The notes beneath the pieces were generated by a model that saw nothing but the letters and a program-made list of their open reading frames with translations, did no database searches and was not told where the DNA came from. DNA of 64,000 nt. Source: Lysobacterales bacterium (GTDB lineage: Bacteria > Pseudomonadota > Gammaproteobacteria > Xanthomonadales > SZUA-36). Below are positions 1-64,000 of this stretch, one piece after another (position 1 is the stretch's first letter; each line of letters begins with the position of its first letter). Where the stretch lies: NCBI GenBank assembly GCA_013001885.1, contig JABDLD010000090.1, positions 1-64,000 of the forward strand, read 5' to 3'. The position numbers were made by a program, and so were the translations under genes.

Positions 1-113
1 ACGAACCCGCTTACAAAACTGCCGTCCTTGTTGGTTGCCGGCGGAACCGGCGCTGCCTGTGTAGTTAGAACGAAAAAAGAAAAGATCAGAGCCAGAAGCA
101 CGCGCATATTCAT
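1..113 (-). CDS. N-terminus of an exported protein, cut by the window edge
   Basis: Only about 37 codons are present, read leftward from the ATG at 113; the gene continues past base 1. The visible residues form a typical signal peptide: a short basic start (MNMRVLLAL), a hydrophobic core of about 12 residues and an Ala-rich end (TTQAAPVPP) that would suit signal peptidase I. No Cys follows the core, so it does not look like a lipoprotein. A second in-frame Met lies two codons inside. The product would be periplasmic or outer-membrane; nothing visible identifies its family. Confidence 0.5.
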   Translation of the reverse strand, partial: MNMRVLLALIFSFFVLTTQAAPVPPATNKDGSFVSGF

Positions 114-246
114 TCAGTAAGTCCCCGTTAAGGTGCAGAGCCAGTCAGCTTTCCCCCCAAATTTCCGGGAGAGGTCACACCCTGCTAACATGCAGGGCGC
201 ATTTATTTTTGCCAATCCTACAACACAAAGACCTAAAACGCACAAA

Positions 247-276
247 TTGGATTTATAACTTGAAAGTTTTTAATAC
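247..276 (+). promoter_or_regulatory. Candidate promoter of the SLC13 gene, giving a near-leaderless mRNA
   Basis: TTGGAT at 247-252 is followed after 17 bases by TTAATA (270-275), or equally TAATAC at 271-276. Transcription would begin within a base or two of the ATG at 283, and no Shine-Dalgarno sequence is visible before that ATG. This is a pattern match only. Confidence 0.35.
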
Positions 277-282
277 ATTCCG

Positions 283-1647
283 ATGACACGCTGGCTACTC
301 GTTATTGCACCTGCTGCATCGTTGGCGCTTTTCTTCCTGTTGCTCAACAGTGGCTGGTCGGCGCATGCATCAATCACCGCGGCCGTCACCCTGTTGTGCG
401 CAACCTGGTGGATATTCGAACCGGTTCCCATTCCGTTCACCTCACTGATCCCGCTGGCGGTATTTCCCCTGCTCGGCGTGCTGACGCCCGCCCAGGTAGG
501 CCAGTCATTCGGCAGCCCGCTGATCCTGTTACTGATGGGCGGATTTATGCTTTCCACCGCCATGGCTGACTCTGGCGCGCACCGGCGCATCGCGCTGTTC
601 ATGGTGAACCTGTTCGGCGGGGGTAACGCCAGGGGCCTGGTACTGGGCTTCATGGCCGCAGCGGCAGTGCTCAGCATGTGGATCTCCAACACCGCCACTA
701 CCCTGATGTTGTTACCGGTCGCATTGGCCGTATTAGAACAAACCGAGAAGAAAATGCAGATCCCGCTGCTGCTTGGTATCGCCTATGCCGCGAGCATTGG
801 CGGCCTCGGCACCCCGATCGGCACTCCACCCAACCTGATTTTTATGCAGGTCCATCTGAACCAGTTCGGATTTACCCCCAGTTTTCCGCAGTGGATGAGC
901 TGGGGCGTCCCGGTAGTGATCCTGCTGGTGCCGCTCGCCGGTTTATGGCTGACCCGTGGCGTCAGGCTGGCCAAGCCGGTGGAACTTCCCGCGGTGGGCG
1001 AATGGCGCTCAGCGGAGAAAAGGGTGTTGATCATGTTCAGCATGACCGCGTTTTTCTGGATTACCCGCCAGGCCCCGTTCGGCGGCTGGAGCGGAATGCT
1101 GGACCTGCCGATGGCAAATGACGCCTCAGTCGCGTTGATCGCGGTCGTCCTGATGGCGGCGCTGCCCAACGGCGAGGGCGGCAGATTGTTGAACTGGGAA
1201 TCGGCCAGCAAAATTCCCTGGGGCGTGCTGCTGCTGTTCGCGGGAGGCATCGCCATTGCCAATGCTTTCGTGCAAAGCGGCCTCGCCGATCATTTGGCCC
1301 AACAGCTAAGCGGACTCGCCCGGCTGCCTACGTGGCTGTTGCTGCTGTCCGTATGCCTGTCCGTCACGTTTTTGACCGAGGTCACCAGCAACACGGCAAC
1401 GGCCAGCCTGTTGATGCCGGTGTTGGCGGTCACGGCCACGGCCACCGGCATCAACCCGATGCTGCTGATGGTGCCCGCTGTTCTCAGTGCCAGTTGTGCC
1501 TTCATGCTGCCGGTAGCGACGGCGCCCAACGCCATCGTGTTCGGCAGCGGAAAAGTTAAGATAAAAGAGATGGCGCGAGCCGGGTTCGCTCTGAACATTA
1601 TTGGCGCGTTCGTTATCACGGCGGTCTGCTTGCTGCTCGTGGAATAG
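283..1647 (+). CDS. SLC13/DASS family sodium:anion symporter
   Basis: A 454-residue, strongly hydrophobic protein of the divalent-anion:sodium symporter family, which imports dicarboxylates, sulfate or related anions with Na+ across the inner membrane. The two hallmark Ser-Asn-Thr hairpin motifs are present: SNTATTLMLLPV at about residue 135 and TSNTATASLLMP at about residue 368. These bind substrate and Na+ in characterised members. Length matches the family. The anion cannot be read from the sequence. The gene stands alone on the plus strand and converges on lpd with a 45-base gap. The ATG at 283 has no ribosome binding site but lies just after a candidate -10 box, so the message may be leaderless. 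Confidence 0.88.
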   Translation: MTRWLLVIAPAASLALFFLLLNSGWSAHASITAAVTLLCATWWIFEPVPIPFTSLIPLAVFPLLGVLTPAQVGQSFGSPLILLLMGGFMLSTAMADSGAHRRIALFMVNLFGGGNARGLVLGFMAAAAVLSMWISNTATTLMLLPVALAVLEQTEKKMQIPLLLGIAYAASIGGLGTPIGTPPNLIFMQVHLNQFGFTPSFPQWMSWGVPVVILLVPLAGLWLTRGVRLAKPVELPAVGEWRSAEKRVLIMFSMTAFFWITRQAPFGGWSGMLDLPMANDASVALIAVVLMAALPNGEGGRLLNWESASKIPWGVLLLFAGGIAIANAFVQSGLADHLAQQLSGLARLPTWLLLLSVCLSVTFLTEVTSNTATASLLMPVLAVTATATGINPMLLMVPAVLSASCAFMLPVATAPNAIVFGSGKVKIKEMARAGFALNIIGAFVITAVCLLLVE

Positions 1648-1692
1648 CGGATCATCCGGGCCGTTCGTAATTTCCGCCTGAGTCAGGAAACG

Positions 1693-3105
1693 TCATTTCT
1701 TTTTCGGAATGTAGAGGTCCGTTACCGTCCCCTCAAACACCTCGGCCGCCATGGCCACGCTCTCGGACAGCGTCGGATGGGGATGGATGGTCATGCCGAT
1801 ATCACCCGCCTCGGCCCCCATTTCTATGGCCAGCGCGCATTCCGAGATCAGGTCGCCTGCGTTGGGGCAGGTAATGCCGGCCCCGATGATGCGGTTACTG
1901 GAGGCGTCAAACAGCAGCTTGGTGAAACCCTCCGTGCGATCGTTACCGATGGCCCGTCCGCTGGCGGCCATCGGAAACTTGCCCACGCCGTATTCCAGCC
2001 CGGCTTTCTTCGCCTCGGCCTCGGTGACGCCCACCCAGGCGATTTCCGGATCGGTGTAGGCGACGGATGGGATCGCCCTGGCGTCGAAAGCGCTTTTATG
2101 GCCTGCACAGACTTCGGCAGCCACCTTGCCTTCATGGGTCGCCTTGTGCGCCAGCATGGGCTGCCCGACGACGTCGCCAATGGCAAAAATATGCGGGACA
2201 TTGGTCCTCATCTGGGCGTCCACGGAGATAAAGCCGCGATCGCCGACTTCGACGCCAGCCGACTCCGCGTTGATTTTTGAGCCGTTGGGTGTTCGCCCGA
2301 CCGCAACCAGGACGCGATCAAACATTTCCTTGCCGCTGTGCTTTCCTTCGAAATGAGCAACCAGGCCTTTATCATCGACATCGATCTGCTTGACCCGGGT
2401 TTCCAGGTGAATGGCCTCGTACTTTTTGGTGATCCGCCGCTGCAGCGGCTTCACCAGGTCCGGATCGGATCCGGGCATCAAACCGGGAGTCAGTTCGACG
2501 ACGGTGACACTGCTACCCAAAGCCTGGTAAACGCAGGCCATTTCCAGCCCGATAATGCCGCCGCCGACAACCAGCAAGCGAAGCGGAACTTCTTCCAATT
2601 CCAGTGCATCGGTAGAGTCCATAAGCCGCGGATCGCCCCACGGCATTCCGCCCAGTTCCATTGACTGTGATCCCACCGCAATGATGGCGTTGCTGAAGGA
2701 CAGGGAACGGGTGCCCCCCTCCGTTTCAACCGTGACCTCGTTGGGTCCGGCGAAGGATCCGACACCCTGGATGACTTCGACTTTGCGCTGCTTTGCCATA
2801 CCCGCAAGGCCGCCGGTCAGCTTACCCACGACACCTTCTTTGAAGATTCGTAATTTATCAATATCGATGAACGGCTCGCCAAAACTGACGCCGTGCTGTT
2901 CCATTGCGGCGGCTTCATCGATGATGCTGGCCGTGTGCAGCAGCGCTTTGGACGGAATGCAGCCCACGTTAAGGCAGACTCCGCCCAGGTCCGGGTAACG
3001 TTCCACCAGCGCAACTTTCTGTCCCAGATCCGCCGCGCGGAACGCCGCAGTGTAGCCCCCCGGGCCGGCGCCTAACACCAGTACGTCGTAATCGAACTCG
3101 CTCAT
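1693..3105 (-). CDS. lpdA: Dihydrolipoyl dehydrogenase, E3 of pyruvate dehydrogenase
   Basis: This 470-residue flavoenzyme reoxidises dihydrolipoamide with NAD+ in the pyruvate dehydrogenase complex. Visible are the FAD-binding GAGPGG near residue 13, the redox disulfide in GGVCLNVGCIPSK (Cys44, Cys49), the NAD-binding GGGIIGLEMA in the middle, and the C-terminal His-Glu pair in HPHPTLSE (about residues 441-448). There is no N-terminal lipoyl domain, unlike some proteobacterial E3 proteins. The start was set at MSEFDYDV because a GGGAAA ribosome site precedes it and the longer reading would overlap the upstream gene. It is the last gene of the run aceE-aceF-protease-lpd, with a 13-base gap to the protease gene. 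Confidence 0.96.
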   Translation of the reverse strand: MSEFDYDVLVLGAGPGGYTAAFRAADLGQKVALVERYPDLGGVCLNVGCIPSKALLHTASIIDEAAAMEQHGVSFGEPFIDIDKLRIFKEGVVGKLTGGLAGMAKQRKVEVIQGVGSFAGPNEVTVETEGGTRSLSFSNAIIAVGSQSMELGGMPWGDPRLMDSTDALELEEVPLRLLVVGGGIIGLEMACVYQALGSSVTVVELTPGLMPGSDPDLVKPLQRRITKKYEAIHLETRVKQIDVDDKGLVAHFEGKHSGKEMFDRVLVAVGRTPNGSKINAESAGVEVGDRGFISVDAQMRTNVPHIFAIGDVVGQPMLAHKATHEGKVAAEVCAGHKSAFDARAIPSVAYTDPEIAWVGVTEAEAKKAGLEYGVGKFPMAASGRAIGNDRTEGFTKLLFDASSNRIIGAGITCPNAGDLISECALAIEMGAEAGDIGMTIHPHPTLSESVAMAAEVFEGTVTDLYIPKKK

Positions 3106-3118
3106 TGCAGGTTTCCCA

Positions 3119-3646
3119 TTAGCCTTTTTGACTTCCACCCTGGAGCACCAGTCGATCGCCCTCCTGCCTCAGGTTGAAATACTTTAAAAAACTCATACCC
3201 AGCAGTGCTTCCCTGCCCAGGCCGGGGGTAATCGTAGCGCGCACGTCGCTCAGCGCCAGCGAGCCGAGACTGACCCGGTCCAGCCGGGTTCGCCAGGCCA
3301 CAGCCGGGCCTGCTGCGGTCATCACGGTAATCCGGGGGCCGAATTCCAGGCCCAGCGCGCGCGCCGTTTTATCCGATATCGCCACGTCGGTTGCGCCTGT
3401 ATCCAGCAGAAACACCACCGGCTGGCCGTTGATCTCACCTTCGGCGACGTAATGGCCCGAACGATTCGCCTGCAGCGTCACCATCGCCCGCCCGTCCACG
3501 CCGATTCCCTGCTCCATGCCTCCGCTGCGTTCGGTGATTGCATGGTAGAACGCGGTCAGCCCGAGCATCAGGCCGATGACGGCGAGCCAGGCAAAGGTTT
3601 TTCCGGGGCGCGTGCTCAACGGTTTCTCCGGCTCCTGAACTTCCAC
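3119..3646 (-). CDS. Membrane-anchored retropepsin-like aspartic protease
   Basis: A 175-residue protein with one hydrophobic anchor (about residues 18-34) followed by a retropepsin-like domain. The active-site motif DTGATD (Asp82) is preceded by a hydrophobic strand (VVFLL) and followed by a GREALLGMSFL segment, as in the bacterial TIGR02281-type clan AA proteases. Such proteins work as dimers, so a single DTG is expected. Topology suggests the protease domain is periplasmic. It starts at a GTG (3646) only 7 bases after aceF and ends 13 bases before lpd, so it is embedded in the pyruvate dehydrogenase operon. Its substrate is unknown, and a link to the complex is not implied by the fold. Confidence 0.85.
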   Translation of the reverse strand: MEVQEPEKPLSTRPGKTFAWLAVIGLMLGLTAFYHAITERSGGMEQGIGVDGRAMVTLQANRSGHYVAEGEINGQPVVFLLDTGATDVAISDKTARALGLEFGPRITVMTAAGPAVAWRTRLDRVSLGSLALSDVRATITPGLGREALLGMSFLKYFNLRQEGDRLVLQGGSQKG

Positions 3647-3653
3647 CGCCCGG

Positions 3654-5048
3654 TCAGAGCGTCAGCCGCCTCAGGTCTTCGAGCCTGCTGGCCAGAAAAC
3701 GCGTAAACCTGGCTGCTGCAGCACCGTCAATAACCCGGTGATCGTATGAGAGCGACAATGGGAGCATCAACCGCGGCTGGAATTCTTTTCCGTCCCAGAC
3801 GGGCTGCATGTTCGAGCGGGAAACACCCAGAATTGCCACTTCGGGAGCATTGATGATCGGCGTGAAGCCGGTGCCGCCAATTCCGCCGAGACTGGAGATT
3901 GAAATGCACCCGCCCTGGATATCCTGGGGACTCAGTTTCTTTTCGCGCGCCCGCGCACTGATTTCGGCCAACTCGGCGCCCAGTTCCATGATGCCTTTAC
4001 GCTCGCAATCGCGAAGCACAGGGACGACCAGGCCGTCCGGCGTATCAACAGCAATTCCGATGTTGAAATATTTTTTCATTACCAGCGTTTCGCCATCACG
4101 GTCGAGTGACGCATTGAAAGTCGGAAATTTCTTAAGTGAAGCGACCATTGCCTTGATCAGGAAAACCAGCGGGGTCAGCTTGAAGCCCTGGGCCACGGCC
4201 TCGTCCGCGTTGGCCAGCCTGAAGGCTTCCATATCGGTGATATCGGCCTGGTCATGCTGGGTGACATGCGGAATGCCTACCCAATTGCGGTGCAAATGCC
4301 TGGCTGAAATTTTCTGGATACGGGAAAGCTTTTTGGTCTCGACATCGCCGTAGCGGCTGAAATCAAATTCCGGCAACGGCGGAAAATCAAGATCCAATCC
4401 ACCGAATCCGGGCACGGCGGCCGCGGCCGGTTGATTGATGGCCGATTTAACGAACTCCGTGATGTCGTTACGGGTGATCCGGCCCTTATTGCCACTCCCG
4501 GCGACCCGGGTAAGATCAACGCCCAGTTCACGCGCGAATCGGCGAATTACCGGGCTTGCGTAAGGTACCTTTGCAGGATCGACTGCTGCCGCGCCGCTCA
4601 CGCGCTCTGCATCCGGTGCAGCCTGTTTCTGTTCCACAGGAGACGGGGCTTCAGTCTCTTTGGTCTCAGTCTCAGTCTCAGTCTCAGTCTCAGGTTCGCC
4701 TTCGGTTCCGGACTCCGATTCGGCTTCTACCTCCGCCTTGGAATCACTATCGGCTTTGGCCTCTGGCTCTGGCTCAGACTCCTGGGCCGGCGCCTCTGAT
4801 TCGCTTTCGGACACTTCGAGTATGGCCACCAGATCACCTTCGGACACCGTGTCGTCCAGCTTCAGCTTCAGCTCACGGACAATCCCGTCTACGGGAGACG
4901 GAACTTCCATCGTGGCCTTGTCGCTTTCCAGCGTAATCAAGCCGTCTTCTTTTTCTACACGGTCGCCCTCGGAGACGAGCACTTCAATGACGGGAATGTC
5001 ACTGAAATCGCCAATGTCGGGAACCTTTACTTCGATCGTGTTACTCAA
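3654..5048 (-). CDS. aceF: Dihydrolipoamide acetyltransferase, E2 of pyruvate dehydrogenase
   Basis: E2 core of the pyruvate dehydrogenase complex, moving the acetyl group from lipoyl-lysine to CoA. Domains in order: one lipoyl domain with the modified Lys44 in ESDKATMEVP; an acidic Glu/Ser/Thr-rich linker of about 80 residues with a Thr-Glu repeat; an E3/E1-binding domain (about 160-205, YASPVIRRFAREL); and the catalytic domain ending with HRVIDG (His437, Asp441). It has one lipoyl domain, where E. coli AceF has three. The start is probably the TTG at 5048 (MSNTIEVKVPDIGDF), because GGAG lies seven bases upstream; a TTG at 5060 is the alternative. It follows aceE after 26 bases. Confidence 0.95.
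   Translation of the reverse strand: MSNTIEVKVPDIGDFSDIPVIEVLVSEGDRVEKEDGLITLESDKATMEVPSPVDGIVRELKLKLDDTVSEGDLVAILEVSESESEAPAQESEPEPEAKADSDSKAEVEAESESGTEGEPETETETETETKETEAPSPVEQKQAAPDAERVSGAAAVDPAKVPYASPVIRRFARELGVDLTRVAGSGNKGRITRNDITEFVKSAINQPAAAAVPGFGGLDLDFPPLPEFDFSRYGDVETKKLSRIQKISARHLHRNWVGIPHVTQHDQADITDMEAFRLANADEAVAQGFKLTPLVFLIKAMVASLKKFPTFNASLDRDGETLVMKKYFNIGIAVDTPDGLVVPVLRDCERKGIMELGAELAEISARAREKKLSPQDIQGGCISISSLGGIGGTGFTPIINAPEVAILGVSRSNMQPVWDGKEFQPRLMLPLSLSYDHRVIDGAAAARFTRFLASRLEDLRRLTL
4663..4692. repeat. Five perfect tandem copies of the hexamer GTCTCA inside aceF
   Basis: GTCTCA is repeated five times without error and reads in aceF as alternating Thr-Glu. Because the unit is six bases, gain or loss of copies would add or remove Thr-Glu pairs in the flexible linker without shifting the frame. 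Confidence 0.9.
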
Positions 5049-5074
5049 TTTCCGCTCCAATCAGGCTGCCGGGA

Positions 5075-7747
5075 TCACACCGTCACCGGGTTAACTTTCG
5101 CCGGGTCGATTCCGAGGTTCTCCCTGGCCGCCAGTAACTCGCTCATGCTGATCAATTCCCGCCGGTACAGGGCATACAGGGCGGCATAAGCGATGTTGAA
5201 CCTGTCCACTTCAAAGAAGCTGCGCAACTGCTCGCGCGTGTCCGAGCGGCCGAAACCGTCGGTGCCGAGAACGATAAAATCCTCACCGGCCAGGAAACCG
5301 CGGATTTGATCGGCAAATGCCCTGACGTAGTCCGATGCAGCAATCACCGGACCTGTCCGGTCACGAAGACACTCGGTCACCCACGGAATTCGTGGTTCCT
5401 GTTCCGGGTTCATCCGGTTCCAGCGCGCGCAATCAACACCGTCACGCCGCAACTCGGAAAAACTGGTTGCACTCCAGATGTCTGCCGCAACGCCGTAGTC
5501 CTGATCCAGGATATTCGCCGCCGCGATGGCTTCCCGCAGAATCGCGCCGGAACCGAGCAGCTGGACTTTCTTGCTGTTGTCGGATCCCTCGCTGAACAGA
5601 TACATTCCCTTGCGAATTCCCTCTTCCGCGCCCTCCGGCATGGCCGGATGCGTGTAGTTTTCGTTTTCTACCGTGATGTAATAAAAAATATCCTCGTTTT
5701 CCTGGAACATCCGGCGCATCCCGTCCTGAACGATCACCGCCAGCTCGTAGGAAAACGTGGGATCGTAGGAGATGCAGTTGGGTATCATCGACGACATCAT
5801 GTGGCTGTTGCCGTCCTCGTGCTGCAGGCCCTCGCCATTGAGCGTGGTCCGGCCCGCGGTGCCGCCCACCAGGAATCCTTTTGCCCTCATGTCGCCGGCT
5901 GCCCACGCCAGGTCGCCGACCCTCTGGAAGCCAAACATGGAGTAGAAAATATAGAACGGTATCATCGAGACGCCGGAAGTGGAGTAGGCGGTGGCGGCCG
6001 CAATCCATGACGACATTGCGCCGGCCTCCGTGATGCCTTCCTGCAATATCTGGCCCTTCTGATCTTCCTTGTAGAACATCAGCTGATCGGAATCTACCGG
6101 CGTGTAGAGCTGGCCCACCGACGAGTAGATGCCCAATTGCCGGAACATGCCTTCCATCCCAAAAGTCCGGGCCTCATCGGCCACGATGGGAACGATGCGC
6201 TCGGCAATTTTCTTATCGCGCAACAGCAGCGAAAGCGCCCGCACAAAGGCCATGGTCGTGCTGATTTCGCGGTCGCCGGAGGCTTTCAACAACGATTCAA
6301 ACTTTTCGAGTTCAGGTGCCTCCATCGGGCCGTCATGACGCCGGCGCTGCGGAATGAATCCGCCCAGCTCCTTGCGGCGTTCGAGCAGATACTTAATCTC
6401 CTCGCTGTCTTCGCCGGGGTGGTAATAGGGCACGCTTTCCAGCTCTTCGTCCGGTATCGGCACACCGAAACGGTCGCGAAACTGGCGAATGGAATCGATG
6501 TCCATTTTCTTTTGCTGATGGGTGATGTTCTGCGCCTCGCCGGCCCCGCCCATTCCATAGCCTTTCACCGTCTTGGCCAGGATAACCGTAGGCTGCGCGG
6601 GCGATGCGATGGCGGAACTGTAAGCGGCGAAGAGTTTGTAGGGGTCGTGGCCTCCCCGGTTGAGGCGCCAGATGTCCTGATCCGTCATGGTCGCCACCAT
6701 TTCCTTCAACTCGGGGTACTTTCCGAAAAAATGCTCACGGGTAAAAGCGCCGCCCTTGGCCTTGTAGGTCTGGTATTCGCCGTCAACGGCCTCTTCCATA
6801 CGCTGGCGCAGCAGGCCGTCTTTGTCTTTGGCGAAAAGCTTATCCCAGTAGGACCCCCAGATCACCTTGATGACACGCCAGCCGGCGCCGCGAAATACAC
6901 CTTCGAGCTCCTGGATGATTTTTCCGTTGCCCCGAACCGGACCGTCCAGGCGCTGGAGATTGCAGTTGACCACGAAAATCAGGTTGTCCAGTTTCTCGCG
7001 CCCGGCCAGTGAAATGGCGCCCAACGATTCAGGCTCATCGGTCTCGCCGTCACCCATGAAGCACCAGACCTTGCGGTCAGACGTGTCGGCTATTCCGCGG
7101 TTATGCAGATACTTGAGGAAGCGGGCCTGGTAAATGGCCATGATCGGCCCCAGCCCCATGGAAACCGTGGGCAGCTGCCAGTAATCGGGCATCAGCCAGG
7201 GGTGCGGATACGAGCTGAGGCCCTGGCCGTCCGATTCCTGCCTGAAGCGGTCCAGCTGCTCTTCCGTGATCCGACCCTCTAGGTAGGATCGCGCGTAAAT
7301 TCCGGGGGACGAGTGTCCCTGGATGTACACCAGGTCGCCGCCTCCGGGATGCTCAGCGCCGCGGAAGAAGTGATTGAAACCAATGTCATACAGCGTGGCC
7401 GCTGAAGCGAAACTAGCGATGTGCCCGCCGAGTTCTCCCCCGCGCTTGCTCGCCCGCACCACGGTGGCCATCGCGTTCCAGCGAATGATGGAACGAATCC
7501 GGTATTCGAGTTCGGTGTTCCCCGGGTGTTTTTTGCCCAGTTGTGCGGGAATCGTATTTATGTAGGCTGTCGTCGCCTTGTATGGCAGATAGCCTCCGGA
7601 ACGGCGAGTGTAGTCGACCAGTTGCTCGATCAGGAAGTGGGCTCGCTCCGGGCCCTCACGCTCGAGAACCGCCTGTAGCGATTCAAGCCACTCCTGCGTT
7701 TCCTGCTGGTCTGAATCCTGTTCGCTCTTATTAATCTCCTGGCTCAT
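5075..7747 (-). CDS. aceE: Pyruvate dehydrogenase E1, homodimeric type
   Basis: An 890-residue thiamine-diphosphate enzyme that decarboxylates pyruvate and acetylates the E2 lipoyl group. The length and the single fused chain match the E. coli-type AceE. The cofactor motif begins at GDGETDE (residues 232-238) and runs to the conserved NCN about 30 residues later; the N-terminus carries the charged E2-docking segment and RIRSIIRWNAMATV. The ATG at 7747 has AAGGAAA upstream. It lies 9 bases after pyk and 26 before aceF, so pyk and the complex genes can be co-transcribed. No pdhR-type regulator is next to it. Confidence 0.97.
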   Translation of the reverse strand: MSQEINKSEQDSDQQETQEWLESLQAVLEREGPERAHFLIEQLVDYTRRSGGYLPYKATTAYINTIPAQLGKKHPGNTELEYRIRSIIRWNAMATVVRASKRGGELGGHIASFASAATLYDIGFNHFFRGAEHPGGGDLVYIQGHSSPGIYARSYLEGRITEEQLDRFRQESDGQGLSSYPHPWLMPDYWQLPTVSMGLGPIMAIYQARFLKYLHNRGIADTSDRKVWCFMGDGETDEPESLGAISLAGREKLDNLIFVVNCNLQRLDGPVRGNGKIIQELEGVFRGAGWRVIKVIWGSYWDKLFAKDKDGLLRQRMEEAVDGEYQTYKAKGGAFTREHFFGKYPELKEMVATMTDQDIWRLNRGGHDPYKLFAAYSSAIASPAQPTVILAKTVKGYGMGGAGEAQNITHQQKKMDIDSIRQFRDRFGVPIPDEELESVPYYHPGEDSEEIKYLLERRKELGGFIPQRRRHDGPMEAPELEKFESLLKASGDREISTTMAFVRALSLLLRDKKIAERIVPIVADEARTFGMEGMFRQLGIYSSVGQLYTPVDSDQLMFYKEDQKGQILQEGITEAGAMSSWIAAATAYSTSGVSMIPFYIFYSMFGFQRVGDLAWAAGDMRAKGFLVGGTAGRTTLNGEGLQHEDGNSHMMSSMIPNCISYDPTFSYELAVIVQDGMRRMFQENEDIFYYITVENENYTHPAMPEGAEEGIRKGMYLFSEGSDNSKKVQLLGSGAILREAIAAANILDQDYGVAADIWSATSFSELRRDGVDCARWNRMNPEQEPRIPWVTECLRDRTGPVIAASDYVRAFADQIRGFLAGEDFIVLGTDGFGRSDTREQLRSFFEVDRFNIAYAALYALYRRELISMSELLAARENLGIDPAKVNPVTV

Positions 7748-7756
7748 TCTGTTTCC

Positions 7757-9238
7757 TTAAACTCCATAACGGGCACGGCCATCAATATCCAGTTTGATAT
7801 ACCGAAGCGTATTGGTTCCACCAGATTCACACATCTCATCGCCCATGGTCACGATGACCCGGTCATTATCCGCCACCGCGCCGTGGGCCAGCAGCGTGCG
7901 CAGGGCCTCCGCGATCACTTCGTCGGCATCGTCACTCGAAGAATCCTGCTTGACCGGAAAAACATCGCGAAACATAGCCATCCGCCGCCTGCTTCCGGCA
8001 TTGGTTGAGAAAGCATAAATCGGTACCGCCGTCTGCACTCTGGACAACCATTGTGCAGTTGAACCGGATTCAGTCAATGCAATAATGGCTTTCACGGCCA
8101 CATGGGTGGCCATATACATTGCAGCCGAAGCAATCGCCTGGTCAATTCTCTGAAACCTGACGTTAAGCTGCATGATGTCGCCTTCAGCCTCAAAATGTCT
8201 TTCCGCACCGAGGCAAATGCGATTCATGGACTCGATGACTTTTACCGGGTGTTTACCGACAGCCGTTTCGGCGGACAGCATGACCGCATCGGTGCCGTCC
8301 AGAACCGCATTGGCCACGTCCAGCACCTCTGCACGGGTCGGAACCGGGTTTTCAATCATCGACTGCATCATCTGCGTCGCCGTGGCAACGATCCGGTTGT
8401 GCTTGATCGCCGTTCGGATGATCCGTTTTTGCAGCCCGGGCAGTTCTTCGTCCCCAATCTCCACCCCAAGATCGCCGCGGGCCACCATGACGGCATCGGT
8501 AGCATCGCAGATTTCTTCCAGGTTGTTGATCGCTTCCATACGTTCGATCTTCGCGATCAGGGCCGCTTCGCTGCCGGCGTCCCGCAACAGCGCCCGGGCC
8601 CGGTTCAGATCTTCGGCGCAACTGACGAAAGACACGGCTACATAGTCGGCGCCCAGGCGAGCAGCCAGCTTGATGTGCGGCAGGTCGTGTTCCGCCAACC
8701 CCGAAATCGACAGTCCCCCGCCCTGCAAATTTAGACCCTTGCGATTTCGCAGGATACCGCCCTGTTGCACCAGGCAGTGCACCCGGCCCGCTTCAATCGA
8801 TTGGACCTGAATGGAGATGAGGCCGTCATCGAGCAGTAATATGTCTCCCGGCGTGACATCAGCGGTAAGGCCTTTATAGCTCACCCCGACACGATGCCGG
8901 TCGCCCGGTGTGTCAACATCTTCGGTATCGAGCGTGAAGTGAGCACCGTCCACCAGCTCCACTTCCCCGTCTGCAAATTTCTCGACCCGGATTTTTGGGC
9001 CCTGGAGATCGACCAGCAGCGCGACCTGCCACTTCAGTTTTCTCGCCGATTGGCGGACCAGGGTTGCCCGCCTTTCATGTTCCTGTTCGTCGCCGTGCGA
9101 CATGTTGACCCGAAACACGTCGACGCCAGCCCTGATCAGACCCTCCATTACGGCAGGATCGTCAGTGCCCGGGCCGAGGGTCGCTATGATTTTGGTCCGG
9201 CGGCGGTGACTGGCTGTTTTTCTGATATCAACGTTCAT
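7757..9238 (-). CDS. pyk: Pyruvate kinase
   Basis: A 493-residue enzyme making pyruvate and ATP from phosphoenolpyruvate and ADP. Motifs visible: RRTKIIATLGPGT at the N-terminus, RVNMSHGD, the catalytic-lysine region IAKIERMEA, the Mg-binding MVARGDLGVE, and the signature ATQMMQSMIENPVPTRAE followed by GTDAVMLSAETA. The allosteric C-terminal domain is complete. The ATG at 9238 (MNVDIRK) was preferred to an upstream in-frame start because the protein proper begins here. No ribosome site precedes it, but a perfect TATAAT ends seven bases upstream, so the mRNA may start at or near the ATG. It feeds directly into aceE, 9 bases downstream. Confidence 0.95.
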   Translation of the reverse strand: MNVDIRKTASHRRRTKIIATLGPGTDDPAVMEGLIRAGVDVFRVNMSHGDEQEHERRATLVRQSARKLKWQVALLVDLQGPKIRVEKFADGEVELVDGAHFTLDTEDVDTPGDRHRVGVSYKGLTADVTPGDILLLDDGLISIQVQSIEAGRVHCLVQQGGILRNRKGLNLQGGGLSISGLAEHDLPHIKLAARLGADYVAVSFVSCAEDLNRARALLRDAGSEAALIAKIERMEAINNLEEICDATDAVMVARGDLGVEIGDEELPGLQKRIIRTAIKHNRIVATATQMMQSMIENPVPTRAEVLDVANAVLDGTDAVMLSAETAVGKHPVKVIESMNRICLGAERHFEAEGDIMQLNVRFQRIDQAIASAAMYMATHVAVKAIIALTESGSTAQWLSRVQTAVPIYAFSTNAGSRRRMAMFRDVFPVKQDSSSDDADEVIAEALRTLLAHGAVADNDRVIVTMGDEMCESGGTNTLRYIKLDIDGRARYGV

Positions 9239-9245
9239 GGCGGCG

Positions 9246-9251
9246 ATTATA
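9246..9251 (-). promoter_or_regulatory. Perfect -10 hexamer directly before pyk
   Basis: On the minus strand TATAAT is followed by seven bases and then the pyk ATG, so initiation would fall at the start codon and give a leaderless message. No good -35 hexamer is found at 16-18 bases, which keeps confidence low. Confidence 0.35.
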
Positions 9252-9350
9252 AAGGGAATTGATGACAACTTTTGTATCAATTTGGATGGGGCCGCAGCGT
9301 CACAACCGCCGCCGGGCCTGGCCGGAAGCTTTCAGATGGAACTGGAGCTC

Positions 9351-9956
9351 TTACTTTCCAGCCTGGTGCGGGTACTGGTCGAAGACCACGTTGACTGCGG
9401 TATAAATGGCGTCGCGAAGACGTTGTGCGGTCTTGTCGCTGGCGTCGGTAACCGCTACGCCCTGCCAGCTGACACGCTGCTGTTCACGGTCCACCAGGTC
9501 AATAAAGACGGACACTTCGGTGGTCCGGGTTGCCCGGCTGCCCACGCCGACACCTAAACCCATGCTGGAGCCGTAATAACCGCCGGGCCGGTTGTAAAAC
9601 GTGCCGCTCATGTAGGGCGCGGAATAAGTCCTCATGCTGACCTTGTCGTCGTTTCGCATCGAAACGTTGATCATCAGGTCGGGGGTCTCTGACCTGCGGT
9701 AACCGCGTTCCGTCATTTCCCGGGTAATGGCCTCGCGAAAGAGTTCACCGAATATGGCGGAGTTGTTTCCGCCCTCGATCCCCATGGGGTCGAAAAAATT
9801 CCAGCTGCTGTAACGGCTGAAATCCGCAGAAGGGTCTTCGTCGCTTCGCACGGCGAGCCCGGAGGAGCATGCGCCGGTGAACAACGTGACAAGCAAAACG
9901 GGAACCACCGCCAGCAGGCCGCGGTGCTGACGGCACCTGGTCAGAAAATGTTGCAT
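9351..9956 (-). CDS. DUF4136-type lipoprotein, second of a pair
   Basis: A 201-residue predicted lipoprotein: a hydrophobic signal (about residues 14-27) ends at a lipobox-like FTGACSSG, so Cys30 would be lipidated. The rest fits DUF4136 proteins: an N-terminal VRSDEDPSADFSRYSSWNFF strand region, a helix with REAITREMTERGY, a Gly/Tyr-rich stretch (about 120-140) and a closing VSVFIDLVD segment with RVSWQGVAV. The family has no established function. It lies 5 bases after a clear paralogue and 112 bases before pyk, inside the glycolytic cluster. Confidence 0.8.
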   Translation of the reverse strand: MQHFLTRCRQHRGLLAVVPVLLVTLFTGACSSGLAVRSDEDPSADFSRYSSWNFFDPMGIEGGNNSAIFGELFREAITREMTERGYRRSETPDLMINVSMRNDDKVSMRTYSAPYMSGTFYNRPGGYYGSSMGLGVGVGSRATRTTEVSVFIDLVDREQQRVSWQGVAVTDASDKTAQRLRDAIYTAVNVVFDQYPHQAGK

Positions 9957-9961
9957 ATCGG

Positions 9962-10567
9962 TTATCCGGATGATGGATTAGGGACCGGGAATTGGCTGAA
10001 CACTTTTTCAACGGTGTTGTTTACGGTCTCCCGCATCTGGCCCTGCATTTTTTCAGTCAGCGTAAACGTTGCTACACCCTGCCAAACCATTTTGTGTTCT
10101 GTTGCATCCACCATGTCAATGTAAACGTTGGCCTCGGTATACTGATGCACCGTGGTGCGGGTCGCGCCTCCGCCATAACCCCATGGGCTGCCGTAGTGAC
10201 CGTATCCGCCCATACCGTAATAGCCGCCGTACAGATAAGGCTCCTGGTAGGTGTTTACCCGTACTTTTTCTTCTGCACCGATGGAAACATTGATCTGCAG
10301 TTGCGGCGAACCCGACTTGGCCAATCCCCTGGCATCCATCTGCGCACTGATGGCGTCACGAAAATGCTGTCCCAGCAGATTGGAGTAACCTTCGCCCTCG
10401 ATTCCCATCTGGCTGAAAAAATCATACGACCGATACGCGCTCATATTGGCTTCCGGATCAGTATCACTGCGAACTTTAACGCTGGGCGCGCACGCCGAGA
10501 GAAGCACTGCCAGTGCACAAACCGAGAACAGGGTCAGAACGTTTGAGCGGCTACGAATTGATTTCAT
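9962..10567 (-). CDS. DUF4136-type lipoprotein, first of a pair
   Basis: A 201-residue predicted lipoprotein with signal MKSIRSRSNVLTLF and lipobox LLSACAPS. It shares with its downstream neighbour the same plan: VRSDTDPEANMSAYRSYDFF, FRDAISAQMDARGL, a Gly/Tyr-rich central stretch (YGGYYGMGGYGHYG) and VYIDMVD with KMVWQGVAT. The two are therefore a tandem duplication that has diverged. The ATG at 10567 was chosen because the signal peptide begins there and GGAG lies upstream. The gap to pgk is 75 bases with no clear terminator. Outer-membrane attachment is likely; the role is unknown. Confidence 0.8.
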   Translation of the reverse strand: MKSIRSRSNVLTLFSVCALAVLLSACAPSVKVRSDTDPEANMSAYRSYDFFSQMGIEGEGYSNLLGQHFRDAISAQMDARGLAKSGSPQLQINVSIGAEEKVRVNTYQEPYLYGGYYGMGGYGHYGSPWGYGGGATRTTVHQYTEANVYIDMVDATEHKMVWQGVATFTLTEKMQGQMRETVNNTVEKVFSQFPVPNPSSG

Positions 10568-10642
10568 GGGAAACTCCAGGAAAGGCAAGGCCATATCGTA
10601 CCAGCGGTTGAAGCGCGGGTCATCTGTTGCTGATCCAAGGTG

Positions 10643-11821
10643 TCAGCGATTGGCTGCAGCTTCAAGAGCGGCAACTGCCGGCAAGGTTTTACCCTCGACG
10701 AACTCCAGGAAAGCCCCGCCGCCGGTCGAGATATAACTGATATCGTCAGTAACACCAAATTGGTCGATGGCTGCCAATGTATCGCCGCCGCCGGCGATGC
10801 TGTAGGCTGCGGAGCGCTCGATGGCTTCCGCCATCGCCCGGGTGCCGTCTGCAAAATTACGGAATTCGAAAACGCCGACCGGCCCGTTCCAGATAATGGT
10901 GCCAGCCCCGGCGATGATTTCCGAGTAGGCCATTGCGGTCAGCGGGCCGATATCCAGGATCATCTCATCGCTGCCGACGGCATCAACGCTCCGTACCAGC
11001 GGCTCCGCGTCTTCGGAAAACGACTTGGCGACCACGACATCTTTTGGAATCGGGATCGACCCGCCATCGGCGTGTGCTTTCTGGATCAGGGCCTGGGCCT
11101 CGTGAATCAGGTCAGGCTCGTACAGGGATTTCCCCACGTTGTAACCAGAGGCGGCAATAAAGGTGTTGGCTATGCCGCCGCCAACGATCAATTCGTCTAC
11201 CTTTTCGAGCAGGCTGTCCAGCACGGTGAGCTTGGTCGAAACCTTCGAGCCGCCGACTATCGCAAGCAGCGGGCGAGAGGGATGCTGCAGGCCTTTCGCC
11301 AGCGCATCCAGCTCCCTTGACAGTAGCGGCCCGGCACAGGCGACCGGTGCAAAGCGGGTCACTCCCTCCGTGGAAGCCTGGGCGCGGTGCGAGGTGCCGA
11401 ACGCATCCATCACGAAAACATCACAAAGAGCCGCCATGGAGCGGGCGAGCGCTTCGTCGTTCTTCTTTTCGCCAGGATTGAATCTCACGTTTTCGCACAG
11501 AACGACCTGCCCCGGATCGACATCGACGCCGCCCAGCCAGTCAGTTTGAAGCCGCACTTCACGCCCCAACAGCTCACCCAGGCGGTCAGCCACCGGCTGC
11601 AGCGAAAACACCGGATCGGGCTCACCTTCGACCGGCCGGCCCAGGTGCGACATGACCATCACAGCAGCGCCTTTTTCCAGGGCCATGCGAATGGTCGGCA
11701 GCGCAGCCCGGATGCGGGCATCGGAAGTGACCCTGCCATCGCTGACAGGGACATTCAGGTCTTCCCGGATCAGCACCCGCTTACCGGACAGATCCAGGTC
11801 TTCCATGCGTAGAACGTTCAT
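10643..11821 (-). CDS. pgk: Phosphoglycerate kinase
   Basis: A 392-residue enzyme transferring phosphate from 1,3-bisphosphoglycerate to ADP. Recognisable elements are the N-terminal [32 protein letters not shown], the DAFGTSHRA loop, the hinge-side [12 protein letters not shown], and the nucleotide-binding [10 protein letters not shown] and STGGGAFLE. Length is normal. It begins 6 bases after the gap stop codon, so the two genes are almost certainly translated from one mRNA. The downstream gene is a DUF4136 lipoprotein rather than pyk. Confidence 0.96.
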
Positions 11822-11827
11822 AAGTCC

Positions 11828-12835
11828 TCAGAGTTTCATCAGGGCCATCGTGGTATCCAGCATGCGGCAACTGAAACCCCACTCGTTGTCGTACCAGCTA
11901 AGCACTTTTACCAGCCTGCCTTCCATGACCCGGGTCAGACCTGCATCGAAAATCGACGAGTTCGGATTGTGATTGAAGTCGCAGGAAACCAATGGCTCAT
12001 CGTTGTACGCCAGTACGCCGGCCAACGAACCCTCGGCTGCTGTCTTGACGATACTGTTGATTTCTTCGACGGTGGTATCGCGCCCGGCCTGGAAAACCAG
12101 GTCCACCACCGACACATTGATGGTCGGAACACGCATGGAAAAACCATCGAGTTTTCCGTTCAACTCAGGAAGCACGAGGCCTACGGCCGCCGCAGCCCCC
12201 GTCTTGGTGGGAATCTGGCTCATGGTTGCCGAGCGGGCGCGACGGAGGTCTGAATGATAGACATCGGTCAGAACCTGGTCGTTGGTGTAGGCGTGAATGG
12301 TCGTCATCAAGCCGCTCTCGATTCCGACGCCTTCATGCAGCACTTTGGCCAGCGGCGCAAGGCAGTTGGTTGTGCAGGAGGCATTGGAAATGACCTGGTC
12401 TGATGCTTTCAGGGTGTCGTCATTTACACCGTAAACAATCGTGTTATCCACTTGCTGGCCGGGTGCTGAAATAATGACCTTGCTGGCGCCCGCCTCGATG
12501 TGTTTGCCGGCCGTTTCCTTGGAGCGAAACAGGCCGGTGCATTCGAATACAACGTCCACACCCAGTTCAGCCCACGGCAGTTTCGCCGGATCGCGCTCGG
12601 CGAAGACCTTCACACGGTCACCGTTGACTACGAGGTCACCCCCGTCGACGATGACGTCATAACCGAACGGTCCATGCGCTGTGTCGTAACGGGTCAGGTG
12701 AGCATTGGTATTGGCGTCGCCCAGGTCGTTGATGGCCACGATGTCGATTTTTCCGTTCCAGCCGTACTCATGAATCGCGCGCATGATGTTCCGGCCAATT
12801 CGTCCATATCCGTTAATTGCAACTTTTATCGCCAT
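11828..12835 (-). CDS. gap: Glyceraldehyde-3-phosphate dehydrogenase
   Basis: A 335-residue NAD-dependent dehydrogenase of glycolysis. The Rossmann start [16 protein letters not shown] and the catalytic cysteine signature [20 protein letters not shown] are intact; the conserved [15 protein letters not shown] lies near the C-terminus. It sits 27 bases after tkt and 6 bases before pgk. The order tkt-gap-pgk with pyk further on matches the carbon-metabolism clusters of many gammaproteobacteria; no fba gene is seen in this window. Confidence 0.96.
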
Positions 12836-12862
12836 GTTTCCAATTACTCCTGTTTGATAAAG

Positions 12863-14869
12863 TTATTCGTTTTCCGCGATCGAGTCGCGGACAGCCTGGC
12901 TGACATTTTCAACCGTCAGCCCATAATGTTCGAACAGTTCACTGGCCGGCGCAGAGGCGCCAAAGCGGTTGACGCCGATAACCCGGCCCCGGTCCCCGGC
13001 AAAGCTTGCCCAGGCTGCGCTCACGCCTGCCTCAACGACGACACGCGCCGTGATTGCTGCAGGCAAAACCGACTCGCGGTACTTCGCGTCCTGCTGCATG
13101 AACAGTCCGGGATTCGGCATCGAAATCACGCTCACATTGACGCCGTCGGATGACAGTGTCTCTGCAGCCTCCACGGCCAGCTTGACTTCGGAACCGGTCG
13201 CGACGATCAAAGCGTCCGCCTTTTCATCTGCCTGGAGAAGTACATAGCCCCCGCGCGACACGTTTTCAAGCTGGGCACTGGTCCGGGGCTGGTGGGGGAG
13301 CCCCTGCCGGGTAAATATCAACGCGGTTGGCGTGCCTTTGCTCTCCAGCGCGCACTTCCACGCTACCGCCGACTCCACCGTGTCGCAGGGACGCCAGACG
13401 TTGAGATTCGGTATCAGGCGCAGGCTTGCGACATGCTCGACCGGCTGGTGCGTTGGTCCGTCTTCCCCCAGGCCAATGGAGTCATGGGTGTACACGTGAA
13501 TGTTCCTGACCGGCAACAGGGCGGACATGCGCACGGCATTTCTGGCGTAATCGGAAAAAACCAGGAAAGTCGCGTTGTAGGGAATAAATCCGCCATGCAG
13601 GCCGAGTCCGTTGCAAATTGCCGCCATGCCGAACTCCCGGACTCCGAAATAAACGTAATTTCCCTGCTCCGTTCCGTCATTGACGTCCACGCTGCCCGAC
13701 CAGATCGTATTGTTCGACCCGGCCAGGTCCGCCGACCCTCCGATCAACTCAGGCAACAGTGGGCCGAAGGCGTTCAGCGCAATCTGGGAAGATTTTCGCG
13801 TGGCTACATCGCCCCCTTTACTCTGAAGTTCCGCAATAATGCGATTGGATTCCTCACCCCAGCCTGCAGGCAAATCGCCGGACATCCTGCGCTCAAATTC
13901 ATCCGCAAGACCGGCAAAATCGCTCCGGAACGTTTCAAACCTGCTGCGCCAGGCCGTTTCCGCCACGGCGCCTGCCTCCCGGGCGTCCCAGGCTTTTGCG
14001 ATATTCTCCGGAATCTCGAAAGGCGCAAAATCCCAACCCAGATTTTTGCGTGTTGCCTCAATCTCATCCGCACCCAGCGGAGCGCCGTGTGTGGCTTCCG
14101 TACCCTGCTTATTTGGAGAACCAAAACCAATTACGGTTCGTGCGCAAATCAGCGTCGGGCGGTTGCTTTCCGCTTTCGCCGTGTCGATGGCCTGTTGAAT
14201 TTCCACCGGGTCATGTCCGTCTACTCCGCGAATCACCTGCCAACCGTAGGCCTCGAAGCGCGCGGGTGTGTCATCGGTAAACCAACCCTGTACTTCGCCA
14301 TCGATGGAAATTCCGTTGTCGTCCCAAAAAGCAATCAGCTTGCCCAGGCCGAACCGCCCTGCCAGTGAACATGCCTCGTGAGAAACACCTTCCATCAGGC
14401 AGCCGTCACCAAGGAATACCCAGGTGAAGTGATCGACGATTTCATGACCGCCCCGGTTGAACCGGTCTGCAAGCACCTTTTCGGCCAGCGCCATGCCGAC
14501 TGCATTGGCTATTCCCTGCCCCAGCGGGCCGGTGGTGGTCTCCACACCGGGAGCCTCTCCAAATTCGGGATGGCCCGGCGTTTTAGAGTGCAGTTGCCGA
14601 AAATTCCGTATTTCGGACATCGGCAGGTCGTAACCGCTGAGATGCAATACCGAGTACAAAAGCATGGAGCCGTGCCCGTTGGACAGGACGAAACGGTCCC
14701 GGTCGGGCCAACCGGGGTTGGAGGGATTGTGCTTCAGGTTGTCCCGCCACAACACCTCGGCGATGTCCGCCATGCCCATCGGCATGCCGGGATGGCCGGA
14801 ATTGGCTTGCTGGACAGCATCCATTGAGAGTGCGCGTATCGCATTAGCGAATTGGGTTCGGTTTGCCAT
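12863..14869 (-). CDS. tkt: Transketolase
   Basis: A 668-residue thiamine-diphosphate enzyme moving two-carbon units between sugar phosphates in the pentose phosphate pathway. Key segments: [14 protein letters not shown] with the catalytic histidine region, the cofactor motif [13 protein letters not shown] (about residues 154-166), and [21 protein letters not shown] in the pyrimidine domain. Length is typical. It is the first gene of the minus-strand carbon cluster, with 130 bases of upstream space that should hold its promoter, although I could not pick out a convincing one. The gap to gap is 27 bases. Confidence 0.96.
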
Positions 14870-14999
14870 GAGGAATTTCCGTCTGAATGAAGGCTCTTAG
14901 CCGGATCGTGTTCAACTCTTAATTTTGTCCAATGTGCGCCAGGGGAGCAATAGCCCGCCGGCAATCAGCGCGCACTTTTTTCGCTTGAGGTGACGAGGG

Positions 15000-16550
15000 T
15001 CACGCGCGATTGGCTGCTTTGCCGAACTTTTTGAGCTTCCCGGCTTTGTAGTCCGACCAGTACTCATCCAGTTCCTTCCTGACAACCGGCAGCAGGAAAT
15101 AGATCCCCAGAATGTTCGGGAACGCCATAGCGAAGATCATCGCATCCGAAAAATCGATGACTGAACCCAACTGCATCGACGAACCGACCACGATAAAAAA
15201 CAGGAACAAGAGCTTGTAAACGACATCCGTAATCAGAGACTCGCCAAACAGGTATGTCCAGGCTTTCAGGCCGTAATAGGACCAGGAAATCATGGTGGAG
15301 AAAGCGAACAGCAAAACAGCGACCGTGAGAACCCAGGGAAACCAAGAAATGTTGGATTCAAAGGCTGCTGAGGTCAGGGCCACACCCTGGCTCGGATCCA
15401 CCGATGGATTCCAGGTGCCGGTGATGATGATCACAAGAGCGGTGATCGTGCAAACGACCACCGTATCGATGAAAGGCTCATACAGTGCAACGAACCCCTC
15501 GGTAACCGGACGACTGGTCTTCACTGCCGAGTGCGCAATGGCCGCAGAGCCAATTCCGGCCTCGTTGGAAAACGCGGCGCGTTTGAAACCCTGGAACAGG
15601 ACGCCCACGACTCCGCCGGCAATACCCTCAGCGCTGAACGCACCCGAGATGATGGAGGCAAACGCGGCCGGAACCTCCGTCAGGTTCATGATGATGATGA
15701 TAACGCCGGCGGTCACGTAGATGACGGCCATCAGGGGCACAATTTTTGAAGTAACGCGAGCGATCCCCTGGATGCCGCCGATTACGACCAGCCCGACCAG
15801 GGCCGCGACTATGACCCCGAAAAGCCAGCCCTTGTCGGCGAGCCAGCTTGCATCGCCCCCGGTCACCGAGACCAGTTGGGTGAAGCTCTGGTTCGCCTGA
15901 AACATGTTGCCGCCGCCAAAAGAACCGCCGACGCAAAAGATCGCAAACAGGATGGCCAGTATTTTTCCCAGCACTTTGAGCTTTTCACTGCGCTCGGCCA
16001 ATCCCTTGGACAGGTAGTACATCGGCCCGCCCGATACCGAGCCATCGGTGTATTCATTCCTGTATTTCACGCCCAGCGTGCATTCGACGAACTTTGACGA
16101 CATGCCGAGCAGCCCGGCCAGTATCATCCAGAAAGTTGCCCCTGGGCCGCCCAGCGAGACAGCAACGGCTACGCCCGCAATATTTCCCAGCCCAACCGTG
16201 CCTGAAAGCGCCGTTGCCAGCGCCTGGAAATGGGTTACCTCACCCGCTGCCAGCGGATCGCTGTAGTCACCCCGAACCAGTTGGAAACCGTGTTTGAAAG
16301 CACGGAAATTGATAAACCGGAAGTAAAAAGTGAACAGGGTAGCTGCAAATATAAGCCACACCAACACGAACGGTATCTGCACGCCGGCAACCGGGAAGGA
16401 GGAAAATATGAACCCGGCCACTGCATCGGCATAAGGCCTGATCGACTCGTCGATCCTGGCGTCAATACCGTCGTTCGCCATCGCCGGCAGCGACGCGGCC
16501 AGCAATAAGATGGCGAGGGCAATGCTGTGCCCTGTTTTTATTTTCTGCAC
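15000..16550 (-). CDS. Sodium:alanine-type symporter, AGCS family
   Basis: A 516-residue polytopic membrane protein of the alanine/glycine:cation symporter family, which takes up small amino acids with Na+. Family features are [19 protein letters not shown] near residue 115, [20 protein letters not shown] just after it, and [19 protein letters not shown] further on. The N-terminus has an extra signal-like hydrophobic segment ([14 protein letters not shown]). The start is a GTG with GGAG six bases upstream. It follows a universal stress protein gene by 26 bases, so the two probably share a transcript. Alanine as substrate is the family default, not read from the sequence. Confidence 0.9.
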
Positions 16551-16576
16551 TTGACTCTCCAGGTTTATTTCTTGGC

Positions 16577-17011
16577 TCAGGGGACGATGGTGACGGGCAC
16601 TTTTGAAATCTGCACCAGCGTATTCGCGACGCTCCCGAACAATTGTGTCTTGATTTTCGATGATCCCGTTTTGCCAATAATGATGTTCGTCGCCCCGAAC
16701 TCCTCCGCCACGCCCGAGAGCGTCTCAGCGGGATGCCCGTGTCGGATCACGCCTCTTGCGAAAATGCTTTTTTCCCTGAGTTCGCTGACGATCGGGTCGA
16801 TGATCTCCTTGTGCGCCCGGTCCAGTTCTGCCTCGCGGCGCTTGTGGCGCTCTTCGTTTTCCTGCGGCGTATTGAATGAGAATGGCGACCAGTCGATGAC
16901 GTGAGTCACGATCAACTGGACTTTCGAAACCTCTGCCCGATCGGCGGCATATTGCAGGGCTCTGTTACTGCATTTGCTGCAGTCGACCCCGACAAGGAGA
17001 ACTTTGCTCAT
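16577..17011 (-). CDS. Universal stress protein, UspA family
   Basis: A 144-residue single-domain protein of the universal stress family, cytoplasmic and usually dimeric. The ATP-binding pattern G-x2-G-x9-G-S is intact as [15 protein letters not shown] near the C-terminus, so it is the nucleotide-binding type; [12 protein letters not shown] starts the Rossmann-like fold. AGGAGGT lies seven bases before the ATG. It follows the thioredoxin-like gene by 40 bases and precedes the symporter gene by 26. Its specific trigger is unknown; co-transcription with a symporter is a common arrangement for such proteins. Confidence 0.9.
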
Positions 17012-17051
17012 TTTGATCTACCTCCTGCATTCAGGCGCATATACTAACCCA

Positions 17052-17615
17052 TTAGCCTTGCTCGTCGCGCCACTTGATGGAACAGCCGATCGAGGCCACC
17101 TGGTCGGCCGGTCCCTGGCCCGTTTCGGCCACCATTTTCATGGCCAGAAATAATTCCCGCGGGGTATCGGCGCTTCCGGCCTGCCGTCCGCTGGCGTCGA
17201 GCCGGCCTCGATACTGCAGTTCCAGGTTTTCGTTATAGCCGAAGAAATCCGGCGTGCAGACCGCGCCAAACGATTGCGCAACATCCTGGGTTTCGTCGAA
17301 CAGATAGGGAAATGGGTAACCAAATTCCCCGGCAACCCGTTTCATGTTGTCGAACGAATCCTCAGGATAATCTTTCGGATCGTTCGACATGATGGCGACG
17401 GACCAGACACCCAGATCCCATAACTCCTTCGTATCGCGAACCAGCTTTTCATTGATTGCTTTGACGTACGGACAGTGGTTGCAGATGAACATGACCAGCA
17501 GACCTTTCGGTCCGACACAGTCTTGCAGTGTCCGCGTGCGGCCATCGATACCCGGCAGTGAAAAATCCGGCGCCTTGACTCCGAAATCACAAACCGGCGT
17601 GCTGGTGCTTACCAT
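17052..17615 (-). CDS. Thioredoxin-fold protein of the AhpC/TSA-like group
   Basis: A 187-residue thioredoxin-fold protein: KAPDFSLPGIDGRT at the start is the peroxiredoxin/TlpA-like entry, and the redox motif is CNHC within MFICNHCPYVKAI. A later CTPDFFGY contains the cis-proline region. No signal peptide or membrane helix is evident, so a cytoplasmic location is likely. Proteins with the NHCPYVK motif are widespread but mostly uncharacterised, so a role in thiol redox defence is inference. It is the first gene of the run leading to the stress protein and symporter, and is divergent from the beta-barrel gene at 17785. Confidence 0.85.
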   Translation of the reverse strand: MVSTSTPVCDFGVKAPDFSLPGIDGRTRTLQDCVGPKGLLVMFICNHCPYVKAINEKLVRDTKELWDLGVWSVAIMSNDPKDYPEDSFDNMKRVAGEFGYPFPYLFDETQDVAQSFGAVCTPDFFGYNENLELQYRGRLDASGRQAGSADTPRELFLAMKMVAETGQGPADQVASIGCSIKWRDEQG

Positions 17616-17784
17616 TTTTTCAACGATCCTGATTAAAATCTCAGTATATCAGTCCTGCCGCTGCATTAAGGGCGCGCAATAACCTGATTTTTTGCTATTA
17701 TTAAATTAAACTTTTTAACAATGCAGTCGTCTAAGCTTCGTCATCATTTTACGGGGCGCGGTTGCGTTCCGATTAAACAGGCCT

Positions 17785-18969
17785 ATGAGCGTCCGTCAAA
17801 CACAAACAGTATTCAGAGCAGGAGCCCTTCTCACCTGCCTGTTGCTGTGGGTGGCGCCCTTGTCCCTGGTGGCTGATGATCACGATGTGCCCGTTTCCGT
17901 TCTGGCCAACGACACGTTGCGCCTGATGTCGGACGACCGGGTTAGCGATTTCCCCGCTCCTGCGTCTTTTCCGCTCGCGGTCGATAACGACGCCGGGCTT
18001 GATTTTGACCTTGGCGGAAGCGCCACGAGAAAATTGCAGTTACAGCTGAACCAGCCGCTCACCCTCAGCATGGGCACCACTGCGCGTGTGAACGACTCCG
18101 GCGGCGACCTGTTGGGGCTGGACGCCACGCTCAATGTTCCGCTGTCCGACAACTTCAGCCTGGCTGCAGGAGTCGACCGGCAGGCCGGTGCGGCAAAGTT
18201 CCAGTCACTGGGCAGCATTCAGTGCATGAACGGCACCTTGCGCGCGGATTCATACACGGCCTCGGGCTGCCGGTTCATAGATGAACCGCTCGCATACAGC
18301 AATCAAACGCGAATCGACCTTGGCGCTGAAAAGAATTTCGGCCGTTCCTCCGCGTCGTTCAGCTGGTTCACGCAAGAATCCGAAGTCCGCCAATCAGGGG
18401 TCAGGCCCCTCGGCAGGCCGGGCAGCCAGGCAGTGATGGGAAGCAGCCTGCTGTCGCCGAACCTCGGCAACCCCCTGCTGTCACCGAACGGTTACGACCC
18501 GCTGCAGTACCTGAACAGTGAGGCCAGTGGTGTCAACCTCAATTTCAAGGTCGGCATTGCAACGGACACGAGTGGGGACATTCGGGTCGGGTTGGCGTTT
18601 TCACGCATCCTCGACGCGAGCTATCAGGGCCTGTATTCAAACGGTGGGGACCCGGTTTCATGGACCATCGCCGAACCGTTCAGTACGGCCAAAATGAATG
18701 TTGAGTGGTCTCGCGGAGCCTTCAGTGGCGGGATCCAGGGTTTCTATCGCGAGTCGGTTGATTTTCTGAACCGGGACAGCGTCGACAACCTGACGACGTT
18801 CGACGTGCATTTCACCTGGCGCACGCCCTGGAACGCGAATTTGAGTGTCGGCGCAAGCAACCTGCTCAATGCGGGTTCGGAGCCGTCCAGCACCGACAGC
18901 CAGCCGGTTGATCCGTTCGAGTCAATTTATGGCCGTATTCCCTACGTCAGGTACAAGCAGGACCTCTGA
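17785..18969 (+). CDS. Putative outer-membrane beta-barrel protein, family not recognised
   Basis: A 394-residue exported protein with a signal peptide (about residues 1-29, LLTCLLLWVAPLSLVA). The mature part alternates polar and hydrophobic residues in many short strands (LQLQLNQPLTLSMGTTA, NLNFKVGIATDTSGDIRVGL, FDVHFTWRTPWNANLSVGAS), as in an outer-membrane barrel. The C-terminal third, with a late SVGASNLLN strand and an ending YVRYKQDL, resembles the last strands of TonB-dependent receptors, but there is no plug domain or TonB box. The final residue is Leu rather than the common Phe. A terminator-like hairpin follows 35 bases after the stop. Confidence 0.65.
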   Translation: MSVRQTQTVFRAGALLTCLLLWVAPLSLVADDHDVPVSVLANDTLRLMSDDRVSDFPAPASFPLAVDNDAGLDFDLGGSATRKLQLQLNQPLTLSMGTTARVNDSGGDLLGLDATLNVPLSDNFSLAAGVDRQAGAAKFQSLGSIQCMNGTLRADSYTASGCRFIDEPLAYSNQTRIDLGAEKNFGRSSASFSWFTQESEVRQSGVRPLGRPGSQAVMGSSLLSPNLGNPLLSPNGYDPLQYLNSEASGVNLNFKVGIATDTSGDIRVGLAFSRILDASYQGLYSNGGDPVSWTIAEPFSTAKMNVEWSRGAFSGGIQGFYRESVDFLNRDSVDNLTTFDVHFTWRTPWNANLSVGASNLLNAGSEPSSTDSQPVDPFESIYGRIPYVRYKQDL

Positions 18970-19003
18970 TCCGCTCCCGGCCCCGGCGTCCATCTGCTTC
19001 AAC

Positions 19004-19027
19004 ATGCCAAAACGTGGCATTTTTTTT
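19004..19027 (+). terminator. Intrinsic terminator or attenuator between two plus-strand genes
   Basis: ATGCCA (19004-19009) and TGGCAT (19015-19020) form a perfect six-pair stem around AAACG, followed by a run of eight T (19020-19027). The next gene starts only 15 bases after the T run, so its own promoter cannot lie between; the hairpin may attenuate rather than fully end transcription. Confidence 0.7.
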
Positions 19028-19041
19028 GCAAAGGTTAAAAA

Positions 19042-19521
19042 ATGAAAAAAGTTCTCAATGTGCTTATTTTGTTGCTGCTTAGTATTCCCGTTTTGGCCGC
19101 AGCCGACTTTTCTTCGCTCGAAGAACAAATGACGGGCAAAGAGTATGCCGCTGCCGGCCTGGACAAGCTGTCGCCGTCGGAGCTCAGCGCCCTTAACGCC
19201 TGGATTCGGGACCATTCACTGGGCACTCTGAGTACCGTGGCCGCCGTAACAGACACCGCCGCCGCTGACGACGAAGAAAAAGATAAGGACAAAAAACGCA
19301 ACACCATCACCGGCACCCTGGTCGGAAAGTTCAGTGGATGGGACGGGCAGACAGTGTTCAAGCTGCAGGACGGGTCGATTTGGGTCCAGGCCGATAAAGA
19401 CAAGTTTCACATCAAGGAAGTGGAAAACCCGACCGTGGTCATTGAGCCGGGTATGTTCGGCTCATGGCACCTGAGTATCGAGGGCCATGACTCCGAATGC
19501 CGGGTGAAGAAAATTCAGTAA
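19042..19521 (+). CDS. Small exported protein of unknown function
   Basis: A 159-residue protein with a clear signal peptide (MKKVLNVLILLLLSIPVLAA, cleavage after about residue 20). A helical N-terminal part contains KLSPSELSALNAWIRDHS; an acidic then basic linker (DDEEKDKDKKR) leads to a C-terminal beta-rich domain (GKFSGWDGQTVFKLQDGSIW). The LSPSELSALNAWI pattern is one I associate with small periplasmic proteins of xanthomonads and relatives, without known function. AAAGG precedes the ATG. The gene follows the barrel gene across a terminator-like hairpin and converges on the zinc-ribbon gene. Confidence 0.75.
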   Translation: MKKVLNVLILLLLSIPVLAAADFSSLEEQMTGKEYAAAGLDKLSPSELSALNAWIRDHSLGTLSTVAAVTDTAAADDEEKDKDKKRNTITGTLVGKFSGWDGQTVFKLQDGSIWVQADKDKFHIKEVENPTVVIEPGMFGSWHLSIEGHDSECRVKKIQ

Positions 19522-19547
19522 GCCTCACGGCTTGATCACAACCGCGG

Positions 19548-19925
19548 TCACAGGTTTCTCCTGAGTTCGCTGCTGACCTTCATTTTTTGACGCATGGCTT
19601 TTTTCAGCTGACGGGCGTGGAACAGAAACCCCCTGACCACCAGATAGGCGAGGGCGGCCGCGCCCATGAGGATGAAAGGACCCATCGATGACGGCTCAGT
19701 AAATCCCCGCGAATCCCACCAGTACCAGCCGAACGCCCCGACAAAAACAGTTATGACGGTATAACTGATCATGTTCAGCCGATAAATCCGGTCGCGTAAC
19801 TTTCGGGCTCGGAATATTTCCAGATCGGATTCGGTCACTTCGCCCATCTGGAATCCGCAGTAATTACAAATCACCGCTCTGCTGGAAATATTCCGGTTGC
19901 ACTCAGGGCATGAAATGATACTCAC
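19548..19925 (-). CDS. Zinc-ribbon membrane protein
   Basis: A 125-residue protein with an N-terminal zinc ribbon, CPECN (Cys6, Cys9) and CNYCG (about Cys20, Cys23), then a charged helix and two transmembrane segments (about residues 53-70 and 80-100), ending in a basic tail. The architecture resembles zinc-ribbon proteins near signalling or secretion genes; no specific family function is known to me. It begins one base after the histidine kinase stop, so it is translationally linked to the two-component system and may be an accessory factor. That role is inferred from position only. Confidence 0.75.
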   Translation of the reverse strand: MSIISCPECNRNISSRAVICNYCGFQMGEVTESDLEIFRARKLRDRIYRLNMISYTVITVFVGAFGWYWWDSRGFTEPSSMGPFILMGAAALAYLVVRGFLFHARQLKKAMRQKMKVSSELRRNL

Positions 19926-19926
19926 G

Positions 19927-21204
19927 TCACTCTCCGAAAAACCTCAATTCTGCACGCAATCCGCCTACGTCGCGATTACTGAAATGAATCGACCAGCCGT
20001 AGAGCTCACACAGACGCTTGACGATTGCCAACCCGAGCCCAGCACCCTTTCCGGTAATGTTCTCGCCGCGATAGTGCCGATCGAATACCCGGCTCAGGTC
20101 CTGTTCCGGAATGCCCGGGCCGGTGTCCTCCACTCTCACACGGCCATTTCCGATCGTGATCACCACCTCCCCTTCCGGCGTGTAGCGCATCGCGTTACCG
20201 ATCAGGTTACCTACGGTCACCGCAACAACGGATTCCGGCGCGATGATACTGACCCGGTCTTCTTCCACCACGCGCAGCGTCAGCGGCTTGTTTCCGACCA
20301 GGGGCTCGTAAAGATGGACTACTTCATTGACGATCCGCCCAACGGGGTGCGACGAACTGTCCTTGTCGATACCCTGCTCTGCCCGCACAAGGTGCAATAA
20401 AGCCGTCGTAATGTCGGCTGATTGACGGGCTGCGCGGGCAATTCTGAGCAGGCGCGTGCGCACTTTCGGCTCCAGGTCGGGCTGCGCCAGGAGCAATTCA
20501 GTGGCGCCGGTGATTACGGTCAGAGGCGAGCGTAGCTCGTGACTGACATCGGCATTGAACTCGCGGTCGCGTTCCACCAGGTGATGAAGGCGGTCCGCGT
20601 AACTGTCCAGCGCCGCTGCCAGCTGCCCGACTTCGTCATCGGCAAAATGTTCCGACAAACGCTCCGGCTTGCTCTCCTCGGAGAGCGTATCGAGCCGGGC
20701 GGCAAGATCGGTCACAGGTTTCATGACCCGGCGCGACGACCAGGTGCCGAGCATGAATGAGAGCACCGAAAACAGGAGGACGACACCCACCAGAGCGATG
20801 ATCAGTTGCTTCTTGATTCTGCGGTTGTCGCTGACGTCGTAAATGAGAAACGCCCAGAGGTCGTCATCTTTTCTGATCGCTGCTTTGAAGACTCCGCCGG
20901 AAATATTGACCTCATGCACACCTGAGGGCAATTCCCTGACCTCGTCACTGACCGTGCGGTTGGGGTCGCCGGGACGGGTGATATAGCCCTGAATTCTGGT
21001 GTAGAACGGCTCGACAACCGAGGGATCCACACGCAACTGGTTAACGTAGTCGTTCAGTTCCTGCGCCAGTGTGGCCCCAATCAGCTGGTCTTCGAGGTAA
21101 TTCTGAAGCGCCAAAGTACTGATGGCGAACAAGGCGCTCAGCAGGGTGCCGAGCAACAGGAAAGACAGGACTATTCGACTTCTTAGCCTACGACGATACT
21201 GCAT
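19927..21204 (-). CDS. Two-component sensor histidine kinase
   Basis: A 425-residue membrane kinase. A first transmembrane helix (about 10-33) and a second (about 135-155) flank a periplasmic sensor of about 100 residues; a HAMP segment follows, then the H box FNADVSHELRSPLTVI, the N box VGNLIGNAMRYTPEG, and ATP-binding DTGPGIPE and GAGLGLAIVK. The stimulus is unknown. It overlaps the response-regulator gene upstream by 17 bases and is followed within one base by the zinc-ribbon gene. The whole run starts at pilT, which hints at a link to surface or motility functions. Confidence 0.93.
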   Translation of the reverse strand: MQYRRRLRSRIVLSFLLLGTLLSALFAISTLALQNYLEDQLIGATLAQELNDYVNQLRVDPSVVEPFYTRIQGYITRPGDPNRTVSDEVRELPSGVHEVNISGGVFKAAIRKDDDLWAFLIYDVSDNRRIKKQLIIALVGVVLLFSVLSFMLGTWSSRRVMKPVTDLAARLDTLSEESKPERLSEHFADDEVGQLAAALDSYADRLHHLVERDREFNADVSHELRSPLTVITGATELLLAQPDLEPKVRTRLLRIARAARQSADITTALLHLVRAEQGIDKDSSSHPVGRIVNEVVHLYEPLVGNKPLTLRVVEEDRVSIIAPESVVAVTVGNLIGNAMRYTPEGEVVITIGNGRVRVEDTGPGIPEQDLSRVFDRHYRGENITGKGAGLGLAIVKRLCELYGWSIHFSNRDVGGLRAELRFFGE

Positions 21205-21874
21205 CCGGCTCCACCAGGCGGTAACCGATTCCGTGGCGGGTTTGAATCATGTTGGTTTCGAATGGCTTGTCGATCGCACTTCGGAGTGAGTGGATGTGCA
21301 CCCGCAGACTGTCACTGTCCGGCATTTCTTCGCCCCAGACCTCCATTTCGAGCTCTGCCCTGGAGACTACGTTGGGAGAGGCTTCCATCAGGCAGTGCAG
21401 GAGTTTCAAACCGATTGGATTGAGGTAAATCTCCTGGTCGCCGCGGCTGACGTTCAGCGTATCAAGATTGTAGACAAGATCGCCCACTTTCAATTCCCTG
21501 CGATTTTTACGGCGCCCCCGTCCTGCAAGCACTTTGAGCCGTGCTTCAACTTCCTGCAGCTCAAAAGGCTTGACCAGGTAGTCGTCTGCTCCGGTTTCGA
21601 ACCCGGCCAGCTTATCCTCCAGGCGGTCACGGGCAGTCAGCATGAGCACCGGCGTTTCCTTGCCGGCTTCGGCCCGCAGTTTTCGGCAAACGTCCAGTCC
21701 GTCCATGCCCGGCAAAGCCAGGTCGAGCACGATGGCATCGAATTCGTTGACAACAGCGAGGTGCAGGCCGGTAATGCCGTCGCCGGCAAAATCGACCGTG
21801 TGGCCGTGATCCTCCAGATAGTCGCCCAGGTTCGCGGCGATATCCGGATTATCTTCAATAATCAATACACGCAT
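21188..21874 (-). CDS. OmpR-family response regulator
   Basis: A 228-residue regulator: receiver domain with acidic IIEDN near the N-terminus, phosphoacceptor Asp in IVLDLALPGMDG, Thr in MLTARD and Lys in LVKPFE, then a winged-helix DNA-binding domain (about 125-222, with RAELEMEVWGEE and LRVHIHSLRSAID). It is the cognate partner of the overlapping kinase. The start lies 3 bases after the pilU stop, so it probably shares the pilT-pilU transcript. Targets cannot be read here; no direct-repeat operator was recognised nearby. Confidence 0.94.
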   Translation of the reverse strand: MRVLIIEDNPDIAANLGDYLEDHGHTVDFAGDGITGLHLAVVNEFDAIVLDLALPGMDGLDVCRKLRAEAGKETPVLMLTARDRLEDKLAGFETGADDYLVKPFELQEVEARLKVLAGRGRRKNRRELKVGDLVYNLDTLNVSRGDQEIYLNPIGLKLLHCLMEASPNVVSRAELEMEVWGEEMPDSDSLRVHIHSLRSAIDKPFETNMIQTRHGIGYRLVEPDAVSS

Positions 21875-21877
21875 TTA

Positions 21878-23005
21878 TCAGAATCTGTCGCCCAGCACCT
21901 CGACGCCTTCCAGTCCCTTGGCCAGTGTCTCGGCATCACCGCCCTCATCCAGCTTGATCATCAGCCGGACCTCGTTCGCCGAATCGGCGTAACGCAAGGA
22001 GTCATCGTAGGAAATTTTGCCTTCCTTGTACATATTGAACATGCACTGGTCGAAAGTGATCATGCCGTGATGACCCGAATCTCTCATGACCAGCTTGAGC
22101 TCGTCGATTTCGCCTTTGCGAATGAGGTCCTTGATCAGCGGCGTCGCCAGCAGCACTTCGAACGCTGCCCACCGGCGGGAGCCGTCTACGGAGGGGATCA
22201 ACTGCTGGGCGATCGTCGCTTTCAGGTTGAACGACAGGTCGAGCAGAATCTGTTCGCGCTGTTCTTCCGGGAAAAAGTGCAGAATTCGGTCCATGGCCTG
22301 GTTGGCGTTGTTTGCGTGCAGTGTCGCGAGCACCAGGTGACCAGTTTCAGAAAACGTGATGGCATGTTCCATCGTTTCGCGGGTACGCACCTCGCCGATC
22401 AGGATCACATCAGGCGCCTGCCGGAGTGTGTTTCTCAGCGCCACCTCGAATGATTCGGTATCGATACCGACCTCGCGCTGGGTCACCAGGCTCTTGCCGT
22501 GTTGATGAACGTATTCGATCGGGTCTTCGATCGTGATGATATGCCCAGTCATTCGCTGGTTGCGATAACCCACCATGGCGGCCATCGACGTCGACTTACC
22601 GGTACCGGTTGCACCGACAAACAGCACGATTCCGCGTTTTTCGAGCGCCAGCTCGGACATCGCGTCCGGACATCCCAACTCCTCGAAATTTGGAATCCGG
22701 GTTTCGATTCGGCGGCAGACCATTCCGGTCATGCCCTGCTGCACGAATGCACTGACCCTATAGCGGACGTCCGGCCCGAGTGAATAGGCAAACTGCAATT
22801 CCTGGGTGTTGCGGAATTCCTCTTTTTGCCGCTCCTGCATCAGGCTGAGTACGATTTCGCGACATTTTTCGGGGGTGAGCAAATCGGTTGAAATAGGCTT
22901 GATCTTGCCATGGACCTTGATGCAGGGAGGCGCGTCCACCGTCACGAAAAGATCCGAACCGACTTCGTCATGCAGCTGTTTCAGCCAGCCATCAATGAGT
23001 TTCAT
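21878..23005 (-). CDS. pilU: Type IV pilus retraction ATPase PilU
   Basis: A 375-residue hexameric ATPase of the PilT/PilU group that assists retraction of type IV pili at the inner membrane. Walker A is GATGTGKSTSMAAM (about residue 130), followed by the Asp-box EDPIEYVH, Walker B DVILIGEVRTRETM and the His-box TGHLVLATLHANNA. The C-terminus is longer and more divergent than PilT, as usual for PilU. GGAGGGAG precedes the ATG. It lies 15 bases after pilT and 3 bases before a response regulator gene. Confidence 0.94.
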   Translation of the reverse strand: MKLIDGWLKQLHDEVGSDLFVTVDAPPCIKVHGKIKPISTDLLTPEKCREIVLSLMQERQKEEFRNTQELQFAYSLGPDVRYRVSAFVQQGMTGMVCRRIETRIPNFEELGCPDAMSELALEKRGIVLFVGATGTGKSTSMAAMVGYRNQRMTGHIITIEDPIEYVHQHGKSLVTQREVGIDTESFEVALRNTLRQAPDVILIGEVRTRETMEHAITFSETGHLVLATLHANNANQAMDRILHFFPEEQREQILLDLSFNLKATIAQQLIPSVDGSRRWAAFEVLLATPLIKDLIRKGEIDELKLVMRDSGHHGMITFDQCMFNMYKEGKISYDDSLRYADSANEVRLMIKLDEGGDAETLAKGLEGVEVLGDRF

Positions 23006-23020
23006 TTTCTCCCTCCCTTC

Positions 23021-24058
23021 CTACTGGAACATCTTCTTGTCGACGGCCCTTCTGGCAGCCTCGATCCGGTTGATGATGCCTCTCGTCACCAGCGCTTCGA
23101 GCGCCTGGTCCAGAGTCTGCATCCCCACGTTCTGCCCGGTCTGAATCGCCGAATACATCTGGGCGACTTTGTCTTCCCTGATCAGATTTCGAATGGCCGG
23201 AGTGGCAATCATGATTTCCCAAGCGGCCACTCGACCACCGCCGACTCGCTTCAACAGGGTTTGGGTGATGACCGCGCGCAGGGATTCTGACAGCATTGAG
23301 CGTACCATCGACTTCTCGCCGGCCGGGAAAACATCGATGATGCGGTCTACCGTTTTCGGAGCTGAGCTGGTGTGCAGCGTTGAGAAAACCAGGTGGCCGG
23401 TTTCCGCAGCGGTCAGCGCCAGCCTGATGGTTTCCACATCACGCATTTCACCCACCAGGATGATATCCGGATCCTCACGCAAGGCGGCTCGCAGTGCCTG
23501 GTTGAAACCATGGGTATCGCGGTGAATTTCACGTTGGTTGATGACGCATTTTTTGCTTCGGTGAACGAATTCGATTGGATCCTCGATCGTAAGAACATGT
23601 CCCTCGACATGGTTATTGAGATGATCGATCATCGCCGCAAGCGTGGTCGACTTACCGGAACCCGTCGGGCCGGTCATCAGGATCAGGCCTCGCGGCGCAT
23701 CGATGATGTCCCGAAAAATGGGCGGTGATCCGATATCCTCCAGGGTCCAGACTGAATCGGGAATGGTTCGGAATGCCCCGCCCACTCCTCGGTCATGGTG
23801 AAAACAGTTGACCCTAAAGCGCGCCAACCCCTGCACGGCGTAGGAATAGTCCACTTCCAGATTAGCCTCGAAGTCACGCCGGTGTGCGTCGCTCATCGTG
23901 CTGTAAATCAGTTCCTGAAGCTGAGCCGTATCCAGCGCAGGCAGGGTCAAGCGGCGAATATCTCCGTCCACACGAATCATCGGCGGAAGCCCTGATGACA
24001 AGTGCAAATCGGAAGCGTTGTTCTTCACCGAAAAAGCAAGCAGCTCAGCAATATCCAT
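23021..24058 (-). CDS. pilT: Type IV pilus retraction ATPase PilT
   Basis: A 345-residue retraction motor for type IV pili. Features are Walker A GPTGSGKSTTLAAM (residues 130-143), EDPIEFVH, Walker B DIILVGEMRDVETIRLALTA, the His-box TGHLVFSTLHTSSA, and the PilT-specific AIRNLIRE motif near residue 280. Length equals the Pseudomonas protein. AGGAG lies before the ATG. It is divergent from yggS across 125 bases, the arrangement common in gammaproteobacteria, and it heads the minus-strand run pilT-pilU-regulator-kinase-zinc ribbon. Pilus assembly genes themselves are not in the window. Confidence 0.96.
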   Translation of the reverse strand: MDIAELLAFSVKNNASDLHLSSGLPPMIRVDGDIRRLTLPALDTAQLQELIYSTMSDAHRRDFEANLEVDYSYAVQGLARFRVNCFHHDRGVGGAFRTIPDSVWTLEDIGSPPIFRDIIDAPRGLILMTGPTGSGKSTTLAAMIDHLNNHVEGHVLTIEDPIEFVHRSKKCVINQREIHRDTHGFNQALRAALREDPDIILVGEMRDVETIRLALTAAETGHLVFSTLHTSSAPKTVDRIIDVFPAGEKSMVRSMLSESLRAVITQTLLKRVGGGRVAAWEIMIATPAIRNLIREDKVAQMYSAIQTGQNVGMQTLDQALEALVTRGIINRIEAARRAVDKKMFQ

Positions 24059-24183
24059 ATTGTCTCCTTGTAACTATCCGGTCGCGTTACAATACACCAG
24101 CATTAACACGAGGATGCATGTTTCCAGTCCATGTCTCATACACACCAGATACAACCATAGATCAAGCCCTGTCTTCCTGCAAG

Positions 24184-24882
24184 ATGAATAACTTAAAAGA
24201 TAATCTTCATAAGATTCGTGCACGAATCTCATCGGCCTGCAAAAAAGCCGGCAGAGATCCCCAGGAAATATACGTACTGGCCGTCAGCAAGAGGCACCCG
24301 GCGCGCACCATACAGGCGCTTAGTCAGCTGGGACAGTCGTCCTTTGGCGAAAATTACGTGCAGGAGGCCCTGGCCAAGATCAAGCTGCTTGAGCCGCTGA
24401 ACCTCGAATGGCATTTCATCGGCCCACTGCAGTCAAACAAGACCCGCCAGGTCGCTCAGCACTTTCAATGGGTTCAGAGCGTTGACCGCCTGAAAACCTT
24501 GCGACGGCTTTCAGATCAGCGCCCGGATGACCTTGAGCGTCTCAATGTCTGTATCCAGGTCAACATCGATCGCGAACCTCAAAAAGGCGGCGTCATGCCC
24601 GAACAGGCCCGGAAACTGGCCGAAGCCGCGCTAAATTTGCCGCGAACCCGGCTACGCGGTCTGATGGCCATTCCCAGAGCTGGGTCGGATCTTCACGATC
24701 CGGCTGACAGCTATCAGCGCATGAACGTCCTGTTTCGCTCTTTGCGTGCAGATGGAATCGAAATGGACACTTTGTCGATGGGGATGTCGGCTGATCTGGA
24801 AGCGGCCATAATGCATGGCAGCACCATGGTCAGAATCGGCACAGATCTGCTCGGCGAGCGGCCGCGTAACGACAAAAACTGA
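24184..24882 (+). CDS. yggS: YggS-family pyridoxal-phosphate homeostasis protein
   Basis: A 232-residue single-domain PLP-binding barrel protein of the YggS/PROSC family, which buffers pyridoxal 5'-phosphate. The PLP lysine lies in YVLAVSKRHPA; GENYVQEA, EWHFIGPLQSNK and SMGMSADLEAAI are family hallmarks. The start was put at the ATG at 24184 (MNNLKDNL); the reading frame stays open far upstream into the pilT promoter, but that extension has no family similarity. It is the first of four co-oriented genes with proC, yggT and a DUF4426 gene. Confidence 0.94.
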   Translation: MNNLKDNLHKIRARISSACKKAGRDPQEIYVLAVSKRHPARTIQALSQLGQSSFGENYVQEALAKIKLLEPLNLEWHFIGPLQSNKTRQVAQHFQWVQSVDRLKTLRRLSDQRPDDLERLNVCIQVNIDREPQKGGVMPEQARKLAEAALNLPRTRLRGLMAIPRAGSDLHDPADSYQRMNVLFRSLRADGIEMDTLSMGMSADLEAAIMHGSTMVRIGTDLLGERPRNDKN

Positions 24883-24903
24883 ATCGAGAGGTATCCGAAC
24901 CAA

Positions 24904-25707
24904 ATGTTAATTACCTTTATTGGCGGAGGAAACATGGCGACCGCCCTCATCAGCGGGCTGGCCAACCCGCCTCGGGCGCACTTGAAAATTCGGGTTTGCG
25001 ATCCGAGTGCAGGAGCCAGAGCCCACCTGGAAAACACGTTCGGCATCAAGACCTTCTCCCATGCCGCTGCCGCCGTTGAGGGGGCAGATATCATCGTTCT
25101 GGCCATCAAGCCGCAAAACATGCCGGCGGTGCTGGAGGAGATCAAAGGCAGAGTCCAGCCTCAACAATTGGTCTTATCGATCGCTGCGGGGATTACGATT
25201 GCCAGCATCAGCAACGAATTGGGCGCCGGCCCTTCCGTGATCCGCTCCATGCCCAACACGCCGGCGTTGATCGGGCATGGCATCACAGGAGTGGTCGCGG
25301 GTCCGGACTGCACCGGAAATCAATGTGAACAGGCGGAAGAAGTCCTGTCGGCGGCGGGCGAAGTCGTGTGGCTGGATGATGAATCGCTGATGGATGCCGT
25401 AACGGCTATCTCAGGCACCGGGCCCGCTTATTTTTTCCTGTTGGCCGAAGCCCTTGCCGCCGCGGCACGGGAGCTGGGATTGAATTCCGAAACGGCCGAC
25501 CGGCTGGCCTCGATGACCTGTTTCGGCGCCGGCGCCATGCTGGCCAGCAGTCCGGGCGAAGCTGAAGAACTTCGGCGGCGCGTCACCTCACCCGGCGGAA
25601 CGACACAGGCTGCGATGGTGATCATGGAGAATGGCCGTTTCAGTGAACTGGTGATCCGGGCTGCGAAAGCGGCCCGTGACCGCAGCAGGGAGTTGGCACT
25701 GCAATGA
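24904..25707 (+). CDS. proC: Pyrroline-5-carboxylate reductase
   Basis: A 267-residue enzyme catalysing the last step of proline synthesis with NAD(P)H. The N-terminal Rossmann motif FIGGGNMATALISGL and the C-terminal AVTAISGTGPAYFFL and SPGGTTQAA segments are diagnostic. Length is typical. GAGAGG lies upstream of the ATG. It follows yggS by 21 bases and overlaps yggT by 4 bases, so the genes form one operon. Confidence 0.96.
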   Translation: MLITFIGGGNMATALISGLANPPRAHLKIRVCDPSAGARAHLENTFGIKTFSHAAAAVEGADIIVLAIKPQNMPAVLEEIKGRVQPQQLVLSIAAGITIASISNELGAGPSVIRSMPNTPALIGHGITGVVAGPDCTGNQCEQAEEVLSAAGEVVWLDDESLMDAVTAISGTGPAYFFLLAEALAAAARELGLNSETADRLASMTCFGAGAMLASSPGEAEELRRRVTSPGGTTQAAMVIMENGRFSELVIRAAKAARDRSRELALQ

Positions 25708-26240
25708 ACGGTTCGAACGCATTTTCATACCTTATCGGCACGCTGCTCGATCTCTATATCGCGGCGGTTCTGTTCCGGTTGTTACTGCAGTGGGTTCGCG
25801 CCGACTTTTACAACCCGGTCTGTCAGTTCCTGGTGAAAGTCACCAATCCGGCCATTGTGCCCTTGCGGCGCGTGATACCCTCCATCAAAAAGCTGGATAC
25901 GGCATCCGTGGTTCTTATCCTGGCGCTTGAATTTTTCAGTGTCTGGATCGCAAGCCGAATCGGGTCTTCGCCGTTGGGGCTAGAACAAATCGTTATTTTC
26001 AGCATCAAGAAGCTGTTTGCCACTTTGCTGATGACCTACTTTTTCCTGATCATCGCCGCCGTGATCATCAGTTGGGTCGGCGCACGCATGCGCCACCCCG
26101 TCATACCGCTGGTTTACCAACTGACGGAACCGGTCCTGGCGCCGTTCAGGAAGATCATTCCGCCGATTGCCGGGATTGACCTGACACCGCTGTTTGCGTT
26201 GATCACCATACGTTTTCTGCTTCTTCTGATAGGATGGTGA
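25704..26240 (+). CDS. yggT: YggT family membrane protein
   Basis: A 178-residue integral membrane protein made of two related halves, each with a hydrophobic pair of helices and the family-type motif around FYNPVCQFLVKVTNPAIVPL and HPVIPLVYQLTEPVLAPF. E. coli YggT has the same duplicated plan; the family is linked to osmotic tolerance and to organelle or cell shape factors in other lineages, but its reaction is not known. The start codon overlaps the proC stop by 4 bases, showing translational coupling. Confidence 0.92.
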   Translation: MNGSNAFSYLIGTLLDLYIAAVLFRLLLQWVRADFYNPVCQFLVKVTNPAIVPLRRVIPSIKKLDTASVVLILALEFFSVWIASRIGSSPLGLEQIVIFSIKKLFATLLMTYFFLIIAAVIISWVGARMRHPVIPLVYQLTEPVLAPFRKIIPPIAGIDLTPLFALITIRFLLLLIGW

Positions 26241-26274
26241 AACCTTTTTTCCAGGAAATTAAGGGATCGGACCT

Positions 26275-26721
26275 ATGAAAAAGCTGTCAGCCGCACTGCT
26301 ATTGCTTATAGCCGTTTGCTTTTCTTCCGCCTGCCAAGCGCAACAGTCACAGGACTTTGGGGAGTATGTCGTTCACTACAATGCGATTAACACCAACCTC
26401 ATTCCGCCCCAGGTGGCGCAGGGTTACGGCATTCAACGGTCATCCAGCCGGGCTCTGTTGAACGTGACCGTACTGAAAAAAGTCATGGATACCCCAGGTA
26501 CGCCGGTTTCGGCCGAGATCTCGGCCAACGGCACCAACCTGACCGGTCAAAACCGCGAACTAGATCTGCGCAAGGTAGAGGATTCCGGGGGCGCCATTTA
26601 CTACCTGGGCGTGTTCCCTGTGCATAATCTCGAGACGTACCGTTTCAATATTGAAGTGGCGATTGAGGGCGAACCGGAACCGCTGGTTGTCAAGTTCACA
26701 CAACAGTTCTACACCGAATAG
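26275..26721 (+). CDS. DUF4426 exported protein
   Basis: A 148-residue protein with a signal peptide ending SSACQAQQ; a Cys at about residue 20 leaves open lipid attachment. The mature sequence (EYVVHYNAINTNLIPPQVAQ, then RALLNVTVLKK, and a terminal VVKFTQQFYTE) matches the DUF4426 proteins found beside yggT in Pseudomonas and marine gammaproteobacteria. It would adopt a beta-sandwich in the periplasm; function is unknown. AAGGGA precedes the start. It ends 2 bases before the convergent yjbQ gene. Confidence 0.85.
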   Translation: MKKLSAALLLLIAVCFSSACQAQQSQDFGEYVVHYNAINTNLIPPQVAQGYGIQRSSSRALLNVTVLKKVMDTPGTPVSAEISANGTNLTGQNRELDLRKVEDSGGAIYYLGVFPVHNLETYRFNIEVAIEGEPEPLVVKFTQQFYTE

Positions 26722-26723
26722 CG

Positions 26724-27157
26724 TCAGGCGATGATCGTGACGTCCATGCGCCGGCGGTGCGGCCGTGTGCGGTGCTCCCAAAGGTAAACACCCTGCCAGG
26801 TTCCCAGGGCCAGCTGGCCATCGCGGATGGGCAAGGTCAGTTCAGAGCTCGTCAATGCAGACCGGATGTGGGCGGGCATGTCATCCGGGCCTTCCATGCG
26901 GTGTAACCAAGCGGGATCGCCGTCGGGAGCCAGGCGGCTGATGAAATGCTCCAGGTCACGGCGGACGTCCGGATCAGCGTTCTCGGTGATCAGCAGTGAA
27001 GCGCTGGTGTGGCGAAGGAATACATGACATAAACCGGTTTGCGCCTTGCTTTGAAGCACAACGGACTGCAATTCTCCGCTGACATCCACAAATCCGCGGC
27101 CCGGCGTCGAGATTTTGATTTCGAAGATCAGGGATTCAATCTCAATCTGGACCAGGA
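26724..27157 (-). CDS. yjbQ: YjbQ family protein, start codon unresolved
   Basis: The family region (about 137-144 residues) begins around IEIESLIFEIKIS and holds HTSASLLITENADPDVRRDLE, MPAHIRSALTSSELTLPI and GTWQGVYLWEHR, matching YjbQ, whose members have thiamine-phosphate synthase activity in vitro. The frame contains no ATG, GTG or TTG where the protein should begin; only CTG, ATT or ATC codons occur there, and the next GTG would remove the first strand. The end given as start, 27157, is approximate and lies inside the last codons of pdxH, so translation may depend on coupling to pdxH. The frame is open much further upstream, but that is the shadow of pdxH. Confidence 0.8.
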
Positions 27158-27721
27158 GCCGTTTTCGAGCGTATACAGAAAGCGATCGTGCAGGCGAAAT
27201 TCCCTCTGGGTCCAGAACTCTACGGTTTCCGGACTCAACACGAATCCGGTCCAGAATGGCGGACGCGGCACCTCCGCCCCCTCGTACTGCTGTTCCAGTT
27301 CCTCCACTCTCCTCATCAGCGTCTCGCGACTGTCCAGCGGCTCGGATTGGCGTGAAGCCCAGGCCCCAATCTGGCTGCCGCGGTCCCGGGTTGCGAAATA
27401 GGCGTCTGCCGCCTCTTCGCTCACACGGCGAACCGGACCTGCCAATTGCACCTGGACTCCGCTGGCCTTCCACAGAAAAGTGGCAGAAGCCCTCGGACAG
27501 GCGGTGAGCTGCTGACCTTTGCAGCTGTTGATGTTGGTAAAGAAAACAAAGCCATCTTCATCCAGCGCCTTCAGAAGTACCGTCCTGGAACTGACGTTGC
27601 CGCTGCCATCACTGGTTGCAAGAACCATCGCGGTCGGCTCCGGCTCGCCCGAAACCCGCGCTTTTTTGAACGCCTTATTGAATTCGTCAATGATCTCGCC
27701 CGAAAGACTCATCGATGTCAT
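27128..27721 (-). CDS. pdxH: Pyridoxine 5'-phosphate oxidase
   Basis: A 197-residue FMN enzyme that oxidises pyridoxine or pyridoxamine phosphate to PLP. Recognisable are EPTAMVLATSD, NVSSRTVLLKALDEDGFVFFTN, SRQSEPLDSRE and the C-terminal PPFWTGFVLSPETVEFWTQ followed by RLHDRFLY. It is shorter at the N-terminus than E. coli PdxH (218 residues), which removes only the flexible arm. It overlaps xrtH by 4 bases at its start and yjbQ at its end. YggS, another PLP protein, lies in the neighbouring operon. Confidence 0.95.
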   Translation of the reverse strand: MTSMSLSGEIIDEFNKAFKKARVSGEPEPTAMVLATSDGSGNVSSRTVLLKALDEDGFVFFTNINSCKGQQLTACPRASATFLWKASGVQVQLAGPVRRVSEEAADAYFATRDRGSQIGAWASRQSEPLDSRETLMRRVEELEQQYEGAEVPRPPFWTGFVLSPETVEFWTQREFRLHDRFLYTLENGSWSRLRLNP

Positions 27722-28236
27722 TCACCCGAAGCCTGTGCTCTCTCCAAACGGCGCGCCTTGGCTTGTGGAAGCGTGCGCAGCCAGACCAGCCACACGACCA
27801 GGGCATCCAGAATGATGAGCGCCTGCCACAGATACAGGTGAAACCACTCGAAAGCCACCTGGTTCCACTGGCCCATGTAGAAGAGACTCACAATGCGAAC
27901 GAGGTTCAGGCCCTGGATCATGAAAAATCCGATCAAAAAACCAATGAGCTTATGCTTGATAGGCGCCGGAAAGGCAAAAATGGCGGCAAAGAGGATTATA
28001 ACGGCCTCTACTCCGTTGCATCCGCGCTCAATTCGCACGCCAAAACCGGTGGTTTTGTCCCGAATCACGTTTGAAATGGACATGACATTGTCGTCAAACA
28101 ACTGAATGATCCAGACGCTGACATCGGCGATAAAAGAAGTGAATGGCAGGATGACGTACTTTTCCGCCGGCTGTAGAATCTCCAGCGTGAAAAGCCCAAT
28201 AAGCAATACGGTGAATAAAATAAAAAAGCGGATCAT
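27718..28236 (-). CDS. xrtH: Exosortase H (XrtH)
   Basis: A 172-residue membrane enzyme of the exosortase family, predicted to cleave and sort proteins bearing a C-terminal IPTLxxWG-CTERM signal. The catalytic triad is present: Cys73 in ERGCNGVEAVI, Arg114 in GLNLVRIVSLFYMG and His133 in EWFHLYLWQALIILD. Hydrophobic segments lie at about 4-20, 77-92, 97-110 and 137-153. Length and sequence fit the short XrtH type rather than longer EpsH-like exosortases. No protein with the matching C-terminal signal was seen in the window. It heads the run xrtH-pdxH-yjbQ and is divergent from aroK. Confidence 0.87.
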   Translation of the reverse strand: MIRFFILFTVLLIGLFTLEILQPAEKYVILPFTSFIADVSVWIIQLFDDNVMSISNVIRDKTTGFGVRIERGCNGVEAVIILFAAIFAFPAPIKHKLIGFLIGFFMIQGLNLVRIVSLFYMGQWNQVAFEWFHLYLWQALIILDALVVWLVWLRTLPQAKARRLERAQASGE

Positions 28237-28316
28237 AAAAAGTCGCCAAATGGCCTGTCCGGAATCGGGGCAATATAACCCAAAGTCGTGTCCGGTTGCA
28301 CGTTGCCGGGGTTACC

Positions 28317-28856
28317 GTGAGTAGTTCCTGTACCAATATTTACCTGGTCGGCCCTATGGGTTCGGGTAAAACCACGATTGGGCTGCGCCTGGCAAAAATG
28401 ATGGGGCTGGAGTTTCTCGACAACGATCATGAACTCGAAGCGCAAACCGGTGCCAGCGTCAACCTGATCTTCGACCTGGAGGGAGAGGAAGGGTTCCGGC
28501 GCCGGGAGACCGCCATGTTGAAAAAACTGACTGCCAGGAAAGACGTAGTCATCGCCACCGGTGGCGGCACGGTATTGTCAAAAGAAAACCGTGAACTGCT
28601 CAGGCAAAATGGCACCGTGATTTACATGCGAACGTCTGTTGGCCAACAAATCAACCGTTTAAGCCGCGACAAGTCCAGGCCGCTGTTGCAATCCGGTGAT
28701 CGGGAAGAGAAACTGGCCCGTCTCGCACAGGATCGGAACCCCTTGTACGAAGAAATCGCGGACATAGTTTTTCCGTCACACAATCGCGGCCTGGACGCCG
28801 CCACACGCGCTCTGCACGAGGCCGTGATCTCGCACCTCGAACAGGAAAGCCGTTGA
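28317..28856 (+). CDS. aroK: Shikimate kinase
   Basis: A 179-residue kinase that phosphorylates shikimate with ATP in aromatic amino-acid synthesis. The P-loop is GPMGSGKTTIG; FLDNDHELE supplies the shikimate-binding Asp, and VIATGGGTVLS and RTSVGQQINRLSRDKSRPLL complete the site and lid. The GTG at 28317 gives an N-terminus that aligns with the known protein; an in-frame TTG at 28296 is possible. It precedes aroB by 13 bases, the usual pairing. Confidence 0.94.
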   Translation: MSSSCTNIYLVGPMGSGKTTIGLRLAKMMGLEFLDNDHELEAQTGASVNLIFDLEGEEGFRRRETAMLKKLTARKDVVIATGGGTVLSKENRELLRQNGTVIYMRTSVGQQINRLSRDKSRPLLQSGDREEKLARLAQDRNPLYEEIADIVFPSHNRGLDAATRALHEAVISHLEQESR

Positions 28857-28869
28857 AACGGGGCCTGAA

Positions 28870-29973
28870 ATGAAAACCATCCAAGTCAAACTCGCCAGCA
28901 ACACTTACCCGGTGTACCTGGGACACGGCATGCTTGCAGACCCTGAGCTCTGGCGCAGACATCTGGGTACCGGTAAAACGCTGATCGTTAGCAACGAAGT
29001 CGTGGCGCCGCTTTATTTGGAAGCCGTGAGATCCGCCTTGGGCGGCGGGGAAGTGGATGTCCATATCATTCGAGACGGAGAACAGTTTAAAACCACGGAC
29101 ACCTGGCACGGCATCATTGACAAGCTGGTCAGCATGCAGGCACGCCGGGACGTCACCGTCATTGCGCTCGGCGGGGGCGTGGTGGGCGACATCACCGGAT
29201 TTGCCGCCGCCTGCTACATGCGTGGCGTCCGATTTCTCCAGGCGCCTACAACGCTCCTGGCCCAGGTCGATGCTTCGGTGGGAGGCAAAACCGCGATCAA
29301 TCACGTAAAAGGCAAAAACCTGGTTGGCGCTTTTCACCAGCCGGCAGCGGTCGTGATTGACCCGGCCACGCTCTCAACGCTGGCGGCACGAGAGTTCAAC
29401 GCGGGGATGGCGGAGGTGGTCAAGTACGGGGCAATCCGCGACCTGGAATTTTTCGAGTGGCTGGAAGAACATGTTGACGCAATCAATGAGCGCGACAGCA
29501 GCGCCCTGGATTACCTGATTCACCGTTCGGTCAGCAACAAGGCGGAAATAGTCGCAGCGGACGAAAGAGAAGCCGGCATTCGCGCCCTGCTCAACTTTGG
29601 ACACAGTTTTGGACATGCGCTGGAAGCGGAAACCGCTTACACGGAGTTTCTTCACGGCGAGGCCGTATCGATAGGAATGGTCACCGCCGCCCGCCTGAGC
29701 GAATCACGAAAACTGTGCAGGCCCGGCACTGCCCAGCGGATTTCAAGCCTGCTGTCGAGGTTTGGGCTCCCTGTTACCATCCCCGCCGGCATTTCAATCA
29801 GCGGCCTGCAGGGTGCGCTGGACCTGGATAAGAAGGCGGTTGCCTCGAGTCTGAGGCTCATTCTGCTGAACCGGATAGGCGATGCAATAATAGACAAAGG
29901 AAGCCGGCCGCAAGAAATTATCACCGCAATGGAAAACAGCCTTGACCCAGCCCGGTCTGGCCATACGGAGTAA
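28870..29973 (+). CDS. aroB: 3-dehydroquinate synthase
   Basis: A 367-residue NAD-dependent enzyme converting DAHP to 3-dehydroquinate. Signature segments are DGEQFKTTDTWHGI, ALGGGVVGDITGFAAACYMRG, the PTTLLAQVDASVGGKTAIN motif and the metal-binding LNFGHSFGHALE with later FLHGEAVSIGM. Length is normal. It lies between aroK and hemE with gaps of 13 and 6 bases; E. coli has damX after aroB, so the hemE neighbour is a lineage difference. Confidence 0.96.
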   Translation: MKTIQVKLASNTYPVYLGHGMLADPELWRRHLGTGKTLIVSNEVVAPLYLEAVRSALGGGEVDVHIIRDGEQFKTTDTWHGIIDKLVSMQARRDVTVIALGGGVVGDITGFAAACYMRGVRFLQAPTTLLAQVDASVGGKTAINHVKGKNLVGAFHQPAAVVIDPATLSTLAAREFNAGMAEVVKYGAIRDLEFFEWLEEHVDAINERDSSALDYLIHRSVSNKAEIVAADEREAGIRALLNFGHSFGHALEAETAYTEFLHGEAVSIGMVTAARLSESRKLCRPGTAQRISSLLSRFGLPVTIPAGISISGLQGALDLDKKAVASSLRLILLNRIGDAIIDKGSRPQEIITAMENSLDPARSGHTE

Positions 29974-29979
29974 AACTGA

Positions 29980-31041
29980 ATGGAATTGAAGAACGACTGC
30001 TTTTTGAGGGCGCTGATGCGCCAACCGGTTGACCGGACCCCGGTGTGGATCATGCGCCAGGCGGGACGGTACTTGCCTGAATATCTCAAAACACGGGCTG
30101 AGGCGGGCAGTTTTATGAACCTGTGCCAAAACCCGGAGCTGGCCTGCGAAGTGACTCTGCAGCCGCTGAGACGCTTCAAGCTGGATGCCGCCATCATATT
30201 CTCAGACATCCTGACGATCCCGGATGCGATGGGGTTGAAACTCTATTTCGTCACAGGGGAAGGCCCTAAATTCGAACACCCCATCAGGACCGCTGAAGCG
30301 ATCAGAAAGCTGCCCAGTCCCGATGTGAACGATTCGCTGCGCTACGTTATGGACGCGATTTCAACAACCCGGCGGGAGATTGGCGGCCAGGTCCCCCTGA
30401 TCGGGTTCAGCGGAAGCCCCTGGACTCTGGCGACGTACATGATCGAGGGTGGTTCCAGCAAGACGTTTCCGAACGCCAAGAAACTCCTGTACCAGGAACC
30501 CGAACTCGCGCACGAGTTGCTTGGAAAACTGGCCGGTACGGTGACCGACTACCTGAATGCGCAGATCGAAAGCGGCGCCCAGGCCGTTCAGATTTTCGAT
30601 ACCTGGGGTGGAGCACTGTCCGCCGGGGCTTACCGGGAATTTTCATTACGCTACATGGCGCAGATCGTTGCCGGGCTCAAGCGGGAAAACGAAGGCAGGC
30701 GCGTGCCCGTGATCCTGTTCAGCAAAGGCTGCAACACGCAGCTCGAGGCCCTGGCGGATAGCGGTTGCGATGCGCTCGGAGTCGACTGGACGATTACCTT
30801 GAAAGAGGCCCGGAAGCGGGTTGGAGATCGAGTGGCGTTGCAGGGCAACCTGGATCCGGCGATATTGCTGGCTGGTAAAGACGTTATTCGCCACGAGGTC
30901 GAAGAGACTCTGAACAGCTTTGGACCGGGTAACGGCCACGTTTTCAACCTGGGGCACGGCATAACACCTGATGTAAACCCAGACCATTTGTCGGCGCTGA
31001 TCAGCGCGGTACGGGAGTTCAGTCCCGGTTTTCATTCCTGA
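29980..31041 (+). CDS. hemE: Uroporphyrinogen decarboxylase
   Basis: A 353-residue cofactor-free enzyme that decarboxylates uroporphyrinogen III to coproporphyrinogen III in heme synthesis. The N-terminal [15 protein letters not shown] signature, ALRRF-like substrate loop ([20 protein letters not shown]), the [15 protein letters not shown] motif and [14 protein letters not shown] near the end are intact. GGAG precedes the ATG. It is 6 bases from aroB, and its last 23 bases overlap the end of a convergent kinase gene. Confidence 0.96.
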
Positions 31042-32113
31042 GGGCCAGCATGCGCCACTCGAGGGCGAATTCGAGCAGGAGCCGCCCCAGGCTGGACTCC
31101 AACACCGGTGCTTCGAGCGCTTTGCATTCCGGCGCCTGGCCGTGACCGGTCAGCGGGGAAAGTAACAATCCCGGGGAACCCACGGCCGCTGACCGGGGGT
31201 CCTCACTGATCACGAGGCAACAAACCGCGCCCGACAAGCCTTCAGTATCCTCACCGCAGCGTATACCCAGACGCGCCAGAAACCCCGACACGCTGCGGCC
31301 CATTGAACCGGATACATTCAATTGGCAGAAGATCTGAGTCAGTAATTGACTGCGCGGCCCGGCCGGCGGACGTGTCCCTGCCCCCAGAACTTCCGGCACG
31401 ATGACTTCGAAAAGGGCCCCTCCCCCCTCAGGACTCGAGCAGCTGATACAGCCCTGCATCGCTTTGACCAGTTTCCGGCAGATGTACAGGCCAAGTCCCC
31501 GGCTTTCGGGAGGACCTGATCTCATTCCGCCGAGCTGGGCATAGGCGGTAAAAATCCGCTGCGCCGCGGCTGCGTCAACACCCGGTCCGGAGTCACTGAC
31601 CCTCAGGCAAAGTGATTCCCTCCCGCTATTTTTGCCTGGAACGGCAGCGGCTTCGATGCATATGACCCCGCTCGAAGTGAACTTGATCGCATTGCCGACC
31701 AGGTTGTCCAGTACTTGGCGGATCAGGCAGGCGTCCAGAAACCAGTGCCTGGACAAGTCGGGATGGGTCAGCATCAGTAGACGATTTTTTCTCGATCTTG
31801 CTGCCGGCGTGTGGCTGATCAGTACCTGTTCAACCAGCTCTACGCCGTCGACGCGCGACGGCGACGAACGATTGCCGGATTCTGCACGGGCTGCAGATGC
31901 GGGATTCACGGATTGGATCAGCGCCTGCATTTGACGGCCGGAATTTTCGATTGCGCCCAGCCAGCGCTGCTGCTCCGCCGAGAGTCCGGAATTGCCGAGC
32001 AACTCGGCCATTCCAAGAATACCGTTGAGTACGTTTGCCAACTCGTGACCCAGCACGGCCACGTCGTGATTGGCCGGAATAACCGGAAATGAAATGCCTA
32101 AATTATGCCCCAT
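31019..32113 (-). CDS. Soluble sensorless histidine kinase with degenerate receiver-like tail
   Basis: A 364-residue protein without signal peptide, membrane helix, PAS or GAF domain. The H box is near the N-terminus, [20 protein letters not shown], followed by the N box [16 protein letters not shown]1 DSGPGVD and G2 [13 protein letters not shown], so the catalytic core is complete. After about residue 245 comes a receiver-like region ([28 protein letters not shown]) lacking the usual acidic pocket and conserved Lys. The ATG at 32113 has AGGGG nine bases upstream. It is divergent from the first GTPase gene and may act with another protein that supplies sensing; no cognate regulator is adjacent. 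Confidence 0.8.
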
Positions 32114-32277
32114 GAACTGATTCCCCTGCACACCGCGTTACGTCGTCCGAAAGCGGAAAACGCGGGGCGCGCGGTGCCCTGAGCGTTCAATTTACCCCGA
32201 CAACCCTCCCCTGGCAACTGCATTGGCAACAGCAAATACTTGATATTTTGCTGCATAGGCGTCAAATTCGACTGGCC

Positions 32278-33741
32278 ATGCCTGTGCGCTTACTCGTTTC
32301 AATCGCCATTCTCATCATTGCCTTCCTGGTGCTTTTCCTGGTGCTCATCGCCTCGGAGACTGCTCTGACCGTATGGCACTACCTGAAAGAAGCGCCCGTC
32401 TGGATTCAGTTCGGTTATGCCGTGATCCTGGTGGGGCTGCCGCTGTTGACGCTGGTGCTGTTCTGGAGCTGGTTTCGACCCGGCAAGAAAAAGAAAAAGA
32501 CCGAACAGCGCGCGCTGACGTCGGAGTCACTGCAGGACGAATTGCTTGAATTCGCCGGGCAGGGGGTTGACGTATCCGCGGCACTGGAGGAAATAAGGGA
32601 ACAGCGGAGGCGCCGCAGCACAGGCGAAATATTCATTGCCGTTTATGGGGAAGTAAGCAGCGGTAAGAGCAGCCTCGTGAAGGCGCTTCTTCCCGAGGCG
32701 CAGATCGAAACGGACCCGCGGGCCGGAACCACCACGGATATCCGGCACTATTCATGGCAGGCCGCTTCCGGTGACCGCGTGGTCATTGCCGATCTTCCCG
32801 GCTTCAATCTCGAAGACGATACCGCAGCGCTGGAGGAGACCCGACGCTCTCATCTTGTCATTTTTCTGTGTGACAGTGACCTGACTCAAAGCCAGGCCAA
32901 ACAACTGCAGCTTCTGATTGAGCAGCGAAAGCCGGTGATTCTCGCCCTCAATAAATCGGACAGGTATTCCGCGGATGAACTCGGGATTTTGCTGGAAGAA
33001 ATCTCCCGTAAAACCGGCCTGCGGCGACAGGATATCGTAGCCGTCAGCGCTGGGGGTAAAGAGGAAGTCATCCGCATGCTGGGCGAGGGCATGGAGCAAC
33101 GAAGTTCGCGGGACCGCCGTCCGGAAATAGCGGACCTGCGTCACTGCGTTCAGCGCCACCTGGACCGGGACCGGGAACTGATGGAGTCTTTGCGCGATAC
33201 CGCTGTCCTGACGATGGCGAGTGAGAAGCTGGACGCGGCAAAAGACCGGCACCGGGCGCAGAAAGCCGAAGAACTGGTGAGCAAGTATTCCCGGCGCGCG
33301 GTTATCGGCGCCCTGGCCGCCGTGGCTCCGGGTTCCGACCTCGTCATCCAGGGCGTACTGGCAACCCGGCTGATCAGGGAACTCTCGAAACTTTATGACG
33401 TACCGGTAAAGGAAATCGAAATAGAGTCTTTCCTCGAACTTGCCGGCGGAAAGGTCAGGAACATGACAGCCCTGACGCTCGCCATTGCCGGTAACGCGCT
33501 GAAGGCGTTTCCCGGCCTCGGAACCATTTCCGGAGGGGTGATACATGCAGTCGCCTATGGCATGATCTTTGACAGCCTGGGCAAGGCCGCGGCTGAAACC
33601 ATGGCCAGCCGGGGGGAATTGCGGCCCTATCCCGCAGCAGAAGCTTTCGAGGATCTCTTGCATGACCATCTGGAATCGGGTGCAGTCCAATTTGCGAAAC
33701 TGGCTGTTTCCGGCAAAAAGCGCGGCGACGATCAATCCTGA
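32278..33741 (+). CDS. Membrane GTPase with DUF697 domain, first of a pair
   Basis: A 487-residue protein: two N-terminal transmembrane helices (about 5-28 and 45-66), a basic linker (GKKKKK), then an Era-like GTPase with P-loop GEVSSGKS (124-131), DLPG (172-175) and NKSD (225-228), and a C-terminal DUF697-like domain (SRRAVIGALAAVAPGSDL, then RLIRELSKLYDVPVKEIE). It resembles YcjF/YcjX-linked and dynamin-like bacterial GTPases in parts; function is unknown. The start is taken at the ATG at 32278; an in-frame TTG lies 30 bases upstream. The second GTPase gene begins 80 bases before this one stops. Confidence 0.85.
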   Translation: MPVRLLVSIAILIIAFLVLFLVLIASETALTVWHYLKEAPVWIQFGYAVILVGLPLLTLVLFWSWFRPGKKKKKTEQRALTSESLQDELLEFAGQGVDVSAALEEIREQRRRRSTGEIFIAVYGEVSSGKSSLVKALLPEAQIETDPRAGTTTDIRHYSWQAASGDRVVIADLPGFNLEDDTAALEETRRSHLVIFLCDSDLTQSQAKQLQLLIEQRKPVILALNKSDRYSADELGILLEEISRKTGLRRQDIVAVSAGGKEEVIRMLGEGMEQRSSRDRRPEIADLRHCVQRHLDRDRELMESLRDTAVLTMASEKLDAAKDRHRAQKAEELVSKYSRRAVIGALAAVAPGSDLVIQGVLATRLIRELSKLYDVPVKEIEIESFLELAGGKVRNMTALTLAIAGNALKAFPGLGTISGGVIHAVAYGMIFDSLGKAAAETMASRGELRPYPAAEAFEDLLHDHLESGAVQFAKLAVSGKKRGDDQS

Positions 33742-35023
33742 ACAGCACCTGCTGGACACAAACCGGAACATCAGGGAACTGGTCGAGGACCCCAACATCC
33801 CCGCCTCCGTGCGGGCAGAGCTCTCCGCTGAATTCGAAGAAATTGAATCCATTTCCAGCAAGCTCCGCAACGGCGAGATTCACATAGCGGCATTTGGCCG
33901 TGTTGGCGTCGGTAAATCGTCGCTGCTCAATGCACTGTTGAATCGCAAAGCGTTCAGCACCAGCCCCCTCCACGGGGAAACGAAACAGGAAAGTCGGGTC
34001 GATTGGCAATCGCTGCAAGACGGCCATGTCGTTTTGATCGACACCCCCGGAATAGACGAACTGAATGGAGAAGAGCGGGAACAACTGGCGCGCCGTGTCA
34101 GTGCCAAAGCCGACGTCACGCTGATGGTCTGCGAGGGCGACCTGACCGACTCGGAATTCCAGGCGCTCAGACAACTGTGCACAGCGAATCGAACCGTGTT
34201 GCTGGTGTTGAACAAGGCAGACCGCTATACCTCTTCCGAACTGGATGCGCTGTTGAAAAGGCTGCAGGAGCGATGCGGCCATTTGTTGCGCCCGGAGCGA
34301 GTCATTCCCGCCAGTGCTGATCCGCGCCCGGAAACGATCATTCAACTGGACAAATCGGGCTCGGAAAAAGTGACTGACCGCCCGGTGCCGCCCGATATTG
34401 CTCAGCTCAAAGCAAGTCTGTGGTCACTGCTGGAGAAAGAGGGCCAGGCGCTGGCCGCCCTGAATGCCGCCATTTTCACCAGTGAACTGGATGAAAAAGT
34501 TGCGACACGGATCGTCGCGGCCCGCAAATCTGTCGCGGAGAAAATAATTCGTAACTACTGCCTCGGAAAAGGGCTTCTGGTTGCATTCAATCCGGTGCCC
34601 GTGACGGATCTTCTGGCGGCTGCTGGCACCGACATCGCGATGGTTATTCATCTTGGCGAGGTGTATGGATTCAAGCTGTCACGCAGGGAGGCAACCAAGC
34701 TGTTATTCACCATATCGGCCCAGTTGGTGGCTTTGATGGGAGCCTACTGGGGAATGAACCTGGTTTCCAGCGCGATGAAAACGGTCAGTGCCGGCCTGTC
34801 CACGGCTCTCACCGCCACGGCCCAGGGGGCTCTGGCCTGGTATGCCACCTACCTGACTGGAAAGATGGCGCAAACGTGGTTCTCAAAAGGCAAGTCCTGG
34901 GGTAATGCCGGTCCGCAAAAAACCGCCCGTGCCATCCTGGCCTCCCTTGACCGGGACGAGCTGCTCAGAAGCGCCCGGGCGGATCTTGTATCAAGGATGA
35001 AAAAGAAACAGCCTTCATCGTGA
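33662..35023 (+). CDS. GTPase with DUF697-type C-terminal region, second of a pair
   Basis: A 453-residue GTPase with P-loop GRVGVGKS (79-86), DTPG (127-130) and NKAD (184-187). The C-terminal part has the DUF697-like pattern VAFNPVPVTDLLAAAGTDIAMV and LGEVYGFKLS, then a hydrophobic stretch (LLFTISAQLVALMGAYWGMN and following) that could bind or cross the membrane. Unlike its neighbour it has no N-terminal helices. The shared LTxS and LNKxDRYxxxEL segments show the two arose by duplication. GAGG lies nine bases before the ATG at 33662; a longer reading starting upstream lacks support. It overlaps the upstream GTPase gene by 80 bases, which implies tight coupling. Confidence 0.85.
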   Translation: MTIWNRVQSNLRNWLFPAKSAATINPEQHLLDTNRNIRELVEDPNIPASVRAELSAEFEEIESISSKLRNGEIHIAAFGRVGVGKSSLLNALLNRKAFSTSPLHGETKQESRVDWQSLQDGHVVLIDTPGIDELNGEEREQLARRVSAKADVTLMVCEGDLTDSEFQALRQLCTANRTVLLVLNKADRYTSSELDALLKRLQERCGHLLRPERVIPASADPRPETIIQLDKSGSEKVTDRPVPPDIAQLKASLWSLLEKEGQALAALNAAIFTSELDEKVATRIVAARKSVAEKIIRNYCLGKGLLVAFNPVPVTDLLAAAGTDIAMVIHLGEVYGFKLSRREATKLLFTISAQLVALMGAYWGMNLVSSAMKTVSAGLSTALTATAQGALAWYATYLTGKMAQTWFSKGKSWGNAGPQKTARAILASLDRDELLRSARADLVSRMKKKQPSS

Positions 35024-35908
35024 GCGAATGGAGATATCTCCGCTGAATGTCTCCAACCGGAGCTGCGCTCCGTTATCGCCGACCCGGTACCGCAAGATTT
35101 CACCGGGGCCCCTGGAAACCCTGTCAGATTTCCCGAACTCCGAGTTGATACTTCCACTGTAACTCTGGGCGGTAAATTCTGCCTGTTGCGACCCGGGAAG
35201 ACGCAGCTTGATGTCACCACTCATGGAATCACAGCTCAGGCGCCCTTCGTCAGCGAGCGAAAGCGTAAGCGTCATATCGCCCGATACGGATTCATACCTG
35301 CCGCGGGTTATTTCACCAGCCTCCAGCGAAACATCGCCAGACACGGTGCTCACATTCACCTCGCCGGAAGGGCCCACCAGGGCAATTTCACCACTTACCG
35401 TTTCCACCGTTGCGCGCACCGATGAACCCTCAAACTCCACGTCGCCGCTGACGGACTGAAGCTCCAATTTTTGCGGCGAGGCCTCAATTTCCAGGTCGCC
35501 ACTGACGGTGTTCAGCAGAATGCTCTCTCCGCGGTTTTCGCTCACTGTCATATCGGCACTCACGCTGTCCGCCTCGATGCTCGCTGACTCGGGAATCCGG
35601 AGATACAGGTCGGTTCCATCAACGTTGCGCTTGTTCTTGCTATTGCGCACCCGGATCGTTACGCCCGTTGAGGTCGGCGTGATTTCGAGCTCTTCGACGT
35701 GGTCACCGAGTTCTCCGCGGATCTGCACTTCCGACCGGTCCCAGCCGATAAACTCGACCTTGCCCGCCAGGTTTTCCACCCGGACCAGTCCGTTTTCGGT
35801 CATTTCGACTGTCTCGTCGACAGATTCCCCAGCCAGCCCGGTAACAGGGACCAGCATGGCCGCGGCCACGATCCCCGCGGCTACCAACAGCCTCAACATG
35901 GTCTTCAT
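35015..35908 (-). CDS. DUF4097 family exported beta-repeat protein
   Basis: A 297-residue exported protein: signal peptide (about 1-27, VAAGIVAAAMLVPVTGLAG), then a right-handed beta-solenoid pattern of repeated short strands with SGD or SGS turns (TVSGDLEIE, SVSGDVEFE, TVSGEIALV, TVSGDVSLE, SVSGDMTL, SMSGDIKL), typical of DUF4097 adhesin-like repeats. Such proteins are common in ECF sigma operons, where they may sense or stabilise the envelope; no enzymatic role is evident. Its ATG overlaps the preceding gene stop by 4 bases, and its end overlaps the convergent GTPase gene by 9. Confidence 0.88.
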   Translation of the reverse strand: MKTMLRLLVAAGIVAAAMLVPVTGLAGESVDETVEMTENGLVRVENLAGKVEFIGWDRSEVQIRGELGDHVEELEITPTSTGVTIRVRNSKNKRNVDGTDLYLRIPESASIEADSVSADMTVSENRGESILLNTVSGDLEIEASPQKLELQSVSGDVEFEGSSVRATVETVSGEIALVGPSGEVNVSTVSGDVSLEAGEITRGRYESVSGDMTLTLSLADEGRLSCDSMSGDIKLRLPGSQQAEFTAQSYSGSINSEFGKSDRVSRGPGEILRYRVGDNGAQLRLETFSGDISIRSR

Positions 35909-36471
35909 ATGGTCATCCTCCGATTATTTCGATCCAGTGCCACGAGCTGCTTCAGGAAACCCAATTGACGGGCCCGAAGCTCCAGCATTCTCTCACTCAG
36001 AAACAGGTCGCCGGGATTTTGCTCCAGCGCCGCCATCAGGGCCTTTTCAGTGCTGATAAGATCTGCCCAGCCACTCTCGATTTTTTCGACAGTCATGGGT
36101 GAGAGATCAGCATCAGGGCTCCCGGTAATAATGAATTCTCTGAACGCCGCCACGTACTCGGCATCCGCCGTGCCGGCTATCAATGGCACGACGGTGAAGG
36201 CTGAACCGGCGTCAGCTGCAGCAGTTGTGCCAGATGAGGGGTCGTCATTGTTCCACGCGGGCTTCAATACCACGCCCGCTGCCAGCGCCAGCACAACGGA
36301 AGCTGCTGCCGCCAGCCACCCGTTCCGCCTGCGGCGATAGCCGGGGGCGCCCGCGGGCATGCTTTCAATCCGTGCCGCAATCTTCGCCCAGGGGTCCCGC
36401 TCCGGGCGAATCTCACGAGGCAACCCGGCCAGTCCTTGCAGCAGTTTTTCTTCAGTCAGTTTTGAACTCAT
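35905..36471 (-). CDS. Putative anti-sigma factor with one membrane helix
   Basis: A 188-residue protein: N-terminal soluble region of about 48 residues (LTEEKLLQGLAGLPREIRPERDPWAKIAARI), one transmembrane helix (about 50-68, WLAAAASVVLALAAGVVL) and a largely helical outer domain ending ELRARQLGFLKQLVALDRNN. The topology fits a one-helix regulator of an ECF sigma factor. It has no zinc-binding HxxxCxxC motif, so it is not a ZAS-type anti-sigma, and the assignment depends on position: both ends overlap their neighbours by 4 bases, sigma factor upstream and DUF4097 downstream. Confidence 0.65.
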   Translation of the reverse strand: MSSKLTEEKLLQGLAGLPREIRPERDPWAKIAARIESMPAGAPGYRRRRNGWLAAAASVVLALAAGVVLKPAWNNDDPSSGTTAAADAGSAFTVVPLIAGTADAEYVAAFREFIITGSPDADLSPMTVEKIESGWADLISTEKALMAALEQNPGDLFLSERMLELRARQLGFLKQLVALDRNNRRMTI

Positions 36472-37028
36472 TTCTCCAGTTCCTTCCGGACCAGGTTTCG
36501 GGCCCGATGTAGTTGGGCTTTCGATGACCCAACCGCCATGCCGGCAGTTTCGGCGATTTCGGCATGGCTGTATCCTTCGATGTCGTACAGGACCAGCACG
36601 GTGCGGGCTCTTTCCGGCAATCGCGCAATGGCCTGTTCCAGATCCATCCTCAACCCGGCATATACGTCTTTGTCTCCCGTGGCGCCCCGCTCCGCCGCTC
36701 CTTCCAGGGCGGTCTCCCGCTCCAGGTACCGCATGCGCGAGCGCCTGTCGCTCAGCGCAACGTTTACAGAGAGGCGGTGCAGCCAGGTTCCGAACAGGCT
36801 TTTACCCTTGAAGCTGTCCAGCTTTTGCCAGGCACGGACAAAGGATTCCTGTAACAGATCCTCGGCCAATGCCTTGTCCCCGCCGCATAAACGCCATACC
36901 AATCCGTAGATGCGGTCCCGGTGCTGCCGGTACAGGTTTTCAAAGGCTTCAGCATCACCGTTCCTGGCGCGCTCCACCATCGCGGCTTCATCATCGTGAT
37001 GTGCGGTGTTCGCTTCCCACGAAGCCAC
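36468..37028 (-). CDS. ECF RNA polymerase sigma factor
   Basis: A 186-residue ECF sigma factor. Region 2 is NLYRQHRDRIYGLVWRLCG with the -10 recognising ALAEDLLQESFVRAWQKL and the basic FGTWLHRLSVNVALSDRR; region 4 ends LPERARTVLVLYDIEGYSHA followed by EIAETAGMAVGSSKAQLHRA. The GTG at 37028 is chosen because AGGAGG stands eight bases before it; a GTG at 37058 would add ten residues and has no such site. The ATGA overlap with the next gene ties it to the putative anti-sigma factor. Target promoters were not identified. Confidence 0.93.
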   Translation of the reverse strand: MASWEANTAHHDDEAAMVERARNGDAEAFENLYRQHRDRIYGLVWRLCGGDKALAEDLLQESFVRAWQKLDSFKGKSLFGTWLHRLSVNVALSDRRSRMRYLERETALEGAAERGATGDKDVYAGLRMDLEQAIARLPERARTVLVLYDIEGYSHAEIAETAGMAVGSSKAQLHRARNLVRKELEK

Positions 37029-37134
37029 TGCGCGCTCCTCCTGTGAAAAATTAGACACATTACCGCATCAAAGGGTTTAAAGATGCACGGTAAGTTTAGT
37101 CTATGGAGAGAGAGGATGGATGCCTGCAGACCGG

Positions 37135-37713
37135 TCAGGACGGTATCAATGTCCTGATCACATGTTCAATGTAAGCTTCGAATTCTTCACTGCTCAGGCT
37201 CGGTGTCTGGTGCTGCCTCTGCAACTGGAGAAATCCGAGATAAACCGAATAGGTGAGCCGGCCCTGATGGCGGGCGGCCACAGGGTCCATACCAAGCTCC
37301 TCGAAGGCTGCCGACAGGTGCTCCATGCGTCTTTCAGCGACCCGCCCCAATACGGGTTCAACCTGTGGATGACCGGCCGCTGCGCACAGTTCGCTGTAAA
37401 CTTCGTGGGTGAGTTTCTCTTTACCAACCCGCCTGAAGAAAGATTTTAGCCGGTCACGCGGATGATCGATTTCGCCCAGCGCCTGGTTCACGTTTCGGCT
37501 GTCGTGCTCCTCCCATTGCTCCAGAGCCTGCTCGAGCAATGATTCACGACTGGAAAAATGCCAGTAAAAGCTGCCTTTTGTAATACCCATCCTGCGCGCC
37601 AACGGCTCGACAGCGAGCGCCTGGACTCCCCGCTCTGCAATCAACTCCAGCGCTGCCCTTTTCCAGTCCTCGGCCGAGAGCGTGACTTTTTCATTCTTTC
37701 TCAATACGGTCAT
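37135..37713 (-). CDS. TetR family transcriptional regulator
   Basis: A 192-residue repressor with an N-terminal helix-turn-helix (LIAERGVQALAVEPLARRMG then ITKGSFYWHFSSRESLLEQAL) and a ligand-binding helical C-terminal domain. The start is at MTVLRKN (37713), the usual position before the DNA-binding domain; the frame is open upstream but unrelated. It is divergent from fadE, and a perfect 7-6-7 palindrome lies over the candidate fadE promoter, about 90 bases from its own start. It probably represses fadE and senses an acyl-CoA-like ligand, an inference from position. Confidence 0.92.
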   Translation of the reverse strand: MTVLRKNEKVTLSAEDWKRAALELIAERGVQALAVEPLARRMGITKGSFYWHFSSRESLLEQALEQWEEHDSRNVNQALGEIDHPRDRLKSFFRRVGKEKLTHEVYSELCAAAGHPQVEPVLGRVAERRMEHLSAAFEELGMDPVAARHQGRLTYSVYLGFLQLQRQHQTPSLSSEEFEAYIEHVIRTLIPS

Positions 37714-37782
37714 GACAGCTTCGTGAATTCTCAAGCAACCTGGGGTCTTAGTGTACCGCTTTTTAACGGAACCAAGCGCCTG

Positions 37783-37811
37783 TTGACTTGTCTTAAAAGG
37801 TTCACCATACT
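37783..37811 (+). promoter_or_regulatory. Candidate fadE promoter
   Basis: TTGACT (37783-37788) is separated by 17 bases from CATACT (37806-37811), a good -35 with a fair -10. The -10 lies inside the palindrome at 37804-37823, so bound repressor would block it. Confidence 0.55.
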
Positions 37812-37823
37812 CCAGCGTATGGT
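37804..37823. promoter_or_regulatory. 20-bp palindromic operator candidate
   Basis: ACCATAC and GTATGGT are perfect inverted repeats around the six bases TCCAGC. Length, symmetry and position over the -10 region of the divergent tetR-fadE interval fit a TetR-family operator. Confidence 0.65.
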
Positions 37824-37890
37824 ACATTAGAAGTCTAGCAGTTTTTAATATGCTGGGACGCTATCGAACTTCGAGTTCAGGAGAACAGTC

Positions 37891-40359
37891 ATGACGTGGT
37901 TATTGCTCTTAACGCTTTTCGGTATTTCAGTCGCCTGCGCCTTTTACGGTACCGGGTTGATGATGTGGACGCTGGCAATGGCCGCGGGTATCGTTGTTCT
38001 GGCAGCGACCGGTTCAGTACCGCTGCTGAGCCTGATCGTCATTACAGCCATCTTTGCGATGATCGCTATTCCCCTCAACGTGAAACCCTGGCGCCAGCAG
38101 CTGGTCAGCGGACCCTTCCTCAAGCAGTTTCGGCGCATGCTGCCGGAAATTTCCGAGACGGAGCAGATTGCACTGGATGCGGGAACGGTTGGCTGGGAGG
38201 GCGAGCTATTTGCCGGAAAACCTGACTGGAGCCTGCTTAAGAAACAACCTTACCTGGCGCTTACGGTCGAGGAGCAGGCTTTTCTGGACGGTCCCGTCGA
38301 GGAACTGTGCCACATGCTCGATTCCTGGGAAATCACCCACATCGACGCTGACATGAATCCTGAGACCTGGGATTTCCTGAAGAAAAACAAGTTCTTCGGC
38401 ATGATCATTCCCAAGGAATACGGGGGCCTCGGTTTTTCCGCCATGGCCCACCGGGCCGTTCTGCAGAAAATATCATCGGTTTGCGCGCTTACCGCGTCGA
38501 CGGTAGCCGTGCCCAACTCATTGGGGCCCGGCGAATTGCTCCTGCATTACGGAACGGACGATCAGAAAAACCACTTTCTGCCACGCCTTGCACGGGGCGA
38601 GGAAATCCCCTGTTTTGGGCTCACGGGTCCTACAGCAGGATCAGACGCCACGTCGCTTCCCGACTACGGAATCGTCTGCAAAGGTAAATACGAGGGCAAG
38701 GAAGTCCTGGGCGTCCGCCTGAACTTCGACAAACGTTACATCACACTGGCCCCGGTTGCGACCATCATCGGTATCGCGTTCCAGATGCATGACCCGGACG
38801 GTTTGCTGGGTGACGAGAAAGAACTGGGTATTACGCTGGCGCTGGTTCCGCGCGGCACGAAAGGTGTGGAAGTGGGACGCCGCCACATGCCAATGAACCT
38901 GCCGTTCATGAATGGTCCGGTTCGCGGCAAAGACGTCTTTGTTCCTCTCGACGCACTGATCGGCGGCGTGGATATGGCCGGACAGGGCTGGCGGATGCTG
39001 GTGGAATGCCTGTCCGTGGGCCGGGCAATATCTTTGCCGTCAACTTCAACCGGCGGCAGCAAGATGGGGGCATTCGCTACCGGAGCCTACGCGCGGATCC
39101 GCAAGCAGTTCAATATGCCGATCGGCCGGTTCGAAGGCATCGAAGCTGCGCTGGCCCGTATTGCCGCCAACGCTTATGCCACCTCGGCTTTGTCCCGAAT
39201 GACCGCCACCGCGGTGGATCTCGGCGAGAAGCCTTCCGTTCCCTCAGCCATTGCGAAGTATCACACAACTGAAATGGCGCGTGAGGTCATCCGCGACGCG
39301 ATGGATGTTCACGGCGGCAAGGGCGTGATCATGGGTCCGAGAAACTACCTTGGCCGTGGCTGGGAGGGCATCCCGGTATCCATTACGGTGGAAGGCGCAA
39401 ACATCATGACGCGCAACCTGATGATTTTCGGCCAGGGCGCGATTCGCTGCCATCCCTATGTGCTGAAGGAAATGCAGGCCGCACGGCTGGAAAATGCCTC
39501 TGAAAGAATCGACCGTTTTGACGACCTGCTGTTTTCACACGTCGGATACTCGATCAGAAATGCGGCAAGAAGCCTGATCCTGGGATTGAGTTTTGGCAAG
39601 TTCGCGATGGTGCCGCATGACCGCAAGACATCGAAGTACTACAAAAAGCTGTCCCGGTACTCCGCGGCCCTGTCTTTCATCTCTGATATCTCGATGCTGA
39701 CCCTGGGCGGTAAACTGAAACAGAAAGAGCATATTTCAGCACGACTGGGCGATGTGTTAAGTCATCTTTACATATGCTCTGCCATGCTCAAACGCTACGA
39801 ATCAGAAGGTCGCCCGGCTGCCGACCAGGCCATTCTTTCCTGGGCGTTCCACAGCGCGATTTACAAAATCCAGATCGCGCTGCGGCTGGTCATAGACAAC
39901 TTCCCGAACCAGTACATGCGTTTTCTGCTGCGTTTTGTTGTTTTCCCGTTCGGGCGTCGTGAAAAAGAGCCTGGTGACCGCCTGACACACAGGGTTGCCC
40001 AGTTGTTGCTGTCGCCCTCCGACACACGGGACCGCTTGACCAGCGGCGTATTCAAGTCGGCGACCTCGGATCACCCGATTTGCTTCATGGAAAGGGCACT
40101 TCCGCAAGTGATTCAGGCTGAACCGCTCGAACGCAAGCTGTTGAAGGCTATCAAGCAAGGGGAAGTCAGCGGGCTTACCTGGGAAGACCGGGTCAAGGAT
40201 GCCCTCGACAAATCGGTTTTGAGCAAGGACGAGGTCGATATCCTGGTCAAGGTTCATGAACTGGTGTCAGAAATCATCGCTGTCGACGATTTTGAATCTG
40301 AGGATCTCCAGCTGGGCAGAAAACACAGAACACCCGTAGATACCCAGCACGCAGCCTGA
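37891..40359 (+). CDS. fadE: Acyl-CoA dehydrogenase, FadE type
   Basis: An 822-residue flavoenzyme for the first step of fatty-acid beta-oxidation, in the large membrane-associated FadE class (E. coli FadE 814 residues). Two N-terminal hydrophobic segments (about 1-25 and 30-55) are followed by the dehydrogenase core: FFGMIIPKEYGGLGFSAMAH, CFGLTGPTAGSDA, the VHGGKGVIMGP region and TVEGANIMTRNLMIFGQGAI. The long C-terminal domain is intact. AGGAG precedes the ATG. Its promoter region holds the TetR-type palindrome; a strong hairpin terminator follows 20 bases after the stop. Confidence 0.95.
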   Translation: MTWLLLLTLFGISVACAFYGTGLMMWTLAMAAGIVVLAATGSVPLLSLIVITAIFAMIAIPLNVKPWRQQLVSGPFLKQFRRMLPEISETEQIALDAGTVGWEGELFAGKPDWSLLKKQPYLALTVEEQAFLDGPVEELCHMLDSWEITHIDADMNPETWDFLKKNKFFGMIIPKEYGGLGFSAMAHRAVLQKISSVCALTASTVAVPNSLGPGELLLHYGTDDQKNHFLPRLARGEEIPCFGLTGPTAGSDATSLPDYGIVCKGKYEGKEVLGVRLNFDKRYITLAPVATIIGIAFQMHDPDGLLGDEKELGITLALVPRGTKGVEVGRRHMPMNLPFMNGPVRGKDVFVPLDALIGGVDMAGQGWRMLVECLSVGRAISLPSTSTGGSKMGAFATGAYARIRKQFNMPIGRFEGIEAALARIAANAYATSALSRMTATAVDLGEKPSVPSAIAKYHTTEMAREVIRDAMDVHGGKGVIMGPRNYLGRGWEGIPVSITVEGANIMTRNLMIFGQGAIRCHPYVLKEMQAARLENASERIDRFDDLLFSHVGYSIRNAARSLILGLSFGKFAMVPHDRKTSKYYKKLSRYSAALSFISDISMLTLGGKLKQKEHISARLGDVLSHLYICSAMLKRYESEGRPAADQAILSWAFHSAIYKIQIALRLVIDNFPNQYMRFLLRFVVFPFGRREKEPGDRLTHRVAQLLLSPSDTRDRLTSGVFKSATSDHPICFMERALPQVIQAEPLERKLLKAIKQGEVSGLTWEDRVKDALDKSVLSKDEVDILVKVHELVSEIIAVDDFESEDLQLGRKHRTPVDTQHAA

Positions 40360-40378
40360 TTTCGCTGCTATACTCACG

Positions 40379-40428
40379 GCCCCGGCCGGTTGCTCATGGC
40401 ATTTTGACCTGAGCCGGCCGGGGCTTTT
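40379..40428 (+). terminator. Intrinsic terminator after fadE
   Basis: GCCCCGGCCGG (40379-40389) pairs perfectly with CCGGCCGGGGC (40414-40424), followed by TTTTGCTTT. The loop of 24 bases is long but the 11-pair GC stem is strong. An extended -10 motif (TGCTATACT, 40366-40374) lies just before it, so it could instead lie in the btuB leader. Confidence 0.75.
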
Positions 40429-40429
40429 G

Positions 40430-40660
40430 CTTTGGGTGCCCGGAATAACAGGTTAGAGGCTGAGAAGCCGCACACCTGCCGGGTGAAACGGGAAGCCGGT
40501 TAAAATCCGGCACTGCCCCCGCAACGGTAAGCGAATCAGCCGGCTTTAGCCGGGCTGTGACCTGCGGCCTTATGCCACTGCACTCTGTGCGGGAAGGCGC
40601 CACAGGGGTTCATTTCGAGAGATGAATCATTCGCGAGTCCGGAGACCGGCCCAATGCACC
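40430..40660 (+). promoter_or_regulatory. Cobalamin riboswitch upstream of btuB
   Basis: The 399-base interval from fadE to btuB holds a cobalamin riboswitch. Diagnostic conserved blocks occur in order: GGGTGAAACGGGAAGCCGG and AAAATCCGGCACTGCCCCCG, then CAACGGTAAGC (together about 40484-40532), GCGGGAAGGCGCC around 40590-40602, and the B12 box AGTCCGGAGACCGGCCC at 40636-40652. A possible expression-platform hairpin follows (40673-40682 with 40708-40721). It should shut off btuB when adenosylcobalamin is abundant, as for E. coli btuB. The outer boundaries are approximate. Confidence 0.93.
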
Positions 40661-40672
40661 CAGTAACCGTGT

Positions 40673-40721
40673 TGCGGAGGGCAACCTGGGTCTGTGGATT
40701 TCTCCCGGCCCTCTCCCCGCA
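40673..40721 (+). promoter_or_regulatory. Hairpin in the btuB leader, possible expression platform
   Basis: TGCGGAGGGC pairs with GCCCTCTCCCCGCA apart from a small bulge, just after the B12 box and 38 bases before the btuB start. It has no T run, so control at translation is more likely than at transcription; fold prediction is needed. Confidence 0.4.
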
Positions 40722-40758
40722 GCCCATAACCGGCGCGGGTGTGCGCTTCGGAGATATA

Positions 40759-42561
40759 ATGAGGTCCATCGTAAAGTCATGCACGTTGCTGTTTTTGGCA
40801 ACTGGATGCTCCCGCCTGCTTTTTGCCGAACAACTGGAAACCTACGAACTCAAGCCTAACCTCGTGGTGACGCCGTCGCGGATGATTGAAGCCGTGGAAG
40901 ATTCACTCGCCTCGGTCAGTGTGATCACGCGCACTGACATCGAACTGTCCGTAGCCGAAGACCTGCTGGACTTGCTGCGCCTGCAACCCGGCATCGACAT
41001 CGTTCGCTCCGGAGGCGCGGGCTCCCAAACCAGCATCTTCATGCGCGGTAGTAATTCCAACCATATCCTTGTGCTGATTGACGGTGTGCGCGTGAGCTCA
41101 GCCAACACGGGCGCCTACGTATGGGAACAACTGCCGCTGAACCAGGTCGAGCGTGTTGAAATCGTCAGGGGGCCAAAGGGCAGCCTGTATGGATCAGATT
41201 CCATCGGCGGAGTCATCCAGGTTTTTACCCGGAGCAATCCCGATCCTTACGCACGGCTGACCATTGGCAGTTACAGCACCGGTGAATTCGAAGGCGGCCT
41301 AGGCTACCGCGGTGAGAACACCCAAATCAGCGTCAATGCCGGTTATCGGGACGCCGGCGGTTTTTCCGCCCAGAACCCGGATGGTTTCAGCTACGACCCG
41401 GATGACGACGGGTATAGAAATACCAACCTTGGGGTCAGGGGATCGACCCGGGCTGATTATGGTACCTGGCAATACAGTTTCCTCGGACTGGACAGCGAAA
41501 CGGAATTTGACCAGGGTGAGTCTGAAACCCGGCAGTACATCGCATCGGCCGGATTCGAGGGCTCCATTTCACCGCGCTGGAAATACCAGGTTCTCGGGGG
41601 TTACACGAAAGAGAAGCTGACCTCGGACTTTGGCTTTTTCACCACCGGTTTCGAATCGAATCGTTATGAACTGAACTGGCAAAATCAGTACACCAACGAC
41701 AGCGATGGCACACTCAGCTTCGGCGCGGACGTCTATCGTGAAAGCGGCCGGTCCCGCGACTCGTGGGATGAAAGTCGAAACAACGCCGGACTGTTCGTCA
41801 GTTATGACCAGTTACTGAATCGCCTGCATGTGCAACTGGGCGGGCGGTATGACGACAACAGCCGGTTCGGTGACAAACTTACCGGGCAACTGGCCCTGGG
41901 CTATGACCTGAACGAGGCCTGGCAGCTTGTTGGCAGCTATGGCTCCGCGTTTCGCGGACCCAATCTGAGCGAGCAGTATTCTCCAGGTTTCGGGGGGCTT
42001 TTCGCCGGCAATCCTGACCTGAATCCCGAATCGTCGCGTTCAGGCGAAGTGGGACTGCGCTGGCACCACCAAAGCCTCGGCGCCTTCCTGGCCTCGGCCT
42101 ACCGTACAAAAGTCGATGACCTCATTGCATTCAACGGCGACCAGTTCAGGGCGATCAATATCGACCGCGCGCGGCTCAAAGGGATCGAACTCGAATATTC
42201 TCTGTCTTTAGACGGCTGGCTGCTCAATGCGAACACCACGTTCCAGAACACAAAAGACCTGTCCACTGGAAAATCGCTGCTGCGGCGCCCTGACCAGAAA
42301 GCATCCGTCACGCTGAACCGAAGCTTTATCAACGGCTCCTGGGCTGGCCTGGAATGGTTTTATTCAGGCAAACGCGAGGACTTCGGAGGAATCATGCTGG
42401 ATAGCTATCACTTGCTCAACATCAGGGCCGGCTGGGTTTTCAAACCGGCCTGGAGAGTGGAGTTCAGAGGAGACAACCTGACCGACCGGGATTATGAACC
42501 GGCGTTTGGATTCAACGCCGCAGGAAGGTCCTGGTTTGTCTCACTTGCCTGGATGCCCTAG
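40759..42561 (+). CDS. btuB: TonB-dependent vitamin B12 receptor
   Basis: A 600-residue outer-membrane receptor. The signal peptide ends near LLFAEQ; a TonB-box-like NLVVTPSR follows, then the plug domain (VEDSLASVSVITRTDIE, GSNSNHILVLIDGVRVSS, VERVEIVRGPKGSLYGSDSI) and a 22-strand-type barrel ending in FVSLAWMP. Size and TonB box are BtuB-like, and the riboswitch upstream supports cobalamin as the ligand. The ATG at 40759 is preferred over an in-frame ATG at 40654, which lies next to the B12 box and gives no signal peptide; GGAG precedes it. Confidence 0.93.
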   Translation: MRSIVKSCTLLFLATGCSRLLFAEQLETYELKPNLVVTPSRMIEAVEDSLASVSVITRTDIELSVAEDLLDLLRLQPGIDIVRSGGAGSQTSIFMRGSNSNHILVLIDGVRVSSANTGAYVWEQLPLNQVERVEIVRGPKGSLYGSDSIGGVIQVFTRSNPDPYARLTIGSYSTGEFEGGLGYRGENTQISVNAGYRDAGGFSAQNPDGFSYDPDDDGYRNTNLGVRGSTRADYGTWQYSFLGLDSETEFDQGESETRQYIASAGFEGSISPRWKYQVLGGYTKEKLTSDFGFFTTGFESNRYELNWQNQYTNDSDGTLSFGADVYRESGRSRDSWDESRNNAGLFVSYDQLLNRLHVQLGGRYDDNSRFGDKLTGQLALGYDLNEAWQLVGSYGSAFRGPNLSEQYSPGFGGLFAGNPDLNPESSRSGEVGLRWHHQSLGAFLASAYRTKVDDLIAFNGDQFRAINIDRARLKGIELEYSLSLDGWLLNANTTFQNTKDLSTGKSLLRRPDQKASVTLNRSFINGSWAGLEWFYSGKREDFGGIMLDSYHLLNIRAGWVFKPAWRVEFRGDNLTDRDYEPAFGFNAAGRSWFVSLAWMP

Positions 42562-42953
42562 CCGGTGTCGGCCTTATCCGCAGCCTTCTGCCGGCGGCGC
42601 AGTTCGTTGCGCATTTTCATCGGGTGCTCAACCCGCCGCAGCTTGTCCAGCAAATGATTTAGAGCGCGAAGCGGATGGCGCCAGGGCATCCGGGGTCCGG
42701 CAAATAGCATCACGTCGCGGGCCATTTGGCGCTGTGCCGGCTTGTAGCAGTGAATCGGGCAATTCGCACAAGTTGGCTTCTGTTCACCGTAAGGGCATTT
42801 CTCCAGCCGCCTCCCGGCATATTGCATCAAGCGATTGCACTCCGGACAAAGGCCGGCGCCGTCGTGAGAGCTGTGGTGGTGCTCGCAATAGATGCGCGTC
42901 ATACACACCAGCGTTTCATGTTCGCGTCTTAATCGGCCTTTAAGCTTGCTCAT
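42558..42953 (-). CDS. ygbA: YgbA family, nitrous-oxide-stimulated promoter protein
   Basis: A 131-residue cysteine-rich protein of the YgbA_NO family. Diagnostic are MTRIYCEHHHSS, GLCPECNRLMQYAGRRLEKC, PYGEQKPTCANCPIHCYKP and FAGPRMPWRHPLRAL. In other bacteria ygbA is induced by nitric oxide through NsrR; its function is unknown. Several Cys pairs suggest metal binding. The upstream region (42954-43042) holds AATTCATCT (42977-42985), whose complement resembles one NsrR half site, but no second half was seen. Its end overlaps btuB by 4 bases. Confidence 0.9.
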   Translation of the reverse strand: MSKLKGRLRREHETLVCMTRIYCEHHHSSHDGAGLCPECNRLMQYAGRRLEKCPYGEQKPTCANCPIHCYKPAQRQMARDVMLFAGPRMPWRHPLRALNHLLDKLRRVEHPMKMRNELRRRQKAADKADTG

Positions 42954-43042
42954 CACTGGATAATAGTAGTATTTTCAATTCATCTATCTGACCGGAATCA
43001 AATGTACCGAAGATCAACCTTTTTGATACCCTGCTGACGGCG

Positions 43043-44077
43043 ATGACCCGGGTTATCCTGCAAACGTTGACGCTGCTTGCCTGCCTGGCGCTATCGTCCT
43101 GTGCGAGAGCGCCTGCTGAGCAGCACGCTGAATTTTTCATCTTCGGCACCCTGCTGGAAGTGACGACCTGGAACATTGAGGAGTCTGAAGCGCAACCGGC
43201 ATTTTCTTCGCTTCATTCTCAGTTCCAGCGTATGCACAGCGAATGGCACGCCTGGGAACCGGGCACGCTGACAGAGATCAACCGGGCGTTCGCTACTGGT
43301 CTGCCGGCCCTGGCCAGTCCGGACATCATTGAAATGATCCGCCACTCCCAACAGGTCGAGGCGCAAACGTCCGGACGGTTCAATCCCGCGATTGGCAGCC
43401 TGGTGGCGCTTTGGGGTTTTCACACATCGGACTACCCGATTGAAGGTCCGCCCCCGCAGCGTTCACTGATAGAACAACTCGTGCGCCAGAAACCGTCCAG
43501 CCTGGATATTCAAATCGACGGACCGACTCTGACGACCTCGAACCCGGCTGTGCAACTCGATTTTGGCGGTATCGCAAAAGGTTACGCCATCGACATCGCG
43601 ATTCAATCCCTCAAAAAAAGGGGAATCAAGGACGCGATCGTCAACGCGGGAGGCGACCTGCGGGCAATCGGCCGCCACGGAGACCGGCCTTGGCGAATTG
43701 CGGTTCGGAACCCGTCAGGCGGCATCATCGGTGCGCTGGAAGCGGGTTCGGATGAGGCCATTTTCACCTCCGGCAATTACGAAAGGTTTCGCCAGGACAA
43801 AGAAAGCCGTTATCCGCATATCCTCGATCCACGCACCGGCTGGCCGGTAAAAGACGTTGCCTCGGTAACCGTCATCGCATCTGAGGGCTGGCTGGCGGAC
43901 GCGGCAGCAACGGCGCTGATCGTTGGCGGACTCGAGGAATGGCTCGAAGTGGCCCGTGCACTGAACCTGGCACAGGTGCTGGTGGTGGATGAGAACGGCA
44001 AAGCCTACCTTACGGAAAAAATGGACCGGCGAATGGAATTCGTTGACGGTATTGAAAAGGAAATCGTCCGGTTTTAG
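43043..44077 (+). CDS. apbE: FAD:protein FMN transferase, ApbE
   Basis: A 344-residue lipoprotein (lipobox ALSSCARA, Cys20) that attaches FMN covalently to Thr residues of respiratory subunits such as NqrB, NqrC or RnfG. Family motifs are WHAWEPGTLTEIN, LDFGGIAKGYAID, VNAGGDLRAIG, HILDPRTGWPV and LADAAATALIVGG. It is exported to the periplasm. No Nqr or Rnf genes are in the window, so its substrates are elsewhere. It starts alone on the plus strand, divergent from ygbA, and its end overlaps sufT by 4 bases. Confidence 0.94.
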   Translation: MTRVILQTLTLLACLALSSCARAPAEQHAEFFIFGTLLEVTTWNIEESEAQPAFSSLHSQFQRMHSEWHAWEPGTLTEINRAFATGLPALASPDIIEMIRHSQQVEAQTSGRFNPAIGSLVALWGFHTSDYPIEGPPPQRSLIEQLVRQKPSSLDIQIDGPTLTTSNPAVQLDFGGIAKGYAIDIAIQSLKKRGIKDAIVNAGGDLRAIGRHGDRPWRIAVRNPSGGIIGALEAGSDEAIFTSGNYERFRQDKESRYPHILDPRTGWPVKDVASVTVIASEGWLADAAATALIVGGLEEWLEVARALNLAQVLVVDENGKAYLTEKMDRRMEFVDGIEKEIVRF

Positions 44078-44652
44078 AACATCCCGGTTTCCAGCCGGGC
44101 CACTTCCGACATCATATTGTGGTTCCAGGGAGGATCAAAAGTCAGTTCCACGTTCACCTGGCTGATGGTAGGAATCAGCAGCAACTTCGAACGGACATCG
44201 TCCACCAGGATATCACCCATCCCGCAACCGGGCGCGGTCAGAGTCATCTCGACTTCGACGACACGATCACCCTGCCCATCGGTGTGCATCTCACAGCGAT
44301 AAATCAACCCGAGGTCCACTATGTTGACCGGAATTTCAGGGTCATAAACGGTTTTCATTTGGTCCCACAAAAGACGTTCAACGTCATCCTCGGTGGCATC
44401 CTCAGGCAGGCTCGGAGGCTGTACGGGCTTTCTTCCGATGGCATCGGCGTCAAGGCCCGCAACCCGGAACAGGTTGCCGTCGACAAAAACCGTGAAACTT
44501 CCGCCCAGCGCCTGCGTGATATATCCCACGGTGCCGGCCGGTATCGTGACTTCATCGCCCGACGGGATCATCACGACATCACAATCGCGTGAGAATGTAC
44601 AAGGCTGGCTGGTATGAGAAAACATAGCTGTCAAGAATGTGGCCTGCTGCAT
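44074..44652 (-). CDS. sufT: Fe-S cluster assembly protein SufT (MIP18-like)
   Basis: A 192-residue protein of the SufT group: an N-terminal segment (CDVVMIPSGDEVTIPAGT, then GGSFTVFVDGNLFRV) precedes the MIP18/DUF59 domain (VERLLWDQMKTVYDPEIPVN, IVDLGLIY, LTAPGCGMGDILVDDVRSKL, FDPPWNHNMMSEVARLETGM). SufT helps mature Fe-S proteins, including lipoate-dependent enzymes in some bacteria. The ATG at 44652 is used; MFSHTSQ at 44625 is an alternative. It follows bfr by 35 bases on the same strand, so it fits an iron-handling group. Confidence 0.9.
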   Translation of the reverse strand: MQQATFLTAMFSHTSQPCTFSRDCDVVMIPSGDEVTIPAGTVGYITQALGGSFTVFVDGNLFRVAGLDADAIGRKPVQPPSLPEDATEDDVERLLWDQMKTVYDPEIPVNIVDLGLIYRCEMHTDGQGDRVVEVEMTLTAPGCGMGDILVDDVRSKLLLIPTISQVNVELTFDPPWNHNMMSEVARLETGMF

Positions 44653-44687
44653 GATATCTCAAGCAGCAGAACCACAAAGAAATATTT

Positions 44688-45155
44688 TCAGCCCATCTGG
44701 CTTTGCTGATAATTTTCAATTCCGACGCGGTCGATCAGGTCAAGCTGGGTTTCAAGCCAGTCCACGTGCTCTTCTTCGGAGTCCAGGATGCTGTCGAACA
44801 GGTCCCTGCTCACATAGTCCCTGCAGGCTTCGCAGTGAGTGATGGCATCCCGCAAATCAGGAATAGCTTCCATTTCCAGCGCGAGATCGCATTCCAGCAT
44901 TTCCCGCGTATTTTCGCCTATCCGCAATTTTCCAATATCCTGCATATTGGGCAGCCCTTCGAGAAAAAGGATGCGTTCCACCAGCGCGTCCGCATGCTTC
45001 ATTTCGTCGACGGACTCGTGAAATTCGTAATCACCGAGACTGGTAAGACCCCAATCCTTAAACATCCTGGAATGCAGGAAGTACTGGTTGATAGCGGCTA
45101 ATTCATTACGTAAAACACGGTTCAAAAACTCAATGACTTTCGGGTCACCTTTCAT
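44688..45155 (-). CDS. bfr: Bacterioferritin
   Basis: A 155-residue iron-storage protein forming heme-containing 24-mers. The ferroxidase ligands are visible (Glu18, Glu51, His54 in DEMKHAD, and SEEEHVDW further on), and Met52, the heme ligand, is present. Upstream (minus-strand direction, 45236-45254) lies a Fur-box-like sequence, consistent with iron control. It sits after bfd (112 bases apart) and before sufT. Confidence 0.96.
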
Positions 45156-45235
45156 TCAGGACTCTCCAGGGTGTGATGAAACCGACCTTCCGGCCGGCAA
45201 AAAGATTCATTCTACAAAAGGAATCTATTTGATGC

Positions 45236-45254
45236 AGGAATGAGAATCGTTTGC
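45236..45254. promoter_or_regulatory. Weak Fur-box-like site upstream of bfr
   Basis: AGGAATGAGAATCGTTTGC matches about 12 of 19 positions of the classical Fur box. It lies 81 bases upstream of the bfr ATG and resembles the stronger site before bfd. Confidence 0.45.
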
Positions 45255-45266
45255 AGTTGGGGCAGA

Positions 45267-45482
45267 TTAACCGCAGGAAACGAGCCGGAGTTTTTCAGAG
45301 ACTTCCGGGATTCCCGCTTCTTCCAACGCCTGGCTCAATACCTGGCGTGTCATTTTGACACAGCTTCCGCACTGCGTGCCGCAGCCGGTCCGCATGCTCA
45401 GATCACGATAGGTTTGAACGCCGTCGTCCACCGCTTGCCGAATGGCCGATTCATTCACTGCCTTGCAGATACAGATATACAT
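45267..45482 (-). CDS. bfd: Bacterioferritin-associated ferredoxin
   Basis: A 71-residue [2Fe-2S] ferredoxin that binds Bfr and reduces stored iron for release. The Bfd cysteine pattern is present: CIC (Cys4, Cys6) and CGTQCGSC (about Cys34, Cys38, Cys41). Its promoter has a near-perfect TTGACA and TATGAT with a Fur box overlapping them, so expression should rise when iron is scarce, matching the release role. It is transcribed toward bfr. Confidence 0.95.
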   Translation of the reverse strand: MYICICKAVNESAIRQAVDDGVQTYRDLSMRTGCGTQCGSCVKMTRQVLSQALEEAGIPEVSEKLRLVSCG

Positions 45483-45525
45483 GACGCTATCGTAACCCTT
45501 TCCGAAAACCCTGAAACTGATTCAG

Positions 45526-45555
45526 ATCATAAATGCAAATGAGAATCATTGTCAA
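45526..45555 (-). promoter_or_regulatory. Promoter of bfd
   Basis: On the minus strand a perfect TTGACA (45555-45550) and TATGAT (45531-45526) are 18 bases apart. The Fur-box-like site covers the spacer and most of the -35 box. Confidence 0.65.
45535..45553. promoter_or_regulatory. Fur box over the bfd promoter
   Basis: GCAAATGAGAATCATTGTC matches 15 of 19 positions of GATAATGATAATCATTATC. Its place between -35 and -10 fits iron-dependent repression. Confidence 0.75.
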
Positions 45556-45583
45556 TTAGGAAATTCGCCGGCTTGACGGCAAA

Positions 45584-46072
45584 TCAGCCGGATTGCGGGA
45601 GAGAAGGCACCATGGGCTCGAGTAATTTGAGGGCCTGTTGATACACACCGCGCTTGAACGTGATCACGTTATCGACCGGGTACCAGAAATCAACCCATTT
45701 ATAGGTACAGAATTCAGGGTCCTTGCATAAATCCAGTGAGAACGCGGACTCGTCTCCCAGGAACCGCAGCAGGAACCAGACCTGTTTCTGACCGATGCAC
45801 AGGGGTTTGCTGTAATGCCTCTGAAACTTGCGCGGCAAGCGATAGCGCAGCCAACCCGGAGTTGAACCGACGACTTCCACCATGTCGGGCATAAGGCCAG
45901 TTTCCTCCCTGAGTTCACGGTACATGGCTTCAATCGGCGTTTCATCAGTGTTCATTCCGCCCTGTGGAAACTGCCAGCCGTCGTTTCCCGCACGCTGCGC
46001 CCAGAACACCCGCCCATCATCGTTCATGAGGACGATGGCAACGTTTGGTCTGTATCCGTCGGGATCAATCAT
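45584..46072 (-). CDS. rppH: RNA pyrophosphohydrolase, Nudix family
   Basis: A 162-residue Nudix hydrolase that removes pyrophosphate from mRNA 5' ends to trigger decay. The Nudix box runs [20 protein letters not shown] followed by [23 protein letters not shown] is the usual start and [11 protein letters not shown] the usual end. The start is the ATG at 46072; a much longer open frame upstream is antisense to btuC and was not used. It is divergent from the btuC-like gene. No ribosome site is obvious before the ATG. Confidence 0.93.
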
Positions 46073-46148
46073 TTTTGCTTGTTTGCCCTGATGGGGGCAT
46101 GTGGTACTTTTATATTCCAGATTCCAGAATGTTAATCGTTTCTCCCCC

Positions 46149-47132
46149 ATGATGCCAACAGCACATCGAAGACTGTTGTTCCTGCTGCTCGCCCTGCTCT
46201 CTGCAGTCAGTATTCTGGCCGCATCTGCGATTGGCTCGGTAACGCTGGACTGGGCCCGCTGGTCGGCCGCCATCACCGACTCGTCCTCTGAGTTCGGTGA
46301 ACTGGTCTGGCGCCTCCGGCTGCCCAGGGCGGCCGCCGCCTGGACCGTGGGCGCGCTCCTGTCGCTCTCCGGATGCCTGATGCAGGTGCTGTTGCGTAAT
46401 CCCCTGGCAGATCCGTACATCCTCGGGGTGTCCGGAGGCGCCTCTTTTGCCGCCCTGCTGGGAATGACACTGGGTCTGGCCGCCGGCATCCTTCCGGCGC
46501 TGGCCTGGGCAGGGGCCATGGTTTCCATTCTGATCGTGTTCAGCCTGTCGCGGGGCGAGGGACCCTGGAGCGGCACGCGGTTGCTGCTTACCGGTGTGGT
46601 CACTGCATCCGGCTGGGCCGCGCTCATCAGCCTGCTATTGACCCTTGGTCCGGATAGCAGCCTGCGCGGAATGCTGTTCTGGTTGATTGGCGATCTCAGT
46701 TACGCGCGGCTGCCTTACTGGGCGCCGGCCATCCTGCTGCTGGTTTTCCTGGCCTGTTTCGGTATGGCCCGAAGCCTGAATGTGCTTGCCATGGGTGAAA
46801 CAACGGCCCGGTTGCTGGGCGAACCCACCCGTAAACTGCTGTGGCTCGTTTATCTCCTGGCCTCGATACTCACGGCGACCGCCGTGTCCATTGCCGGCAA
46901 TATCGGTTTCGTCGGCCTGATTGTGCCGCACCTGATGCGGCTGCTGGTGGGCTCCGATCACCGGATTCTGCTTCCCGCGGCCGCGATGTTTGGCGGTCTT
47001 TTCCTGGTGCTTTCCGATACCCTGGCCCGCACCGTTCTGGCGCCGAGGCAATTGCCCGTCGGGGTGGTCACGGCGCTGCTGGGCGTACCGCTTTTTCTGA
47101 TGCTGCTGAATCGCGCCAGGGTTAAGCAGTGA
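46149..47132 (+). CDS. btuC: FecCD/BtuC-type ABC transporter permease
   Basis: A 327-residue inner-membrane permease of the FecCD family with about ten helices. Family motifs include [78 protein letters not shown] and [20 protein letters not shown]. The start at 46149 gives MMPTAHRR; an upstream in-frame start is less likely. With the next gene it would import vitamin B12 or an iron chelate; proximity to btuB favours B12, but the 76-base leader has no riboswitch. No binding-protein gene (btuF-like) is present here. Confidence 0.85.
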
Positions 47133-47902
47133 GCGTACTTGCCTGCAAACAGGTTGATGTCCGCATCGCCGGAATCCAGGTGGCGAACAAACTGGACCTG
47201 GAAATCCGTCAGGGTCAATTCTGGGGCTTGCTTGGCCCAAACGGTATCGGAAAAACCACGTTGCTGAAATGCCTGTCCGGACTGGATCATGCTGCCGGCG
47301 GCAAAGTTTTGCTGGAAAACAAGGACATTAACCAATTACCGCGCAAGTTGCTGGCCAGGCATATCGGAATGTTACAGCAACATACCGTGTACGTTTTCGA
47401 CAGCAGCGTATTGCAGACAGCGTTGACCGGCCGTCACCCGCACCTCGCGTACTGGGAACGGGAAGGTGCCACCGATCTGGGAAAAGCCCGCGACGCACTG
47501 GAGTCGGTGGGACTGGAGGGATTCGAAGCGCGCAGCGTTACCGGCCTGTCGGGAGGAGAAGCACGGCGCCTGGCGTTTGCGGCTCTGCTGGTGCAGGAAC
47601 CCGGGATCATGCTGCTGGATGAGCCCACGAATCATCTGGACCTGAAACACCAGGTTGAGATCATGCGGATGATAGAACAAAGAACACGGGGCGGTTCTTC
47701 TTCCGCATTTGCCGCACTGCATGACATCAACCTTGCTGCAAGATACTGCAGTCACGTCGTCATGCTGTTTGGAGAAGGCGCCTGGTGTGCCGGTCCCACC
47801 GCTGAAATGCTGAATGAAACGAGCCTCGAGAGATTGTACAACTGCCCCGTGGAGCGGTTAGAGAGCGCTAGCGGGCCACGGTTTCATCCGAAGGCAGACT
47901 AG
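47129..47902 (+). CDS. btuD: ABC transporter ATPase, BtuD/FecE type
   Basis: A 257-residue ATPase with Walker A GPNGIGKTTL, Q-loop LLQQH, signature LSGGEARRLAFAA, Walker B GIMLLDEPTNHLD and an H-loop in ALHDINLAARYC. It pairs with the permease just upstream; the GTG start overlaps the permease stop in a GTGA arrangement with AGGG before it. Substrate is most likely cobalamin or ferric siderophore; the sequence does not separate these. Its last 35 bases overlap the end of the convergent MFS gene. Confidence 0.85.
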   Translation: MSVLACKQVDVRIAGIQVANKLDLEIRQGQFWGLLGPNGIGKTTLLKCLSGLDHAAGGKVLLENKDINQLPRKLLARHIGMLQQHTVYVFDSSVLQTALTGRHPHLAYWEREGATDLGKARDALESVGLEGFEARSVTGLSGGEARRLAFAALLVQEPGIMLLDEPTNHLDLKHQVEIMRMIEQRTRGGSSSAFAALHDINLAARYCSHVVMLFGEGAWCAGPTAEMLNETSLERLYNCPVERLESASGPRFHPKAD

Positions 47903-49169
47903 CCCGCATTTGCGTATACAGGCGGCCCAGTCTCCAGGCGCCAAATCCCCAGACGCCCATGATCGGAACGTAGATCCAGGCAATATGTGCAATTGAAATG
48001 CCGGCGGAGGTCAGTCCTTTGAAAATCCAGCTGGCGGTCACGTCACTTCCCCGGTATACCGCCGTATCGATAAAGTTCTTGCTCTTGTACTTGGTTTCCC
48101 TGTCTACCACGGTAAACAGCATTTCCTTGGTCGGGCCCAACACACCGTAGTTAAGCGATCGCTGCGCAACCTGCACAGCGGCAAACAGTACCAGCCCCAT
48201 GGAACTGCCCAGTATCACGAACCCGGCGGCCAGCAATCCCGGAATCATCACCAGCGTTCTTGGCATTCCAAGGAAGCGGACGAGACGGGAGGTGATGAAA
48301 AACTGGAATGAAAAGGCCAACACCTGAACAATCTGGTCGACGTGGCTGAAAAAAGTCGTGCGCTCTTCAAATCCGGCAATATTTTCGCTGACCAGGACCG
48401 CCAATCCGTTGAACAGAAAGGTGGATGTCAGGTTGTGCAGCAACATCAACAGACAGGCATAAAGCAGGTACTCCGAGCGAAACACCTGGACAGCGCCCTC
48501 CCAGACACTGCCGCCAATCACCTCCGTGGGCTGGTTCTGACTCTGTTTGCGCGAATACCTGCCGAGAAAAATGGCCAGGAGCGTGGCCAGCATGAGCAGG
48601 AACGAAGCGGTAAACATTACACCGGCAGCTCCAAAACCGGGAACGATTCCCTTGGTAATTGACGGCGCAATGATGGCGCCGATACTGCCGCCGGCCATAA
48701 TAAAACCAAACAGCCTCTGAGCCTGCCCCGGCCGAAAAATATCAGCCATGAAACTCCAGAACACCGACACGACGAACAGGTTGAACACACTGAGCCAGAT
48801 ATAGAATGCCCGCTGCATCCACATCGGCGTCGCATCGCCCTCGAAGCCCAGCGCAAACAATACCAGGTGGCTGATGAAAAACAGGTAAATGGCGGGTATG
48901 AACTGGCCCCGGCGGAAGCGGGATACCAGGAAACCAAACACCGGCACGATGGCCAGCATTGCAATGAACGTGCCCGTATAAAGCCAGTGCAGTATTTCGC
49001 TGTTGTTAGCTGCGACGGCTCCGCGTAAAGGGCGCAACATAAAGTAGCCGCCCAGCAGGAAGAAAAAGTAGAAAAAGGCAATGCCAAGGCGCGGCCATTC
49101 GCCATGCTCGACCTGCACCAGCCGCTCAAAAAAGTTTGCGCCTTTTTCTGTTGTTGTTTCGGCCGGCAT
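47868..49169 (-). CDS. MFS membrane transporter resembling NTP/NDP exchange carriers
   Basis: A 433-residue polytopic protein with twelve likely helices. The N-terminal FFLLGGYFMLRPLRGAVAAN, the SVFWSFMADIFRPGQAQRLF segment, AGGSIGAIIAPSI and the LNYGVLGPTKEMLFTVVDRE segment match MFS proteins often annotated as NTP/NDP exchange or TlcC-like carriers. Free-living bacteria carry such homologues with unknown substrate, so nucleotide exchange should not be assumed. The ATG overlaps the adaptor gene stop by one base (TGATG), linking it to the efflux operon. Confidence 0.75.
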   Translation of the reverse strand: MPAETTTEKGANFFERLVQVEHGEWPRLGIAFFYFFFLLGGYFMLRPLRGAVAANNSEILHWLYTGTFIAMLAIVPVFGFLVSRFRRGQFIPAIYLFFISHLVLFALGFEGDATPMWMQRAFYIWLSVFNLFVVSVFWSFMADIFRPGQAQRLFGFIMAGGSIGAIIAPSITKGIVPGFGAAGVMFTASFLLMLATLLAIFLGRYSRKQSQNQPTEVIGGSVWEGAVQVFRSEYLLYACLLMLLHNLTSTFLFNGLAVLVSENIAGFEERTTFFSHVDQIVQVLAFSFQFFITSRLVRFLGMPRTLVMIPGLLAAGFVILGSSMGLVLFAAVQVAQRSLNYGVLGPTKEMLFTVVDRETKYKSKNFIDTAVYRGSDVTASWIFKGLTSAGISIAHIAWIYVPIMGVWGFGAWRLGRLYTQMRASLPSDETVAR

Positions 49170-50218
49170 CAACCGTCCAGAATGCTGACGGACTGACCGG
49201 GCTGCAGCCTCTCGTTGCCGCGGATTACAACCATGTCTCCCGGCGCGACATCGCCCAAAATTTCAACATAGTCGCCGCGCCCGGCACCGACCCGGACTCT
49301 GATCTGTTGAGCCTGGTTTTCGCTGTCAACTACGAAAACACTCTCGCCCTCCGGCCGTAAAACCAGCGCATCGCGAGGCACTGCCAGAACTTTGCGGGTG
49401 ACTGCGGTGGGGATGGATACGCGGACGGTTTGACCAACAGGGAGCAAGCCGGGTTCCAGGTCGAGCCTGAGCTCGAACTGATGTGTATTGTAGTCGCCCA
49501 CTGCGACTACGGTTCTAACACGGACTGTTGCCGTCAAAGTTCTTGAGCTGACATCGAGCGCCTGTCCCTTTTTCACGAATGGGAAATAATCAAGCGGCGC
49601 CCGGGCGATAATTTCCAGGCTGGCCTGATCAACCAGGCGCACCACGTTGCTTCCCTCGATCACCCGTTCCCCGGGGGTCATCAACCGCTCCACAACGACG
49701 CCGTCAAAGGGTGCGCGAATCCGGGTCCGTTGCAGCTGGTCCGCGATTTGTTCCAGCTGGGAGTTTGCGATACCCAGGTCACCGCGCGCCACATCACGGT
49801 CAGAACGTGTTTGCTCCAGTTGTGTAGCTGCCGCCAGGTTCGATTCCGCCAACCGGCTGAAGCGCTTTTCCTCACTTTCCAGGAACCGCAGCCTGGCTTC
49901 CGCCCGGCTGACCTGGGCCTGCAGTTCAACGTATTGCAAGCGCAGCATGGTGTCCTCGATTTCGGCAACAGGGTTACCGACTACAACTTCCGTGCCCACA
50001 TCCGCAACGGAGATCAGCCTGCCGGGCACTTCTGCCGACAAACGCGCGTCATTTCGGCTGACCACCGTGCCCGGAACCATGGTCACAGGCGCAATATCCT
50101 GTAAGCTGGCTTCGGCAACCCGGACCAGTGCCGGACCTCCCATCTGCGGCCAGCAAAGACCGGGGATGAACAGGAACGTGGTCGCCAGGCCTGCCGCTAT
50201 ATGTCGATGTATTTTCAT
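49169..50218 (-). CDS. RND efflux periplasmic adaptor protein
   Basis: A 349-residue membrane-fusion protein: signal peptide (about 1-24), a biotinyl-lipoyl-like half (VVSRNDARLSAEVPGRLISV), a coiled-coil hairpin (LRLQYVELQAQVSRAEARLR and QTRSDRDVARGDLGIANSQL), then RIRAPFDGVVVERLMTPGER and the beta-barrel and proximal domains (KVLAVPRDALVLRP). It couples the RND pump to an outer-membrane channel, but no TolC-like gene is adjacent. It starts 3 bases after the pump gene. Confidence 0.92.
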   Translation of the reverse strand: MKIHRHIAAGLATTFLFIPGLCWPQMGGPALVRVAEASLQDIAPVTMVPGTVVSRNDARLSAEVPGRLISVADVGTEVVVGNPVAEIEDTMLRLQYVELQAQVSRAEARLRFLESEEKRFSRLAESNLAAATQLEQTRSDRDVARGDLGIANSQLEQIADQLQRTRIRAPFDGVVVERLMTPGERVIEGSNVVRLVDQASLEIIARAPLDYFPFVKKGQALDVSSRTLTATVRVRTVVAVGDYNTHQFELRLDLEPGLLPVGQTVRVSIPTAVTRKVLAVPRDALVLRPEGESVFVVDSENQAQQIRVRVGAGRGDYVEILGDVAPGDMVVIRGNERLQPGQSVSILDG

Positions 50219-50221
50219 AGT

Positions 50222-53200
50222 TTATGTCGTCTCAGGCACCAGGTTGGCAGCCGGATTCAATTCTTCATTCATGCGCAGAAGGCTGGGAAGCAGGATCAGT
50301 GTGAACAGCGTGCTGACCAGCATACCACCCACAATGACAGAGGCCATGCCCCGGTATAATTCCGTGCCGGCACCCGGCATCAGCATCAGCGGCAGCATGC
50401 CAAAAATACTCGTCGTCGTACTCATCAGTATCGGCCGGAGGCGCAATCGAACCGCACTCTCCACGGCATCCCTCCGGCTCATTCCTTCCTTCTCCGCATC
50501 GCGTGCCCGGTAGACCAGCAGGATCGCATTATTGACAACCAGGCCCAGCAGGATGACGAAACCGATCATGGTCAGCAAGTCCATTTTCTGCCCGCCGGAA
50601 GCAAACAAGGCGAGATCGACCAGCCTCAGGGCCACGATTCCACCCACCGTCGCCATCGGGATGGTCGCGATAACCAGCAATGAGTCGCGGAATGAGCGGA
50701 ACAATGCTGAAATCAGCAGGTAGAGGATGACGACTGCCAAAAGAAAACTGCCCATCATGCTGGACAGGGCTTCATCAAGAGCCTCCGCCGTTCCTCGGTA
50801 CTTGATCGAGCCGTCTGCGGGCATCTTGTCCCTGATGGCCGGCGCCACCTTATCCCTGATGATATCCAGTGCCTCTTCCATCGCCAGTGCCGGCGGCGGC
50901 GTCACATCCAGCGTGAGGGTCCGCTTGCGGTCAATCCGCCGTATCTGGGATGGCCCTGCCGTGCGTGTAACCCGGGCCAACTCCCCCAGTGCCAATACTT
51001 CTCCGTTGGCTGTTGCTACCGGCAGAGCGGTCAGTTCTTCCGGCGTATACCAACCTTCTGCCCGCATCACGACGTCGTAGCGCCGGCTGCCGTCAAAATA
51101 CTCGCCGAGAAATGCGCCGTCACCCATCGCCCGCACCACCATGGCCATATCGGACCTGTTCCAGCCCGCTTCTGCAATTTTACGGTCGTCCGGAATCAAG
51201 AGAATTTCAGGCTCGGCCAATTCCAGGCCGGGCACGGGCCTGATGTTGCTCCCCGGCAGGGCTTCCATGACGGCGAAAAAACCGGCCCGACCGGCATCCA
51301 GGAGTGACGCAAATGAATTCGCGGAGAGGTCAATCGCGATGTTCCTGCCGCCCCTCGAACCGCCGAAAATCGGGTCGCGCCCGGTAAATCCAAAAGTGTC
51401 GGGAAACCCCGTCATGATCTCCTGGTTGAATATCGCGATCAGCTCATCGACTTCATCTTCGTTGACCGCCTGGCCGCCGATGAAAGTTCCCCAGCCTTTT
51501 GCGCTGCCAAGGAAATAATTATTCAACTGAGGCTGTTTGTCCCCCGCAAGATAGGGTGCAAGCCGCGAGTCGATCACGCCTACCAGCTCTTCCCGAGCCG
51601 TCTGTACGCCCAGTCCCGGCGGGGTGACCATGAAGCCGAAGATGAAGTTCTTCTTGCCCTCGGGCAAGTAGTCAGCCGCGGGCAGCAAAATCGAGAAAAT
51701 GATAACGGGCGAAATGGTCAGGACGCCAATCCAGGTCCAGCGCTGGCGCGAAGTGTTGGTCCAGCTCATGATATGGCTGGTCACCCAGCGCCACCAGCTG
51801 CGGTGGTGGTCGTCGATGGCCTCGCCCTTGATCCAGTTGGCTGCCGCCGTGGGCAACACTGTCACCGCCACCAGCAACGAAGCAACCACTGCCGCGGAAA
51901 TCGTCACGGCCAGATCGCTGAATAACTGGCCCGCCTCATTCTCTAGAAAAATGACCGGCATGAAAATCGCAACCGTGGTGGCGGTAGACGCCAGCAACGC
52001 GCCCCATACCTGTGAGACGCCGCGCATGGATGCTTCGTTACCCAGCAAGCCCGCCTCGCGCTGCCGAAAAATATTTTCAAGCACCACGATTGCGGCATCC
52101 AATACCATGCCCGTTGCGAAGGCCAGCCCGGCCAGGGAAATGATGTTCAGCGTCCTGCCGCTGATGTCGAGCACCATGAACGCCATTAACAGGCAGAGTG
52201 GAATGGACAGGGCCACGATCACCGTCGCACGGAACTTGCGCAGAAACCACCAGAGCACGACGACGGCCAATGTAATGCCAATCATCAGGTTGTTGCGCAC
52301 CATGCCGACAGAGGCAGATATGTAAACTGTGTCATCGGCGTCCTGCTCGATTTCCAACCCTGCGTTTTCAAGTTCATTGGCTGCCAGGTCGGCCACGGCC
52401 AATTTGAGTTCAGACATTACATGGTAAACATTCACGCCCGACTCCGGCATCACGTTGATCGCGATGGAAGGCCCTCCGTTTTGATGCAGGATATTGGTCG
52501 GGTCCACCATGACCTTTTCGATCCTGGCGACATCGCGGAGAAAAACCGGCTTTCCATCCCGCCATTCAAGCACGAGATCACCCAGTGAGTTGATGTCGTA
52601 CTTTCCGCTGAACCGCAGGGTAAACTCACGCCTTCCCACTTCGTTCAGGCCGGCGGACACATCAGAATTGGCGCCGAGCCGGGAAGAAACATCGGTGATA
52701 TCGAGCCCGATATTGGCCGCCTTGAACGGATCGAAAGTTATCCGGATTTCATGTTTTCTGCCGCCGAACGAGCCGACCTGTGAGACCCCCGGCACCCGCT
52801 CCAGCCGCGTGATGATGGTTTCATCGATAAAGTCCTGATAACTCTCGATCGGCCTGGTATTGCCCGGTTTGGGCGTAACCGCCCACCAGGCTATTATCTT
52901 GTCGAAATTTTCGCCACCGAGACTGATCACCGGTTCTTCAGCATCCACCGGGTAACGCGGAACCTGGTTCAGCCTGTTCATCACCTCAATCAGCGCCCGG
53001 TTCATATCGGTCCCGATCACGAACTGGAGATTGATGTTGCTCCTGCCGTAATTGGCGGAGGACTGCATCTTGAGAAGGCCGGGGATGCTGCGCAGAACAT
53101 CTTCTTGCGGCTCAACGATTTCCGACTCGATTTCATTCGGCGCCGATGCACGCCATCCCGTTGAAACGGAAATTTCGGGGCGAGAAATATCGGGCGTCAT

Positions 53201-53305
53201 CTGGATTGGCAGGCGCGTCAGGCTTATCACACCAAAAATCGCAATCAGGATGCAAGCCACGATCACCGCAACCGGGTTGGAGAGAGAGATTTTGGTTAGT
53301 GTCAC
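50222..53305 (-). CDS. RND family efflux pump permease
   Basis: A 1027-residue proton-driven transporter with the RND plan: helix 1, a large periplasmic loop, helices 2-7, a second loop, helices 8-12. TM4 reads GMVLDAAIVVLEN: the first conserved Asp of the usual Asp-Asp pair is present, the second is Ala. SNPVAVIVACILIAIFGVIS starts the protein and VVNNAILLVYRARDAEKEGM lies in the TM10-11 region. The start is a GTG. Substrate (drug, lipid or metal) cannot be told. Promoter space is shared with the divergent GMC gene. Confidence 0.93.
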   Translation of the reverse strand: MTLTKISLSNPVAVIVACILIAIFGVISLTRLPIQMTPDISRPEISVSTGWRASAPNEIESEIVEPQEDVLRSIPGLLKMQSSANYGRSNINLQFVIGTDMNRALIEVMNRLNQVPRYPVDAEEPVISLGGENFDKIIAWWAVTPKPGNTRPIESYQDFIDETIITRLERVPGVSQVGSFGGRKHEIRITFDPFKAANIGLDITDVSSRLGANSDVSAGLNEVGRREFTLRFSGKYDINSLGDLVLEWRDGKPVFLRDVARIEKVMVDPTNILHQNGGPSIAINVMPESGVNVYHVMSELKLAVADLAANELENAGLEIEQDADDTVYISASVGMVRNNLMIGITLAVVVLWWFLRKFRATVIVALSIPLCLLMAFMVLDISGRTLNIISLAGLAFATGMVLDAAIVVLENIFRQREAGLLGNEASMRGVSQVWGALLASTATTVAIFMPVIFLENEAGQLFSDLAVTISAAVVASLLVAVTVLPTAAANWIKGEAIDDHHRSWWRWVTSHIMSWTNTSRQRWTWIGVLTISPVIIFSILLPAADYLPEGKKNFIFGFMVTPPGLGVQTAREELVGVIDSRLAPYLAGDKQPQLNNYFLGSAKGWGTFIGGQAVNEDEVDELIAIFNQEIMTGFPDTFGFTGRDPIFGGSRGGRNIAIDLSANSFASLLDAGRAGFFAVMEALPGSNIRPVPGLELAEPEILLIPDDRKIAEAGWNRSDMAMVVRAMGDGAFLGEYFDGSRRYDVVMRAEGWYTPEELTALPVATANGEVLALGELARVTRTAGPSQIRRIDRKRTLTLDVTPPPALAMEEALDIIRDKVAPAIRDKMPADGSIKYRGTAEALDEALSSMMGSFLLAVVILYLLISALFRSFRDSLLVIATIPMATVGGIVALRLVDLALFASGGQKMDLLTMIGFVILLGLVVNNAILLVYRARDAEKEGMSRRDAVESAVRLRLRPILMSTTTSIFGMLPLMLMPGAGTELYRGMASVIVGGMLVSTLFTLILLPSLLRMNEELNPAANLVPETT

Positions 53306-53407
53306 GGCGTGTCGGGCAACCTTAATCCGGTGCGAACAGCAGATTATAGCGTGTCTTGATCAAAGTCAGGCATCACCGGAATTATTCCCCCCGGCTGTGC
53401 AAAGACT

Positions 53408-53435
53408 CTTGTTAATATTCCGCCATTGGATATGA
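53408..53435 (+). promoter_or_regulatory. Candidate promoter of the GMC oxidoreductase gene
   Basis: TTGTTA (53408-53413) and TATGAT (53430-53435) are 16 bases apart, leaving a leader of about 20 bases to the ATG at 53463, which has no clear ribosome site. Confidence 0.45.
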
Positions 53436-53462
53436 TGAACTGTTGCTTCAATACGCATACGT

Positions 53463-55061
53463 ATGGAATTTGATTACATCATCGTCGGTGCGGGTTCCGC
53501 GGGCTGCGTGCTGGCGAACCGGCTCAGTGAAAATCCCAACAATCGCGTGCTTCTGCTGGAAGCGGGCGGCAGGGACTGGCACCCGTTTATCCACATGCCG
53601 GCCGGGCTGGCCAAACTGATCGGCCTGGATTACATCAACTGGTCCTATGAAACCGAACCTGAGCCGGAAATGAACGGCCGCCGCATGTATTGGCCGCGCG
53701 GTAAAGTGCTCGGCGGATCCAGCTCAATCAACGCAATGTGCTATTGCCGGGGCCACAGGAAAGACTATGACTCGTGGGCGGAGCAAGGCGCCTCCGGATG
53801 GGCCTTTCAGGATACTCTGCCCTACTTCATGAAGTCGGAGGACCAGGAAAACGGCGCCTGTGATTACCATGGAACAGGCGGGCCTCTGAGCGTACAGAAT
53901 TTGCGCCACACCAATCCTCTGTCGCAAGTATTCATCGATGCCGCCTGCCAGGCCGGCCATCCCAAAACAAATGACTTCAACGGACCTCATCAGCGCGGTT
54001 TCGACTTTTACCAGGTCACCCAACGTAATGGCCGGCGCTGTAGCACGGCCGTAGGATATTTGAATCCGGCACGCGGCCGTGAAAACCTGGTGGTTAGCAC
54101 GCACTCCCACGCCGTGCGCGTCATTCTTGACGGAAAACGCGCCGCGGGTATTGAGTACCGCCGCAAGAAAAAGTCGCAAACGGCAACTGCCGGGCATGTA
54201 ATCCTTGCAGGAGGCGCCATCAACTCACCGCAACTGCTGATGCTGTCAGGAATAGGCCCGGCAGACCATCTGAACTCATTTGGGATCCAGGTCGTGCAGG
54301 ACCTTCCGGGTGTTGGCCAGAATCTGCAGGATCACCTCGATGTCTGTACCCTGATGCACTGCAGGAAATCCATCACTTATGACCAACTGAGCGAGGTCAC
54401 CACCGGAATACGTTACCTGTTCGGAAAAAACGGGCCCGGCAGCTCCAATATCGCCGAGGCCGGCGGTTTTATCGTCAGCCGGTACGCTGAAGATGACCGG
54501 CCCGATATACAGATGCACTTCGTGCCGGCATTCCTCGATGACCATGGCCGTAATATCCTTCCCGGTCACGGGATGACGATCCATGCCTGTGCACTCAGAC
54601 CGCAAAGCCGGGGTGAACTGAAATTGAAATCGGCCAACCCCCTGGAGCCGCCTGCTTTGCAGCCCAATTACCTTGGCGCCGACTATGACCGGGAAATGAT
54701 GCTGGAATGTGTCAGGCTGTCACGCGAGATTTTTGCCCAGGAGGCTTTCAAGCCGTACGCAGGCGAGGAGATGGCTCCCGGCACCGAAGTGCGGTCCGCA
54801 GAGGCTCTGCTCGGGTTCATCCGCGAAAAATCAGAAAGTATTTATCACCCGATCGGAACCTGCAAGATGGGAACAGATGGGATGGCCGTGGTTGATCCGG
54901 CGTTGCAGGTCCGGGGAATAGAAGACCTTTGGGTTGTCGACGCATCAGTGATGCCGACGCTGGTCTCCGGCAACACGAATGCCCCGACCATCATGATCGC
55001 TGAGAAATTTACTGCGGAACATGCAGCAGGGGCAAGGGGACGTGGATCAAATGGCTGCTGA
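53463..55061 (+). CDS. GMC family FAD-dependent alcohol/choline dehydrogenase
   Basis: A 532-residue glucose-methanol-choline flavoprotein. FAD-binding VGAGSAGCVLANRL begins the protein; GMC signatures are RGKVLGGSSSINAMCYCRG and GAINSPQLLMLSGIG. The catalytic His is in YHPIGTCKMG and the Asn in GNTNAPTIM. It resembles AlkJ and BetA-type alcohol dehydrogenases; no bet genes are adjacent, so choline is not assured as substrate. It is single on the plus strand and overlaps the convergent M48 protease gene by 53 bases at the 3' end. Confidence 0.92.
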   Translation: MEFDYIIVGAGSAGCVLANRLSENPNNRVLLLEAGGRDWHPFIHMPAGLAKLIGLDYINWSYETEPEPEMNGRRMYWPRGKVLGGSSSINAMCYCRGHRKDYDSWAEQGASGWAFQDTLPYFMKSEDQENGACDYHGTGGPLSVQNLRHTNPLSQVFIDAACQAGHPKTNDFNGPHQRGFDFYQVTQRNGRRCSTAVGYLNPARGRENLVVSTHSHAVRVILDGKRAAGIEYRRKKKSQTATAGHVILAGGAINSPQLLMLSGIGPADHLNSFGIQVVQDLPGVGQNLQDHLDVCTLMHCRKSITYDQLSEVTTGIRYLFGKNGPGSSNIAEAGGFIVSRYAEDDRPDIQMHFVPAFLDDHGRNILPGHGMTIHACALRPQSRGELKLKSANPLEPPALQPNYLGADYDREMMLECVRLSREIFAQEAFKPYAGEEMAPGTEVRSAEALLGFIREKSESIYHPIGTCKMGTDGMAVVDPALQVRGIEDLWVVDASVMPTLVSGNTNAPTIMIAEKFTAEHAAGARGRGSNGC

Positions 55062-56922
55062 CGCGCAGCAGTTCCATCTCGGTGGCATCCAGGCGACCGT
55101 CATGCAGGACGACGCCGGCCATTGCAGTTACCAATTTTTCCTTTTCAGCTGATTTCAGGCGATCGAGCCTGGGCAGCGCAGAATCCATAACGGCCATCCA
55201 GTCACGCTCGTCCGGCAGCGGCGTTTGCGGGTCCATGCCGAGGGTTTCCAGACCAACGGCGAAAGCAGCCTCAGCTGAACCGGGGCCGGTCGAACCGTGG
55301 CGGGCCAGAACCGCAAGCAAAGCCCGCGCTTCCATTGAGTAATCTGCGATCTTTTTGTCGCCCGAAATGCGCACCCGATGCGGATTGTGCGACTCCCACA
55401 GATGCATTTTGATCACCCGCGCCAGCAGGTACTCGAAAATATCGACCCGCCCATCCGCATCAATCATCGCCTGGGCCGTATCCAGCACGCGGCTGATGAA
55501 ATCCGGAGGGCGCCGCTTCAGTGCGGGGAAGGCAATTTCAAGCAGCGGCAACCGTTGCTCCGGGGACGGCACGCCGGCGGCCTTGAACAGTGCCTGGACC
55601 TGGGCTTCGCTGTCGCCGCCCATTTTGCCGGAGACGGCGAGCAACTGTTGCTCGCGCACGTTCCGGTCGCCGTCCAGCAAAGTGTAAAACAACACTTCCG
55701 GCGCCCATTCCGTGGAGTGTGCGGCCTGGGTAATGTGGTCCGGTATGGAAGCGGCAATCGATGCCGCCATTAACATCCTTTCCCAGTCGGGTTGACCGAT
55801 GCCGTCGATGATGCCGCCCGCATCAAACATCCGTTTTTCCGGGGTTGCTGACTCGCTTCTGCGTTTCTCCTCTGCGCGTCTGGCCTGGATCTGATCCCTT
55901 TGAATCCTCGCGGCAAGGCGCTCCAGATCCTCCGGCTGAAACTGAGGGTCCACCCGAGTAATCCGCTTATTCAAAGGCGGGTGGGTGGAAAACATCATCA
56001 TTTTCCGGCCGTCACCAAACAGCATGTGGCTGATTTCTTCCGAATCTGCGTCCAGGTAAGAAGCATCGGAGTAAACGGCAATTTTCTTCAATGCTCCTGA
56101 AATTCCATCCGGATCACGGGTAAACTGCACGGCGGAAGCGTCCGCGAGGTATTCCCGCTGACGGGAAACGGCCGCCTTGATCCAGCGCCCAAAAAAAAGC
56201 CCGACGTAACCCACCGCCATAAGGCCAAACGCAATCATCAGCACAATCGCTCCGTTTTTATCCCGTGAGCGGCCGGCGATGTGTGAGTGAATCAACACGC
56301 GGCGTCCTATCAGGGCCAGTAACAGGATCCCGAAAAGTGTCCCCATCAGGCGGATGTTGATACGCATATCGCCATTCAGAATGTGGCTGAATTCGTGCGC
56401 GATCACACCCTGTAATTCATTCCTGTCCAATTTTTCAAGGGTCCCCCGCGTAACCGCCACTGCCGCATCGGACGGTGTAAAACCGGCGGCGAAGGCATTG
56501 ATTCCGGACTCCTGTTCGAGGACGTAAATTTCCGGCACGGGCACTCCCGAGGCCAGCGCGATCTCTTCAACGACATTGCGCAGTCGCCGACGCTTGGCGT
56601 CCCGGGTGTCTGATTCAACCAGTGTGCCGCCCAACTGCCGCGCCACCTGCCCGCCGCCGGAACGAAGGCTGGCGGTCTTGAACAGACTGGCCAGACCGAT
56701 AACAGCGGCCGAGGCAACAGCGCCGCCGGCCAGCAAAGGTGCGTTTGCCGCAATCACCTGGGTGGCTGAAAGCGCTTCTCCGGCCTCGTAAGATGTCAAA
56801 CCGAGCGCCAGCAAAAGGATTACGTCAATCGCCGCCACTATGGCCAGCACGGCCAGAACGAAGGCGACAACCAACCAGCGGGTCTGCTTTCGCGCCCGAT
56901 CCTGGTGTTCAAAGAAGTTCAT
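55009..56922 (-). CDS. M48 family metalloprotease with C-terminal TerB-like domain
   Basis: A 637-residue membrane protein: two N-terminal helices (about 17-42 and 62-80), an M48 peptidase domain with HEFSH (176-180) and further helices after it, then a linker with DAGGIIDGIGQPDWERMLMA, and a helical C-terminal domain (about 470-630) with FISRVLDTAQAMIDADGRVD and MAGVVLHDGRLDATEMELLR, repeated acidic helix-end motifs like the TerB fold. HtpX-like peptidases degrade misfolded membrane proteins; the extra domain is unusual. It starts 6 bases after lemA, a known pairing. Confidence 0.88.
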   Translation of the reverse strand: MNFFEHQDRARKQTRWLVVAFVLAVLAIVAAIDVILLLALGLTSYEAGEALSATQVIAANAPLLAGGAVASAAVIGLASLFKTASLRSGGGQVARQLGGTLVESDTRDAKRRRLRNVVEEIALASGVPVPEIYVLEQESGINAFAAGFTPSDAAVAVTRGTLEKLDRNELQGVIAHEFSHILNGDMRINIRLMGTLFGILLLALIGRRVLIHSHIAGRSRDKNGAIVLMIAFGLMAVGYVGLFFGRWIKAAVSRQREYLADASAVQFTRDPDGISGALKKIAVYSDASYLDADSEEISHMLFGDGRKMMMFSTHPPLNKRITRVDPQFQPEDLERLAARIQRDQIQARRAEEKRRSESATPEKRMFDAGGIIDGIGQPDWERMLMAASIAASIPDHITQAAHSTEWAPEVLFYTLLDGDRNVREQQLLAVSGKMGGDSEAQVQALFKAAGVPSPEQRLPLLEIAFPALKRRPPDFISRVLDTAQAMIDADGRVDIFEYLLARVIKMHLWESHNPHRVRISGDKKIADYSMEARALLAVLARHGSTGPGSAEAAFAVGLETLGMDPQTPLPDERDWMAVMDSALPRLDRLKSAEKEKLVTAMAGVVLHDGRLDATEMELLRVSSHLIHVPLPLLHVPQ

Positions 56923-56928
56923 CCCTGC

Positions 56929-57510
56929 TTAGAAACTTACCTTAGGAACTTCACGTTTTGACTCATCTTCAATTTCAAGCAATTCCGCAGCCTTGAAACT
57001 GAACCAGGTCGCAAAAAAGTTGTTCGGGAATGATTCGCGCAACGTGTTGTAGTCCATCACTGAATCATTGTAGGCCTGGCGCGCGAACGCAACCTTGTTC
57101 TCAGTGGTGGTCAATTCTTCTGAAAGCTGCATCATGTTTTCATTAGCCTTCAGGTCAGGATAGGCTTCTGACAGCGCAAACAGCCTGCCCAGAGCTCCTG
57201 AGAGGCCCTGTTCCGCCTCCGCCAGTTTTTTCATGGCGTCCGGATCGGACGGGTCCGCCGCGGCCGCCTTGAGCCCGGATACCGCCGTATTACGCGCATT
57301 GATCACGGCCTCAAGCGTCTCGCGTTCATGTTTCATGTAACCCTTGGCGGTCTCGACCAGGTTTGGAATCAGGTCGTGGCGCCGGGTCAGCTGAACATCG
57401 ATTTGCGCAAAAGCGTTTTTGAAGCGATTCCGGCCGGCGACCAGGCGATTGTAAATCGAGATCGCGAGACCCACGACAACGACGAGGATTACCAGGATAG
57501 TCCAACCCAT
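56929..57510 (-). CDS. lemA: LemA family protein
   Basis: A 193-residue protein with one N-terminal helix (MGWTILVILVVVVGLAISIY) followed by a long helical bundle: RLVAGRNRFKNAFAQIDVQL, RRHDLIPNLVETAKGYMKHE, and the family end AYNDSVMDYNTLRESFPNNF. LemA proteins often lie next to M48 peptidases, as here, but their function is uncertain. GGGAG precedes the ATG. A partial hairpin (57553-57571) lies in the 98-base gap from glnS. Confidence 0.92.
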   Translation of the reverse strand: MGWTILVILVVVVGLAISIYNRLVAGRNRFKNAFAQIDVQLTRRHDLIPNLVETAKGYMKHERETLEAVINARNTAVSGLKAAAADPSDPDAMKKLAEAEQGLSGALGRLFALSEAYPDLKANENMMQLSEELTTTENKVAFARQAYNDSVMDYNTLRESFPNNFFATWFSFKAAELLEIEDESKREVPKVSF

Positions 57511-57608
57511 TTTTCATCTCCCAGGTGAGTGTTGTGGGAAAGTGTAGCAAATCCCCCGTCAGTGACGAGGGTGAATGAAGTCATGCATGCTTAAAACCCT
57601 TCCGTGGC

Positions 57609-59306
57609 TTAACTTTTCTTCTGCGCCAATTCCTTTTCAATCCTGGCCCAGGAGTCGCGTAGCGTGACGATGCGGTTGAGTACCGGCCGGCCCGGCCGGG
57701 AGTCAACGTTGTCATGGCAGAAATAACCGGTGCGCTCGAACTGGTAAAAATCACCGGCAACGCCCGCAGCCACAGCGGGTTCCACGATCACGTCCTCGAT
57801 TACATCCAGGGAATGCGGGTTGAGAAATTCACGGTAGTCTTGCTCTTTGTCGCCCAGCGGGTTGGGGGTCGTGAACAAGCGGTCGCAAAGCCGAACCTCT
57901 ACGGGTACGCCGTGAACGGCGGAGACCCAGTGAATCGTGCCCTTGACCTTGCGTGAAGCTCCGGGCATTCCCGAACGTGTGTCAGGGTCGAACTTGCAGT
58001 GAAGTTCCACGACTTCACCCTGGTCGTCCTTGATGACCTCGTCGCATTGCACGATGAAAGCATTGCGCAAACGAACTTCGCCGCCGGGTTTCAGGCGGAA
58101 GAACTTTCGGGGGGGATCTTCCATGAAGTCATCCCGTTCAATCCAGATTTCCCGGGTTAACGCGACCTCGCGAGTCCCCATGTCGTCATTCTGGGGGTGC
58201 ACAGGTGCATCCAGCCACACAGTTTCGCCCTCGGGAAAGTTGGTAAGGACGACTTTGAGCGGGTTGAGAACCGCCATGGTGCGCGGCGCCCTGACGTTCA
58301 GGTCGTTACGGACCGCATTTTCCAACACGCCCATCGAGATGATGCTGTCGGCCTTGGATATGCCCATCTCGGTCCAGAACGCGCGGATGGCTTCCGGCGT
58401 AAATCCGCGGCGACGCAGCCCCGCCAATGTGGGCATGCGGGGGTCATCCCAGCCGCTGACCCGTTTTTCCTCGACCAGTTCGCGCAGGCGTCGTTTACTC
58501 ATCACCGTGTAATCGAGATTACCCCTGGAAAATTCGATCTGCCGCGGATAGCTCGGTGCAGGAATATTTTCCAGGAACCAGTCATACAGCGGACGGTGGT
58601 CCTCGAATTCAAGCGTGCAAAGGGAATGCGTGATGCCTTCAATGGCGTCCGAGATTCCATGCGCCCAGTCGTACATGGGGTAAATGTGCCATTCATCGCC
58701 GGTACGGTGATGCGAAGCATTGCGTATTCGGTAAACGACCGGGTCGCGCATGTTGATATTCGGAGACGCCATATCGATCTTCGCCCTCAACGCCAGCGTC
58801 CCGTCCTCGAACTCACCGGCTTTCATTCGCTTGAACAGGTCAAGATTTTCGTCAACCGGGCGGTCTCGATACGGGCTGTTCCTTCCCGGCTCTGTCAGTG
58901 TGCCCCGGTGAGCGCGAATTTCTTCCGCGCTCAATTCTTCAACGTATGCCTTGCCGGTTTTTATCAGGTGGAGCGCGAACTCGTAAAGTTGCTGGAAATA
59001 ATCGGAGGCGTGGAACAACCCGTCCCACTCGAAACCCAGCCAGCGAACGTCCTCCATGATCGCGAGCATGAAATCCTCGTTTTCTTTCAGTGGATTGGTG
59101 TCGTCAAAACGCAGATTGGTGCGGCCGCCGAACTCCGCCGCCACACCAAAATTCAGGCAAATGGATTTTGCGTGGCCGATGTGCAGGTGGCCGTTGGGTT
59201 CCGGCGGAAACCGCGTGACGATTTCATCATGTTTACCCGTTTCCAGGTCCTTGATGATGATGTTCCTGATGAAATTGGTGGGCGTGGAAGCGCTGTCACT
59301 GCTCAT
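57609..59306 (-). CDS. glnS: Glutaminyl-tRNA synthetase
   Basis: A 565-residue class I synthetase charging tRNA-Gln. The HIGH-type motif is [13 protein letters not shown], the KMSKS-type loop is VMSKRRL, and the core contains [14 protein letters not shown] and [19 protein letters not shown]. The C-terminal anticodon-binding barrels are complete. Having GlnRS fits gamma- and betaproteobacteria. It ends a short region of its own and is preceded (upstream, 59307-59972) by the segment with the small RNA candidate. Confidence 0.97.
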
Positions 59307-59404
59307 TTTGATGTCCCTGCGGTTTATGGCCTTCGAAATTCGTGAATTCTACCGTAAATAGCTTTGATTTCGGGATACTTTCCTGCATTTCAGCACGATA
59401 AAGA

Positions 59405-59648
59405 TCATTTTCGGGCTGACAGTCGAAGAATCGCCATGACCACGATGAAACCTGCAATCATGAGTGTGACAGACGCCAGCTCTTCGCCGTTGAGTGACCC
59501 GGGCCAGCCCGGTCAATGCTTCAGTGCCAAAAATGACGATGACAAAAACGTTGAATTCGCCATATGCGTTGATGATGCAGGCGTACTTGCCGAGGATCAG
59601 CAAAGCGAATGAGCCGGAGATCCCGGACACGATATCTGCGCTGCCCAT
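59405..59648 (-). pseudogene. Small membrane protein gene broken by a one-base frameshift
   Basis: From the ATG at 59648, which has GGGGAGGG four bases upstream, the frame reads MGSADIVSGISGSFALLILG and on through IINAYGEFNVFVIVIFGTEA, two hydrophobic stretches. After about GTEALTGLAR it degenerates. One base over, the frame reads NGEELASVTLMIAGFIVVMA and ends ILRLSARK with a stop. Joined, these would give an 80-residue protein with two or three helices. It may be a decayed gene, a sequencing error, or a programmed shift near GGCCCGGG; the family is not recognised. Confidence 0.35.
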
Positions 59649-59786
59649 GCAACCCTCCCCGCACAAAGGACTGGCCGCCCGCCTGCCTGGAGGGAGGGAA
59701 AAAGCGCTTGGCCATTGTGTTCTCACCCGGCTTCCATTTTTGCATTCAGAGTCGACCCAAAATGACCAATAACATCGCAAAAAAAA

Positions 59787-59806
59787 GCCCCGGAAAGATC
59801 CGGGGC
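59787..59806 (-). terminator. Intrinsic terminator on the minus strand
   Basis: GCCCCGGA and TCCGGGGC form a perfect eight-pair stem with a four-base loop. On the minus strand it is followed by a run of eight T. It would end transcripts from mnmG or from the structured RNA candidate just before it. Confidence 0.85.
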
Positions 59807-59867
59807 TGGAAAGTGCATCGCGTAGGCATAGAAGTGTGGGGACTGCCTGTTTGGTAATGCGATGCAC
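59787..59867 (-). ncRNA. Putative structured small RNA ending at an intrinsic terminator
   Basis: Reading on the minus strand from 59867: GTGCATCGC pairs perfectly with GCGATGCAC (59859-59867 with 59813-59821); inside, AGGCA and TGCCT form a smaller stem with a pyrimidine-rich loop (GUCCCCACACUUCUA). Six bases later the terminator follows. This stem, inner hairpin and terminator in about 80 bases is the layout of a bacterial small RNA. It may also be the 3' end of the mnmG transcript. It matches no RNA family I recognise. Promoter evidence is weak. Confidence 0.5.
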
Positions 59868-59972
59868 TAGGCACAGTCAACTTACACATTAAGAATAACG
59901 ATTACATGTTAAGAAACTGTGAATTGATCGTTTTGAAAGCGTGATAATTGGAAAAAATATTCAAAATCCGGA

Positions 59973-61856
59973 CTAGGCCACCCGTTGACGTGATTTTTTC
60001 AAATGCACGAGCAACAGTGAGATGGCCGCGGGCGTCATGCCCGGTATCCTCGAAGCCTGGCCCAGGGTGTCGGGCCTGACCCTTTCGAGCTTTTCCCGAA
60101 CTTCGGAGGAAAGGCCGTGAACGCTACCGTAATCGAACGTGCTTTCAATCGCCGTGTGCTCGTGCCGCAGGCGCCGCTCGATGTCGTCCTTCTGCCGCTC
60201 GAGATAGCCCGCGTACCGCACCTGGATTTCTACCTGTTGAGCTACCTGCTGATCGGATACTCCCGGCCCAATCCCGTCCACGAAGGTCAGCCTTGAATAG
60301 TCCATTTCAGGCCGTTTCAGCAAGTCCAGCGCCCTGCTTTCTTTGCTTACGGCAATTCCGAATGCCGCTTCCAGCGAGCGAGCGGCTTCATTTCCGGGCG
60401 TAACCCAGATGTCGTGCAACCTCTGCCGCTCAGATTCTATGGCGTCACGTTTACGGCAGAATGCGTCCCAACGGCTATCCGGCACCAGCGCCAACTCACG
60501 GCCTTTTTCGGTCAGGCGCAAGTCCGCATTGTCCTCTCTCAGCTGCAGGCGATATTCTGCCCGGCTGGTAAACATCCGGTAGGGCTCCAGCGTTCCCTGG
60601 GTCACCAGATCATCGATCATGACTCCCACGTAAGCTTCGTTGCGCGCCGGCACCCACACCGGCTCACCACGTGTCATGCGCGCCGCGTTGATCCCTGCGA
60701 CCAATCCCTGGGCCGCCGCCTCCTCGTACCCGGTCGTGCCGTTTATCTGGCCGGCAAAAAACAGGCCGGGCACGTGCTTCGTTTCCAGGTGGCCGTACAG
60801 TTCCCGCGGATCGAAAAAATCGTACTCGATAGCATAACCGGGACGGGTGATATGCGCATGTTCGAAACCGCAAATGGAATGAACAAAAGCTAGCTGAACA
60901 TCGAACGGCAAGCTGGTTGATATTCCGTTCGGGTACAACTCCCGGGTGTGCAGTCCCTCCGGCTCAACGAAGATCTGGTGCTTGTCCCGTTCCGCGAAGC
61001 GTACGACCTTGTCTTCGATCGACGGGCAATAACGCGGCCCGACACCTTCGATGATCCCGGTGTACATGGGCGAGCGATGCAGCTCAGCCCGGATAATATC
61101 GTGAGTGCGCTCCGACGTGTGCGTGATCCAACAGCAAACCTGCTCCGGATGGTCGCTGCCGTCTCCGATGAAAGAAAAAACCGGCGCGGGGTCATCCCCA
61201 GGCTGTTCCTGCATTGCGCCGAAATCGACGGTCTTGCCGTCAATGCGCGGTGGCGTGCCAGTTTTCAGGCGGGCTACTGAGAACGGCATCTCCCTCAAAC
61301 GGGCTGCGAGCGTATTGGAGGGAGGATCACCTGCCCGGCCCCCCTGAAACTGCTCTTCACCGATGTGAATCTTGCCGCCGAGAAACGTGCCGGTCGTCAG
61401 AACCACCACCGCCGAATGAAATTCAAGCCCGGTCGCTGTGCGGCATCCCGCAATCCGGCCATTCCTCATCAAGAGATCGTCAACCGGCGCCTGGAAAACC
61501 GCGAGGTTTTCCTGCTGTTCCACGTTCTGCCGGATAAACGCGCGATATAAATTCCGGTCGCACTGCGCACGCGTGGCGCGGACTGCCGGCCCCTTACTGG
61601 AATTCAGGGTGCGTAACTGGATTCCAGCCGCGTCAGCGGCGCGGGCCATAACGCCCCCCATCGCGTCAATTTCCCGGACCAGGTGCCCCTTGCCAATGCC
61701 TCCGACCGCCGGGTTACAGCTCATTTGGCCGACCGTTTCGATGCTGTGCGTCAGTAAAAGCGTCTCCGCCCCGCTCCTCGCCGAGGCGAGCGCGGCTTCG
61801 GTGCCGGCATGGCCGCCACCGATAACAATCACATCAAATATACGAGGGTACTGCAT
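59973..61856 (-). CDS. mnmG: tRNA uridine-5-carboxymethylaminomethyl modification enzyme MnmG
   Basis: A 627-residue FAD protein that, with MnmE, modifies U34 of certain tRNAs. The N-terminal [20 protein letters not shown], the [20 protein letters not shown] segment, [20 protein letters not shown] and [20 protein letters not shown] are diagnostic. The ATG at 61856 follows GAAG by five bases; a GTG six bases earlier is possible. Unlike many genomes, rsmG and the parAB genes are not its neighbours; downstream is the RNA/terminator region. Confidence 0.96.
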
Positions 61857-61941
61857 CGTCACTTCAACCGTGGTTATCCGGACCGCGTATTGTACTGAAA
61901 TTCAGGAAAAACCGGCAACTGGGCAGATTTCGCCCCCGGGC

Positions 61942-62610
61942 TCAATCCTTGTCCCGTAAGACCGGCCTGCTGGAAGAGCGGTAGCTGCGCGACGGAGGAG
62001 CCGCTCGGGGCGACATTCGGGCCGATCTCGCTGGAGTACCTGCCTTTATGGCCGGTACTGACGAATAAGGCCGGGTGGGGACGCGCTTGAAGGATGTACC
62101 CGGTTGTACCCGTTCGCCTGTCCGGTAGCCGTTTTTCCGGTTGTCTTTCGCTGCGCGATACAAATCCCTTTCGTACAACGCCCTGCGCAGCTCTGCATCA
62201 GAGAGCGGATCCGTGCCTGGAGCCGGGTAAGTCGGACCGGGGCTGGCTACCGGCCTGCCCCTGTGACCGCGATAATGGTCCCAGCGCATGCGGTGCGGCG
62301 GAGCCCAACTGGCCCAGTATCCGCGGTGGTATCCGTAAAACGGGTAGTAACCGGGCGGATACCATATTGAAAAGTAATGCGGGTAGAAGTAAGGGCTGTA
62401 ATAGGTGAACGAAAACGGATAGTGCGAGGTTATCCACCAGGGATAAAATCCAATGTCGGCGTACAGCACCGAGCCGGCGCTTCCGAAAGAAGTTTGCGTG
62501 TCTTGTTCTTCGATGTAATAGTCACCCTCGCTGGAAACGTAAACGGGACGATACGGGCTCGCACAGGCAACCAGCGTCAGGATCAGGAGAGTCAGCAGCA
62601 GTATTTTCAT
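61942..62610 (-). CDS. Tyr/Pro-rich lipoprotein of unknown function
   Basis: A 222-residue lipoprotein: signal MKILLLTLLILTLVACASP with lipobox LVAC (Cys16). The middle (about 50-110) is rich in Tyr, Pro, Trp and His (FSFTYYSPYFYPHYFSIWYP), and the C-terminal third is basic and Ser/Pro-rich (SYRSSSRPVLRDKD). Such low-complexity aromatic lipoproteins are common in gammaproteobacteria and lack a known role. It is 85 bases upstream of mnmG on the same strand. Confidence 0.75.
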   Translation of the reverse strand: MKILLLTLLILTLVACASPYRPVYVSSEGDYYIEEQDTQTSFGSAGSVLYADIGFYPWWITSHYPFSFTYYSPYFYPHYFSIWYPPGYYPFYGYHRGYWASWAPPHRMRWDHYRGHRGRPVASPGPTYPAPGTDPLSDAELRRALYERDLYRAAKDNRKNGYRTGERVQPGTSFKRVPTRPYSSVPAIKAGTPARSARMSPRAAPPSRSYRSSSRPVLRDKD

Positions 62611-62673
62611 GCTGTTATTAGAATATCATGCTTGAAATGATGGTGCTTCGAAGGGAGGCAGGGAGAGACTGAA

Positions 62674-62883
62674 ATGAGCAAAGCTGTTTACGAGCTGCAA
62701 GGCTATGCGATCGTTCTGGACAAAATCGTTTTCGTCACCCGGGTTTTCACCGCAGAGGATGGCGAAGGTTTCCAGTTCAATATACGCTTCAGCGGCGAAA
62801 CCCGGCTGGCCCCGAAGTTTGCAACGCGGCATGAAGCGGATCTTCAGCGCAGCCTGGTCATCAAGGCTCTGAATGACATCTGA
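62674..62883 (+). CDS. Small conserved-looking protein of unknown function
   Basis: A 69-residue protein with GGGAGAG before its ATG. The sequence alternates strands and a helix (YELQGYAIVLDKIVFVTRVF, GFQFNIRFSGETRLAPKF, DLQRSLVIKALND), which looks like a compact folded domain rather than noise. No signal peptide or metal motif is seen. It stands alone between two minus-strand lipoprotein genes. Confidence 0.6.
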   Translation: MSKAVYELQGYAIVLDKIVFVTRVFTAEDGEGFQFNIRFSGETRLAPKFATRHEADLQRSLVIKALNDI

Positions 62884-62928
62884 TACCTTTACCGGAAAGC
62901 AGCTGGTACTCGAAGCCGCATGCGGGCG

Positions 62929-62952
62929 CAGGGAAGCAAGACTCCTTCCCTG
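62929..62952. terminator. Hairpin between convergent genes
   Basis: CAGGGAAG and CTTCCCTG are perfect inverted repeats with an eight-base loop, placed between the convergent ends at 62883 and 62959. There is no T run on either side, so it may be a weak bidirectional stop or mRNA end-stabiliser. Confidence 0.35.
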
Positions 62953-62958
62953 ATACCG

Positions 62959-63393
62959 TCAGAATTGCACCAGCCTGGCACCGGCCTGGCCCATCGCGTA
63001 GATCACGACCTCCAGCCAAGCTGCCTTGCCCCGGTCCATTCCTTCAGGAATCTCGATAACGAACTCGCCTGTCGTATGAGGCTGGCCGTATTCTTTCCAG
63101 CTGACGACGAGTTTACCGGCTGAATAAGCTACCGCCTCGAAACTGGTGCTGCATTCGGACCGTGGCAACAGATTTCCGCAGCCTGCAAACGCACCGGATT
63201 CCGGAGCGTTGATCATCACGTCGGTGACCGGAAAGTGCAACTCGTTACGGATCACGATGCCCGCAATAAGGATCTTCTGAACAGCGCCGGTCTGCTGACG
63301 AACGGGAACAGACGAACACGCCGGCATGGCGGCAAACGCGAGGACGAGCAGAAGAAAGACTAACCGAATTTCCCGCCGCTTGTTGAAGTTCAC
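62959..63393 (-). CDS. Small lipoprotein of unknown function
   Basis: A 144-residue predicted lipoprotein starting at a GTG: basic N-terminus (NFNKRREIRL), hydrophobic core (VFLLLVLAFAAMP) and Cys in PACSSVP. The rest alternates beta strands (KILIAGIVIRNELHFPVTDV, KLVVSWKEYGQPHTTGEFVI) with two more Cys that could form a disulfide (GCGNLLPRSECS). It lies 15 bases after pepN, in the same direction, and may be co-transcribed with it. Confidence 0.7.
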   Translation of the reverse strand: MNFNKRREIRLVFLLLVLAFAAMPACSSVPVRQQTGAVQKILIAGIVIRNELHFPVTDVMINAPESGAFAGCGNLLPRSECSTSFEAVAYSAGKLVVSWKEYGQPHTTGEFVIEIPEGMDRGKAAWLEVVIYAMGQAGARLVQF

Positions 63394-63408
63394 AATGACC
63401 CCGTCGGT

Positions 63409-64000
63409 TCACGCTTCAGGCTCTGACTTTTTCATCCCGAGCGCATTGTTGATGATTTCCGCAACATCAGGAGACAGGCTTTCAACCTCGGCAATGCGTT
63501 TGAGCTCTGTCTGCATCAGCCGCTGGCGGCTCTCATCGTAGCGCGTCCAGGCATTGAAGGCCCCCGCCATGCGGGCAGCCATCTGCGGGTTAATGGCATC
63601 GAGAGCCAGGACCTGGTCGGCGTGCAGTCGATATCCCGCACCATCAATCGTGTGAAAACCGGTGGGGTTCATCATTGCAAACACACCAATGAGGGAGCGA
63701 ACCTTGTTCGGGTTCGAAATACTGAAGCCCGGATGGTCAAGCAGTTCACGCACCCGGCCCACAGCCCGGCCGCCCGGCATCGCTGCCTGGATCGCGAACC
63801 ACTTGTCCATCACCAACAGGTCATCACTCCATTGGTCATGAAACTCCTGCAACGCCGCGTCAGCCGCCGGCGCACCGCTCCACACCAGGCCCTGTAGTGC
63901 AGCCAGCGTGTCCGTCATGTTGTTGCTGGTCTGGAGTTGCGCCTGCGCCAATTCGAAACCACCCGGCGCCTCGAGTAAAAACGACAGGCAGACATTGCGC
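63409..64000 (-). CDS. pepN: Aminopeptidase N, C-terminal part, cut by the window edge
   Basis: About 197 residues are present, running off the right end. The frame continues upstream of the first in-frame TTG with RNVCLSFLLEAPGG, matching the LRNxCL segment of PepN. The visible part (VMDKWFAIQAAMP, HPGFSISNPNKVRSLIGVFA, FHTIDGAGYRLHADQVLALD, INPQMAARMAGAF) is the helical C-terminal domain of the E. coli-type M1 aminopeptidase. The catalytic zinc site lies outside the window. Confidence 0.92.
   Translation of the reverse strand, partial: RNVCLSFLLEAPGGFELAQAQLQTSNNMTDTLAALQGLVWSGAPAADAALQEFHDQWSDDLLVMDKWFAIQAAMPGGRAVGRVRELLDHPGFSISNPNKVRSLIGVFAMMNPTGFHTIDGAGYRLHADQVLALDAINPQMAARMAGAFNAWTRYDESRQRLMQTELKRIAEVESLSPDVAEIINNALGMKKSEPEA

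Follow-up and report, generated by a model that had tools for sequence, protein, structure and literature searches.

The window, i.e., the whole stretch of 64,000 nucleotides analyzed here, harbors between mnmG and glnS an intergenic RNA gene of about 107 nt, which runs from 59885 to 59779 on the minus strand, downstream of mnmG. A first-pass annotation had already placed a structured RNA candidate between these two genes, and Pfam matches in both minus-strand neighbors confirmed that placement. The features of the region, in the direction of transcription, are as follows:

59973..61862, minus strand: mnmG (gidA), the upstream neighbor (Pfam: PF01134, PF13932)
59908..59944, minus strand: promoter box array of four AC boxes at 11-bp steps (TCAC, AAC, TTCAC, TTAAC), a probable OmpR/ColR-type response-regulator site
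59892..59897, minus strand: −10-like hexamer TATTCT, 6 nt before the RNA 5′ end
59779..59885, minus strand: small RNA gene, with its 3′ end in the T tract and a presumed 5′ end at 59885
59870..59883, minus strand: leader AAGUUGACUGUGCC, whose first 13 nt are invariant in 30/30 aligned homologs
59859..59868, minus strand: outer stem 5′ arm, 10 nt (from fold and covariation)
59831..59847, minus strand: invariant segment GGCAGUCCCCACACUUC with an exposed CCCC (from the alignment; predicted unpaired)
59824..59848, minus strand: inner hairpin AGGCA...UGCCU (from the fold)
59812..59821, minus strand: outer stem 3′ arm (from fold and covariation)
59779..59807, minus strand: intrinsic terminator, a 9-pair GC stem followed by eight T at 59786-59779
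57609..59306, minus strand: glnS, the downstream neighbor (Pfam: PF00749, PF03950)

Read 5′ to 3′ on the minus strand, the RNA comprises GUAAGUUGACUGUGCCU, the 5′ arm of the 10-pair outer stem, a 10-nt linker, the inner hairpin, the 3′ arm of the outer stem, and the terminator. The outer stem is formed by GUGCAUCGC and GCGAUGCAC through nine pairs, or ten when one A–U pair is counted, and the inner hairpin has the form AGGCA-GUCCCCACACUUCUA-UGCCU with a pyrimidine-rich loop of 15 nt. Both elements had been described in the first-pass annotation and were recovered here, all three helices being present in the minimum-energy fold. The same annotation had located these features, together with a terminator bearing eight T, within 59787-59867. 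The features themselves, including the terminator stem and the run of T, proved correct, but the T tract occupies 59786-59779, just outside that interval, and the gene extends to 59779, with its start probably at 59885, some 18 bases earlier. Between the RNA and glnS (59349-59700, minus strand), open frames resemble a small membrane protein split over two frames.

The 93-nt fold that includes the terminator reached z = −7.5 (0/200 shuffles as good), and the 78 nt preceding the terminator alone reached z = −2.4 (3/200 shuffles as good); most of the folding excess is therefore attributable to the terminator. Judged from the aligned sequences, the conservation and covariation of the outer stem provide stronger evidence than the folding energy. 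In an alignment of 30 sequences, the outer stem was paired in 96.7% of its 300 cells, and its pairing in the true register was far above that in every slid register. Four of the ten pairs exhibited changes on both sides, with U–A replaced by C–G in 11 sequences and C–G replaced by U–A in 11. The 31 double-change cells, which count sequences and not independent events, exceeded the shuffle mean of 11 (0/500 as high); the number of double-change pairs (151/500 as high) and the number of pair types (496/500 as high) were not above shuffles. The covariation check on homologous intergenic regions that had been proposed for this locus is thereby answered by a conserved and covarying outer stem, and this result supports the earlier interpretation. 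For the inner hairpin, whose sequence is nearly constant, covariation speaks neither for nor against. The terminator was misaligned in the 30-sequence alignment, and its pair statistics there carry no meaning.

Two segments of the same alignment are fully conserved: all 17 columns of the loop GGCAGUCCCCACACUUC and all 13 columns of the leader AAGUUGACUGUGC were invariant. The CCCC of the loop is predicted to be unpaired with a mean probability of 0.996, exceeding 0.8 in 31/31 strong homologs, and the predicted mean unpaired probability is 0.91 for the 13-nt GUCCCCACACUUC and 0.72 for the leader. The distance from the leader to the core is 36 nt in 26 sequences, 35 in three, and 37 in one. A peptide-coding reading was considered and rejected, since such single-base length changes between conserved segments argue against it.

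The distribution of the RNA was examined by plain DNA similarity and by a covariance model (R1) built from 30 sequences. The DNA search over 101 related genomes returned matches at E up to 0.01 in 39, of which 31 belong to the window's own family (f1) and have long matches, and eight lie outside f1 and have short matches located at the terminator. When R1 was searched over all 39 genomes of f1, 34 had a match at E up to 0.01. In 31 the match was strong (E below 1e-20), in two (G030 and G032) the copy was diverged, and in G028 two weak matches were dismissed as unlike the RNA once aligned. The match in the window itself (59779-59885, minus strand; E 3.7e-25) is high by construction because R1 was trained on 30 sequences that include the window RNA. 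Likewise, 30 of the 31 strong genomes trained the model and their scores are non-independent; plain DNA similarity finds the same 31 independently. We also read the mnmG flank in six f1 genomes without a strong or diverged copy and located mnmG in four of them. Three genomes of genus g7 carry a diverged syntenic RNA after mnmG, and G013 carries none. With G018 and G028 (77% and 60% complete) excluded as unjudgeable, the syntenic RNA is present in 36 of the 37 judgeable f1 genomes. It lies immediately after mnmG and on the same strand in 32/33 flanks, the remaining flank being at a contig edge. In 30 of these 32 the RNA follows the end of the mnmG match at 72-118 nt; in the other two the spacing is 209 and 274 nt. 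The downstream gene is not constant, being glnS in 12/33 flanks.

Beyond this family, we inspected 27 genomes from other families of the order, picked from the match lists of the DNA and R1 searches to span eleven families. The RNA was absent from the 330 nt after mnmG in these genomes, where the best match to the promoter array was mismatched at 6/15 positions, and R1 did not find it over the entire mnmG flank loci of the same 27. An R1 search over 398 genomes of the order, run with stricter filters that lose weak matches, returned 77 genomes at E up to 0.1, and all strong matches fell in the window's family. Weak matches occurred in 43 genomes outside the family (best 2.4e-4), and the three of them that were aligned consisted of the terminator plus short leader- or stem-like stretches, with no loop core. 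R1 barely detects the RNAs of genus g7, and equally diverged relatives elsewhere could be missed. An exact scan for the 17-mer across genome contigs (257 Gb) gave 46 stretches, 29 of which were attributed to the family contigs found here; R1 found nothing in the remaining 17, which are no more than chance (about 30 expected in 257 Gb by simple arithmetic).

The window's own genome holds a second, truncated copy of the 3′ half of the RNA (G000:C63:1689-1792, minus strand), which is 84% identical over 70 nt, lacks the leader and the promoter boxes, and ends approximately 65 nt upstream of a gene encoding PAP2 and undecaprenyl-phosphate-translocase-like domains. A reading-frame fragment joined to this copy resembles what we take to be a transposase. 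An origin of the RNA from a mobile element or phage was rejected, as the second copy in the genome is a truncated half and the combined leader and core pattern had no exact match in viral contigs.

The region between mnmG and the RNA contains conserved elements of its own. In 17 of the 31 strong homologs, the G(U/C)AAG start is preceded, at 6-7 nt, by a hexamer TATGCT; the window has TATTCT. No good sigma-70 −35 hexamer was found at the usual spacing, and the −35 place is occupied by the box array instead. Across 33 promoter sequences (the 31 strong homologs plus G030 and G032), the ladder of four AC boxes with an exact 11-bp period was present in all 33; shuffled sets (n = 200) averaged 0.05 and never exceeded 1. 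From the end of the last box it is 22-24 nt to the RNA and, in sequences with a clear −10 hexamer, 10-11 nt to that hexamer. These conserved elements, the −10-like hexamer and the box array, constitute a predicted promoter belonging to the RNA itself. A strict array pattern allowing at most one mismatch produced 31 matches in 30 of the 39 family genomes, 30 of them at the promoter of this RNA, against five in the reversed control. This pattern misses nine of the 39 genomes, three of which (the window's own G000, G006, and G009) match the RNA strongly, and the array in the window departs from it at two positions. As far as the strict pattern can tell, the full array appears close to private to this RNA gene.

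The spacing and composition of these boxes point to response regulators of the OmpR/ColR type. The published ColR consensus of Pseudomonas putida is YYNASNNYTTTTTSAC, arranged in direct repeats (PMC2689224). Measured against this Pseudomonas consensus, the best 16-mer of the 33 sequences had one mismatch in 15, two in 12, three in five, and four in one; shuffled upstream regions reached one or fewer mismatches in 0.6% and two in 3.6%. The commonest departure was TTAAC replacing TTCAC or TTGAC, and in five of the 33 sequences the best match lay one box upstream of the usual register. In the four sites compared from Table 1 of the same source, the last two boxes are likewise 11 bp apart, and a third box stands 11 bp further up in PP3766 and PP0035 (AC in both) and in PP0737 (AG), and 10 bp further up in PP0900 (PMC2689224). 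The array described here differs from these P. putida promoters in that its last box is mostly TTAAC and its boxes number four. Excess zinc acts as a signal for ColS (PMC4074579).

A search of the window's own genome with the 16-bp ColR-type pattern gave five matches against ten in the reversed control. Three of these are inside coding sequences, and a fourth, on the opposite strand, falls between ftsZ and lpxC. The genome has 12 Trans_reg_C matches, and one OmpR-family regulator (locus L133) is paired with a histidine kinase and adjoins ferrochelatase; this pair may be ColR-like. A ColR-specific model was absent among the best 25 of 95 NCBIfam matches.

An Rfam search had been suggested for the candidate, and Rfam 15 contained no family that matched it at gathering score. 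In the whole window, a gathering score was reached solely by a cobalamin riboswitch at 40428-40658 on the plus strand (90.2 bits, gathering score 31.5). Among the best look-alikes of the RNA were RF02837 (anti-hemB, 20.8 bits) and RF02278 (betaproteobacterial toxic sRNA, 21.4 bits), both far below their gathering scores of 49.5 and 50, and the aligned parts were essentially the terminator. A literature search by title and abstract within a limited collection yielded no description of this RNA, nor did a query combining ColR with small RNA. From its sequence features, we consider it a new RNA family of a known kind, not in Rfam 15. The closest known parallel comes from the same bacterial order: sX13 of Xanthomonas has C-rich loops and, independently of Hfq, represses mRNAs that carry GGGG motifs close to the start codon (PMC3771888). 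Shared with sX13 are an exposed CCCC in a loop and a 5′ region that lacks structure. As described there, sX13 folds into three stem-loops, of which two carry CCCC and the third CCCCC, whereas the present RNA has one C-rich hairpin only, whose single CCCC loop is set inside a long outer stem. We think, by this analogy, that the RNA may work like sX13, and with one hairpin against three we do not claim membership of the sX13 family.

Together, the sequence evidence indicates that the mnmG–glnS stretch very probably encodes a small RNA that has a conserved promoter of its own, exposes a C-rich loop, and ends in a terminator. The locus combines what is looked for in a stand-alone sRNA, namely a conserved intergenic RNA, a covarying stem, and a terminator. 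Our preferred reading, to which we assign a probability of roughly 0.6, is that of an independently transcribed, trans-acting sRNA with sX13-like action, switched on by an OmpR/ColR-type response regulator; its expression, regulator, and targets are what we infer. A phosphorylated OmpR-family regulator, most likely of the ColR type, would bind the AC boxes and thereby switch on the RNA. The exposed C-rich loop UCCCCACACUUC, perhaps together with the 5′ leader, would then base-pair with G-rich stretches close to the start codons of its target mRNAs and block their translation, as with sX13. Such action is proposed because the combination of a C-rich loop presented on a stem, a 5′ region free of structure, and a terminator is reminiscent of the Xanthomonas RNA. 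The weak points of the sRNA reading are that two target searches produced no recurring target and that G030 and G032 lose the core; the label "C-rich" itself rests on one CCCC run.

The invariance of 13 plus 17 columns exceeds what a seed of 7-8 nt needs, and this surplus is an argument for a structured RNA in which a tertiary fold, or the binding of a protein or metabolite, would depend on the two invariant segments, so that it would serve as a titrator or sensor. A pairing of leader and loop across the outer stem can in fact be drawn (AAGU/ACUU, GACUG/CAGUC, and CC/GG), but the resulting duplex, at −8.7 kcal/mol, is no better than dinucleotide shuffles (mean −9.5 kcal/mol; 2955/5000 as good), on which ground the leader–loop pseudoknot was rejected, and since both sides are invariant the pairing is beyond the reach of covariation. 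We regard a tertiary or ligand-binding role as unlikely overall. A cis-acting riboswitch of the next gene can be set aside because the terminator directly follows and the downstream gene varies.

The first-pass annotation had left the choice between an independent small RNA and a processed 3′ end of the mnmG mRNA. In the latter reading, as developed here, the terminator would have the main role and the stem would act as a stability element. The constant position directly behind mnmG on the same strand, in nearly every flank, is what one would expect of such a 3′ end; the −10-like hexamer and the exact 11-bp box array between mnmG and the RNA nevertheless speak for separate transcription, termination does not need invariant unpaired segments, and the RNA is absent after 27/27 mnmG genes read from other families. 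The promoter array in particular favors the independent sRNA, and we consider mRNA processing improbable. Least probable is an ordinary terminator accompanied by an incidental stem with no function. The dominant share of the terminator in the folding excess fits that idea; the covariation of the outer stem and the invariant segments maintained over 30 aligned homologs speak against it.

For the preferred trans-acting sRNA, targets were sought in two ways. Complements of the 17-nt loop core with up to two mismatches occurred at 52 places in the 39 genomes, 31 of which were the opposite strand of the RNA gene itself, one the truncated C63 copy, and 20 others; 19 of these 20 were read (one in G025, contig C10, was left out), and no gene start recurred. 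The second search, for the exact complement of UCCCCACAC followed by 0-14 nt and ATG in 16 of the 39 genomes, gave 37 matches, five of them on the opposite strand of the RNA gene, against 29 in the reversed control. No protein recurred among these when readings of at least 40 aa were compared all against all; the match at G021:C108 was read only along with the places from the first search. In G001, G003, and G009, which represent two genera, GAAGAGTGGGGCCTGCC is found at nearly identical codons (105-108) of one flavoprotein-like coding sequence and is near-complementary to the RNA loop; this sharing probably reflects coding constraint.

The diverged forms show which parts of the locus tolerate replacement. 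In the three genomes of genus g7, the RNA keeps its place after mnmG, the terminator, and an outer stem of different sequence (3/3 folds), with an inner CAAGUG-type stem in 2/3 folds. R1 scores one of the three, and weakly (16.2 bits, E 0.08), so that the homology of the g7 RNAs rests on position, promoter boxes, and anatomy. Their exposed segment, CCC(C)A(C/U)ACCUCCCU, has a predicted mean unpaired probability of 0.82-0.98 and, by its sequence, would in effect be an anti-Shine-Dalgarno sequence. In the small genomes G030 and G032 of genus g11, the promoter boxes, the stem, and the terminator are kept and the GGCAGUCCCCACACUUC core is replaced by a UUUGCCCAA loop, which suggests either a change of target or decay in two small genomes.

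A bolder proposal, which we hold only tentatively and judge doubtful as a whole, is that the RNA family is private to one uncultured bacterial family and is the dedicated output of an OmpR/ColR-type two-component system acting through an array of four boxes in helical phase that hardly any other promoter has, with the invariant segments acting jointly, as a bipartite seed or a tertiary fold, and not as a simple antisense loop. The small-RNA family added by the present analysis is absent from Rfam 15 and comes from bacteria represented here solely by metagenome-assembled genomes; a regulator site open to testing accompanies it. Through the dedicated array and the invariant segments, direct tests can address both the input (the two-component system) and the output (the mRNAs). 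Should the proposed action be true, C-rich-loop sRNAs would recur in this order at unrelated positions. Elsewhere in the window's own genome, the remaining one of the five ColR-type matches, a perfect fit to the published consensus (PMC2689224), is located at G000:C2:26948-26963 on the plus strand, upstream of a TATAAC hexamer and of a gene for a fasciclin-domain protein.
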